Shown one piece after another: positions 1-43,922 of a stretch of DNA of 43,922 bases. The notes beneath the pieces are model-generated. The model made no database searches, was not told the DNA's origin, and saw only the letters and a program-made list of their open reading frames with translations. Source of the stretch: Actinomycetota bacterium (GTDB lineage Bacteria; Actinomycetota; Actinomycetes; S36-B12); contig WLLZ01000003.1 of the NCBI GenBank assembly GCA_009700485.1, forward strand, positions 1 through 43,922, written 5' to 3'. Made by a program: the position numbers and the translations under genes. Each line of letters begins with the position of its first letter. The stretch's first letter is position 1.

Positions 1-572
1 TCACCGAGGATCTCGAACTCGTGCCGATCACCGCCTACAACAAGACCAAGATGGTGGCCGAGCGCGTCCTGCTCAGCTACGCGGACAAGATGCAGGTCCA
101 TTGCGTCCGCCCCGCGACCGTCTGCGGGGTGTCGCCCCGCATGCGATTCGATGTCAGTGTCAATCTCCTGACGCTCCAGGCGCTCCGCGATGGCAACATG
201 ACCGTCTTCGGCGGCGATCAGGTGCGCCCGAACATCCACATCGACGACATCGTGGCCGTCTACGGCCACTTCCTCGATCACCCCGATATCCCTTCGGGTG
301 CCTACAACGCCGGCTTCGAGAACATCTCGATCGCCAGCCTCGCCAACATGGTCGCTGGCGAGACCGGTGCCACCATCGAGGTCAGCGAATCGAACGATCC
401 CCGTTCCTATCGGCAGGACTCCACCAAACTCCTCCAGACGGGGTTCACGCCGAAGCGTGATGTGCACACGGCCATCGTTGACATCATCGCCGCCTACCGA
501 TCCGGCGAGATCCAGGACCGCGATGAATGGCACACCGTTCGCTGGATGAGCCAACTCGGCCTCGGAAGCTGA
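1..572 (+). CDS. NAD-dependent sugar epimerase/dehydratase, C-terminal part (5' end outside window)
   Basis: The frame is open from base 3 to the TGA at 570-572, so the N-terminal half with the NAD-binding glycine motif lies upstream of the window. The fragment starts just before the extended-SDR catalytic pair, YNKTK (Tyr12 and Lys16 of the visible part). It continues with the substrate-domain pattern of nucleotide-sugar epimerases, including VFGGDQVRPNIHIDDIV, where a conserved stretch normally marks the sugar-binding region. The family interconverts or dehydrates NDP-sugars in the cytoplasm. The next gene starts 10 bases downstream, so this is probably part of the same operon. The exact sugar cannot be read from the fragment. 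Confidence 0.85.
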   Translation, partial: TEDLELVPITAYNKTKMVAERVLLSYADKMQVHCVRPATVCGVSPRMRFDVSVNLLTLQALRDGNMTVFGGDQVRPNIHIDDIVAVYGHFLDHPDIPSGAYNAGFENISIASLANMVAGETGATIEVSESNDPRSYRQDSTKLLQTGFTPKRDVHTAIVDIIAAYRSGEIQDRDEWHTVRWMSQLGLGS

Positions 573-582
573 GGGCAGCTTC

Positions 583-1242
583 ATGGGACGCGAGATCGAC
601 CTGCTGGCCAACTATCCTCAACCGAAGCGCGATGTCGAGTCTCGCGGCGGCGAGAAGACCGAGGCGGATCGCGCCATCGCCCGGCAATTCGGTGAGGCGT
701 TCTTCGACGGCGACCGACGTCATGGGTATGGAGGATTCAGCTACTCTCCCAGGTTCTGGCAACCTGTCATTCCGACGTTCCAGGAGCACTTCGGGCTGAC
801 AGCCGACTCCTCACTACTGGATGTGGGGTGCGCCAAGGGCTTCATGATGCACGACCTTGCTGAGTTGATCCCCGGGATCACAGTGAAGGGCACCGACATC
901 TCGCAGTATGCAATCGAGCACACGATCGACGATATGCAAGAGCATGTCCAGGTGGCCGACGCCAAGAGTCTTCCATTCGATAGCGATTCCTTCGATGTGG
1001 TCATCTCCATCAACACGATCCATAATCTCGACCGCGAGGGATGCGCCCAGGCTCTCCGGGAGATCGAGCGGGTGTCCAGGGGCCAGTCCTTCGTCACCGT
1101 CGATGCCTATCGCAATGACGCCGATCGCGATCGCATGGTCGCTTGGAACCTTACCGCCAAGACGATGATGTCCACGGATGAGTGGATTCACTTCTTCGGC
1201 GAGGCTGGCTATACCGGTGACTACTACTGGTTTATTCCATGA
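583..1242 (+). CDS. Class I SAM-dependent methyltransferase
   Basis: This 219-residue protein has a clear SAM-binding motif I, LLDVGCAKGF, at about residues 78-87. An acidic motif II, VKGTDIS, lies near residue 105, and a motif IV-like segment, VVISINTIHNLD, near 140. This is the Methyltransf_11 type. The ATG at 583 has a GAGGG Shine-Dalgarno element 8 bases upstream. Its TGA overlaps the ATG of the next gene (ATGA), which points to translational coupling with the E1 alpha gene. It probably methylates a sugar or sugar precursor. Acceptor and atom methylated are unknown. Confidence 0.85.
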   Translation: MGREIDLLANYPQPKRDVESRGGEKTEADRAIARQFGEAFFDGDRRHGYGGFSYSPRFWQPVIPTFQEHFGLTADSSLLDVGCAKGFMMHDLAELIPGITVKGTDISQYAIEHTIDDMQEHVQVADAKSLPFDSDSFDVVISINTIHNLDREGCAQALREIERVSRGQSFVTVDAYRNDADRDRMVAWNLTAKTMMSTDEWIHFFGEAGYTGDYYWFIP

Positions 1243-2207
1243 CCGATGACCAGCTTGAGATGCGACTGCTAGGTGCCATGCTGCGACTGCGAATGGTGGA
1301 AGAGGCCATCGCGGCCCACTACCCCGAGCAGGAGATGCGGTGCCCCGTCCACCTCTCGATCGGCCAGGAAGCGCCGTCAGCAGCCTTCTCCCTCGCCGTT
1401 CAGCGGGAAGACCTAGCTGTCAGCACCCATCGCGGGCATGCGCACTACCTCGCCAAGGGCGGCGCGCTCGGCCCCATGATCGCGGAGATCTACGGGAAGA
1501 GCACCGGCTGCTCGAAGGGTCGGGGTGGCTCCATGCATCTGGCCGACAAGGACGCCGGGTTCATGGGGACCTCCGCCATAGTCGGAAACAGCATCCCGGT
1601 CGGGGTCGGTCTGGGCCTAGCGCTTCAGATCCAAGGGCGAGCCCAGGCAAGCTGCGTCTTTATCGGAGATGGTGCCACCGAAGAGGGTGTCTATTACGAA
1701 TCAGCGAACTTCGCTGTCGTTAAGAACCTTCCCGTCGTGTTCCTGTGCGAGAACAATCGCTACTCCGTCTATAGCCCTCTTTCGGTACGCCAGCCCGAAG
1801 GTCGAAGTCTCACCCGGGTGGCGACTTCACTGGGACTGACATCTGTGGAGGTCGACGGCAACGATGCCATCGCCTGCTACCACGCGGTCGATCGCGCACT
1901 ACAGCAGGCACGAGGCGGTGGCGGCCCGCAGTTCCTCGAGTTCCATACCTTCCGTCACCTCGAACACTGCGGTCCAAACGATGACGACCATCTGGACTAT
2001 CGGCAGCCCGGTGAACTTCAGTCATGGCAGCAACGCGATCCAATCGATCTGTTGCAGGCTAAATTGCTTCTAACTAACCATGACCTCAGCAGTGAAATCC
2101 AACCAATCCGCGAACGCATTAGCAATGAGATCGAGACCGCTTTCGCCGAAGCAGCAGCAGCTCCCTTCCCCGACCTCGAAGAATGCATGCGAGATGTCTA
2201 TGCCTGA
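1239..2207 (+). CDS. TPP-dependent dehydrogenase/transferase E1 component, alpha subunit
   Basis: The protein has 322 residues and the fold pattern of 2-oxo acid dehydrogenase E1 alpha (PdhA/AcoA). HRGHAHY occurs near residues 64-70, GRGGSMH near 94-100, and the TPP/Mg motif runs from GDGATEEG (143-150) to ENN (171-173). It is followed by the matching beta subunit, whose start overlaps its end by 8-14 bases. No E2 lipoyl acyltransferase or E3 dihydrolipoamide dehydrogenase is present nearby, so a housekeeping pyruvate dehydrogenase complex is unlikely. Family precedent in glycan and antibiotic clusters is transfer of a two-carbon unit from pyruvate to a ketosugar (avilamycin AviB1/B2 type). 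That role is inferred here. Confidence 0.88.
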   Translation: MTDDQLEMRLLGAMLRLRMVEEAIAAHYPEQEMRCPVHLSIGQEAPSAAFSLAVQREDLAVSTHRGHAHYLAKGGALGPMIAEIYGKSTGCSKGRGGSMHLADKDAGFMGTSAIVGNSIPVGVGLGLALQIQGRAQASCVFIGDGATEEGVYYESANFAVVKNLPVVFLCENNRYSVYSPLSVRQPEGRSLTRVATSLGLTSVEVDGNDAIACYHAVDRALQQARGGGGPQFLEFHTFRHLEHCGPNDDDHLDYRQPGELQSWQQRDPIDLLQAKLLLTNHDLSSEIQPIRERISNEIETAFAEAAAAPFPDLEECMRDVYA

Positions 2208-3276
2208 TAACACCATTGCCCGTAGGGAACTCACCTTCGCCCAGGCGATCAACGAAGCGACGCACCAGGCCATGGCGGCCGACCCGACAGTGATCTGCTT
2301 TGGTCTTGGAGTTACCGATCCTGGAGCGATCTTCGGAACCACTCGCGGCCTTGAGGAAGCGTTCGGCCCAAGCCGGGTTTTCGACATGCCGACATCGGAG
2401 AACGCGATGACGGGCGTCGCGGTTGGTGCGGCCATCGCCGGCCTAAAGCCACTCATGACCCACCAGCGACTTGACTTTTTCCTGCTCGCAATGGATCAAC
2501 TGGTCAACTCGGCCGCCAAGTGGCACTACATGTTTGGTTGCCAATTCAATGTGCCCATCACAATTCGGCTGATCATTGGCCGCGGCTGGGGCCAAGGTCC
2601 GACCCACTCGCAAAATCTCCAGGCCTGGTTCACCCATATCCCCGGCCTCAAGGTCGTCATGCCGACAACGCCGGCAGATGCCAAGCAGCTGCTGCTGGCG
2701 AGCATCGATGATCCGAATCCAGTTCTCTTCCTTGAGCACCGTTGGCTCCACAACCTCACAGACGATGTGCCTGAGCAACCAACCCACGGGCTGATTGGCA
2801 AAGCGCGGGTCGCCAGGCAGGGCGACGACATAACGATTGTTGCCTCTGGCTACCTCACATTGGAAGCGATCCGCGCTGCCGATTACCTCACGGGCGTAGG
2901 GATCAAATGCGATGTCATCGATCTGCGAACGCTGAGCCCGCTGGACTGGCCAGCCATCTTCAAGTCAGTGCACAAGACCGGCAGACTCATGGCCGTCGAC
3001 TCCGGTGCCTTAACCGGCTCCATCGCCGGCGAGATCATCGCCCGCGTTGCCAGTGAGAGGTTCGCGGATCTCAAGGTCGCCCCAAGACGCCTGGCCCAGC
3101 CCGATGTGCCTGAACCAACCAGTTTCGGTCTGACGCGCGGGTTCCATATTCGGAGCCGATCAATCGCCGGTAGTGCTCTTGAGATGATGGGCGAAACAGG
3201 AGACGTATTGCTCGGGCAGCTCCCAGATCCTGTTCCGCACGACGTGCCAGGCGACTGGTTCAAAGGTCCCTTCTAG
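2194..3276 (+). CDS. TPP-dependent E1 component, beta subunit (transketolase-like)
   Basis: From the ATG at 2194 this gives 360 residues. An ATG at 2200 is equally possible, and the open frame reaches back to 2080 inside the previous gene, but homology-like sequence begins only at RRELTFAQAINEA. Typical E1 beta elements are visible: the pyrimidine-domain segment PTSENAMTGVAVGAAIAG with the activating Glu near residue 69, the RGWGQGPTHSQ loop, and a transketolase C-terminal domain with IVASGYLT and DVIDLRTLSPLD. It should form the alpha2beta2 heterotetramer with the overlapping upstream alpha subunit. The substrate is inferred only from context (see the branched-sugar finding). Confidence 0.88.
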   Translation: MSMPDNTIARRELTFAQAINEATHQAMAADPTVICFGLGVTDPGAIFGTTRGLEEAFGPSRVFDMPTSENAMTGVAVGAAIAGLKPLMTHQRLDFFLLAMDQLVNSAAKWHYMFGCQFNVPITIRLIIGRGWGQGPTHSQNLQAWFTHIPGLKVVMPTTPADAKQLLLASIDDPNPVLFLEHRWLHNLTDDVPEQPTHGLIGKARVARQGDDITIVASGYLTLEAIRAADYLTGVGIKCDVIDLRTLSPLDWPAIFKSVHKTGRLMAVDSGALTGSIAGEIIARVASERFADLKVAPRRLAQPDVPEPTSFGLTRGFHIRSRSIAGSALEMMGETGDVLLGQLPDPVPHDVPGDWFKGPF

Positions 3277-3291
3277 GAGTTTGGATTTCTC

Positions 3292-4152
3292 GTGAGCATG
3301 TTTGAGTGCGAAGACCTCTTCGACTATCTAGCTGAACAAAACGATCGACATGCGCGTACGACCTCGTGGTGGCGCATCAATGACTTGGTGGCACGCGAGT
3401 CAATAGCCGCCCTGCGCCCTCAGTTTGACGCACTCGCACCCTTTCCTTTCGGTCCTGTAGGCAGCACCACGTTCCCGTACTTCCAAATGGGTGCTATCGA
3501 TTCCCTAGACCTCTTCGGGCTGGACGAACTTATCCTCTTCTCCTTCTACTGGAGAAACCGTGACCGCTACAGGAACGTGGCAGACATCGGCGCGAACATC
3601 GGCCTTCACAGTGTCATCCTGGGCAAGATGGGCATGGACGTAACAAGTTACGAGCCTGATCCCGTACACCTTGCGGAGTTGCGCAGGAATCTTGCGGCCA
3701 ACTCCCTTGACCAGGTTTCCGTCGTACCGCACGCGGTCAACACCGACGGCGGATCGGTGGAGTTCACCCGGGTTGTGGGTAACACCACTGGCTCGCACAT
3801 ATCCGGAGCCAAGGAGAATCCATACGGAGAACTGGAGCGCTTCAACGTGCCTGCCACGTCAATAGGTGATGCTATTGAGGGTAAGAGCCTTGTCAAGATG
3901 GACGTTGAGGGCTACGAGGCCAGATTGTTGCTGGCGCTCCAAGACAGTGACTTCGCGACCATGGACATCGTTGGGGAGATCGGTTCGGAGGTCAACGCGC
4001 GGAGTATCTTCGAAAGATTCGCGGGCACCAAGGTTCACCTCTTTTCCCAGAAGAAGAATTGGCATCCGGCGAAGAGCCTCAACGACATGCCATCGAGCTA
4101 CCGCGAGGGCTCCGTCTTCCTCAGTTGCAAGTCCGAGATGCCATGGGAGTGA
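3292..4152 (+). CDS. FkbM family methyltransferase
   Basis: The 286-residue product has SAM motif I, VADIGANIGLHSV, at about 96-108, an acidic TSYEPDP near 118-124, and the FkbM-family signature VKMDVEGYEARLL near 201-213. FkbM proteins are O-methyltransferases found in antibiotic and surface-glycan clusters, where they methylate sugar hydroxyls. The GTG at 3292 is preferred over the ATG at 3298 because AGGAG (3276-3280) lies 11 bases upstream. The gap to the E1 beta gene is 15 bases, consistent with the same transcript. The acceptor is unknown. Confidence 0.87.
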   Translation: MSMFECEDLFDYLAEQNDRHARTTSWWRINDLVARESIAALRPQFDALAPFPFGPVGSTTFPYFQMGAIDSLDLFGLDELILFSFYWRNRDRYRNVADIGANIGLHSVILGKMGMDVTSYEPDPVHLAELRRNLAANSLDQVSVVPHAVNTDGGSVEFTRVVGNTTGSHISGAKENPYGELERFNVPATSIGDAIEGKSLVKMDVEGYEARLLLALQDSDFATMDIVGEIGSEVNARSIFERFAGTKVHLFSQKKNWHPAKSLNDMPSSYREGSVFLSCKSEMPWE

Positions 4153-4200
4153 CACACCCATCGATGGACGATTCCAGGACCTACCTGAGTGCGAGGAACG

Positions 4201-5019
4201 ATGCCTAGCGCCATCGTTGTTGGCGTGAGCAGTGGGATCGGCGAAGCAATCGCCCACGCTTTGTTGGATCTGGAGTGGTCCGTCGTGGGCACAGTGCGGC
4301 GCACTTGCGAGACGGATGCGTCTTATCTTTCAGGCGTGATTGACTATTGTGACCTCAGCGAGGTCGCCTCCGTTGACAGTTCACTACAGAGAATCTCGGA
4401 TCTTTCGGCTTCGTGGGACGCACTAGTCGTGGCACCCGGCACCTTGGAGCCGATCGGTCGACTTAGTGACGTTGATCCAGACGCTTGGGCGCAATCGATC
4501 GACGTCAATTTCGTAAATCAGGTCAGGATCGTTCAAGGGCTCTTGCCTTCGGCGAGAAAGGACGGCGACCTACAGCCGATCGTAATTTTCTTTGCCGGTG
4601 GCGGATCAAACTCGGCAACAGTCGGCTTCTCTGCCTATACCGCTGCAAAGATTGCACTGACGAAGGTGACGGAACTCCTCGACGCCGAGTACCCGAATGT
4701 TCGTTTCTGCATCATCGGCCCTGGTTGGGTCAATACAAAGATCCACGATCAGGCCTTGTCGAATCCCCGCACTCCGATTGATATCAGACTTGAGACCGAG
4801 AGACGGAGAAGCGCCAACGACTTTGTTTCCATGGCTGACGTAGTTGATACAGTGCTGTGGGCGCTGGGTGCTCCCAAGGATGTTGTAGGCGGACGCAATA
4901 TCTCGGTAGCACATGATCCCGTGCACCAAGTGGAATTCGCTGCTGGTCTTGCTGCCGACCGCGACTTACTGAAGCTCCGGCGAAACGGCAATGGCTATCG
5001 ATGGATGGAGCAAGGGTGA
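4201..5019 (+). CDS. Short-chain dehydrogenase/reductase
   Basis: The 272-residue SDR starts with the nucleotide-binding motif GVSSGIGEA at residues 8-16, a TGxxxGxG variant. The catalytic YTAAK (Tyr146, Lys150) follows, and PGWVNTKIH lies where classical SDRs carry the PG motif after the active site. The ATG at 4201 follows GAGG closely; a GTG at 4189 is in frame but adds only VRGT. Its TGA overlaps the GTG of the TPP enzyme downstream. The gene lies between two kinds of TPP enzyme, so oxidation or reduction of a sugar keto group is plausible. The substrate is not identifiable. Confidence 0.85.
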   Translation: MPSAIVVGVSSGIGEAIAHALLDLEWSVVGTVRRTCETDASYLSGVIDYCDLSEVASVDSSLQRISDLSASWDALVVAPGTLEPIGRLSDVDPDAWAQSIDVNFVNQVRIVQGLLPSARKDGDLQPIVIFFAGGGSNSATVGFSAYTAAKIALTKVTELLDAEYPNVRFCIIGPGWVNTKIHDQALSNPRTPIDIRLETERRRSANDFVSMADVVDTVLWALGAPKDVVGGRNISVAHDPVHQVEFAAGLAADRDLLKLRRNGNGYRWMEQG

Positions 5020-6815
5020 CGGGCTTGAGTGAAAAGCTGGCTGATGCAGTAGCCCGTTTCTGTGCCGAACGGCAGTTCGGCACAGCATTTGTGGTGGCGG
5101 GTGGCGCCTCCATGCATCTGATACACGGCTTTGCCGACACGCCTGGCTGCGAGTACATACCGATGCATCACGAGCAGGCAGCGGCAATGGCTGCCGACGG
5201 TTACGCTCGATCCAGTGGCGGAACCGGACTTGCAATTGCCACGAGTGGCCCAGGGGCGACCAATCTCATCACCGGGATTGCGGGTGCTTTCTACGACTCG
5301 GTTCCGGTCTTGTTCATCACTGGCCAGGTAAGCACGACACGAATGGTGGGAGACACGGGTGTCCGTCAGATCGGCTTCCAAGAGACGCCGATCGTTCCCA
5401 TGGTCAGCGCCATCACAAAGTCAGCTGTCCAAGTAATTTCACCCTCTCGGATTCGATACGAAATGGAGCGCGCATACTGGACGATGCATCATGGTCGGCC
5501 TGGTCCCGTTCTCGTTGACATCCCGGACGACGTGCAGCGCGAGCGGATATCTTGGGATGAGTTAGAAGGCTTTGCCCCTCCGGTCGAAGAGCCACTAAGG
5601 CCGTCTCCAAGCGAACTGTCTGCTCTCGCGCAGTTGCTTCAGGTCAGCCAGCGACCCGTTCTCGTCGGGGGCTGGGGAGTCCACCTGTCGAAAGCAGAGA
5701 GTGCGTTCCGAGCACTGGTGGCCAAGTGGAAGGTTCCGACGGTCCTCACTTGGGGAGCGGCTGACCTACTAGACGGGGAACATCCACTCCGCGTTGGCAC
5801 TTTCGGCACCCATGGAACTCGTCACGCCAATCTGGCCATTCAGAACGCTGACCTCGTTGTCTCCGTGGGGTCGCGACTGGACACCAAGGCAACAGGGAGC
5901 CCCGTGAACTCTTTCGCACGGGGTGCACGGAAGGTGGTCGTAGACGTTGACCCAGCAGAACTTGCGAAGTTCTCAGCCTTTAATCTAGAGGTTGACCTGA
6001 TGATTCGTGCTGACGCGGGACTCTTCCTTGAAGCAGCGAGTACTTTGCCTCGTTCGGCCCGCGACTTCTCGCCCTGGATGGAAATCATTCGAAACTGGCA
6101 GGTCGCCTTCCAAGCCTATGATGATGCAGCAAGGCAGGGAGAAGGTGTTGACCCCTACCGCTTCATGCGAGACCTTGGGGATTCGGCTCCAGAGATGCTT
6201 GATCTCTTCCTTGACACTGGTTGCACTCTGCCATGGCTCCTGCAGGAATTCCGACCTAAGCCCAGCCAACGCATTTTTCACGACTTCAATAACACTGCCA
6301 TGGGTTGGGCTTTGCCCGCCCTAGTGGGTGGGATGACCGCGAGCCCGGAAAGGCCAGCCGCCTGCATTGCCGGTGATGGAAGTCTCATGATGTCGGTCCA
6401 CGAGTTGGCCACTTTGGCCGGGCGCCGGGGGGCAGCCAAAATCATACTTATGGACAACTCGGGCTACTCCATGATCCGGCAGACTCAGGACCAGTGGTTG
6501 GGCTCGGATTATTCCGCGTCCTCGCCAGAAGGCGGGCTTACATTTCCGAATTTCGGACAGCTCGCCGAAGCATTTGGTTTCGAGTACGACAAAGTTACGC
6601 GAGATGCGGAAGCTTCCTCGAAACTCAACGAATTCTGGAGGAGCCAACGAAACCACCTCTTGCATGTTTCCATCTCAACCGATGCGCGGGTGATCCCACA
6701 GGTGAAGTACGGACGGCCGAATGAGGACATGGAGCCGTTGCTTCCCCGAAGCTCCTTTCTCGATGCCATGATCGTAGAGCCACTCGACGTGTCTCGATAC
6801 GAGGAGACCACGTGA
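5016..6815 (+). CDS. Acetolactate-synthase-like TPP-dependent enzyme
   Basis: About 599 residues with the three-domain architecture of the AHAS/pyruvate oxidase family. The N-terminal pyrimidine domain has MHHEQAAAMAADGYAR with catalytic Glu53 and then ATSGPGATN. A middle domain follows. The C-terminal domain carries the TPP/Mg motif beginning GDGSLMM at about 453 and ending near DNSGY. The GTG at 5016 overlaps the preceding TGA by four bases and has GGAG upstream; an ATG at 5001 is in frame. No regulatory subunit (IlvN) or IlvC is adjacent, so branched-chain amino acid synthesis is unlikely. YerE, which adds an acetyl branch to a CDP-ketosugar, is a family precedent; equivalence is inference. 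Confidence 0.87.
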   Translation: MTGLSEKLADAVARFCAERQFGTAFVVAGGASMHLIHGFADTPGCEYIPMHHEQAAAMAADGYARSSGGTGLAIATSGPGATNLITGIAGAFYDSVPVLFITGQVSTTRMVGDTGVRQIGFQETPIVPMVSAITKSAVQVISPSRIRYEMERAYWTMHHGRPGPVLVDIPDDVQRERISWDELEGFAPPVEEPLRPSPSELSALAQLLQVSQRPVLVGGWGVHLSKAESAFRALVAKWKVPTVLTWGAADLLDGEHPLRVGTFGTHGTRHANLAIQNADLVVSVGSRLDTKATGSPVNSFARGARKVVVDVDPAELAKFSAFNLEVDLMIRADAGLFLEAASTLPRSARDFSPWMEIIRNWQVAFQAYDDAARQGEGVDPYRFMRDLGDSAPEMLDLFLDTGCTLPWLLQEFRPKPSQRIFHDFNNTAMGWALPALVGGMTASPERPAACIAGDGSLMMSVHELATLAGRRGAAKIILMDNSGYSMIRQTQDQWLGSDYSASSPEGGLTFPNFGQLAEAFGFEYDKVTRDAEASSKLNEFWRSQRNHLLHVSISTDARVIPQVKYGRPNEDMEPLLPRSSFLDAMIVEPLDVSRYEETT

Positions 6816-7939
6816 CATTGCAACGTTCTTTTCGCGCCGCGGTCCTTGAGGAGTGCGGTCGTCCCCTCGCGATCCGGGAGTTGCAGATCCCCGAGCTCGG
6901 GGCCAGTCAGGTGCTCATCAATGTTCGATACAGCGGCGTCTGCCGTAGCCAGCTGATGGAGGCTCGGGGTATGCGAGGAGACGACCCCTGGCTACCGCAC
7001 CTTCTCGGCCATGAGGGTGTCGGAACTGTGGTGGAAACGGGACCGGGCGTGACCAAAGTGTCACCTGGTCAGGTCGTTATCATTGGATGGATCCAATCGA
7101 GTGGGCTGACGTCCGCTAATCCTATATTCATGAGTGGCGACGTCCGGATCAATGCGGGTGCCGCAACTACATTCAGCGAGATGACCGTGGTGTCTGAGAA
7201 CCGGGTTTATGCCAAGCCTGAGGGAGTCTCGGATAAAGCCGCCGTTCTCTTCGGATGCGCCCTTCTGACCGGTGCTGGCATGGTTCTCAATGAACTACCC
7301 CCTCGGGAGACGGACAACATCATCGTTATGGGATTGGGCGGTGTTGGGATGGCCGCTGTCATTGGAGCCCTGACGGCTCAACCGGCGATGGTGATCGCTG
7401 TCGACATTTCACCTGAGAAGAGGGCGTTGGCCCTAGAGTTGGGAGCCGACATAGCGCTGGACTCCTGGGATCCGGAGTTCGTTGACCACATTCGCGACCT
7501 CACCGACGGCGGAGCGGACGCTTGCTTCGAGTGCGCCGGAACCACTGCGACGATTGAGCTAGCCCTCGACTGTGTCAGGCCAGCCGGGGGCACGGTGCTC
7601 TTCGCTTCGCACCCTCCCGCGGGTGATCGGATCCGTGTTGATCCCTTCCACTTGATCAGCGGGAAGAAGTTGCTGGGGTCATGGGGGGGCGGGGCGAAGC
7701 CTGATTCAGACATCCCTCGGATGGCCGCTGCTATTCGCGGCCGGGGCATTGATCTTGAGGTACTCGTCAGCGATGAGTACGCGTTGGAGGAGGTCAACCA
7801 GGCTCTCGACGATATGGAAGCGGGTCGCACGATTCGCCCGCTACTTGGCTTGGATGAGTTATGCGCGAGTGACACACCCGACTTCTCAGCCGGTAACGGT
7901 GTCTTGATGGCCATGGGCGATGGAAGAATCGATCAGTGA
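6812..7939 (+). CDS. Zinc-type medium-chain alcohol dehydrogenase (MDR family)
   Basis: The 375-residue protein has the catalytic zinc ligands expected of MDR dehydrogenases: Cys44 in GVCRSQ, His67-Glu68 in LLGHEGVG, and Cys149 in FGCALLTG. The NAD(P)-binding motif GLGGVG is at 174-179, with Asp198 at the end of the second strand favouring NAD. The four-cysteine structural zinc loop of classical ADHs is absent. The GTG at 6812 overlaps the upstream TGA by four bases (GTGA). It probably oxidises or reduces a sugar alcohol or ketone made by the neighbouring TPP and SDR enzymes. The exact substrate is unknown. Confidence 0.86.
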   Translation: MTLQRSFRAAVLEECGRPLAIRELQIPELGASQVLINVRYSGVCRSQLMEARGMRGDDPWLPHLLGHEGVGTVVETGPGVTKVSPGQVVIIGWIQSSGLTSANPIFMSGDVRINAGAATTFSEMTVVSENRVYAKPEGVSDKAAVLFGCALLTGAGMVLNELPPRETDNIIVMGLGGVGMAAVIGALTAQPAMVIAVDISPEKRALALELGADIALDSWDPEFVDHIRDLTDGGADACFECAGTTATIELALDCVRPAGGTVLFASHPPAGDRIRVDPFHLISGKKLLGSWGGGAKPDSDIPRMAAAIRGRGIDLEVLVSDEYALEEVNQALDDMEAGRTIRPLLGLDELCASDTPDFSAGNGVLMAMGDGRIDQ

Positions 7940-9063
7940 GGGCAACTCGAGACGTGAGCAGTCGCGGCAAAGTTCGGTTCCGGGCGTGGCTGAGCAGGGC
8001 GCCGCTTGGTCGCTCCCTACTATCAGCACGGTCGGGACTTCGTGGCACGTATTCAATACGTCGTCGCGTACATCGGGAGGCCGCGGCCATCACCCAGGCT
8101 TTGGCCATCAATCCAAACACCAGACTCCGAGTCGTCAACGACAATGCGGTCTCACCGCCAACGTATGGGAATCTCTTTGAAGTGATCATGCTCGCCCGTT
8201 TCTTGGAAGCAGGTGGTCACCGCGTCGAGTTCGACATTGTGGATTCAGGCGACAGACGAGCTGACTGGGGCGAACTAGATGCCACCGCTCAAACCAACTT
8301 CGCCCACGATCAAGTCGCCCTCGCCAGATACCTTCTGCCGAAACCCGTCGTGCAGCACATGCTGTCGTCACCCCTGAGGGTAGAGGAACAGCATGCCTGG
8401 AACCCCGCTCTTACCCTCTTTTCGGGAGCATATGATCCACCCGTGTACTCTCTGGCCCCCTACCTTTTACATGTCCTTTCCACCGGACGCACACGGTCCA
8501 TACCAGCGGGGTTTCTCCTCGACGCGAATTCCTTTCCCATCTCGATTCAAACACCGCCTCCGGAACAGCCTTACATCGCTTGGCACGTTCGTAGAGGCAC
8601 CTGGTCTCCAGAGCGCAACGCAACCGATAGTGCACTGGCGTCCGACCTACTCCAATTGCGAGAAATATTCCCGCGTCACTCCATCATGCTGTTTAGCACA
8701 CCAAACGGAATAGAGCACGCGCTACAGGTACTCTCAGATGAAGGATTGATTTCCGACATGGAACGAGACGGTCTGGCAGTGGTAGGTCAACCTGAAACTG
8801 GCTTCACCGCAGCCGTTCCTTGGATTCTGGGCGCGGACTTCTACTTCCAGCGGATCGGCGGAGGCATGGGCATAGTGCCCATCTACTCGTCAATGCCTTA
8901 CCTGCAGATCAACGATTGGAGAAGCTATTACTACGGAATCGATGGCGACCGCCTAGTGCCTTGGGCACGGGTCAACCAGCAGTACATCGTTCGCGCCGAC
9001 GCCGCCAAGATCCCAATCAGGGAAGTAATCAATAGCAGTCAGTACGGTGAATTGGTGAAGTAG
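7936..9063 (+). CDS. Uncharacterised protein, possibly a glycosyltransferase
   Basis: This 375-residue product starts at a GTG overlapping the MDR gene by four bases, so it belongs to the same operon. I do not recognise the family. A basic N-terminus (about 60 residues) is followed by an alpha/beta-like segment beginning NPNTRLRVVNDN. A distinctive AWHVRRGTWSPERNA near residue 220 faintly recalls the HxRRxD loop of fucosyltransferase-like GT-B enzymes. A later segment, YFQRIGGGMGIVPIYSS, could be a donor-binding loop. There is no signal peptide or obvious membrane segment. It closes the putative branched-sugar operon, so a transferase for that sugar is a reasonable guess, held with low confidence. 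Confidence 0.7.
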   Translation: MRATRDVSSRGKVRFRAWLSRAPLGRSLLSARSGLRGTYSIRRRVHREAAAITQALAINPNTRLRVVNDNAVSPPTYGNLFEVIMLARFLEAGGHRVEFDIVDSGDRRADWGELDATAQTNFAHDQVALARYLLPKPVVQHMLSSPLRVEEQHAWNPALTLFSGAYDPPVYSLAPYLLHVLSTGRTRSIPAGFLLDANSFPISIQTPPPEQPYIAWHVRRGTWSPERNATDSALASDLLQLREIFPRHSIMLFSTPNGIEHALQVLSDEGLISDMERDGLAVVGQPETGFTAAVPWILGADFYFQRIGGGMGIVPIYSSMPYLQINDWRSYYYGIDGDRLVPWARVNQQYIVRADAAKIPIREVINSSQYGELVK

Positions 9064-9177
9064 GCCGAGCCTTCACATGCAGGCGAGGTGCCTCGAGCCG
9101 GGATCTTTGTGGGCCGCCGCCCAATGCCTCATACCTTCCCGGTGTCGGCGCCGCGCAGAAACTGAGGTCGTTGAGTT

Positions 9178-10167
9178 TCATTCATGAGTGGCAACTGCCC
9201 TCAGGCAATCGCGGCTCGTCCCGTACACGAAGTTCAACTGAGCCACTCGATCGGCGGATTGCGTGCCCAGTATCTCGTTCTTGGCTGACCGCACTGCCCT
9301 AAGGAACGGAACTAATGACTCGGGTAGGCCGTTGCGCACTTTAGTTCTCCACGCTACCCCTGGCCGATGAAACTCTTTCGGGCTTTGTTCGCCAGGCGGA
9401 TCAGGCAGTATCGGGTGTGAGCATGACTTCAAGAACTCCACGCGCCAACCTGCGCGAGTCAATGTCATTTCAAGACTTTCTGGCGAGAAGAAGCATAGGT
9501 GAGGTGTCTGAAATGCCAACGTTGCACTTCGTGATCGGAAATCGTCGTGTGGAACTTCAATTACTAATGCACCATCATCAGAGACGACTCGATGCAGATC
9601 GTCCAATAACGCGGGCACATCTCTAGCCGCATAATGTTCAAGGGAATGACTGAGGATGGCAATCTTCGCCTGCTGCCCACCTGACTCGAGGAGTTCACTG
9701 ATGGAGCCGTAACTCTTTGCACCGAACAGTCGCTGATACATGAGGTCCGCCCCGGAATTCAACTCGATTGCTGACAGGGCAGGATCTTGAAGAGTTTGCT
9801 GAGCCGTCTGAAACGCACCCCCCCAACCCGGCCCCAAATCAAGCAACGCATCCCCCGCTTGGAAGTCACAGAACATGGTGGCTAAGGACAACTGCGACAG
9901 CGAACGAAAATCGATTCCGGCATTCCCCGGAACCTTCTTTCGTCGGTCAAAATCCATGTAATATACTGATGATTTTTCGCGATAGTGACTTCGGTAGAAC
10001 TCATTTAATGACCCTGAGTCAGGTGCGGGGCTTGCTTGGCCGAAACCGCACATTTGACATACTTCGATGCTCAGGTTCGAGAATAGATCCAAGTCCGGCC
10101 AACCGCCATCAAGATATGGAAAAAAGGTAGAACCGATTTCACTGCATACCGGGCAAGCCATTGCCAC
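9178..10167 (-). CDS. SAM-dependent methyltransferase with N-terminal zinc ribbon
   Basis: This minus-strand gene encodes 329 residues. Two CxxC pairs, CPVC at 5-8 and CQMC at 37-40, form a probable zinc knuckle. The SAM domain follows, with motif I LLDLGPGWGG at 108-117 and SHSLEHY as a motif IV-like segment. A Methyltransf_23 pattern, PHLCFFSPESLEMTLTRAGW, lies further on. Zinc-ribbon methyltransferases of this type include sugar C-methyltransferases, but the long C-terminal domain of the classical C-methyltransferases is missing. Start: the GTG at 10167 has AGGAAGG five to ten bases upstream; the ATG at 10161 is also possible. It stands alone, convergent with the operon on its left and divergent from the NeuB operon. 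Confidence 0.85.
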   Translation of the reverse strand: MAMACPVCSEIGSTFFPYLDGGWPDLDLFSNLSIEVCQMCGFGQASPAPDSGSLNEFYRSHYREKSSVYYMDFDRRKKVPGNAGIDFRSLSQLSLATMFCDFQAGDALLDLGPGWGGAFQTAQQTLQDPALSAIELNSGADLMYQRLFGAKSYGSISELLESGGQQAKIAILSHSLEHYAARDVPALLDDLHRVVSDDGALVIEVPHDDFRSRSATLAFQTPHLCFFSPESLEMTLTRAGWRVEFLKSCSHPILPDPPGEQSPKEFHRPGVAWRTKVRNGLPESLVPFLRAVRSAKNEILGTQSADRVAQLNFVYGTSRDCLRAVATHE

Positions 10168-10228
10168 TGGTTTCCTTCCTCTGGCTATGATCAGGTGGGT
10201 TGTGCAGGTAGTTAAAGTTTAGTCCTTC

Positions 10229-10234
10229 GGGAGG
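10229..10234 (+). promoter_or_regulatory. Ribosome binding site deciding a TTG start
   Basis: GGGAGG stands five bases before the TTG at 10240. The ATG at 10235 is in another frame and stops after two codons, so the TTG is the best start for the NeuB-type gene. Confidence 0.6.
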
Positions 10235-10239
10235 ATGAA

Positions 10240-11145
10240 TTGACCGAAAGCATTCCACTAGGCCAAAATGCGCCTCACCGCCACGTGACTTGGCAAGTGC
10301 CCGACCACATCACCGTGATCGCCGAGGTCGGCATCAACCACAACGGCGACATAGCTCTGGCCAAGCAACTCATCGACATCGCTGTGGAGACCGGCTGCGA
10401 CGCCGTCAAGTTCCAAAAGCGCACCATTCACCTCGTGTACGCAGCCGAGGTCCTTGACGCTCCACGTGAGAGCCCCTGGGGCACTACCCAGCGCGCGCAG
10501 AAAGAGGGGCTCGAATTCAGTCGCGAGCAGTACCAGGAAATCGATGCCTACTGCCGTGACCGAGGTATTGCTTGGTCGGCATCGGCGTGGGATATCCCCA
10601 GCCTTGACTTCATCGAGGAGTTCGACCCGCCCTTCCATAAAGTCGCATCAGCCATGCTCACCCATCAGGCCTTCATAAGGGCAGTGGCCAGCAAAGGCCG
10701 CGTGACCTTGATTTCGACCGGCATGGCGACCTTTGACATTATTGACGAGGTCGTGGACGTGTTCAAGGCCGCTTGCACGCCGTTCGTGCTGCTTCACACC
10801 GTCTCGACGTACCCGTCACCCGAGGCCGACCTGAACCTGTCGATGATCCACACCTTGCAGGAGCGGTATGGCGTGCCTGTTGGCTATAGCGGTCACGAGC
10901 CGTCGGTATCCCCCTCGGTCGTCGCGGCAGCACTTGGTGCCACGGTGATCGAGCGCCACATCACTATCGACCGATCGATGTATGGAAGCGACCAAGCTGC
11001 TTCTTTGGAGGAGAACGGGCTGCGCCAACTCGTCAACACCATCCACAAGATCCCCTCGATGCTGGGCACCGGCGAGAAGGATTGGGCCCCCGGTGAGCGC
11101 GAAGTCGCCGGGAAGCTGCGCTATTGGGAGTCGGCGGGTGGATAG
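10240..11145 (+). CDS. neuB: NeuB-type ulosonic acid synthase without SAF domain
   Basis: The 301-residue protein carries NeuB landmarks: VIAEVGINHNGD at 26-37, DAVKFQKR near 54-61, GYSGHEPS near 219 and ERHIT near 244. The family condenses phosphoenolpyruvate with an aldose to give a 3-deoxy-ulosonic acid. The protein ends soon after the TIM barrel. The C-terminal SAF (antifreeze-like) domain of about 60 residues, which in NeuB and PseI covers the partner active site, is absent. A second synthase at 32345-33421 has that domain. The start is TTG. The downstream SIS gene overlaps its end by eight bases. Synthase class is sure; the sugar made is not. Confidence 0.87.
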   Translation: MTESIPLGQNAPHRHVTWQVPDHITVIAEVGINHNGDIALAKQLIDIAVETGCDAVKFQKRTIHLVYAAEVLDAPRESPWGTTQRAQKEGLEFSREQYQEIDAYCRDRGIAWSASAWDIPSLDFIEEFDPPFHKVASAMLTHQAFIRAVASKGRVTLISTGMATFDIIDEVVDVFKAACTPFVLLHTVSTYPSPEADLNLSMIHTLQERYGVPVGYSGHEPSVSPSVVAAALGATVIERHITIDRSMYGSDQAASLEENGLRQLVNTIHKIPSMLGTGEKDWAPGEREVAGKLRYWESAGG

Positions 11146-11746
11146 CGTCGACGCTCGGCGCCTTGTCCTATCCCAACTGCAGGATGCGCTGAGTGTCCAT
11201 GAAGCACTGTTGGGTTCAAGCGAGATTACCAATCAAATCGTGACGTGGGCGAAGACCTGCGCGGATTCTCTGGCCCAAGGTGGGGTGATCTTCTTCGCGG
11301 GCAACGGCGGGTCCTTCGCCGATGCTCAGCATCTCGCGGCCGAACTAACCGGCAAGATGGGCAGGATGCGCTCACCGCTTGCTGGAATCGCGTTGGGTAC
11401 AAACAGCTCATCGATGTCGGCGATCGGCAATGACTTTGGCTACCAACTCACCTTCGCTCGTGAATTGGAGGGCCTTTGCCGACCCCACTGTGTTGTCATC
11501 GCTTTGACTACGAGTGGCAACAGCGCCAACGTCCTAGAACTTGTCGATCAGGCCAACGTGATGAGTGTTCCCACTCTCGTATTCACGGGGGCCCACGGCG
11601 GCGCTGTCGCCGAGCGGTGCGATGTTATCCGCGTGCCGAGTGATCGCACCGAACGCATCCAGGAGATGCACATCCTCCTTGGTCACACGTTATGCCTGCT
11701 CATCGAGGAGTTCCTCGGACTCTTTCCATCTGAACCTGCGAGCTAG
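11138..11746 (+). CDS. gmhA: GmhA-like SIS-domain sugar-phosphate isomerase
   Basis: Starting at the GTG 11138, with GGGAG seven bases upstream and overlapping the neuB stop, this gives 202 residues, the usual GmhA length. The SIS signature FFAGNGGSFADAQHLAAEL lies at 52-70, and ALTTSGNSANVLELVDQA follows. GmhA converts sedoheptulose 7-phosphate to a heptose 7-phosphate. No heptose kinase, phosphatase or nucleotidyltransferase (HldE, GmhB, HddA/C) is nearby, so an ADP- or GDP-heptose route is not supported locally. Its place between neuB and neuA suggests it supplies the aldose phosphate used by the synthase. An open frame reaches upstream to 10982 but is antiphase neuB sequence. Confidence 0.85.
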   Translation: MDSVDARRLVLSQLQDALSVHEALLGSSEITNQIVTWAKTCADSLAQGGVIFFAGNGGSFADAQHLAAELTGKMGRMRSPLAGIALGTNSSSMSAIGNDFGYQLTFARELEGLCRPHCVVIALTTSGNSANVLELVDQANVMSVPTLVFTGAHGGAVAERCDVIRVPSDRTERIQEMHILLGHTLCLLIEEFLGLFPSEPAS

Positions 11747-11749
11747 TTC

Positions 11750-12580
11750 ATGGCGCGAACCTTCGACTTGGGCTGCTCCTTCGGGATTATTCAGGGCCGC
11801 CTCAGTGCCCAAACCGACCGTGGCTACCAGTCCTTCCCCTGGGAGACTTGGGAAGCCGAGTTCGGATTGGCCGCCGATCGCGGCCTTGAGCACATCGAGT
11901 GGGTGCTGGATTCCTGGCGACTTGACGAAAACCCACTCCTGAGCGATACGAGCGGCGTGATTGGACGCGCTCAGGAGACAGGGGTTCAGGTCCTCTCGGT
12001 CTGTGCTGACTACCTGATGGATCGACCCTTGGATGTAACTGACTCCGGTTCGTGGGCAGTTCTCAGTCAACTCGCTGATGCAATGCGGGAACTCGGAGCG
12101 CAGTGGCTGGTGGTCCCTTGCGTAGACCAATCGTCACTGCGCACCCCGTCATCGCTGGCTCGGTTTGCGAGCGCTGCTGATCAACTTGGCGGGGAGTTGG
12201 CCGGGACAGGTATTCGCGTCTCCCTTGAATCTGATCTCGGGCCCGCCGAGTTCGCTGCACTACTCGCCAACTTGGATCCAGAGATTTTCGGCGTCAACTA
12301 CGACATCGGTAACAGCGCCTATCTCGGGTACGCGCACGATGAGGAGTTCGACGCCTACGGCGACCGCATCTCCCTAGTTCACATAAAGGACCGACTTTTC
12401 GAGGGCGGATCAGTGCCCTTGGGGCACGGCAACGCTGACATCCCGGGGGTGATCGAGCGGCTACGGGCGATGAAGTTCAATGGCCCTGTGACGATGCAGG
12501 CTTTCCGTGATGCCCCGGGCATCGAAATCTTGGACGATCAACTGCGCTGGCTGATGCCCATCCTTGAAGGCAGCGCCTGA
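11750..12580 (+). CDS. Sugar phosphate isomerase/epimerase, TIM-barrel (AP endonuclease 2 family)
   Basis: The 276-residue protein has the pattern of xylose-isomerase-like TIM-barrel proteins. Likely metal ligands are Glu160 in VSLESD, Asp185 in NYDIGNS and His211 in LVHIKDR. The fourth ligand, normally a Glu near the C-terminus, aligns with Gln250 in VTMQAF, which may alter metal binding. The start ATG is three bases after the SIS gene, and the stop overlaps the next ATG by one base. Relatives interconvert ketoses and aldoses or epimerise sugars. In this operon it may adjust the stereochemistry of the ulosonic acid precursor. Confidence 0.8.
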   Translation: MARTFDLGCSFGIIQGRLSAQTDRGYQSFPWETWEAEFGLAADRGLEHIEWVLDSWRLDENPLLSDTSGVIGRAQETGVQVLSVCADYLMDRPLDVTDSGSWAVLSQLADAMRELGAQWLVVPCVDQSSLRTPSSLARFASAADQLGGELAGTGIRVSLESDLGPAEFAALLANLDPEIFGVNYDIGNSAYLGYAHDEEFDAYGDRISLVHIKDRLFEGGSVPLGHGNADIPGVIERLRAMKFNGPVTMQAFRDAPGIEILDDQLRWLMPILEGSA

Positions 12581-13341
12581 TGGATCTTGGGCTCGCTGGG
12601 AGACATGTGCTGGTTGCCGGGGCTTCCCGGGGTCTGGGCTTCGCCATTGTCAGCAACCTCTTGGCCGAGGGGGCCAAGGTAACCTCGGTGGGCCGAGACC
12701 CAGAGTCACTCGCTGCCGCAAGAACGTTTTGGCTGACGGGTGAACCAAACGCCATCGTTAACACTCTTGCGTTGGACCTTTCGGATCAAGCTTCAGCCGC
12801 AACACTTGCCACCTACCTGACCGACGAAGGTGGTCTGGACGGAGTGATCGTGGTGGCCGGTAGCGGGCGGCCGACAGGTGAGCCGCAAACCACGGCCTTT
12901 GCGACAGCGACTGCACTTAATGTGATGCCCGCCTTGGTGACTCTCGAGGCGGCCGGCCCGTTACTTCGAAAGAGCTCGAGCGGTTCCGTCGTCCTCATCT
13001 CCTCTGTTGCGGCGATGGAATACATCGATTGCCCTCCTGAGTATGCCGCCGCAAAGGCGACACTGCATGCCTACGCGTCGCATTGGTCGCGTGAGTTGCG
13101 GCCGGTGCGCGTCAACGTGGTGGCCCCCGGAAACATTCTTACTGAGGGATCCGTTTGGCAGCGGCGCATGCGCGAGGATCCAACCGCGTTGGACGAGTAT
13201 CTTTCAAGAGAGGTCACCCTCGGGCGGGTGGCCGAGCCGGAGGAGGTAGCGCGCGTGGCTGTGTTTCTGGTATCCCGCGCAGCGAGCTTTATGACAGGAT
13301 CCACAGTGGTCGTGGATGGCGGACAGGTACGCCAATGGTGA
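12580..13341 (+). CDS. Short-chain dehydrogenase/reductase (FabG-like)
   Basis: The 253-residue classical SDR has the cofactor motif GASRGLG at 14-20. Active-site Ser is in LISSVAA near 141, and YAAAK (Tyr155, Lys159) follows. After the active site comes VNVVAPGNI. The C-terminus, MTGSTVVVDGGQVRQW, is typical of FabG-like proteins. The tight operon (one-base overlap upstream, 4-7 bases downstream) with NeuB- and NeuA-type genes argues for a sugar substrate rather than fatty acid synthesis. PtmA-type SDRs accompany NeuB/NeuA paralogues in Campylobacter flagellin loci. Which hydroxyl it oxidises is unknown. Confidence 0.85.
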   Translation: MDLGLAGRHVLVAGASRGLGFAIVSNLLAEGAKVTSVGRDPESLAAARTFWLTGEPNAIVNTLALDLSDQASAATLATYLTDEGGLDGVIVVAGSGRPTGEPQTTAFATATALNVMPALVTLEAAGPLLRKSSSGSVVLISSVAAMEYIDCPPEYAAAKATLHAYASHWSRELRPVRVNVVAPGNILTEGSVWQRRMREDPTALDEYLSREVTLGRVAEPEEVARVAVFLVSRAASFMTGSTVVVDGGQVRQW

Positions 13342-14156
13342 GCCAATCGCTCTTCGACCTAACCGGCCGCGTAGTCGTCATAACAGGCGCCGGCGGGCTG
13401 CTCGGTCAAGAGCACGCCTTGGCAGTCGGTCGCGCTGGTGGCATACCCGTACTTCTTGAGCTCTCGCCCGAGGCCCTGGCCGCGGCGGCCCGCCGACTGG
13501 ATGCGGAGGCGATCTCGCACCTCGCCATTGAAGTTGACCTCACAAGTGAGGCCCAAATCGCTACCGCGGCGGGCGAGATCAAAAAACAGTTCGGCGCTGT
13601 GTGGGGGCTGGTCAATAACGTGGCCTCCAACCCCCCGATGGGCTCGGCGGCGCAGGGCGCTGACCGGCTTGAGGCTTTTCCGCTCACCCAATGGGATCAC
13701 GACATCCGGTTGGGGCTGACGAGTGCGTTTCTGTGTTCCCGCCACTTCGGCGAGCAGATGGCTGAAGCAGGTGGCGGTTCGATCATCAATGTGGCTTCCG
13801 ACCTCGCTCTGATCTCACCAGACCAGCGCATGTATTCCGTAGGCCTCCCGGAGGGCGCATCCGCACCGGTGAAGCCAGTTTCCTACTCGGTGGTTAAGTC
13901 GGCGCTCCTCGGATTGACGCGGTACCTCGCCACCTACTGGAGCCCGATCCCGGTGCGCTGCAACGCGCTCGTCCCCGGTTCTGTTGGCGGCACTCAGAGC
14001 CCGGACCTGACACGGGAATTGACATCCCGCATTCCACTCGCACGTCTTGCTGAACCAGGTGAGTATCAGGGGGCGCTGGTGTTCCTGCTCTCCGATGCAT
14101 CGGCATACATGACCGGCGCCAATCTGGTGATGGACGGCGGGCGCACGGCATGGTGA
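13335..14156 (+). CDS. Short-chain dehydrogenase/reductase (second of a pair)
   Basis: Starting at the ATG 13335, with a GTG at 13338 as alternative, this gives about 273 residues. Both starts overlap the preceding TGA. The cofactor motif is TGAGGLLG at 17-24. The active site has IINVASDLA and then SYSVVK, with Tyr184 and Lys188. It ends MTGANLVMDGGRTAW, like its neighbour, but the two proteins are not close copies: this one has longer insertions around residues 95-110 and 165-180. An open frame extends back to 13155 inside the previous gene and is not supported. Probably an oxidation or reduction step on the same sugar. Confidence 0.85.
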   Translation: MVSQSLFDLTGRVVVITGAGGLLGQEHALAVGRAGGIPVLLELSPEALAAAARRLDAEAISHLAIEVDLTSEAQIATAAGEIKKQFGAVWGLVNNVASNPPMGSAAQGADRLEAFPLTQWDHDIRLGLTSAFLCSRHFGEQMAEAGGGSIINVASDLALISPDQRMYSVGLPEGASAPVKPVSYSVVKSALLGLTRYLATYWSPIPVRCNALVPGSVGGTQSPDLTRELTSRIPLARLAEPGEYQGALVFLLSDASAYMTGANLVMDGGRTAW

Positions 14157-14965
14157 CGCCCGGCTTGGATGCTAATGAGAACATGATTCGCGATGAGGTC
14201 TGGGCTCTAGTTCCAGCAAGGTCAGGATCAAAGGGAATTACCGACAAGAACCTGCAGGAGGTTGAGGGTGTCAGTCTTCTTGGTCTTTCGGTTCTAGCCG
14301 GCACCGCAAGTGCCGCGATTGATCGGTGTTTTGTCAGCACGGATTCCCAAGCGTATGCCGACGAGGCCCGCCGTTACGGAGCGGAAGTGCCCTATCTCCG
14401 GCCGGATAGTGCATCCAGTGACACGGCGACTGATCTTGATGTCTTCCTTCACTTCCTCAACTGGGCCGCTGCCAATATCGAACACCTGCCGTGGGCCGTG
14501 GTGCACCTTCGCCCGACAACCCCATGCCGCGAGCCGGAGCGCGTGAATGAGGCCGTTCAACTCGCAAGAGAGGTCTCCGCATCTGCGACCGCAATTAGGT
14601 CTGTGCATGCCGCCGCAGAATCCCCCTTCAAGTGGTTTCTTCGAGATACCGACGGTTACCTAACGACGTTTGACCGAGGGCGAGAGCTCGACGCATCCAA
14701 CCGCTCTCGAGCGGAATTCGAAGATGTTTACATTCCGAACGGGTATGCGGACGTGGTTTTCACGTCTCATATCATCCGTACTGACCTACTTCATGGGAAT
14801 GCTGTTCGACCTTTTCTTACTGAGCCAGTTATCGAAGTTGATGGCCCCTTCGAACTCGAACTTCTTCGTCGGGCAGACTCTATTCCCCCGGCTCTGCTGT
14901 CGGCAGCTTCACTTGTTCGCGGTAACCGCAATTCCGCTCCGGAAAGGGAGACTACCCCTTCATGA
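14150..14965 (+). CDS. neuA: NeuA-type CMP-ulosonate cytidylyltransferase
   Basis: The 271-residue protein begins with the nucleotide-binding signature WALVPARSGSKGITDKN, residues 18-34, of acylneuraminate cytidylyltransferases. VHLRPTTPCREPERV near residue 123 matches the family's sugar-binding strand. It activates an ulosonic acid with CTP to give the CMP-sugar used by glycosyltransferases. The ATG at 14150 overlaps the SDR stop by seven bases, and a GTG at 14153 would give a four-base overlap. Its own stop overlaps the aminotransferase ATG. The partner is expected to be the product of the SAF-less synthase at 10240. Confidence 0.88.
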   Translation: MVTPGLDANENMIRDEVWALVPARSGSKGITDKNLQEVEGVSLLGLSVLAGTASAAIDRCFVSTDSQAYADEARRYGAEVPYLRPDSASSDTATDLDVFLHFLNWAAANIEHLPWAVVHLRPTTPCREPERVNEAVQLAREVSASATAIRSVHAAAESPFKWFLRDTDGYLTTFDRGRELDASNRSRAEFEDVYIPNGYADVVFTSHIIRTDLLHGNAVRPFLTEPVIEVDGPFELELLRRADSIPPALLSAASLVRGNRNSAPERETTPS

Positions 14966-16302
14966 TCAAGACTGAATTCCGAACGATTGTGACAGAAGTC
15001 CCCCATCCAAAGGCTCTCGAAATGGCTGACCGTCTTGCTGCTGTGGAATCTCATTCCATGCACGGGCAACTGCCGGTCGTCTGGGATAGGGCCGTAGGGT
15101 CCTCCGTCTACGATCCTTGGGGCAATCGCTGGATCGACTTCACCAGCACGATATTCGTTGCCAACGCAGGTCATGCGCATCCGCTCATCGTCGATGCGAT
15201 TGTAAAGACCGCTCAGAAACCACTTCTTCATGCCTACAACTACCCGACCGCGGAGCGCCTGAACTATCTCGAAGAACTCATCAGGGTGACTCCCTCTTAC
15301 CTCGAGAAGGCATTCCTAGTCTCAGCGGGCACAGAGGCGATTGAAGTTGCCATCAAATTGATGCGCATGAACGCAATGGCTGCAGGCAAGCGACGTTCCG
15401 TTGTCGTCAGTTTCGAAGGCAACTGGCATGGGAGAACCACCGGCGCTCAACACCTAAGTTCTAACGTCGACCAGCGATCCTGGATTGGCCATGAGGATCC
15501 GGGCGTACTTCGTCTACCCTTCCCCTATCCGTGGATCGCGGAGGCCACGAGCGACCCTCGAGGGTTCTTCCGCGAGACGCTGCAACGTGAGTTGGACGCT
15601 CGCGGCTGGACTTTGAAGGACGACATAGCGGGTTTCATGCTTGAGACCTATCAAGGATGGGGGGCGGTCTTCTACCCGGCTGACTTCGTGAAGGAAGTGG
15701 AGCGGGCCGCAAAAGAGAGTGGTGGCCTACTTGTCTTTGACGAGATGCAGGCGGGTTTTGCGCGCACAGGTGAACTGTTCGGATACCAGCACTATGGGGT
15801 GCAACCGGATCTGGTGTGCTGCGGTAAGGGTGCAAGTTCGAGTGTGCCGCTCGCATTCGTACTGGGTTCAGGCTACCTACTCGACTTACCTTCCGTCGGC
15901 TCGATGTCATCGACGCATTCAGCGAACCCAATCAGTTGCGCAGCAGGACTTGCCAATCTCAAGGCGATTGAGAACGAGGGACTTATCGAGCGAGCGCGTG
16001 ACCTCGGACTTCAGTTCCATGCGGAGCTCAATAGCATTGCAAATGCGTCACCCGCAGTATCGAGCATTCAAGGACTTGGCATGGTCGCTGCCATCATTAC
16101 CAATGGGGTGGGCGACGCTGATGCATCCGCCATTGCCACTGAGATCTCATGGGAGTGCATGAGACAAGGGCTCTTGGTTGTCCATACTGGACGCGAGTCG
16201 GTAAAGATCGCACCGCCACTGACGATTGCCCTAGACGCAATGATCGAGGGCTTGTCCGTCCTAAGGAAGGTGATCGACGATGTCACAGCAAAGCACAGTT
16301 AG
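14962..16302 (+). CDS. Class III PLP-dependent aminotransferase (glutamate-1-semialdehyde-like)
   Basis: The 446-residue protein has class III hallmarks: VSAGTEAIEVAIKL, FEGNWHGRT, the PLP-ring Asp260 in VFDEMQAGFART, and Lys289 in LVCCGKGASSS as the Schiff-base lysine. STHSANPISCAAGL follows. Sugar aminotransferases in glycan loci are usually of the DegT type, so a class III enzyme here is less common. It starts at an ATG that overlaps the neuA stop (ATGA), showing it belongs to the ulosonate operon. It may aminate a keto or aldehyde carbon formed by one of the SDRs. The substrate is an inference. Confidence 0.87.
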   Translation: MIKTEFRTIVTEVPHPKALEMADRLAAVESHSMHGQLPVVWDRAVGSSVYDPWGNRWIDFTSTIFVANAGHAHPLIVDAIVKTAQKPLLHAYNYPTAERLNYLEELIRVTPSYLEKAFLVSAGTEAIEVAIKLMRMNAMAAGKRRSVVVSFEGNWHGRTTGAQHLSSNVDQRSWIGHEDPGVLRLPFPYPWIAEATSDPRGFFRETLQRELDARGWTLKDDIAGFMLETYQGWGAVFYPADFVKEVERAAKESGGLLVFDEMQAGFARTGELFGYQHYGVQPDLVCCGKGASSSVPLAFVLGSGYLLDLPSVGSMSSTHSANPISCAAGLANLKAIENEGLIERARDLGLQFHAELNSIANASPAVSSIQGLGMVAAIITNGVGDADASAIATEISWECMRQGLLVVHTGRESVKIAPPLTIALDAMIEGLSVLRKVIDDVTAKHS

Positions 16303-16729
16303 CCCACTGAACGCCCTGAGGCATCATGCAGTGACAGGACCGTCGGCCAACATCCTTCAAGAATTCTATGAGTACTTCGGTTTCACCCAATTGATTATTG
16401 AGGAGTCACCCGACCCCGAGTACATCCAGGCTCTTACGGGCGGGGCCTGGTCTGCAGCACGCATCTTGAAGCTCAAGAATTCTGTTGGAGACGTGCTTGA
16501 GATCATCGAACCATCGATTTTGGCAGGCGAGTTAACCTCGGGAGGTGCAGGAAACTGGTCGCATCTCGCTTTTACTGTGCTCAGTTGTGACGAGGCCGTG
16601 AGCGACGTTCTGGGCATGGGAGGTCACTTGGTCGGAGGCCCAGTCACCAATCCTGAGGCCCCCTTTCGTGTGGCCTACGTTCGGGATCCTGCTCTCAACC
16701 TCATTGAACTCGTTGAGGCAATGCCATGA
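16280..16729 (+). CDS. VOC-family (glyoxalase/bleomycin-resistance-like) protein
   Basis: This small protein of 149 residues overlaps the end of the aminotransferase gene by 23 bases. It shows the paired beta-alpha-beta-beta-beta pattern of the vicinal-oxygen-chelate fold, with LKLKNSVGDVLEIIEP in the first half and WSHLAFTVLSCDEAV and FRVAYVRDPALNLIELVEAM in the second. The conserved His and Glu positions (WSHLAF, LIELVE) could bind metal. VOC proteins include epimerases, dioxygenases and glyoxalases. In this operon an epimerase role on an activated sugar is possible but unproved. Confidence 0.78.
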   Translation: MSQQSTVSPLNALRHHAVTGPSANILQEFYEYFGFTQLIIEESPDPEYIQALTGGAWSAARILKLKNSVGDVLEIIEPSILAGELTSGGAGNWSHLAFTVLSCDEAVSDVLGMGGHLVGGPVTNPEAPFRVAYVRDPALNLIELVEAMP

Positions 16730-16771
16730 CCGCGCAACACTTTGAGGAACTGCCTGTCGGGATAGACCAAC

Positions 16772-17443
16772 ATGAGTCGTGACTACCTTGATGTCGAGTA
16801 CTCGGCAACTGCTCGGCCCATGACGGACTATCCAAGTCTTCTGGCGGCTCATTTGGCGTCGAAGTGGGATATCCGCTCGGGCCAGAGTCTGCTTGATGTT
16901 GCGTCCGGACGTGCGGAGATGTCAACAGGCTTCACCTCACTGGGGCTAAGGGTCACTGCACTGGATGCGTCCCCCGAGGCGGAGCACTTCGCCATCCAGG
17001 GGGGGGCGGACTTCATCTCAGGGGTAATCCGCCCGAACGAACCGATGCCAGTGGCCGATGCATCCTTTGACGTGGTCTTCTGCAAGTCCTTCGTTGAGCA
17101 CCTGCGCGAACCAATCAACTTCGCCGAGGATTGCTATCGAGTCTTGAAGCCTGGGGGCAAGGTCATCTTCCTGACTCCGGATTGGGAATCGAACCACCGA
17201 ATCTTCTTCGACGATGTCACCCACGTGACTCCATTCTCAACCGTCACGATGCAGCAACTGCTCGTGTTGAGCGGTTTTGAGAATGTGATCAGTTATCGGT
17301 TCAGGCAATTGCCCGTCACATGGCGATACCCGGCGATGAACGCCGTGTGTGCAGCAATCGCGCCCTTAGTGCCCAGCCGGACGACTCGGAAGTTCTTACG
17401 TTGGAGTCGCGAGTTGATGGTGTGCGGGGTGGGCATCAAGTAG
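16772..17443 (+). CDS. Class I SAM-dependent methyltransferase
   Basis: The 223-residue Methyltransf_11-type protein has motif I SLLDVASGRAEMS at about 39-51. Acidic motif II is VTALDAS, motif IV is FDVVFCKSFVEHL, and a post-motif LKPGGKVIFLTPDWE follows. A run of eight G at 16999-17006 lies inside the frame and is in phase. No strong Shine-Dalgarno precedes the ATG at 16772; an 18-codon open frame starting at 16726 runs across it and could couple translation. It probably methylates a glycan or sugar intermediate. The substrate is unknown. Confidence 0.82.
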   Translation: MSRDYLDVEYSATARPMTDYPSLLAAHLASKWDIRSGQSLLDVASGRAEMSTGFTSLGLRVTALDASPEAEHFAIQGGADFISGVIRPNEPMPVADASFDVVFCKSFVEHLREPINFAEDCYRVLKPGGKVIFLTPDWESNHRIFFDDVTHVTPFSTVTMQQLLVLSGFENVISYRFRQLPVTWRYPAMNAVCAAIAPLVPSRTTRKFLRWSRELMVCGVGIK

Positions 17444-17523
17444 AGGAAGCCTCCTCGTGAGTCTTCACGTCGTCGACACCTCGTGTAGTCTGCACTCCGA
17501 TCAGACCAAGATTCCTATCCGCT

Positions 17524-17529
17524 GGGAGG
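17524..17529 (+). promoter_or_regulatory. Strong ribosome binding site for an out-of-frame ATG
   Basis: GGGAGG lies 10 bases before the ATG at 17540. That ATG opens a frame which enters the C10 tract and stops at 17615-17617. A single-base change in tract length would join it to the 17577-18341 frame. Confidence 0.55.
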
Positions 17530-17576
17530 CTGAGACCAAATGGGACAAGTGAGAATGATGGACTTGGCCGACCTTC

Positions 17577-18341
17577 GTGCCTTTCTTGAAGACTGCCCCC
17601 CCCCCGGCGCCGTCTGACTTAACGCAATCATCCGGAGATGAAAGCGACCTGCCGTACGAATACGAGTTGGATGATCTCTTCCACCTTTACTCGACCGTGC
17701 GCAGAACTAGTTGCGTATCCGTCCTCGAATTCGGATCTGGTTGGTCGACGGTAGTCTTTGCGTTGGCGCTTCACGAGAATGCAGAGTATTTCGGGGACGA
17801 GCACCGGCGGCTAGTTCGCCACCCGAATCCATTTCAAATCCTGACCATCGATGCCTCCGACCACTGGCAGGAGGTGGCCCTCGCCCGGCTCCCTGACTGG
17901 CTGAGATCAACCGTGCGGCCCGTCTCATGCAGCGTCAATCTCGTTGATCGATATGGGTCGTACGTGCACCTCTACGAGAACGTCCCAGAATTCGTGGCGG
18001 ACCTTATCTATCTTGACGGGCCGGATCCGGAACAAGTCCACGGCGCAATTAACGGCTTTGAATACAGCGAACTCCATACCCTTCCGATGGGCGCTGACAT
18101 TTTGCGCATCGAACCGCATGTTTGGCCGGAGACAATGATCATCACCGACGGCCGGACAGCGAATGCTCGCTTCCTCGCCGCTCACTTGCGCCGTAATTGG
18201 CAGGTGATACATGACCCCTTCGGTGATCGAACCACGTTCCGGCTGGAGGAGACTCCATTTGGCCCGGTGATTGAGAAGCATTTGTCTACGCGACTAGCGG
18301 CGGCGAGGGAGTTGAGGGACAAAGAAGGTCCGAATATCTAG
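17577..18341 (+). CDS. Methyltransferase-fold protein, 5' end frameshifted at a C10 tract
   Basis: The open frame from the GTG at 17577 gives 254 residues. A Rossmann-type SAM motif, VLEFGSGWST, lies at 49-58, and DLIYLDGPDPE near 143 resembles motif IV of O-methyltransferases. This GTG has no good ribosome site. A much better start is the ATG at 17540 with GGGAGG upstream, but it is in another frame and ends after 25 codons, beyond ten consecutive C. With nine or twelve C it would fuse into one protein starting MGQVRMMDLADLRAFLEDC. Either an assembly error or length variation of the tract explains this. The fold assignment is fairly sure, the substrate unknown. Confidence 0.72.
   Translation: MPFLKTAPPPAPSDLTQSSGDESDLPYEYELDDLFHLYSTVRRTSCVSVLEFGSGWSTVVFALALHENAEYFGDEHRRLVRHPNPFQILTIDASDHWQEVALARLPDWLRSTVRPVSCSVNLVDRYGSYVHLYENVPEFVADLIYLDGPDPEQVHGAINGFEYSELHTLPMGADILRIEPHVWPETMIITDGRTANARFLAAHLRRNWQVIHDPFGDRTTFRLEETPFGPVIEKHLSTRLAAARELRDKEGPNI
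17596..17605 (+). repeat. C10 homopolymer tract inside the 5' coding region
   Basis: Ten consecutive C start at 17596. The upstream frame from the ATG at 17540 reads TGC and then nine C in phase, and stops at 17617. The downstream methyltransferase-like frame needs a C count that is a multiple of three. This is the arrangement of slipped-strand phase-variable genes, though a one-base sequencing error would look the same. Confidence 0.75.
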
Positions 18342-18431
18342 CGGATTAGTGAAATGTGAGCGTTGCTGTTGATTCACGAATCGCCCAATTGCGATGGATC
18401 CTACCGTGCACAGGACGATAAGATTCGGCTG

Positions 18432-20246
18432 ATGAGCGAGGTCACGGATTCCAACACCACCAAAGGTGACCGCACATATCTTGTTACAAGTGCGCTTGAG
18501 CGTACTTGGCCATCGGACAGACATATCGTCTTCCTGGGCCAATGGTGCCTTCGATATTCGCGGCGCGAAGTCTGGTCAGGGCTAGACTACTCGGTCGCCC
18601 CTTACCACTGGGATGATCGAGCGCAAATACCGAAAGATCTTGAATACATCAATGACATCTATGAGGCCCTGCTCCCGGAATTGGCTCGGGTGTTAAACGA
18701 GATTCATGGAGTGAGCTACTCGGTGCGGTATTGGCGCATCGTCGTGGGTTCTTGGCTCTATTACTTCTCCCAGGTGGTCATGGATAGATGGAGAGTTCTA
18801 CAGTGCGCAAGTGAGTCTTATTCGAGGCCCACGCTTCTTAGGGTTACTCCGGATGACACACCTCTAGCCTCGCCTAACTCAGCGGCCTTTCTGCGTGCGA
18901 CTGAAAGCGACGAGTGGAATGAACGCTTGTGCGCGGACATTGCTGATCAGTGGACAAATATAGAAGTAACTAAGACCCAACAATGTCAAGTTATCAACCG
19001 CCCATTCAGGCTAAAAAGCGAGCAGGCAGGAAACGTCAGATCATCCATCCTGCGGATTCTGTACTCCATGGTTGTTAAGCCTCTGGATTGGTTAGCCCAA
19101 CGACGTATCTTCTATGGTGAGGGAGTTTCACTACATTCGGATTATCTAAGCCGGCCAAATAGGTTCGCACTTTCCGTTCTTATGCGCCAGGTTCCCTCGA
19201 TGAGTTTGCCTATCCAACTTCCACAGACTGACGCCCGAACTGCCTCGCGAGCATGGGGGCTGACGACGGCCGACGGCGATGCGTTCAAAAACGCGCTTGC
19301 GGTACTGATCCCGCAATACTTACCAACGTGCTTTCTCGAAGGATTTGAACAGGCGCAGGCTCTCGCAGCTCATTCAGGGTGGATACGCAACCCCCGTGTT
19401 GTCATGACCGCCAATGCTTTCGACAGCGATGATAGATGGAAGCTGTGGGCGGCAGAACAGGTCGACAAGGGAGCGAAGTTGGTCATTGCTCAGCATGGTG
19501 GAGGGTATGGCTCACAACAGTGGTCGGCAATGCAGAACTACGAAATGAGCATCAGCGATCGCTATCTCACATGGGGATGGAGCGACCCCCAAGAGGCTAA
19601 GGCATATCCAGCACCAGCTACGAAACTAGTAGGAATGCGCGTTAGGCGCCCAAGACGAACCGGAAAGTGCGTTCAAGTTACTGCTTCTCTGCCGAGGCAG
19701 AGCTATTGGATGTTCGGCGCCCCCATCGGGCCGCAGGTTCACGACTACATCGACGACCAGTTTCGTTTCGCTGCCGCGCTGAACGTCAATGTGCGGGAGG
19801 ACCTCTTGGTGCGTCTTTACCATCGTGACTACGGTTGGGACCTACAGCAACGATGGCAGGACCGTGAACCAACTATTGCTACTGACCCTGGTCGCCAACG
19901 ACTGGATCGCATTCTGCGCGAGGCTCGGCTCTATGTCGCAACCTACAACGCGACAACTTTTCTTGAGTCCTTCACCCAAGGAATTCCTACTGTGATCTTC
20001 TGGGACCCGGAGTTTTGGGAACTTTCGATTGAAGCCAAACCATACTTTGACGTCTTACGGCAGGCCGGTATTCTTTTCGACGATCCCGTTAGTTGTGCAG
20101 CGATGGTGAATTCAATATGGGATGACGTGCCTGCTTGGTGGGAGTCCCCTGACGTCCAGTCCGCCGTTATATCCTTTTCTGAGCGATTCGCGCACGTGGG
20201 AGCGCGCCCATTAGGTCGGCTAAAGAGTGCACTTATCGATTGGTGA
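18432..20246 (+). CDS. LIC12162 family putative transferase
   Basis: From the ATG at 18432 this gives 604 residues. A TTG at 18363 is in frame but adds an unconserved segment. The N-terminal signature is that of the LIC12162 family first described in Leptospira surface-polysaccharide loci: LVTSALERTWP, FLGQWCLRYSRR and VAPYHWDDR. The C-terminal half is GT-B-like, with VIAQHGGGYGSQQWS and the donor-loop-like TFLESFTQGIPTVIFW. Biochemical function is not established. It is probably a cytoplasmic glycosyl- or related transferase. It lies 90 bases after the C10-tract gene and ends the plus-strand run. Confidence 0.82.
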   Translation: MSEVTDSNTTKGDRTYLVTSALERTWPSDRHIVFLGQWCLRYSRREVWSGLDYSVAPYHWDDRAQIPKDLEYINDIYEALLPELARVLNEIHGVSYSVRYWRIVVGSWLYYFSQVVMDRWRVLQCASESYSRPTLLRVTPDDTPLASPNSAAFLRATESDEWNERLCADIADQWTNIEVTKTQQCQVINRPFRLKSEQAGNVRSSILRILYSMVVKPLDWLAQRRIFYGEGVSLHSDYLSRPNRFALSVLMRQVPSMSLPIQLPQTDARTASRAWGLTTADGDAFKNALAVLIPQYLPTCFLEGFEQAQALAAHSGWIRNPRVVMTANAFDSDDRWKLWAAEQVDKGAKLVIAQHGGGYGSQQWSAMQNYEMSISDRYLTWGWSDPQEAKAYPAPATKLVGMRVRRPRRTGKCVQVTASLPRQSYWMFGAPIGPQVHDYIDDQFRFAAALNVNVREDLLVRLYHRDYGWDLQQRWQDREPTIATDPGRQRLDRILREARLYVATYNATTFLESFTQGIPTVIFWDPEFWELSIEAKPYFDVLRQAGILFDDPVSCAAMVNSIWDDVPAWWESPDVQSAVISFSERFAHVGARPLGRLKSALIDW

Positions 20247-20600
20247 GGCAGAATCTAAACAATTGAACCTGGATTGAAATTACATTTCCCTCCGCAAAGA
20301 GCGCCCAGTTAGCGACGCCCTTAGTAATCCTAGATTAAAAACAGCCTCGGGTTAACACACAAACCCGGTCGCTTTATTCAATCGTAGAACTTCAATGCGT
20401 GGCATTTCGTGCCGGCTTACCAAATTATGGACTGGAAGTTTCACTCGGCGGGAAAGACCTTTCCTTGGATACATTTACGGGCTCCTGAATTGTCACTACC
20501 TAGGGCGCCAAGGTTTCGCTAAGCCCACATCAAATACTCACCTATGTCCCTAATCAACGTTACTACGCCCTCTAAATGAACTGTCTCTAAATAGGGACCT
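20247..20600. other. Intergenic region between convergent genes
   Basis: About 350 bases lie between the convergent LIC12162 gene and the minus-strand methyltransferase. By eye it is richer in A+T than the flanks. I see no supported ORF or RNA gene, only one possible hairpin at 20348-20367. It may be remnant sequence from a past insertion or deletion. Confidence 0.5.
20348..20367. terminator. Weak candidate bidirectional terminator hairpin
   Basis: CGGGTT (20348-20353) and AACCCG (20362-20367) are perfect inverted repeats around an 8-base loop. AAAAA lies just before and a short T-rich stretch (GCTTTATT) just after. The position between convergent genes fits, but the 6-bp stem is weak. Confidence 0.25.
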
Positions 20601-21575
20601 TCACGGAAAAACAACGGGCGAGGTTGAACTTGTTGACTTTCGAGCAACGACCAAAACATAACGTCCGGCGTCAGGCACATGGGTATTTAATGACATTTCA
20701 ATCTCCATCAGAATTTTTCTCTCATGGTCCTGGAGAATTCCTGGCCGAGAAATTAATGCGTGCGGGTCTCCGGGTATACCCGAACATGACCCAACTGCGG
20801 ACACTGATAGTACTTCAAGACCTGATGCTTGCATCACGTTTCTGAGTTCATCTGCATGAATCCAAGAGAACTGGATTTCTCGACCGGGTGACAATGGCCC
20901 CGAAGATGAATTCATCACCCTCCTTGCATCTGCAAATCGATTGTCCTTTAGCAGGAGCAGAACGTTGTAGTAGGTGGTTCGAAAGGAGCCGATGAAGAGC
21001 CCCTTATCTTTGAGCACTTCAACGAGCCGAGCGAACTCATTAATCCAGTTCGGGTGATAGAAAGCGACCTCTGTCATTACTGCTATATCAACGCTCCTTG
21101 ATTGCGTTCTTTTGAGTTCCTCTCCGATCTCACTGCACGTGAATACCACGTTGTCGATTCCTTCGGAAGCAGCAGCGCTGCGCGCAGTCATCAAGGCCGC
21201 CTCCGAGATGTCAATTCCGGTAACGTCTGCTTGCCGATATCGGCTGGCGAAGCGCATCGACATCCTGCCCTGTCCGCACCCTAGGTCCAGTATCGATTTG
21301 ATCGAATCCTTAACCGGCAGCATTGGCAGTATTTGCGCCCAGTACTGCTCGGCGTAATAATCCTCGCTCTCAGATGTCAACATGTTGTAATTGGTTGAGT
21401 GAATAATGGTCTGTTTTTGATCCGCATGAGAAGAGGAAAAAGGACCGCCCGAATCCAGGGCGGCGATGGCTCGCAATTCAATTGACTCAGCAGACCTTCG
21501 CGCTTTACTTGCCAAGCGCCTAAGAACGCTTTGAAAAAACCGCGTGGAGTCATTCGTTAGGGTTCGCATGTTCAC
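20601..21575 (-). CDS. Class I SAM-dependent methyltransferase
   Basis: The 324-residue minus-strand protein has motif I SILDLGCGQGRMSMRFA near residues 92-108. TGIDISEAAL follows as motif II, and VDIAVMTEVAFYH as motif IV. An N-terminal extension of about 70 residues precedes the domain and contains a basic stretch (RRLASKARR). The GTG at 21575 gives the longest form and an ATG at 21569 is nearly as good. It is the last gene of a three-gene minus-strand cassette after the LicD-like gene, with a 33-base gap. The acceptor is unknown. Confidence 0.8.
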   Translation of the reverse strand: MNMRTLTNDSTRFFQSVLRRLASKARRSAESIELRAIAALDSGGPFSSSHADQKQTIIHSTNYNMLTSESEDYYAEQYWAQILPMLPVKDSIKSILDLGCGQGRMSMRFASRYRQADVTGIDISEAALMTARSAAASEGIDNVVFTCSEIGEELKRTQSRSVDIAVMTEVAFYHPNWINEFARLVEVLKDKGLFIGSFRTTYYNVLLLLKDNRFADARRVMNSSSGPLSPGREIQFSWIHADELRNVMQASGLEVLSVSAVGSCSGIPGDPHALISRPGILQDHERKILMEIEMSLNTHVPDAGRYVLVVARKSTSSTSPVVFP

Positions 21576-21608
21576 GCGCGGCCCGGACGATCTCGAGTAA
21601 AAATCCGT

Positions 21609-22208
21609 CTATCCATAGGCATTGTGCTCGCCATCGCGCCTCCAGTCATAGTCCCTCCTAGGCGTTTTCCATTCGCTGCCATACGTGTATTCAAGTATGA
21701 CCGCAGGCGTTCTCGGCACGGACATTGACTTCCCATAAAACGTTGCATCGCCGAGTGGGAACAACGCTGTAGTCGGTTGTGCGTAGCCTTCTAGCGTCCA
21801 TAGACATTGGATACTGGAGATAGGAAGGCGCATCCGACTGCAAATGGCAACTATGTAGCGTATCCAACCTGAGTTCTTGGGGACTTTCCAGAGGGTCACC
21901 ATCTCATCACCTTGGGGAGCGAAGAAGTTGAGATCAACTTTCGTCCCCATGAATATGAAGGTCAGGTAGTCACTTCCAGAGCCGTCGTCCTGAACAATCA
22001 TCCCGCGTGACTCGAATGCGCGGCGAATTGCACCCCTATCCTCAAGATGACCGAGCCCGAAGTCGAGATCCACATCCCAAGGGATCAGTTCACCGTCACG
22101 AACCAGACCAAGTAGTGTCCCGTTGCATAGCCAATAGTCCAGCCCCAATTCGTCAAGTATCTCCACGGTCGTTACAAGGGCAGTAACCCGCGCATCCTTA
22201 GTCGTCAC
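21609..22208 (-). CDS. LicD-family nucleotidyltransferase-like protein
   Basis: The 199-residue protein carries the LicD signature: YWLCNGTLLGLVRDGELIPW followed by DVDLDFGL, with the acidic residues expected to bind metal. LicD proteins transfer phosphocholine or similar phospho-groups to glycans; fukutin-type relatives transfer ribitol phosphate. A conserved TKVDLNFF follows near residue 90. No choline kinase or cytidylyltransferase (LicA/LicC) is seen in the window, so the group transferred cannot be named. The start is GTG, six bases after the upstream methyltransferase stop, showing operon structure on the minus strand. Confidence 0.82.
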   Translation of the reverse strand: MTTKDARVTALVTTVEILDELGLDYWLCNGTLLGLVRDGELIPWDVDLDFGLGHLEDRGAIRRAFESRGMIVQDDGSGSDYLTFIFMGTKVDLNFFAPQGDEMVTLWKVPKNSGWIRYIVAICSRMRLPISSIQCLWTLEGYAQPTTALFPLGDATFYGKSMSVPRTPAVILEYTYGSEWKTPRRDYDWRRDGEHNAYG

Positions 22209-22214
22209 AATAAG

Positions 22215-22850
22215 TTACGACTTTCCGGAGAAGACGACTCGCATCACTATGGGATCTTCACTCCCGTATGGTGCGAAGCCACGTTCAACCTCAAAAGAGT
22301 TGACGGTAAATCGCCTGTCGACCTTCTCTTTGAACTCATCCGGGACGATAAAGCGCCGGTAGTGATCTGTCATGTAAGTGTTTCGTTCAATCAATTCACC
22401 TTGCTCGTAAAGTTCATCAAAGATGGTCCGCGCCTCAATGCAGACCAATATTGGGCCTAAATCGTATTCTGCAAGGTGATCCAGCAAGGCGTTCTCGGCT
22501 ACCTCAGAATCTGCATGTAGCGAAAATCTACTGTAGACAACAAGTCTGCTCGCCTCCAAAGTGGCGAAATTGACTTTCGAAAAGTCTCCTACCGTAAGGG
22601 AATAGCGCTGAGTCGCAATCCGTGCTCCCAAGAAGCGCTCGCCTGCACTCTGTATCGCATTGGCGGATAGGTCGACACCTGTATAGAAATCGGCGCGGCG
22701 CACAAGTGCGAGACCATCACGTCCATTGCCGCACCCGAGTTCGACCACCGAATCAGTTGGAAGGAGTAGATCAGCCGCTACTTTCGTACAGAACGGAGAC
22801 GGAGAATCCTCATTGAAATCAGCGTAGTGGTGGTCCCAGAAGGCAGTCAT
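22215..22850 (-). CDS. Class I SAM-dependent methyltransferase
   Basis: The 211-residue protein has motif I SVVELGCGNGRDGLAL at about 34-49 and FYTGVDLSANAIQ as motif II. The downstream segment SRLVVYSRFSLHA fits motif IV. GAGGAAACGGGAC precedes the ATG at 22850, a good ribosome site. First gene of the minus-strand cassette with the LicD-like and second methyltransferase genes. The intergenic region to its right, 22851-23021, is divergent and holds a perfect inverted repeat. A small-molecule or phosphoryl-linked acceptor is possible given the LicD neighbour, but this is a guess. Confidence 0.8.
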   Translation of the reverse strand: MTAFWDHHYADFNEDSPSPFCTKVAADLLLPTDSVVELGCGNGRDGLALVRRADFYTGVDLSANAIQSAGERFLGARIATQRYSLTVGDFSKVNFATLEASRLVVYSRFSLHADSEVAENALLDHLAEYDLGPILVCIEARTIFDELYEQGELIERNTYMTDHYRRFIVPDEFKEKVDRRFTVNSFEVERGFAPYGSEDPIVMRVVFSGKS

Positions 22851-22940
22851 GTCCCGTTTCCTCTAGTTCCTAGGCGTTGATTTCCTGAATGTTCGCTACA
22901 GCAGGAAACTGCACAACTTCCACGTTAATAGTCAACCGAC

Positions 22941-22964
22941 CCCGATAACTTGTACCTTATCGGG
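22941..22964. promoter_or_regulatory. Perfect 8-bp inverted repeat in a divergent promoter region
   Basis: CCCGATAA (22941-22948) and TTATCGGG (22957-22964) flank an 8-base spacer. The repeat lies about midway between the divergent starts at 22850 and 23022. It may be a repressor operator or a leader hairpin. There is no T-run, so an intrinsic terminator is unlikely. Confidence 0.4.
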
Positions 22965-23021
22965 CCCGCAAAAGTTGTTCGCCACCAGTACTTTCTGTCA
23001 GACACAGGGTAGTCTCCTGCA

Positions 23022-24176
23022 ATGGAATATCGCAGTTCGCCGATACGTGTCTCTGGGTCAGATGTTGGACAATCTGAGTTATCGGCGATCGCCAGCGTCT
23101 TTGAACGTGGCTATTTGGGCATGGGGGCCGACGTCCAGGAATTTGAGGGGCTGCTAGCAGGCTATTTCGGTCGCCCCGTCGCCTGCGTGGCGACCGGCAC
23201 GGCGGCCCTACAACTGGCGGTTCAGTGCTGCGGTATTGGGCCGGGGGATGAGGTGCTAGTACCCTCCTTGACGTACGTGGCGGCCTTCCAGGCTATTTCG
23301 GCCACGGGGGCCACCCCTGTTCCCGTTGACGTCCTCCAGGATTCGCTGACGATCGACCCCGACGATGCTTGTCGGCGACTCTCTGCCCGCACCAAGGCTG
23401 TGATGCCGGTGTATTACGGGGGTGGAATTCGCGAACTGGATCGGGTCTATTCGTTGGCTGAAGAACACGGTCTGCGGGTGATCGAGGATGCGGCTCATGC
23501 TTTTGGCACGGTCTTCGGCGGCAAGCGGGTCGGGTCTACGGGTGATGTTGCCTGCTTCAGTTTCGACCCCATCAAGAACCTGACTTCCGGCGAGGGCGGC
23601 TGCGTCGTTTCAGACGATGCGGAGTTCATGGAGCGGGTGCGGGATGCCCGGTTGCTAGGGGTCAAGGGGGACTCGAAAGCTCGGAATAGTGAGCGCCGCC
23701 TGTATGAGTTCGAGGTGGATTCGCAGGGCTGGCGCTACCACATGAGCAATATCAATGCTGCGATTGGTAAGGCTCAGTTCGAGGTGTTCCCTATGCGCGC
23801 TGCAATGCGTCAGCAACTCGCCCAGAAGTACAACGAGATCTTAGGATCGTCCTCGAGTATCCAGATCCTTCCTTACTCGTATGACGATGTAGTACCACAC
23901 ATCTATGTGGTTCGTTTCGCGTCTTCAGCGGTGCGCGACCAAGTGAAAGCTCGACTGCTCAGCGAGTTGAACGTCGAAACTGCTCTCCATTGGTATCCCA
24001 ATCACTACTTGGCTCGGTACCGTTTGCCCGCCGAGGCTCTACCCGTTACCGAGGATGCGTTTAGTCGGATGCTCACACTACCTCTGCATACCAAACTCTC
24101 GGTAGAGCAAGTCACCCAGATCGCGCAATTCGTGAGTGTGGCTGCTGAGTCTCAGGAAGTCCCATTGGATGACTGA
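23022..24176 (+). CDS. DegT/DnrJ/EryC1/StrS sugar aminotransferase
   Basis: The 384-residue PLP enzyme shows ATGTAALQLAVQCCGIGPG near the N-terminus. PLP-binding segments are VIEDAAHAFGT and FDPIKNLTSGEGG, where Lys of PIKNL is the Schiff-base lysine. This family aminates NDP-4-keto (or 3-keto) sugars. A PseB-like dehydratase that makes such a ketosugar is encoded at 30430, so a PseC-like role is the simplest reading, although the two genes are 6 kb apart. The ATG at 23022 lacks an obvious Shine-Dalgarno. The downstream glycosyltransferase start overlaps its end by eight bases. Confidence 0.88.
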   Translation: MEYRSSPIRVSGSDVGQSELSAIASVFERGYLGMGADVQEFEGLLAGYFGRPVACVATGTAALQLAVQCCGIGPGDEVLVPSLTYVAAFQAISATGATPVPVDVLQDSLTIDPDDACRRLSARTKAVMPVYYGGGIRELDRVYSLAEEHGLRVIEDAAHAFGTVFGGKRVGSTGDVACFSFDPIKNLTSGEGGCVVSDDAEFMERVRDARLLGVKGDSKARNSERRLYEFEVDSQGWRYHMSNINAAIGKAQFEVFPMRAAMRQQLAQKYNEILGSSSSIQILPYSYDDVVPHIYVVRFASSAVRDQVKARLLSELNVETALHWYPNHYLARYRLPAEALPVTEDAFSRMLTLPLHTKLSVEQVTQIAQFVSVAAESQEVPLDD

Positions 24177-25101
24177 CTCGCAGGACTCGCCCCTCGTCTC
24201 AGTGATCATGAACGCACATAATTCCGAGGAGTTCCTTGCTGAGGCGCTCGCGAGCGTACTAGCACAGTCGTACACGAACTGGGAAGTTATCCTTTGGGAC
24301 AATGCATCAACGGATGGAAGCCGAGCCGTCGCTGAGTCCCTTGAAGATGGCCGTATTCATTACTTCCAGGTGCCTGGCAAAGTCTCGCTCTACCAGTCTC
24401 GCGTGAACGCGCTCGCTAGGGCATCCGGACCACTTATCGCGTTCCTTGACTGCGACGACACTTGGCATCCTGACAAATTGAGCAGGCAAGTGCCCGAGTT
24501 CTCTGATCCATCGGTCGTCGCAAGTTGCACCCACTATCACGTCTTCTACTCTCAGCCCGATCCAGCACAAGCGATGCGTGTAACTCGGACATACCGCCCA
24601 AGTCATGTTGAGTTGATCGATGTGCTCTCTGACTACCGCGTGGGAATGCTAACTCTGATGATCCGGCGAGATGCGTGCAAGCGGTTTCTCCCTGAGACAC
24701 CCCCAGACTTCAGCATCATCGAAGATCTAGACATAGTTGCACGAGTGCTGCAAGGAGGATCTCTAGCAGCCGTCAGCGAAGCCCTTGCAACCTACCGCAT
24801 GCACGACAATAACTTCAGCAGGGACGTTGGACTCTTAGTCGAGGAACGCGACGCGTGGCTGGAAGCCTTCAACGAGTGGTGTCCTCCGGACATCAGCCGA
24901 GAGAGAGTCCGTCGCGCCTTCCAATCCGCTACCTACCAAATACTCGCTAGACAGTCCTTGATCGAAGGAAGCCGCTCAAAAACTCTGCGAAACGCCCGGC
25001 AAATGATCATGGGAATCGACAAGGTGAAGTATCTGGTTGTTGGCGCACTCACGCCTCGCGGAGTCTGGCCCGCACTGTTGGCAAGGTTCTCCGCTCCATA
25101 A
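24169..25101 (+). CDS. Family 2 glycosyltransferase
   Basis: Starting at the ATG 24169, which overlaps the aminotransferase stop, this gives 310 residues. An upstream GTG at 24136 is less likely. The GT-A fold is clear: PLVSVIMNAHNSEEFL, then WEVILWDNASTDGS and the DxD-containing LIAFLDCDDTWHPDKL at about residues 91-106. SIIEDLDIVARVL matches the acceptor-side ED motif. A cytoplasmic enzyme that adds one sugar to the growing glycan; donor and linkage are unknown. No membrane segment is apparent. Confidence 0.88.
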   Translation: MTDSQDSPLVSVIMNAHNSEEFLAEALASVLAQSYTNWEVILWDNASTDGSRAVAESLEDGRIHYFQVPGKVSLYQSRVNALARASGPLIAFLDCDDTWHPDKLSRQVPEFSDPSVVASCTHYHVFYSQPDPAQAMRVTRTYRPSHVELIDVLSDYRVGMLTLMIRRDACKRFLPETPPDFSIIEDLDIVARVLQGGSLAAVSEALATYRMHDNNFSRDVGLLVEERDAWLEAFNEWCPPDISRERVRRAFQSATYQILARQSLIEGSRSKTLRNARQMIMGIDKVKYLVVGALTPRGVWPALLARFSAP

Positions 25102-25202
25102 CGTCACTTCCCCGGAGCGCAGATAGGCCCACTGTTTTGACGCGCCTACAATCGTGCGAATCCCACCCGGGTGTCCCACTCAAGCTGAGAGGTGACCGGA
25201 CC

Positions 25203-26591
25203 ATGAAACGATCAGCCCCGCATGCGGCACGTAACCTACCAGCACTAGGACTCGGGCTCGCGATCTTCATCATCGTCCTCATCGCCACCCTTCATTCACA
25301 CCCCTACTTCGGGAATATGGATGACGGCCGCCTATTGAGCCTGGCCCAATCAGGGGGCCCTCTTCACTTTGCCAACTACCTGGCCGGCGGCACCGAGACT
25401 GGGTTCATTCGCGCTACCTCGATGGTTATCGTCTGGCCCACGTACTGGCTGGGCACCGTTGCAGGCCCTGTTTGGTTCTACCTTGCCAATACGGCTCTGG
25501 TTTTCGCCTGCCTCATAGTTTTCGGCTCAGCCATGGGCCGGCTTCTGGGCTGGAAGTCGGCGTGGCTGGGCGTCGTATTCCTGTCAGCGGCGCTGCTGTG
25601 GCCGTACACGGCGGAACTCTTCTTCTACCCGAGTCTCTCCGAGAAGGGGATCATACTCGGAGCAGCACTGATGTTCTGGTGGATTGCCGAGGCGCCTCGA
25701 TTCACGTCACAGATCGCCTACTGGGTCAGCCTTGTGGCAGTGAGTCTCTTCGCATTCGCGACGAAGACTCAGATCCTCATCTTCGTCCCAGGGTTCCTTT
25801 ACGCGCTGTGGGCGTGCCGCTCCACTGCTGGCGGACAACTCAGTAAGGTTCGCGCCATTGTGGTGAGCGGGTACCTGCTCTTGCTGTCGGCTCTGTTGCT
25901 CATGCTCGCTCTCCGAGGCTCCTACACGAAGGCAACCCAAGGGTCCTTCGACATGTCATTCCTGAGTGACCGACGGTTCCAGTTTCTCGCTGTGCTGACC
26001 ATTCTCTACGTGCTTGCGCTAGTTACCCGAGTTATCCTTCGGAGGAATCAGCCTCCCGATTGGGTGCCCGCCGTCATGCTCATCAGCATGTGCGGGACAT
26101 TCGTGATCTGGGATATCAGGAACTACTTCCTAGCCATTGCGAGTGTCATGGTGGGCTGCGCGGCTGCAGCGGTCGCGAGTTGGATGCGCTCATCATGGCA
26201 GCAGGTAGGTTTGGCTGTGGTCCTTGTCATTTCGGCGTCAGCATGGTTGCTCTTCAGGCTTCCCGCTGTGTATGGGAGCCTGGCATCTGTCGGAGACTTC
26301 CTCGCCTCCCCGATCGTTAAGCAACTTGACGCGGAGCGTGCGACCGTCTACGTCTCATGCATGGAGGCACCTGATCACTACAACCGATATGCGGCCAACC
26401 TAGGGCTGTCCGGGCTCACCTTCGCTTTCCTTGCCAACCGGCCTTCCGTTGTCCCCTCTGATCAGCCTCTTGGAAATGAGTACATCTTTGGCGACGCGCG
26501 GCTATGCCCATGGTCGCCCGACTCTGCAGACTGGGCGACGGTCTGGACAACCGGGGACGCCAAAGCCTTTCAACTCTTCGCTAGCCGATAG
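25203..26591 (+). CDS. Polytopic membrane protein, possible GT-C glycosyltransferase
   Basis: The start ATG 25203 has GAGAGGTGA seven bases upstream; a TTG at 25137 is in frame but unneeded. The 462-residue product has about ten hydrophobic segments. The first spans roughly residues 15-32 and is followed by an outward loop NMDDGRLLSLAQ with paired acidic residues, as in GT-C enzymes, which use lipid-phosphate sugars outside the membrane. A soluble C-terminal region after about residue 370 contains two Cys. No O-antigen ligase or Wzy signature was recognised, so polymerase remains an alternative. Confidence 0.75.
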   Translation: MKRSAPHAARNLPALGLGLAIFIIVLIATLHSHPYFGNMDDGRLLSLAQSGGPLHFANYLAGGTETGFIRATSMVIVWPTYWLGTVAGPVWFYLANTALVFACLIVFGSAMGRLLGWKSAWLGVVFLSAALLWPYTAELFFYPSLSEKGIILGAALMFWWIAEAPRFTSQIAYWVSLVAVSLFAFATKTQILIFVPGFLYALWACRSTAGGQLSKVRAIVVSGYLLLLSALLLMLALRGSYTKATQGSFDMSFLSDRRFQFLAVLTILYVLALVTRVILRRNQPPDWVPAVMLISMCGTFVIWDIRNYFLAIASVMVGCAAAAVASWMRSSWQQVGLAVVLVISASAWLLFRLPAVYGSLASVGDFLASPIVKQLDAERATVYVSCMEAPDHYNRYAANLGLSGLTFAFLANRPSVVPSDQPLGNEYIFGDARLCPWSPDSADWATVWTTGDAKAFQLFASR

Positions 26592-26675
26592 CGTTAAATG
26601 TTCTATGGTTCGAGGTCACCCACATGCATCGGTCATAGTCCTCACCATTATCCGGCGAAGCGCCCCAATATTTCT

Positions 26676-27830
26676 CTAACTGCCAACACCCATGGCACGC
26701 GCATGCTTGTAGGCGGTTCCCATCTCCGACACCCATTTGTCTTTCGTTAAAAGCAACTTGTAAACCTCTCGGGCGTGCAGGCGCAGCCGCTGCCCGCCAT
26801 TGATAGTCGCCCCCAATCCACTAAGCAACTGGCTTGCAGATCCATCCTCGTAAATCGCGCCGACATCAAAATCTGTAATGAGGTCAGCGGCACCACTATC
26901 GGCCAAGGCCACCACCGGGATCCCCGCCTCCAACGCCTCGCGAACAACGAGCGGGTATGCGCCCTCCCAAACTCGGCCTGGGAAAACCAATGCCGTGTAG
27001 TTCGGGAGGTGCTCCATGATCCAAGCGCGTTGTCGGACTCCTAGGTTTCCGAGATTGTTCTTGCCTTGGTGCAGAGTTGGAGCCATTTCATTTGAACCGA
27101 CGACGTCAAGCTGCAGTTCGGTCGGCCAAAGCTGTAAGAGTTCAGCGAGGCCCTTCTCCGGAGTGTTTCGGCCGACAAAGATGAATCTGGGAATAGTTGG
27201 GGGCTCGGTGACTTGCGTGTGAATCTCCTCAACGAATCCGGGTATGAGATGAAGTCTGACCTCGGGGATTCCCTGCTGGATCATGAAGGAATGAACGCGA
27301 GCCGACTGGGTAATGATCGCGGCCGAAGCTTTGAGAAGCCTGTTCCCTTTTGCTCCGCCCGCTGTCGAAATTGCCGCAGGGAGCGAGGCGGCCCGAGAGC
27401 CCTGGTAGCAGCCGTGGACGAACGCCGCCTTACTGCCCGATGTGGGGCACTCCAAACAAATGTGACCGTCACGGTAGAGCAGACCATTCGCGCATGACGC
27501 GCGGAAGTTGTGGAGCGTCGTAACAATCGGGATTTGCAACTTGGTCAGCCAGCGCGTACCGAAATTGGGGAAGGTGTTGTGGACGTGGACAAGATCCGGA
27601 GCAAACTCACTGATTGCTCTCTGCGGGTGGCCAAAGTCAACACCTGTCGCCACGCTAATGGCGGAGCGCACCTTGTAGAGAGGGGCCTCGGACTCCTCAT
27701 CAGTGCTACGGAATACCTCGAGAATCTCTATACCCGCGTTTCTAAGGGCGCCTACCTGCTGAAGAACCGCGACATTCTCTCCGCTTGGCTGATCTGAGCG
27801 ATAGAAGCTGTGGACCACGGCTACACGCAT
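26676..27830 (-). CDS. Family 4 GT-B glycosyltransferase
   Basis: The minus-strand product is 384 residues from the ATG at 27830, which gives the standard GT4 N-terminus MRVAVVHSFYRS. An ATG at 27845 adds five residues. PDLVHVHNTFPNFG ends the first Rossmann domain. RFIFVGRNTPEKGLAELL begins the second, and the donor-site motif is PLVVREALEAGIPVVA. A cluster of Cys near residue 115-135 (SCANGLLYRDGHICLEC) is seen in a GT4 subgroup. It is adjacent to the SpsF-like gene (27861) on the same strand. Retaining glycosyl transfer is expected; the donor is unknown. Confidence 0.87.
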   Translation of the reverse strand: MRVAVVHSFYRSDQPSGENVAVLQQVGALRNAGIEILEVFRSTDEESEAPLYKVRSAISVATGVDFGHPQRAISEFAPDLVHVHNTFPNFGTRWLTKLQIPIVTTLHNFRASCANGLLYRDGHICLECPTSGSKAAFVHGCYQGSRAASLPAAISTAGGAKGNRLLKASAAIITQSARVHSFMIQQGIPEVRLHLIPGFVEEIHTQVTEPPTIPRFIFVGRNTPEKGLAELLQLWPTELQLDVVGSNEMAPTLHQGKNNLGNLGVRQRAWIMEHLPNYTALVFPGRVWEGAYPLVVREALEAGIPVVALADSGAADLITDFDVGAIYEDGSASQLLSGLGATINGGQRLRLHAREVYKLLLTKDKWVSEMGTAYKHARAMGVGS

Positions 27831-27860
27831 GCTTATACGTCCCATTCCCCGCGTGTCCGG

Positions 27861-28619
27861 CTAAGCATTCATCGCTCCCGTATTTAGGCCGACCAGAGCC
27901 GCATTTCGTATTGCGTCCGTTGTGGTGCGTGATCTCTCCGGATATTCCTTTAGGTAGGAGATCACATCGACAAAGTCAAAATTTGGATTCTTTGGATAGA
28001 GCTCGCCGTAAATCGCCTTCACGAAGGCGTAATCCTCAGGCGTATCGACAGTCCAGCGTAGGTGGGAGAGATCGCCCACACCTGAAACATTAACGATGCG
28101 GTATTTATCCGGTTGCCGATACACACCGAGCGTGACATGTTCACGTTCATTCTTGTCGGTAGAGCTTTCATAAATTTCTTGAAGCACACTCGCTTTCACG
28201 ACTTCAACATCAAGACCATCGGGGTAGGTCGGTGTCATGTTGTTGGAGGCGTAATCGCAGTCTCCTTGATTGAAGCGCGCAACAACTTCGTCTATCACTT
28301 TGGGTGAAATTAATGGGCAGTCGGCGGTTAGCCGCACCACGGTCTCGGGCTGGTACAGGTCAATCACTCGAATAAATCTCGCCAACACGTCGTTTAGGTC
28401 ACCGCGCACAACATCGAATCCATTGGCTTTTACTATCTCTGCTAGCTCATCATCGGAGGCGTCGGTCGATGTTGCGACCACGATGCCATCGAGGGTTTCA
28501 GCTCGTTGGATGCGCTCAAGTTGACGCAAGATCATCGGTTGGCCGGCAAGTGGGGCGAGCACTTTGCCGGGATACCGGGATGAACTCATGCGTGCTTGAA
28601 CTATTGCCAGCGTTGTCAC
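27861..28619 (-). CDS. spsF: SpsF-like cytidylyltransferase
   Basis: The 252-residue protein begins TTLAIVQARMSSSRYPGK, the signature of the SpsF/CMP-KDO-synthetase-like nucleotidyltransferases. VVRLTADCPLISP near residue 92 follows. SpsF proteins occur in spore-coat and ulosonic acid loci and probably activate an ulosonic acid with CTP. It follows the aldo/keto reductase gene by 26 bases. I recall these two domains fused in a single protein in other genomes, supporting a shared pathway. The start is GTG. It is the likely activator for the product of the second synthase at 32345. Confidence 0.85.
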   Translation of the reverse strand: MTTLAIVQARMSSSRYPGKVLAPLAGQPMILRQLERIQRAETLDGIVVATSTDASDDELAEIVKANGFDVVRGDLNDVLARFIRVIDLYQPETVVRLTADCPLISPKVIDEVVARFNQGDCDYASNNMTPTYPDGLDVEVVKASVLQEIYESSTDKNEREHVTLGVYRQPDKYRIVNVSGVGDLSHLRWTVDTPEDYAFVKAIYGELYPKNPNFDFVDVISYLKEYPERSRTTTDAIRNAALVGLNTGAMNA

Positions 28620-28645
28620 GGCTCAAGCCTCCCAGATGCGGGCGG

Positions 28646-29482
28646 TCATGCCCATGTTCGGGGATCCAACAGCCCAATGTCGCCGGAGGCGAGGCCCTCT
28701 GTATCGAGGCGTTGCTTACAAGTCGCCCACGCTTGGGCGAGATCATTAAGTTCTGCACCGGTGGTAACGCCGATAACTACTTCAGTTATCGGGGCGATGG
28801 TCTTGATGAAAGAAAGTGCTACCTCTATTGGCTGTTCGCCGTTCGACTCGCACCAATCGTGGAACTTGATCACTTCAGGGTGCTGGCCCAGTCGCGTATC
28901 GCTACGTGCAGCCAGCAGGCCTTGCAGGAACACGCTTCGCGCTTGGATTCTCGTGCCTCGCGAGGCGAGAGTTTGCAGGATGTTGCTGTTGATCAGCCGT
29001 TGGTCGAGCACATTTATGGGCACCTGGGCGATTTCAAGTTGACCGAAAATACTGGCAGCGCGATTCAGGTCGGTTTCGTCATAGGCCGAAACCCCGATTT
29101 GCTGCACCAACCTTTTTCGTTTCATGTCTTCTAGTTGTTTGGCCGACGCGTTGGCCTGGGCCTCGGTCAATTGCGCCCAATCATGAATCAGGCAGTTAGC
29201 GATACTGCTTTGCCCCAGCGCGGCGAGGCTGGCTTTTAGTTGGGCTGGGATAGTTTGCGGATCGGCCCCACGCACCTTGGTCGTAATCGAAAAATCCGAA
29301 GCCCAGGAGGCCAACCGGGCCTCGGCATCGCCATACATGCCGGCTGTGTCGATGGCGCCAATACCAGCGCCCTGGGCCACCGCGATGATCTCGGCTAGGG
29401 CTTCATCGGTCAATCGGCCTTGGCTATTGGTCACTCCATAGGGGTTACCCCACTGGGCGGTGCCGAGCACGAGGGATTGCAC
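28646..29482 (-). CDS. Aldo/keto reductase
   Basis: The 278-residue TIM-barrel oxidoreductase has the AKR start SLVLGTAQWGNPYGV, IDTAGMYGDAEARLA with catalytic Asp and Tyr near residues 43-48, ITTKVRG with the Lys, and CLIHDW with the His. All four catalytic residues appear present. The start is GTG at 29482. It is the first gene of a minus-strand run with spsF and the GT4 gene. It would reduce or oxidise a sugar carbonyl with NADPH. The substrate is likely in the same ulosonic or amino-sugar pathway, inferred from context. Confidence 0.85.
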   Translation of the reverse strand: MQSLVLGTAQWGNPYGVTNSQGRLTDEALAEIIAVAQGAGIGAIDTAGMYGDAEARLASWASDFSITTKVRGADPQTIPAQLKASLAALGQSSIANCLIHDWAQLTEAQANASAKQLEDMKRKRLVQQIGVSAYDETDLNRAASIFGQLEIAQVPINVLDQRLINSNILQTLASRGTRIQARSVFLQGLLAARSDTRLGQHPEVIKFHDWCESNGEQPIEVALSFIKTIAPITEVVIGVTTGAELNDLAQAWATCKQRLDTEGLASGDIGLLDPRTWA

Positions 29483-29572
29483 CCGACCATGATCTCACTT
29501 TTCGGCGGCTAGACTGCCGGGCGTGGAGATTCTTGCAGGGACTTACGTTGCCGACTCCCAGTGGGTGGTCGC

Positions 29573-30406
29573 ATGACCATCAGTTCTGGCTCCGCCGCCC
29601 AGATGATACTGGCCCGGGCACTCGAATGCCTGGAGAGTGAAACTCCCAACCCGTTGACCGGGCCCGAGACCATCGAGATGTCCGAGCGATGCGTCGAGCT
29701 ACCGTGGGTAGCCGCCCACCTAGGTGCTCCCGGTCGACTCTTGGATGTCGGCTGGGCAATGTCACCCCCTGAATGGCTCGGTGTCCTGCTCGCCATCCGC
29801 GATCGCGGAGCCGACCTGACCGGTATTGACATCATCGACCCGCAGCGTGTTCGCAGTCGCTATCCGGCCGACCAAGTGGATGCTGTGCTCTCCGTACCTG
29901 CACGAGTCGAAGACATTCTCAACGCAAACCCAACCTCGGGCCACTACGACACCATCAGTTGCGTATCGACCCTGGAGCACATTGGCTTCGACATTGCATC
30001 ACCACCTGAAGATCTCACGAGCGCCTTTGTGAGGGCTACCTCAGCCGAAACAGCAATCGCATCACGCGCTCCTGAAACTGATCGGCTCTTTCTTGATGCA
30101 GCGCACCGACTTCTAGTACCTGGCGGGCACCTACTCATTTCGGTACCAGCCGGCAGTGGCTTACCCATACTTCATCAGGATTCATTGGGGCTATTCACTC
30201 ACCAGTTCGAGTACGACGAAGCCTCATGGGCCCGTATTACTGGGGATAACCGCTTCTCGGTGTTAGCCGAGGCCTACTACAGTCACGATGAAACTCGTGG
30301 TTGGGCACAGGTGGAAACCTTTGCCGCACTCTCCGGCCAGACCAGCGCAATGCAGCCCTTTGCTACTGGCTGTGCACTCGTACGCCTACGCCACATCTCG
30401 AGTTGA
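29573..30406 (+). CDS. Class I SAM-dependent methyltransferase-like protein
   Basis: From the ATG at 29573 this gives 277 residues; a GTG at 29561 adds four more. RLLDVGWAMSPPEW near residue 55 is a motif I with Trp-Ala in place of the usual glycines, which may weaken SAM binding. LTGIDIID is motif II, YDTISCVSTLEHIG is motif IV, and LVPGGHLLISVPAGSG follows. The end lies 23 bases before the PseB-like gene. A 17-codon frame (29523-29576) runs into its start and could couple translation. The acceptor is unknown. Confidence 0.77.
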   Translation: MTISSGSAAQMILARALECLESETPNPLTGPETIEMSERCVELPWVAAHLGAPGRLLDVGWAMSPPEWLGVLLAIRDRGADLTGIDIIDPQRVRSRYPADQVDAVLSVPARVEDILNANPTSGHYDTISCVSTLEHIGFDIASPPEDLTSAFVRATSAETAIASRAPETDRLFLDAAHRLLVPGGHLLISVPAGSGLPILHQDSLGLFTHQFEYDEASWARITGDNRFSVLAEAYYSHDETRGWAQVETFAALSGQTSAMQPFATGCALVRLRHISS

Positions 30407-30429
30407 GAATTCAATTGAATGGAGCTCCT

Positions 30430-31416
30430 GTGGAATCAACTATTGACGATGCCTCGATACTAATCACCGGTGGCACTGGATCATTCGGCAAAGCCTTTCT
30501 TGAGGAAGTACTAAAAACTCGATCTCCACGACGGGTGGTGGTCTTCTCGCGAGATGAACTCAAGCAATATGAAATGCGCGAGCGCTGGGGTGATGACCCA
30601 AGGGTCCGTTTCTTTCTCGGTGATATCCGCGACCGCGACCGCCTGAAGATGGCTCTGCACGGGGTCGACTACGTCGTGCACGCGGCGGCCTTGAAACAAG
30701 TTGACACCGCTGAATACAACCCGATGGAGTACGTGAAGACGAACATTCTTGGTTCGGAGAATGTCATTCAAGCCTCCATAGAAGCTGGGGTCAAGAAAGT
30801 CCTTGCTCTATCCACCGACAAAGCCTCTTCACCTGTCAACCTTTATGGGGCAACGAAACTCACGGCCGATAAGCTTTTTATTTCAAGCAACCACTACTCG
30901 GCCGCCTACAACACCGCCTTCTCGGTGGTGCGATACGGCAATGTCATGGGTAGCCGCGGCTCGGTAATACCGCTATTCCGTCGCTTGGCAGAGCAGGGAC
31001 AGCCGCTACCAATCACCGACCTTCGGATGACTCGCTTCTGGATCACCCTCCCGCAGGCGGTCGAGTTCGTAATCAGTTCATTCACCCAGATGACCGGTGG
31101 AGAACTCTACGTCCCACGCATACCGAGCATGAGGGTCACCGATCTTGCCCGGGCGGTAGCTCCGGATGCCGAACTCATCGAGGTCGGAATAAGACCAGGT
31201 GAGAAACTTCACGAGGAGATGATCTCTTCCGAAGATTCAAGGCGAACTTTGCAGCTTGCGGACCGCTACGTGGTCATGCCAACTCTTTCACAGTGGGGAT
31301 ATCGAGAGCCAGCAGGCGACCCTGTCGAAGACGGCTTCTCCTACACCTCCGACAACAACGACCTGTGGCTTGACGTTGACCAACTGAGATCAATGCTCAA
31401 CGACCTAAACCTGTGA
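30430..31416 (+). CDS. pseB: PseB-like NDP-HexNAc 4,6-dehydratase
   Basis: The GTG at 30430 with GGAG five bases upstream gives 328 residues, the normal PseB length. The open frame reaches to 30301 but that part is methyltransferase antiphase. Visible are the cofactor motif ILITGGTGSFGKAF at 10-23, AALKQVDTAEYNP, STDKA near 126-130 and YGATK at Tyr139 and Lys143. PseB dehydrates UDP-GlcNAc with C5 inversion, the first step of pseudaminic acid synthesis. FlaA1- and CapE-type enzymes are close alternatives. Its product would be the keto substrate of the DegT aminotransferase at 23022. Confidence 0.87.
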   Translation: MESTIDDASILITGGTGSFGKAFLEEVLKTRSPRRVVVFSRDELKQYEMRERWGDDPRVRFFLGDIRDRDRLKMALHGVDYVVHAAALKQVDTAEYNPMEYVKTNILGSENVIQASIEAGVKKVLALSTDKASSPVNLYGATKLTADKLFISSNHYSAAYNTAFSVVRYGNVMGSRGSVIPLFRRLAEQGQPLPITDLRMTRFWITLPQAVEFVISSFTQMTGGELYVPRIPSMRVTDLARAVAPDAELIEVGIRPGEKLHEEMISSEDSRRTLQLADRYVVMPTLSQWGYREPAGDPVEDGFSYTSDNNDLWLDVDQLRSMLNDLNL

Positions 31417-32340
31417 TTGGTCACCGTGACAAAGTGGCTAGTAACCGGTGCCGGTGGATTCTTCGGAGCCAACGCAGGGGCCTTTCTTAATGGTCGAGTT
31501 GAGTCGGTAGGGGCCTTTAGAAGTCTCGCAGCTAGCTCACTATTTGGAACTAATGTTTCGATCGATTTGCGGTCTGGCTCGTCCATATACGAGGTAGTTG
31601 ATGCAGTGCGCCCCGATGTGGTCGTGCATGCAGCGGCGTTGGCAAGCCACGAGGCATGTGAATCTGACCCGGCACTTGCTCAGCTCGTCAATGTGGAATC
31701 GACAAAGCACCTAGCGCGGGCGTGCACCGATGTCGGTGCCAAGCTCGTGTATCTATCAACGGACGCGGTCTTCGACGGCAGTCGTGGAAACTACACCGAA
31801 AAAGATGCAACAAATCCATTCTCTGTTTATGGCACAACTAAGTTGCTCGGCGAGCAGGCAGCACTTGCCATACACGAGGATGTGCTGATCGCCCGAACCA
31901 ACTTTTTCGGCTGGAGCCCAAGCGGCACGCGGTCGATCTTGGAGTTCTTCGTAAATGCACTGCGCTCAGGTCAGCAGGTTTCGGGGTATACCGACTTTGT
32001 CGTCTCCTCTCTCTATGTTCAGGATCTGCTTTCGGCGATCTACGATCTGGTTGGTTCAGGCCGGCGCGGCGTGGTTCATCTGGGTGCTTCAAATGCACTT
32101 TCGAAGTATCACTTCGGGGTGCAGGTGGCCAGCCAGTTTGGCCTTGATGCAGAGCTGATCTCCCCCGTTACTGCCGCTGTAGGTGGTCATGCCAATTCCC
32201 GAGCACGCGATCTTTCCCTTAACACTTCTCTCATGGAGTCTTGTCTTGGCCGGTCGATACCGACACAGGAGTTTGGTATTGCCAGCGCCTACGATGATGA
32301 AAGTGCCGTCGCACCGCGAGTCACCGGATTTAGGGAGTAG
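31417..32340 (+). CDS. RmlD-like NDP-sugar reductase (extended SDR)
   Basis: This protein of about 307 residues starts immediately after the pseB stop. The TTG at 31417 is listed, but a GTG at 31426 giving MTKWLVTGAGGFFG is equally plausible. The fold resembles dTDP-4-dehydrorhamnose reductase: WLVTGAGGFFGANA, VVVHAAALASHEACESD, STDAVFDGSRGNYTE, and VYGTTK with Tyr138 and Lys142. No RmlABC genes are present, so dTDP-rhamnose itself is not supported. Placed between pseB and the PseI-like synthase, it may reduce a keto intermediate of that pathway. Confidence 0.82.
   Translation: MVTVTKWLVTGAGGFFGANAGAFLNGRVESVGAFRSLAASSLFGTNVSIDLRSGSSIYEVVDAVRPDVVVHAAALASHEACESDPALAQLVNVESTKHLARACTDVGAKLVYLSTDAVFDGSRGNYTEKDATNPFSVYGTTKLLGEQAALAIHEDVLIARTNFFGWSPSGTRSILEFFVNALRSGQQVSGYTDFVVSSLYVQDLLSAIYDLVGSGRRGVVHLGASNALSKYHFGVQVASQFGLDAELISPVTAAVGGHANSRARDLSLNTSLMESCLGRSIPTQEFGIASAYDDESAVAPRVTGFRE
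32333..32337 (+). promoter_or_regulatory. Ribosome binding site supporting a TTG start
   Basis: GGGAG lies seven bases before the TTG at 32345 and inside the end of the RmlD-like gene. It supports the TTG, although the open frame extends back to 32183. Confidence 0.5.
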
Positions 32341-32344
32341 ATAC

Positions 32345-33421
32345 TTGAACCACTTCAGAATAGGTGATCGCCTTATTGGATTAGGCCAACCCACCTACTT
32401 CATCGCAGATATCGCGGCGAATCACGACGGTGATCTTTCGCGCGCACTCTCATTGATCACGCTGGCTGCTGAGGCTGGCGCCGATGCGGCAAAGTTCCAA
32501 CACTTTAGGGCCGAGCACATCGTCAGTGACTTCGGCTTCCGCAATCTTGGCGAGCAACTCGATCACCAAGCATCGTGGTCGAAGTCGGTATTCGAAGTTT
32601 ATGAAGATGCCTCGCTGCCATGGGAGTGGACCTCATCGTTGGCCTCGCATTGCAAATCACTGGGGATCGAGTTCATGTCATCTCCGTATGACTTCGAAGC
32701 TGTGCTTCACCTAGACCCCTACGTGAACGCCTACAAGATCGGCTCGGGCGATATCAACTGGCTCGAAGAGTTGGAATTCATAGCAGCGCTAGGAAAGCCC
32801 GTGCTAATTGCAGCAGGGGCATCGACCGCTGATGATGTTGAGCGGGCGATCGCGGTGTTGTCTGCTGCTGGTGTGCCGATCGTGTTGATGCAATGCAATA
32901 CGAACTACACCGGGTCAATCGAAAACCTGGGATTCGTTAATTTGCGGGTGCTTGAGTCATTTGCCGCTTCGTATCCAGATGTGGTGCTGGGTTTGTCGGA
33001 CCACACCCCGGGGCATGTGACTACATTGGGCGCCGTATCCCTTGGGGCTCGGGTGATCGAGAAGCACTTCACCGATGACACCACCCGCGTTGGGCCCGAT
33101 CATGGTTTCTCTTTAGACCCGGTGTCATGGCGGGCCATGGTCGATGACACGCGGCGACTTGAAGCAGCACTCGGCTCAGGCATCAAGGTAATCGAGGCGA
33201 ACGAGCAAAAGACTTTGATCGTGCAGCGTCGATGCGTGCGAGCGGGACGCGCTTTGGCTGCTGGAACCGTGCTCACGCGTGAAGATCTGGCCGTACTGCG
33301 CCCGGCACCGTTGGATGCGGTGCCGGCACAATTAGTTGCTGATTTGATCGGACGCACTTTATCGCGTGATCTGGTGCTTGGCGAGGCTGTGAGCTGGGCC
33401 GATCTGGCACCTGCCACATGA
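32345..33421 (+). CDS. pseI: NeuB-family ulosonic acid synthase, PseI/SpsE type
   Basis: The 358-residue protein shows FIADIAANHDGDLSRA at about 19-34, the Asp-Ile-Ala-Ala-Asn-His pattern typical of PseI/SpsE rather than NeuB proper. DAAKFQHF follows at 47-54, then YKIGSGDINW, GLSDHT and EKHFTDD. The C-terminus from about residue 295 is a SAF domain (RRCVRAGRALAAGTVLTRED), which the other synthase in this window lacks. It condenses phosphoenolpyruvate with a 2,4-diacetamido-type or related aldose. The following GT4 gene overlaps its stop (ATGA). Confidence 0.87.
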   Translation: MNHFRIGDRLIGLGQPTYFIADIAANHDGDLSRALSLITLAAEAGADAAKFQHFRAEHIVSDFGFRNLGEQLDHQASWSKSVFEVYEDASLPWEWTSSLASHCKSLGIEFMSSPYDFEAVLHLDPYVNAYKIGSGDINWLEELEFIAALGKPVLIAAGASTADDVERAIAVLSAAGVPIVLMQCNTNYTGSIENLGFVNLRVLESFAASYPDVVLGLSDHTPGHVTTLGAVSLGARVIEKHFTDDTTRVGPDHGFSLDPVSWRAMVDDTRRLEAALGSGIKVIEANEQKTLIVQRRCVRAGRALAAGTVLTREDLAVLRPAPLDAVPAQLVADLIGRTLSRDLVLGEAVSWADLAPAT

Positions 33422-34398
33422 GTGACCCGCACGTCATCTACGCGTCAGCAAGTGCCGGCATCCACGACCAACGATGGGTCGAAGCACTCTCAGCCTGCGG
33501 GTTCCAGGTCAAAGTTCTGGCTGCCTCAGGAGATCTTCGTGCGGCAGTGAACGCTTTTGAGCCCCTATCGGCGCCGGTGCTGGCTGGGCCACTGAATACG
33601 GTGACACGGCTGCTGGTGGGGCTTTCACGGCCCGTTATCGGGCTTTCTTGGGGGTATGACCTGCAACAGGATCACACTCAGGCGGTCGCACTGGAGGATC
33701 TGGCCTGGATCAGCGGGCTTGACGGCTTAGTGGTTGATAGCCCGGCCACGCGTGACTTGGCCATTTCGCTTGGCTTGGCGCCTGAGCGCATTTTACTCAC
33801 CCCATGGGGAGTTGATCTTGACCTCTTCACTCCCACCGGGCCAGCGGTCAGCGCTGTTGGCCATGGTTTTGCTAGCGGGTCAAGGGTGGTGCTGTCACTG
33901 CGAACTCATGACACGCTTTACCGAACTTCGGATGTGATCGAAGCTTTTGCGCGCGCGGCACTTGTTGATCCGGCATTGATGTTGGTGATGGGCGGCGATG
34001 GGCCATTGACTCCTGACTATCGGGCGCGCGTTAGAGAGTTGGGCTTGGAGTCGCGGGTTCGATTCATCGGGCGGGTCAATGAAGCTGAGCTGCCCGCCTT
34101 GCTGCGTGGTGCGGATCTCTATGTCACAGCATCGGAGACCGATGGCACCTCGGTGACTTTGCTGCAGGCAATGGCATGCGGTATTCCGGTAATCGCGTCA
34201 CGAAATGCCGGTAACGTCACATGGATCCGAAACGGTGAGACTGGTCAACTGTTTGATGTTGGCGACGTGGATGGACTGGCGTACTTAATGGTCGCTGCGC
34301 ATCCCGAGCAGGTTAGCCGCGAGGCTGCACTAAACCTCGTGAGGAATGAGTGCAACTGGTCAGTTAATAGGCTCCTACTCACAAAACTTCTTACTTAG
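33418..34398 (+). CDS. Family 4 GT-B glycosyltransferase
   Basis: The 326-residue protein starts at an ATG overlapping the pseI stop by four bases. The second Rossmann domain is clear: VVLSLRTHDTLYRTSDVIEA, LMLVMGGDGPLTPDYRARV and RVRFIGRVNEAELPALL. The donor-site motif SETDGTSVTLLQAMACGIPV has the ExxxxxxxE-type spacing. The N-terminal acceptor domain is short. It probably transfers the ulosonic acid or the next sugar, since it is coupled to the synthase gene. A PseG role is unlikely because the sequence is GT4-like. It ends overlapping the convergent GT2 gene by four bases. Confidence 0.87.
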   Translation: MSDPHVIYASASAGIHDQRWVEALSACGFQVKVLAASGDLRAAVNAFEPLSAPVLAGPLNTVTRLLVGLSRPVIGLSWGYDLQQDHTQAVALEDLAWISGLDGLVVDSPATRDLAISLGLAPERILLTPWGVDLDLFTPTGPAVSAVGHGFASGSRVVLSLRTHDTLYRTSDVIEAFARAALVDPALMLVMGGDGPLTPDYRARVRELGLESRVRFIGRVNEAELPALLRGADLYVTASETDGTSVTLLQAMACGIPVIASRNAGNVTWIRNGETGQLFDVGDVDGLAYLMVAAHPEQVSREAALNLVRNECNWSVNRLLLTKLLT

Positions 34399-35243
34399 AC
34401 TCCCCACTTTGTCCTAATCGTTGTTCTCCCCCAGGCCCCGTATCTCAATGCTGTAAAGGCAGCAAGAAATGGCGCATTCACTACCGCGTCTTTAAGCGTC
34501 AAGCGAGTTACGGGCTCAATAAAATCGACTCTGGCCGGATGGAGCAGCGACTTAACCTGACGAGCCGGTGACCAATTGCTTGCGCGTCCGATCCGGAATA
34601 TCTCCTCGTCAGAGATGCCATACATGCGGCACCTAACGACAACCTCTTCCCATGAAGACTTGCCGACTTCATCGACATAAGCATTCGAAATTGCAAATGT
34701 CGCGCCGAAATCGTTAGCCCAGCGTTCGCACAGTTCCGAGTCATCGGAGAACCGCCTGGTCGGGTCATACGGTTTTGCTCGCAAGAGTTCGCCATCAAAG
34801 AGGGTGGGGGTGCCGATAACAAGTGCTGGTCCTGGGCGGAAGCGACCCTTTCGCCAAGCGTTTAAGCCTTTCGACACAAAGTCGTCGCCATCAATGGAGG
34901 TTTGGGCACTTACTCCTTGCCGGTCTTGTGATTCCAAGCAATCAATCATTATCTGTAGTTGGCCATCCGGCATCACATTGTCAGATCCCATGTTGAGGAT
35001 CAGTGGCTTGGTAGTAACAGCAATACCCATGTTTCGCGCGTAGCCGACCCCCGTGCCCGGGTCCGTTAAGACTTCATCCGCTAGCTGCTCCGCGATTTTC
35101 CTTGTTCCATCGGTGGAACTCGCGTCAACGACCACGATCTGTCCAACACCAGAAGCCCTAAGACTGGTCAAACACCTTTCTATGCCACTGACAGAATTCA
35201 TGGTGATGACGACCACTGAAACGTCGATGGGTTGAAATTTCAT
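34395..35243 (-). CDS. Family 2 glycosyltransferase
   Basis: From the ATG at 35243 this gives 282 residues; the frame extends to 35330 inside the ABC gene but that part is not family-like. The GT-A fold shows DVSVVVITMNSVSGIERCL, IVVVDASSTDGTRKIAEQL and ARNMGIAVTTKPLILNMGSD. The last replaces the usual DxD by GSD. The ABC exporter gene ends eight bases upstream on the same strand, so they are probably co-transcribed. Its TAA shares TTAG with the TAG of the plus-strand GT4 gene, with no room for a terminator. Confidence 0.85.
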   Translation of the reverse strand: MKFQPIDVSVVVITMNSVSGIERCLTSLRASGVGQIVVVDASSTDGTRKIAEQLADEVLTDPGTGVGYARNMGIAVTTKPLILNMGSDNVMPDGQLQIMIDCLESQDRQGVSAQTSIDGDDFVSKGLNAWRKGRFRPGPALVIGTPTLFDGELLRAKPYDPTRRFSDDSELCERWANDFGATFAISNAYVDEVGKSSWEEVVVRCRMYGISDEEIFRIGRASNWSPARQVKSLLHPARVDFIEPVTRLTLKDAVVNAPFLAAFTALRYGAWGRTTIRTKWGV

Positions 35244-35250
35244 GAATACG

Positions 35251-37182
35251 CTACAAGCCCAGTAATGCGGCCTGATGATCAAAATCATCAACTTGTCGGC
35301 GCACCTCTTCGAAAGTGCCTCGAGCTTCAATCCTGCCGTCCTTTAGAAATATCAGTTGGTCAGCTCGCCGGACAGTTGCAAGTCGGTGGGCCACCGTCAA
35401 GGTTGTTACCTCTCCTTCAAGTTCATCAAGCGTTTTTATGATCGACTGCTCAGTTTCTGAATCCAGAGCGCTCGTGGCCTCGTCAAGGACAAGAAGTTTT
35501 GGTCTTGTATACAGAGCACGCGCGATCCCAAGCCTCTGACGTTGCCCGCCACTTAGTCGAAAACCGCGCTCCCCGATAAACGTATCGAGCCCCTCGCGAC
35601 TATCTGTTAAAAAGTCAGCAATGTGAGCACGTCGAAGGGCTTCCCAGACCAATTCATCGTCAATATCTTCATCAGGTAATCCCAAAGCAACATTCTCCCG
35701 GACAGTGCCGGCCACAAGCGCCACACTTTGCGGCACATAGGCGATCGCACCGGGCCATCGGTCAATCGCCTCCCTGGGGGCAAGACCGCTTATCAAAACT
35801 GAACCCTCGTCAGGATCAAGGACACCTAGAACCACGTCAGCAAGCGTCGACTTACCGGCACCCGTGGAGCCAACAAGGGCAACAGATGAACCTTCCTTTG
35901 CTTGGAAAGAAGCATTAATCAGGGCTGGCTCCGGCGCATCTGAGTAAGTGAGAGTCACACCTTGTACCTTGATCGATGCTTCGAAATCCGGGAAGCCACG
36001 AATGATGTGTTCCCTAATCCGTTGCGAGGTCATTCTGGGCGTCTGGGGACTCGGATCAGATTTATTCAAGCGATTAAGAAAATCAGCCATGAAGAATGTT
36101 GGTTGGGCTTGAACTGCTGCATTGCGAATCGTGATTCCCGCACCTTGTAGCCTCAGCATTGAAGGAATGACCCGAGAACCTGCTGCTAGGAAAACGGCCA
36201 CGGTCGAAGCCGCTGCAGCCCAGTCTTTCGTTAGGAATTGCACTACTCCAAGAATCAACACCCCTAGGTAAAGCGCCGACTCAAGAACATACTTTGGGAT
36301 TTCCATAATGAAAGCATTAGATGCGCTAGCCGTCGCAGCCCTACCGACCAAGCCTTCATATCTTGTTACGTAAAGATCGCGCCTATTTAGAACCATGGTT
36401 TCACGGTAAGTGGAGAGCGCTTCGGATACTGCCGTCAAAGTATTGATCGAAGTATCAGTCATAACTTTAGCGTTGCGAGCAGACCATGAACCAAGAATAC
36501 GATGCAAGAAAGCCACAATACTGGCGAAGAAAACCGCACTAACTAGAGTCAGAACAGGATCGTATATGAAGAGCGAAACACCAACAATTATGAATAAGAA
36601 CGACTCAGAAGCAATCATGATTGCTGAACCCAAAAGCGAAACGGTCGCAGCTCCCGCTCCGTTGTTGAGAGCGTAGGTAGCTTCAGAAGTAGTCCATCGC
36701 AACACATCTGCAAGTGGTCTCCGCAAGAATGCCCTCGCCAATTTGACTGATACGTCAGCTTGCCTATTTGCCAGAAATATCGTGATGCGTCTCGACATAA
36801 ATGCTGACAACACGGTCTTCAGGACCAATATCGTCACAGCCGCCAAAGCTAGGTAGACAGTAAGTTGCGAAACAGTTAGCCCACTCAAACCCATTGCAGC
36901 GAGAATTGATTCCGCCCACACTGGAATAGTGCCTTTGGCGCCGATACCAGAAACCGCCACGGCAGCGACTAATCCGATCAAAGCGATTCCCAAGAGGTCA
37001 AGAAGGCCCAGCGAGATTTGAACTAGAGCGGCGACTATCAAAAGCCGTCGCTTCTTGGGGGGCAGCAAATCAACCGCTTGGCGAACTGCCGATGCAACGC
37101 CAGGGTTTTCGAAAGCAGTGACTCCTAGGCTGCCACTTGGATCATCAGGCTCCATCACACTCGAGGAGTCGGCGCTGGTCAC
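35251..37182 (-). CDS. ABC exporter, fused permease and ATPase (PglK/MsbA type)
   Basis: The 643-residue half-transporter has six predicted membrane segments in about residues 45-350. The nucleotide-binding domain follows: Walker A GSTGAGKST at 438-446, signature LSGGQRQRLG near 543-552, Walker B LLVLDEATSALD near 563-574, and the H-loop in TVAHRL. The family flips lipid-linked glycans or lipids and works as a dimer. In this locus, with no Wzx seen, it is the best candidate for glycan export. Base composition is visibly lower in G+C than the operons at 10-16 kb. The GTG at 37182 is listed; an ATG at 37155 is possible. Confidence 0.87.
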   Translation of the reverse strand: MTSADSSSVMEPDDPSGSLGVTAFENPGVASAVRQAVDLLPPKKRRLLIVAALVQISLGLLDLLGIALIGLVAAVAVSGIGAKGTIPVWAESILAAMGLSGLTVSQLTVYLALAAVTILVLKTVLSAFMSRRITIFLANRQADVSVKLARAFLRRPLADVLRWTTSEATYALNNGAGAATVSLLGSAIMIASESFLFIIVGVSLFIYDPVLTLVSAVFFASIVAFLHRILGSWSARNAKVMTDTSINTLTAVSEALSTYRETMVLNRRDLYVTRYEGLVGRAATASASNAFIMEIPKYVLESALYLGVLILGVVQFLTKDWAAAASTVAVFLAAGSRVIPSMLRLQGAGITIRNAAVQAQPTFFMADFLNRLNKSDPSPQTPRMTSQRIREHIIRGFPDFEASIKVQGVTLTYSDAPEPALINASFQAKEGSSVALVGSTGAGKSTLADVVLGVLDPDEGSVLISGLAPREAIDRWPGAIAYVPQSVALVAGTVRENVALGLPDEDIDDELVWEALRRAHIADFLTDSREGLDTFIGERGFRLSGGQRQRLGIARALYTRPKLLVLDEATSALDSETEQSIIKTLDELEGEVTTLTVAHRLATVRRADQLIFLKDGRIEARGTFEEVRRQVDDFDHQAALLGL

Positions 37183-37318
37183 CCACCCAGCCTACTTTCA
37201 CCTAAGGCCTTGAGATCTCACGGCACAATGAAAGCAACCCTTGTCACGGTAGGCTGTGGCCAGAGCCGCAGAGTGAAATCGCCGAATAGCCCAACCCCAC
37301 GTAACAGGGAGTTCGACA

Positions 37319-38179
37319 GTGCAACCTCAAAGCGTCGTCCTCTCGTGGGGGCCTCCGCGCATGGGCACCACCTGGATGTTCAACGTGCTCAGCGAGATGC
37401 TGGTTCTTGCAGAAGTCAAGGCGGCCGTTGTCGCCGACCAGGTGCCTGATCCATCGCCTAATTGGGCTGGCCCAATCATCTTGAAATCCCACCGCGCTGA
37501 TGACCCTGCTTTGATTTCGAATTTCGACGGCAAAATGGATCTCCTTGCTTGCGTAATGCTACGCGACGCTAAGGCTACTTTCAGATCTTTGATCCGAACG
37601 CAAACAGCAGATCGTGCCGAGCTAATCAGCTGGCTTGAAGCTGATGTCACGTCCTATGAAATTGCACTTCCAATAATGCGGAATGTTGTGGTTTGTCGTG
37701 AGGAGTGGATTGCCGCTCAATCATTTGAGGTAATCACCAAACTTACTGATTTTCTTGATCTCAGCCTAGATGCTGCACAGTGTCAGTCTATTGCTCAGAA
37801 ATTTAGTCGCGAAATTGTTAAAAGTGTCGTTGCTCAGCTTGACGAAAAACAAAGTTGGTCCGGTGACTTCAAGAATTTCGATCATAACTCTCAGTGGCAT
37901 GCCGGGCACATCGGACCAGATGACCAATCTGACGTTGAGTTGTCCCCTGCTGAAGCACAACGCCTAGATCTTCTCCAGATCAGGATTGACGCATTGACCG
38001 AGAGCTTCACGCTATGGTCTTGTGTTCGCGGCACCCGCGGGACTAAACCTTTCGGCATTCCCGCAGTGAGCTTTGCTTCCGCGCGTTCTGCTAGTGCACA
38101 ATCTCCTAAATACGGCCTATTCACACGAGTACGAAAGGCTATTCAGACCCTAGCCACGTCAGTGACGAAACCTAAGTAG
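37319..38179 (+). CDS. Sulfotransferase family protein
   Basis: The 286-residue protein begins with a PAPS 5'-phosphosulfate loop, SWGPPRMGTTWMFNVL, residues 9-24. ILKSHR near residue 60 and VMLRDAKATFRSLI near 79-92 fit the 3'-phosphate-binding motif (Arg and Ser spaced as in the family). It probably transfers sulfate from PAPS to a glycan hydroxyl or amine. The GTG start has AGGGAG upstream. The next gene, a PIG-L deacetylase, begins three bases after its stop, so the two are coupled in expression. PAPS-making genes are not in the window. Confidence 0.8.
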   Translation: MQPQSVVLSWGPPRMGTTWMFNVLSEMLVLAEVKAAVVADQVPDPSPNWAGPIILKSHRADDPALISNFDGKMDLLACVMLRDAKATFRSLIRTQTADRAELISWLEADVTSYEIALPIMRNVVVCREEWIAAQSFEVITKLTDFLDLSLDAAQCQSIAQKFSREIVKSVVAQLDEKQSWSGDFKNFDHNSQWHAGHIGPDDQSDVELSPAEAQRLDLLQIRIDALTESFTLWSCVRGTRGTKPFGIPAVSFASARSASAQSPKYGLFTRVRKAIQTLATSVTKPK

Positions 38180-38182
38180 GCG

Positions 38183-38836
38183 ATGACTTTCATGAGCTTT
38201 CGCAATCGCAGAGCCTTAAAGGCCCTGCGCACCTGTACGCACCTTATGGTCGTTGCCCATCCAGATGACGAGACTCTTTGGGGTGGTGTCCAACTCGCCG
38301 AAGGGAATAACTGGGGCGTTATTTGTTCCACCAATGGGAAAAACCGAGCACGCGCGAACGCATTCGTTAAGGCGATGAAGATTCTCGGATGCTGCGGAAT
38401 CATGCTTGATGTTGCCGATCGCCGCGAGCACCCGCCCACCAACGATGACTTAGAGGAACTAGCCGCATTCATCGGGCCTCTGATAAATGGTCCTGGCGTA
38501 GTGCAAGTTGTAACTCACGGACCAGATGGCGAATACGGACACCCTATGCATATCGCAATTTCCGAGCTGGTCACGAGACTGATGAGAAATGTCGATTCTC
38601 TGTATTACTTCAATTTCTCAGAAACACAAGATGCTCGTGTGCTTAAGCCGCGAGCATGGAACCTTAAAGAGTCTGCAATCGTCAGATACCTCGGCCAGCC
38701 AAGTGAAATGGTCGACTCTGACCGACGGCATTATTTGCTTTCAATGCATGAGGCTCCAGTTCAAGTGGCCGACTACGTTCGCCCCAAAGCCCTACTCCGC
38801 GCTATCTACGCAGGATCCGAGGTAACAATCACGTGA
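38183..38836 (+). CDS. PIG-L/LmbE family deacetylase
   Basis: The 217-residue protein has the family motif VVAHPDDETLWGG with AHPDDE at 25-30. A later THGPDGEYGHPMH near 112-124 provides the remaining zinc-binding His. These zinc enzymes de-N-acetylate GlcNAc-type sugars, exposing amines. The ATG at 38183 follows the sulfotransferase stop by three bases; a second ATG at 38192 is possible. Its stop overlaps the GTG of the GT61 gene (GTGA). The pairing with a sulfotransferase recalls N-deacetylase/N-sulfotransferase logic, but that is inference. Confidence 0.87.
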   Translation: MTFMSFRNRRALKALRTCTHLMVVAHPDDETLWGGVQLAEGNNWGVICSTNGKNRARANAFVKAMKILGCCGIMLDVADRREHPPTNDDLEELAAFIGPLINGPGVVQVVTHGPDGEYGHPMHIAISELVTRLMRNVDSLYYFNFSETQDARVLKPRAWNLKESAIVRYLGQPSEMVDSDRRHYLLSMHEAPVQVADYVRPKALLRAIYAGSEVTIT

Positions 38837-39666
38837 ACTCGCTCAAACGATTGCTGCCGGCAAAGAGGCGGCCGAAGAAGGCTCGGGTTTTGCTTGTCCC
38901 TGATCAATGGAGTGGTTCTGTGCAGGAGTATTACCACTTCATCCTCGGCTACCTATCGCCCGTAATGCTCTGGATAGATCGCAACCCCGGAAAGCCACTT
39001 GCGATGCGCGACTGTGGGCCGATGAATCCTTGGCTCGACCTTCTTCTCCACAGGTCAGATTTACAGATCATGACTCCTGGAGACATGCTGCACCTGTTCG
39101 CCGGGAAATACAACAAGGCCGCCGTACTCGCTGGCATGGACGACCCAAAAAACTTCAATACAAAAGAATTAGCTCGCTTTCGCCAGTTGGTATTCAACGC
39201 GGTAAACCTCCCACCTGTCACAGACAATTTCGCTATTACCGTGGTAGATAGGCTGACAAGCGGGGCTTTCAATTCAACCTCAGCCGCTGAAGTACCGGCG
39301 TCTGGTGCAGCAGTGCGATCCACTCCAAACCTGAGTTCTGTCATGAGTGGTTACCGTACGGAGCGATCCCTGCGGATCATTGACGCCGCAGAACTTTCGG
39401 TAACTGATCAATTGGCCATGTTTGGCATGACAAATATTCTCGTCGCGCAGCATGGGGCTGGGTTAACAAACATGATCTGGATGCCTAGGGGAGGGCGTGT
39501 CGTCGAGATAATGCCCCCGCTGCCTGACTATGTCTCACCAATCTTTGCGAACCTCGCAGCAGCCTGCGGCCACACACATCAAGTTGTCAGACAGGAATCA
39601 GAACATGCCCCCGTAGATGCATCGCTGCTGCTGCAAGCCGTTACGTTGGCCGAACATTCACCTTAA
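38833..39666 (+). CDS. Glycosyltransferase family 61 (DUF563-like)
   Basis: The 277-residue protein matches the GT61 pattern. VPDQWSGSVQEYYHFIL occurs near residue 22, and the C-terminal signature VAQHGAGLTNMIWMPRGG near 202-219 is followed by VVEIMPP. Bacterial GT61 members resemble EOGT and plant xylosyltransferases and add sugars to protein or glycan. There is no N-terminal membrane segment, so it is probably cytoplasmic or peripheral. The GTG at 38833 overlaps the deacetylase stop. The stop overlaps the convergent membrane-protein stop by four bases. Confidence 0.85.
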   Translation: MNSLKRLLPAKRRPKKARVLLVPDQWSGSVQEYYHFILGYLSPVMLWIDRNPGKPLAMRDCGPMNPWLDLLLHRSDLQIMTPGDMLHLFAGKYNKAAVLAGMDDPKNFNTKELARFRQLVFNAVNLPPVTDNFAITVVDRLTSGAFNSTSAAEVPASGAAVRSTPNLSSVMSGYRTERSLRIIDAAELSVTDQLAMFGMTNILVAQHGAGLTNMIWMPRGGRVVEIMPPLPDYVSPIFANLAAACGHTHQVVRQESEHAPVDASLLLQAVTLAEHSP

Positions 39667-41393
39667 GGAATGCAGACCCCGCCTCTACCGATCGTATGTC
39701 CATCCCGTGAAATCGAGAACTTCTCAGTGCACTCATAATCGGGGAAGGGAAAGTCAAACCGCTCAAACCAGTAGTAGCCGAATGGCTCACCCGCTACCGG
39801 GCTAAATCCTGGATCCGCGTTGACAATGCTGCTATCTGGGGGCCCGAAAGTCTGCCCCCCATACGGTCGCCCCGGCTCACCGTGCGGAACCACCACAATC
39901 GGTGCGATGCCCAAGTTCTTTAGCTGCTCGATCCCCTCGCGAGCGCTAACTCCCCAGTAGTCGAGATCCCAATTACGTTCAGCGTGGTTCTGCCCAGCGA
40001 TGGGGTTAATGAATGCATACGCATATGGGTACCAGCGCGCAACCCCCCAAAGACTCGCCAATACAACCAACATCCCAATCGAGATCGCGGTAACTCGTCC
40101 TGAAACTCTAATTCGGCCCCGGAACAAAGGAGTATTCCGGCGCTCAAACCAGACAATCGGAAAAGCACACAGAACGATAACGGGCGGTGCCACAAAAAGT
40201 AGATGACGGACACCATCATAAAGTTGGACATGAGCAAAAATCATCGCGACCGGTATGCCGAAACCCTGCACCGCAAAGGGCGTAATAGCTAGCAATTCTT
40301 GGCGATTTAGTGCAGCTGGGGTCGATGAACGCCGCTTGCGAAAGGTCGCCATTAGAACAACAATTAATCCCAGCACAGCCAGGAGGATCAAAAGCACAGG
40401 CATTTGGGCCAATAGCCAAATCGGTATGTACCACCATGGGATCTCATTACTAGGCACGTCCACACCGTTTGTACGCATCAACACAACCCACGTGAACTGC
40501 CCACGTGAATACAGCAAGGAGTCGTACAGCCAGTGCAGAAGGGAGATCCGCGCTATCGGATCAGTGACCCAACAAAACGCCATCGCAAACGGGACAGCGA
40601 CCGCGGATGTGATCGCTGGCGCGATCAGGCGTTTGGGATCGCGGAGCCAATACTGCGCAACTATGAGCACCAAACTGAAACCAATGACCACCGCCACTAG
40701 CAGCACGAAGGATCCAGCCCTTGTCGCTAACGCCATCGCAGCACCAATGGATGCAACCAGAGTTCCGAGGATTACCCCGCGTTTTGAACCAAGCCGCCCG
40801 GATCCTTCTCGATCAGCCCAACTAATCACCAGGCCCGAACTAAGCATTGTCAACCCAGCCGCAACAGGAATATCGCGATTGTTCACATGGCTCATACCAA
40901 GCCACCATGGATAAGTCTGCAAGGCGGCCCAAGTAAATGCCCCGGCTAAATTTGACCGAAGAGCAAAGCTGACCGCCATGCCCATGGACGCAGCCGCTAC
41001 GGCCGACATCGCGATATTGACCGCTCCAAGCCACACATACGTCTTTGGATCATATGGGGTTAAAGGCAGCGTCGAGCCCGTAAACGCGGTGTGAAGGAGG
41101 TCAGCTAGTTGGTCAGCCAAAATTCCATAAAACTCATTAGTGTTCGGGACGGATTCATACGCCGCCTGAAGCGACATGGACGGGTCAACGGCGCGTGCGA
41201 ATGACGAAGCTTGAGTTACGAACGTGGCGTCCCAGCCGATACCTGCGATGAAAAGTGCGACCGAAGAAAGCGCCACGCCAATAGCTCCCAGAGCGACAAA
41301 GACCCATATCGCCCATTTCACCCCTTGATGATATCCAGGTGAAGAAGAATTGCGACGCTCACAGCGAATTGTTCCCCGGGTCGTTTTAGACAC
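39663..41393 (-). CDS. Polytopic membrane protein, GT-C (PMT/ArnT-like) candidate
   Basis: The minus-strand protein of 576 residues has about nine or more hydrophobic segments. It also has an outward loop after the first one (residues 50-110) and a soluble C-terminal tail with aromatic residues and two Cys. A segment LGMSHVNNRDIPVAAGLTML near residue 165 resembles the conserved NxKDxP loop of GT39-like mannosyltransferases. This suggests a polyprenyl-phosphate-sugar-dependent transferase acting outside the cell. The GTG at 41393 has no strong ribosome site. Its role in the glycan is not certain. Confidence 0.75.
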   Translation of the reverse strand: MSKTTRGTIRCERRNSSSPGYHQGVKWAIWVFVALGAIGVALSSVALFIAGIGWDATFVTQASSFARAVDPSMSLQAAYESVPNTNEFYGILADQLADLLHTAFTGSTLPLTPYDPKTYVWLGAVNIAMSAVAAASMGMAVSFALRSNLAGAFTWAALQTYPWWLGMSHVNNRDIPVAAGLTMLSSGLVISWADREGSGRLGSKRGVILGTLVASIGAAMALATRAGSFVLLVAVVIGFSLVLIVAQYWLRDPKRLIAPAITSAVAVPFAMAFCWVTDPIARISLLHWLYDSLLYSRGQFTWVVLMRTNGVDVPSNEIPWWYIPIWLLAQMPVLLILLAVLGLIVVLMATFRKRRSSTPAALNRQELLAITPFAVQGFGIPVAMIFAHVQLYDGVRHLLFVAPPVIVLCAFPIVWFERRNTPLFRGRIRVSGRVTAISIGMLVVLASLWGVARWYPYAYAFINPIAGQNHAERNWDLDYWGVSAREGIEQLKNLGIAPIVVVPHGEPGRPYGGQTFGPPDSSIVNADPGFSPVAGEPFGYYWFERFDFPFPDYECTEKFSISRDGHTIGRGGVCIP

Positions 41394-41430
41394 CAGCTCT
41401 TGATCAGTTGCAGTGGTATCGACCCTTTGT

Positions 41431-41451
41431 GGCTCACCCGAGCCTTGGCTC
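41431..41451. promoter_or_regulatory. Alternating GGCTC/GAGCC repeats upstream of divergent genes
   Basis: GGCTC (41431-41435), GAGCC (41440-41444) and GGCTC (41447-41451) form two overlapping inverted repeats. They lie in the 190-base divergent region between the membrane-protein gene and the GT25-like gene. It may be an operator, or chance. Confidence 0.2.
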
Positions 41452-41585
41452 TGAGAGCGCTAACCCTTGAACGAGGGGTCCCACCATAAAAGGCAGCGTT
41501 TAATGCATCAAAACCACATCTGAAACGACTAGCCTCGACCGGTGATGACAAATCAATGTTCGCAATTTGCCAACGGGTGCATCGC

Positions 41586-42470
41586 GTGAGGTCCATATTT
41601 ATCGGCCTTGTGAGCCACAAGAAATCTAAGTTCGCTTATAACCAAGGCCATGATGGTCTCGCGAACACCTTGAAAGTGGCCCTAGTCGAGAAGGGCTTGG
41701 ACGTTCACGTTCAGATAAATACCAGCGATGAGTACTCACCAAACATGCTCCAGATAGACGGCAAGATCGCGTGGGCCTCGGTTTCCGAAACTCTTAAGAT
41801 TGAAGATCAGTGGGGTAAATACTTAAGACATGGGGCTTCGCAACCCAGTACCGCACTAGTTAATTCATTCAGGTCAATATCGCGCCGGTTATGGGCTTTC
41901 ATCCGCTACTGGCGGCCATGGCTTTCTTCCGATTCAACTGCTTCGCCAGGAATTAGCCTGGTGCGTCGGCTACTGAACATTGAGCTGTCGCACGTGCGCC
42001 TGATGCGTGAAGGGATTCGACTCGACACCGATTGGACACTAATCATCGAGGATGATGCTTCTACCCTTGACCTCGTTGACTGTAGAGACGGACTGCTAGG
42101 AATAATCAATGCCTCCTTTGGAGAACGAGGCCCCGCCTATGTCAATATCTCTGAATCATTCACACCTGCACAACTCGGTGTTGATCACCTACTCACGGCC
42201 TCCTCCGGCTCTACTTGGGCAGGATCAGCGTCTCGAGTTATTGCATTATCTATTCGACCCGTCACAAACACTGTTTGCGCGATTCTCTATCGCACCACTT
42301 TTCTAAAAGACCTCTTGACCTACATGGACTCCTTGCCCTTGAGTCCAGTCGTACCCATCGACTGGAAATTGAATGCGGCATTGATGGCGATGACCGCAGA
42401 CGGGAGAATTGGCACGGGTGACTGTTGGACAGTCACGCCTGGGCCAATCGACCAACTCTCAATGCGATAA
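41586..42470 (+). CDS. GT25-like glycosyltransferase (putative)
   Basis: The GTG at 41586 gives 294 residues. An ATG at 41556 is also in frame but precedes a less family-like stretch. The central segment TDWTLIIEDDAS near residue 147-158 recalls the EDD motif of GT25 (LPS galactosyltransferase-like) enzymes, and VPIDWKLNAALMAM near 260 recalls the downstream family region. The rest is poorly recognisable. It lies eight bases before the TylF-like gene. A glycosyltransferase role is the best guess, held with moderate confidence. Confidence 0.68.
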   Translation: MRSIFIGLVSHKKSKFAYNQGHDGLANTLKVALVEKGLDVHVQINTSDEYSPNMLQIDGKIAWASVSETLKIEDQWGKYLRHGASQPSTALVNSFRSISRRLWAFIRYWRPWLSSDSTASPGISLVRRLLNIELSHVRLMREGIRLDTDWTLIIEDDASTLDLVDCRDGLLGIINASFGERGPAYVNISESFTPAQLGVDHLLTASSGSTWAGSASRVIALSIRPVTNTVCAILYRTTFLKDLLTYMDSLPLSPVVPIDWKLNAALMAMTADGRIGTGDCWTVTPGPIDQLSMR

Positions 42471-42477
42471 TGGCTAG

Positions 42478-43248
42478 GTGACCCAAGCTGAAAGAGCGAT
42501 CAACTACATCGCCGGTCGTTTTGGGCTCCAGGTTTCACGGATATCAAGCGCACAAAATCACCTGCCCATTGAGGCTACCGCTGTCGACACGGCCCTAATT
42601 GCCTCATTGCGGCCCTACACGATGACAAGTGGCGAGCGCCTCTGGAGTTTGCTGAACGCCGTTCGGTATGTAATTGATGAAGGGCTGCCCGGCGACTTTG
42701 CTGAGTGCGGGGTTTGGCGCGGTGGCAGTGTGATGGCAATGGCAAAGCAACTAAGTGCTCTAGGTGTAAATGATCGACGCATTTGGCTTTATGACACCTT
42801 CGCCGGCATGACGGCGCCAACAGCGGCCGATGTCGAGGCGGGCACCGGTGTAACAGCCGAGACCATGCTGGCGGGCACCGAAGTAGGTGACGGAAACAAC
42901 GTGTGGTGCGTGGCCGGGCTGAGTGATGTGCAGGCCAATGTTCGGTCAACCGGCTACCCATTCGATCAATTTACTTTCGTGGAAGGCGATGTTGCGGTCA
43001 CCTTGAAGCAGTCGGTGCCTGAGTCGATCTCGCTGCTACGCCTTGACACCGACTGGTATGAATCAACCAAGTTGGGGCTCGAGATTCTTTATCCACGTTT
43101 AGTAGTGGGCGGGGTTTGCATTCTCGATGACTATGGGCACTGGCAGGGTGCACGCACGGCGGTCGATGAGTACTTCGCCGCCACCGGCCACCGGCCGTTC
43201 ATGCATCCAATCGACTACTCCGGCCGCGTCTTCATCAAGACCCGCTAA
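42478..43248 (+). CDS. TylF/MycF-type macrocin O-methyltransferase
   Basis: The 256-residue protein shows the TylF pattern: PYTMTSGERLWSLLNAVRYV, the SAM site DFAECGVWRGGSVMAMA near 73-89, and WLYDTFAGM. The metal-binding LRLDTDWYEST follows near residue 187-197, with ILDDYGHW near 217-224. TylF-family enzymes are Mg-dependent O-methyltransferases that methylate deoxysugar hydroxyls, as in tylosin. The start is GTG. It follows the GT25-like gene closely and is followed by a GT2 gene, suggesting methylation of a sugar in the glycan. Confidence 0.88.
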   Translation: MTQAERAINYIAGRFGLQVSRISSAQNHLPIEATAVDTALIASLRPYTMTSGERLWSLLNAVRYVIDEGLPGDFAECGVWRGGSVMAMAKQLSALGVNDRRIWLYDTFAGMTAPTAADVEAGTGVTAETMLAGTEVGDGNNVWCVAGLSDVQANVRSTGYPFDQFTFVEGDVAVTLKQSVPESISLLRLDTDWYESTKLGLEILYPRLVVGGVCILDDYGHWQGARTAVDEYFAATGHRPFMHPIDYSGRVFIKTR

Positions 43249-43259
43249 CCGCTATCAAG

Positions 43260-43922
43260 ATGACCTCTCCTATCTGGCTAACCATCATCACGGTAGTCAA
43301 GGATGCGCCAGAAGATTTTGCACGCACTATTGATTCAATTTTGCATCAAGACCTTACCGGGGTTGAGTATTTAGTCATCGATGGTTCGTCAAACCGCACT
43401 TCTATCCCCGAAGCCCTCGCAAAGTATCCAGCTATCGATGCTGGGTACTCGTGGGTTGAGCCCGCAGGTATTTATCCGGCGATGAACGCCGGGCTCGCGC
43501 AGGCCACCGGTGATTACGTTTATTTCGCCAATGCTGGGGACACGTTCTATACCGTCGATGTGCTGAGCAAGGTGCACGCGGTGATTGCCTCGACTTCCCC
43601 TAGCTGGTTGTTCGGTGACGCCGAGATCCTCGAACTTTCTGGGGCGAAGGTCATAACTCCGCGCTGGGATTACTTGGGTGAGAAGTCAGTTTCATTTAGT
43701 CGTGGGCACTTCCCGTGCCACCAAGCAACGTTTGTGCACCGCGAAACCCTTCTTAGGCAAGGTGGATTCGATAACACTTATTCAATTGTCGCTGACTACG
43801 CCGCCTTCTTGAAACTGACTTTAATAGCTGATCCGATTTACCTCGATTTCGTAATTGCCACCTTTACCGAAGGCGGTATCTCAACGACCAAATGGCGGGA
43901 GTCATTTAGCCAGTTCCATCGA
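43260..43922 (+). CDS. Family 2 glycosyltransferase, 3' end outside window
   Basis: From the ATG at 43260 the frame is open to the end of the window, 221 codons. The GT-A fold is visible: WLTIITVVKDAPEDFARTID, VEYLVIDGSS, and GIYPAMNAGLAQATGDYVYF followed by ANAGDTFY, as in WcaA/WcaE-like transferases where NxGD takes the place of DxD. GHFPCHQATFVHR follows. It starts 11 bases after the TylF-like gene. The C-terminal part is missing, so the full length is unknown. Confidence 0.82.
   Translation, partial: MTSPIWLTIITVVKDAPEDFARTIDSILHQDLTGVEYLVIDGSSNRTSIPEALAKYPAIDAGYSWVEPAGIYPAMNAGLAQATGDYVYFANAGDTFYTVDVLSKVHAVIASTSPSWLFGDAEILELSGAKVITPRWDYLGEKSVSFSRGHFPCHQATFVHRETLLRQGGFDNTYSIVADYAAFLKLTLIADPIYLDFVIATFTEGGISTTKWRESFSQFHR

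Follow-up and report, generated by a model that had tools for sequence, protein, structure and literature searches.

The homopolymer switches described in the literature cited here come from host-associated bacteria. In Campylobacter jejuni, Cj1295, a gene with a homopolymeric tract, controls the di-O-methylglyceroyl modification of pseudaminic acid (PMC3068675), and SAM-dependent methyltransferases belong to the phasomes of Campylobacter (PMC6321876). Among actinobacteria, the tracts of Cutibacterium acnes, Gardnerella and Mycobacterium tuberculosis are mostly of G or C, and some of them are intragenic and frameshifting (PMC4746626, PMC11287997, PMC11898584). Most tract lengths in C. acnes track clades, a pattern of slow change and not of fast switching (PMC4746626). 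The repair protein NucS leaves indels of 1–2 bases unrepaired, and homopolymer phase variation in mycobacteria has been tied to this gap (PMC11551767). Cut-offs for slip-prone tracts have been set at 7 (PMC6321876) and at 8 (PMC11287997).

The locus described here is a methyltransferase-like gene that is interrupted by a run of ten C (C10) in the window, by which we mean the whole 43,922-nucleotide stretch of DNA that was analysed. It resembles the poly-G/C glycan genes of Campylobacter (PMC3068675, PMC6321876) in having a G/C tract of 7–11 bases in frame, in the switching of frame by a one-base change and in its nonulosonic-acid glycan setting. The Campylobacter genes differ in their measured length variation, in the many tracts that each genome carries and in the predominance of poly-G on the coding strand, whereas the window gene is represented by one sequence, has poly-C, encodes an unrelated protein and belongs to an uncultured, NucS-encoding host with very few tracts. 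With the actinobacterial homopolymeric tracts it shares an intragenic G/C tract that causes a frameshift, the mycobacterial ones being those linked to the indel blindness of NucS (PMC11551767). The C. acnes, Gardnerella and M. tuberculosis cases differ in being host-associated and in having been compared across many strains, and none of those that we compared concerns a methyltransferase encoded among nonulosonic-acid genes.

The features of the locus are collected in Table 1. At ten bases the tract exceeds both published cut-offs. The original prediction, made from the letters alone, placed GGGAGG ahead of an ATG at 17540 whose frame enters the tract and stops at 17617, with a methyltransferase-like frame following one base off; when re-read, these coordinates and the frame proved correct. 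The ATG 17540 frame encodes MGQVRMMDLADLRAFLEDCPPPGAV and ends with TGA at 17615–17617, and the long frame is offset from it by one base. When the tract length was varied by script from 5 to 13 C, with translation from ATG 17540, the modelled open frames were 265, 266 and 267 amino acids long at 6, 9 and 12 C, and all other lengths in this range gave products of only 24–27 amino acids. The modelling therefore bears out the prediction that nine or twelve C would fuse the two frames, and adds six C as a length that also works. Over the modelled range of 5–13 C, tract length decides between a full-length and a truncated product.

Table 1 Features of the methyltransferase-like locus, in window coordinates.
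Feature	Position	Strand	Basis or detail
Adjacent Methyltransf_11 methyltransferase gene, intact	16772..17443	+	Pfam PF08241, E=4e-16
G8 tract in the adjacent Methyltransf_11 gene, in frame	16999..17006	+	
GGGAGG, Shine-Dalgarno-like site for ATG 17540	17524..17529	+	Anti-Shine-Dalgarno duplex energy
5' end of the methyltransferase gene, ATG 17540 frame	17540..17617	+	25 codons at 10 C
Long methyltransferase-like frame, probable remainder of the same gene	17577..18341	+	254 aa from GTG 17577
C10 homopolymer, candidate slip-prone site	17596..17605	+	Codons 19-22 of the ATG 17540 frame
LIC12162 family transferase, next gene downstream	18363..20246	+	TIGR04331, E=6e-141, above cut-off

The reading of both frames as one gene is well supported by the sole relative that we found. 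This ortholog (locus L006 in genome G101, contig CAITYI010000306.1, uncultured bacterium isolate Loclat_bin-02354) comes from the same family as the window genome and from a different genus; the isolate name, Loclat being a Swiss lake, hints at a freshwater origin. Identity with the window gene is 82% across the long frame, and the ortholog forms a single uninterrupted gene of 265 codons. Because it is continuous and its ATG aligns with 17540, the gene is split in the window, and the simplest reading is that an ancestral single gene, starting at this ATG, has been carried out of frame in the window. The ortholog has no C tract and reads TGC TAC CCA GCT CCT TAC at the tract position; the tract is therefore not conserved in a comparison that, among relatives, comprises this one ortholog from another genus. 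No further homologs were found among 59 relatives, 85 genomes of the family, 166 of the order and 397 of the phylum, and none in plasmids or viral contigs. The gene is thus rare, being present in 2 of the 166 genomes of the order and, among the 397 genomes of the phylum, only in its own.

ATG 17540 is a strong start. The anti-Shine-Dalgarno duplex energy is -10.2 kcal/mol at this codon and -3.5 kcal/mol at GTG 17577, from which the long frame is counted, against a median of -2.9 kcal/mol for random positions; the aligned start site of the ortholog scores -5.8 kcal/mol. The ATG and its context, GACCAAATGGGA, are kept in the ortholog. GTG 17577, in contrast, corresponds to GTA there and is therefore not a conserved start, and the matching frame of the ortholog soon meets a stop. 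On account of the missing ribosome-binding site and the GTA in the ortholog, we rejected GTG 17577 as the normal start, in agreement with the earlier view that the long frame lacks a good start of its own.

Purifying selection on the gene outside the tract is strong, as judged from its divergence from the ortholog. Over 231 codons, dN is approximately 0.094 and dS approximately 1.8–2.0, with 26 differences at first, 19 at second and 117 at third codon positions. Constraint is weaker over the first 19 codons (dN of 0.40 and dS of 0.90 against the ortholog). The 254 codons of the long frame contain no second lesion. In the genome of the ortholog, the methyltransferase is intact and conserved despite the decay of both neighbours. 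There, L006:800-1080 is a remnant, with internal stops, of the upstream Methyltransf_11 gene (homologous to 16772-17443), and L006:2049-2830 is a similarly interrupted remnant of the downstream LIC12162 transferase (homologous to 18363-20246).

The protein resembles the class I SAM methyltransferases of the Methyltransf_24 family in its motif I-like VLEFGSGWST. Unlike members of that family (PF13578), it scores below the curated cut-off (21.6 bits against 26.3, over residues 50–154), so we call the gene methyltransferase-like and do not file it as a member; it represents a rare subfamily for which one relative was found. The long-frame protein had no match among NCBIfam profiles and no credible match among solved structures, an AlphaFold model built from the two sequences was unusable (pLDDT of 31), and PADLOC reported nothing for the gene.

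The surrounding genes form a surface-glycan cluster; the original prediction had pointed to homopolymer slippage as a known switch of surface-glycan genes. The cluster in the window encodes two NeuB synthases, a PseB dehydratase (above cut-off), a PseC-like aminotransferase and two cytidylyltransferases, together with the LIC12162 transferase, LicD, several glycosyltransferases and many methyltransferases. From this location we infer that the substrate of the enzyme is a surface glycan. A nonulosonic-acid, LIC12162 and LicD glycan cluster of this sort is the kind of locus in which switches of this type are known (PMC3068675, PMC6321876). The two NeuB-type synthases lie at 10240-11145 and 32183-33421. 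In the first, the SAF domain that normally forms the C terminus is missing, and an overlapping gene for a SIS-domain protein follows; a check for indel errors found no frameshifted SAF remnant of this synthase in the other frames.

The repair background of the lineage should permit slippage. NucS is encoded in the window genome and in all 12 of the relatives searched, and searches of nine genomes of the genus turned up no MutS, with control genomes behaving as expected. The window genome is 77% complete; two genomes of the genus at 95–96% completeness, and the others, agree with it. The pairing of NucS with no detected MutS is also part of why we take the host to be, in all probability, actinobacterial. 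Because NucS ignores small indels and MutS was not found, most slips should escape correction. Between sister species, the lengths of orthologous intergenic tracts vary (11 versus 10 and 12 versus 9), so tracts drift in length within the genus. Given this drift and the lack of small-indel repair by NucS, an intragenic C10 should slip. The same repair deficit that favours slippage equally favours gene loss by frameshift.

As the best of the explanations considered, we hypothesize that C10 is a slipped-strand contingency (phase-variable) site captured in the OFF state, and judge this about evenly balanced between true and false. Translation would begin at ATG 17540 behind GGGAGG and pass through the C tract at codons 19–22. 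At ten C, the ribosome would stop after 25 codons and no enzyme would be made (OFF); replication slippage to an in-frame length would give one protein of approximately 265 amino acids (ON). Under NucS with no detected MutS, most of these slips would escape repair, and cells would thereby gain or lose the methylation of a surface sugar. Slippage would presumably be frequent and reversible, and the population mixed. Phase variation was the central claim of the original prediction, and it is supported in part: the two frames are one gene, 17577 is no proper start, the gene sits in a glycan cluster, and the repair background of NucS with no detected MutS favours slippage. The switching itself we infer. 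The tract is known from a single consensus sequence with one length (10 C); we hold our confidence at an even balance because of this, because the repair deficit also favours loss and because tract lengths in C. acnes follow clades.

A consensus error, which the original prediction had named as its main alternative, is a serious rival, if rather unlikely; in that case the true tract is in frame, the assembly is off by one base, the gene is intact and a long slip-prone tract remains. Homopolymers of approximately this length are a classic site of sequence length errors. The source, a draft metagenome bin of 190 contigs and 77% completeness, and the intact, conserved remainder of the gene would both fit such an error. 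There is, however, no general sign of indel error: the remaining large genes of the window have their full length, and both the adjacent G8 and a C8 on contig C103 sit in intact frames.

The same intact remainder weighs against a fixed frameshift, that is, one slip in the lineage that turned the gene permanently off and began its decay, with no selected reversible switching. With its 254 codons free of any further lesion and strongly constrained by purifying selection, the gene could have been lost only very recently, and a frameshift within C10 could be reverted by the same slippage that caused it. We regard this explanation as rather unlikely too, but as a serious rival: losses should be common without indel repair, the gene is accessory (in 2 of the order's 166 genomes) and the genes on either side of it are degraded in the genome of the ortholog.

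It is improbable that the protein is made regardless, with the tract lowering expression and not switching it. Three routes could achieve this: a +1 shift of the ribosome at CCC-C, slippage of the polymerase on the tract, or initiation at the internal GTG 17577. The shift needed is indeed +1, three consecutive CCC codons are present and CCC-C is +1-slippery (up to ~1% next to the start codon in Escherichia coli; PMC4519876), but ribosomal slippage would yield little protein and no site of this kind is kept in the ortholog. GTG 17577 is in the frame of the long product and precedes its conserved portion, but it has no ribosome-binding site and is GTA in the ortholog, whose matching frame soon stops.

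The rarity of long G/C runs sets the tract apart from the rest of the genome (1.93 Mb, in the 190 contigs of the bin). By the composition of the window, C10 is mildly unusual, as 9 of 100 dinucleotide shuffles contain one. Pattern searches of the whole genome found 2 G/C runs of at least 9 bases and 4 of at least 8, against approximately 29 and 105 expected from base composition, which indicates that long G/C runs have been purged, yet C10 breaks a gene that is conserved. C10 and the G8 tract are two of the four runs of at least 8 and lie 590 bp apart, in adjacent methyltransferase genes; the chance that any two of four runs fall that close is approximately 0.0035, for a closeness that was noticed post hoc. 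The C8 on contig C103 lies within an intact ABC-transporter ATPase frame. The G8 at 16999-17006 could be a second switch.

A more speculative extension of the phase-variable reading, which we put forward only tentatively and think unlikely as it stands, is a dedicated contingency module, in which two adjacent glycan methyltransferase genes with their own G/C tracts, in the otherwise tract-purged genome of a presumably free-living actinobacterium, would give up to four combinations of surface methylation, perhaps against phages or grazers. If C10 does switch, in an uncultured and presumably free-living actinobacterium, this would suggest that bet-hedging of the same kind is not confined to bacteria of animal hosts and may serve, for instance, as a defence against phages or grazers. 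Such switching would likewise accord with the proposal that NucS, by ignoring small indels, leaves tracts free to switch. The slipped-strand mechanism is already known; the uncultured setting and the second tract in the adjacent methyltransferase gene would make this instance more notable.

Most of the other long G/C tracts in the genus are intergenic or inside intact frames, and none of them was seen to split a recognized family; two short frames at L044 have no family assignment. In genome G004, a run of 23 G (L036:2051-2073) sits in G-rich sequence close to the beginning of a YkuD (L,D-transpeptidase) gene; it is remarkably long for a bacterial genome and may be an assembly artefact. Some intergenic tracts recur across species, and Rfam gave no match at two intergenic tracts. 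A G/C tract beside a conserved, hairpin-like GC-rich element is 12 bases long in G003 (L034:2032-2043) and 9 in G008 (L050:2023-2031), five further species of the genus having only shorter or broken runs; it had no Rfam match. In the window genome itself, a G11/C11 tract on contig C133 (L037:2729-2739) lies approximately 45 bases upstream of a sulfatase gene; its counterparts are a G10 in the sister species G002 (L045:2001-2010) and a short run in G007, and by its length this tract could tune the sulfatase promoter.
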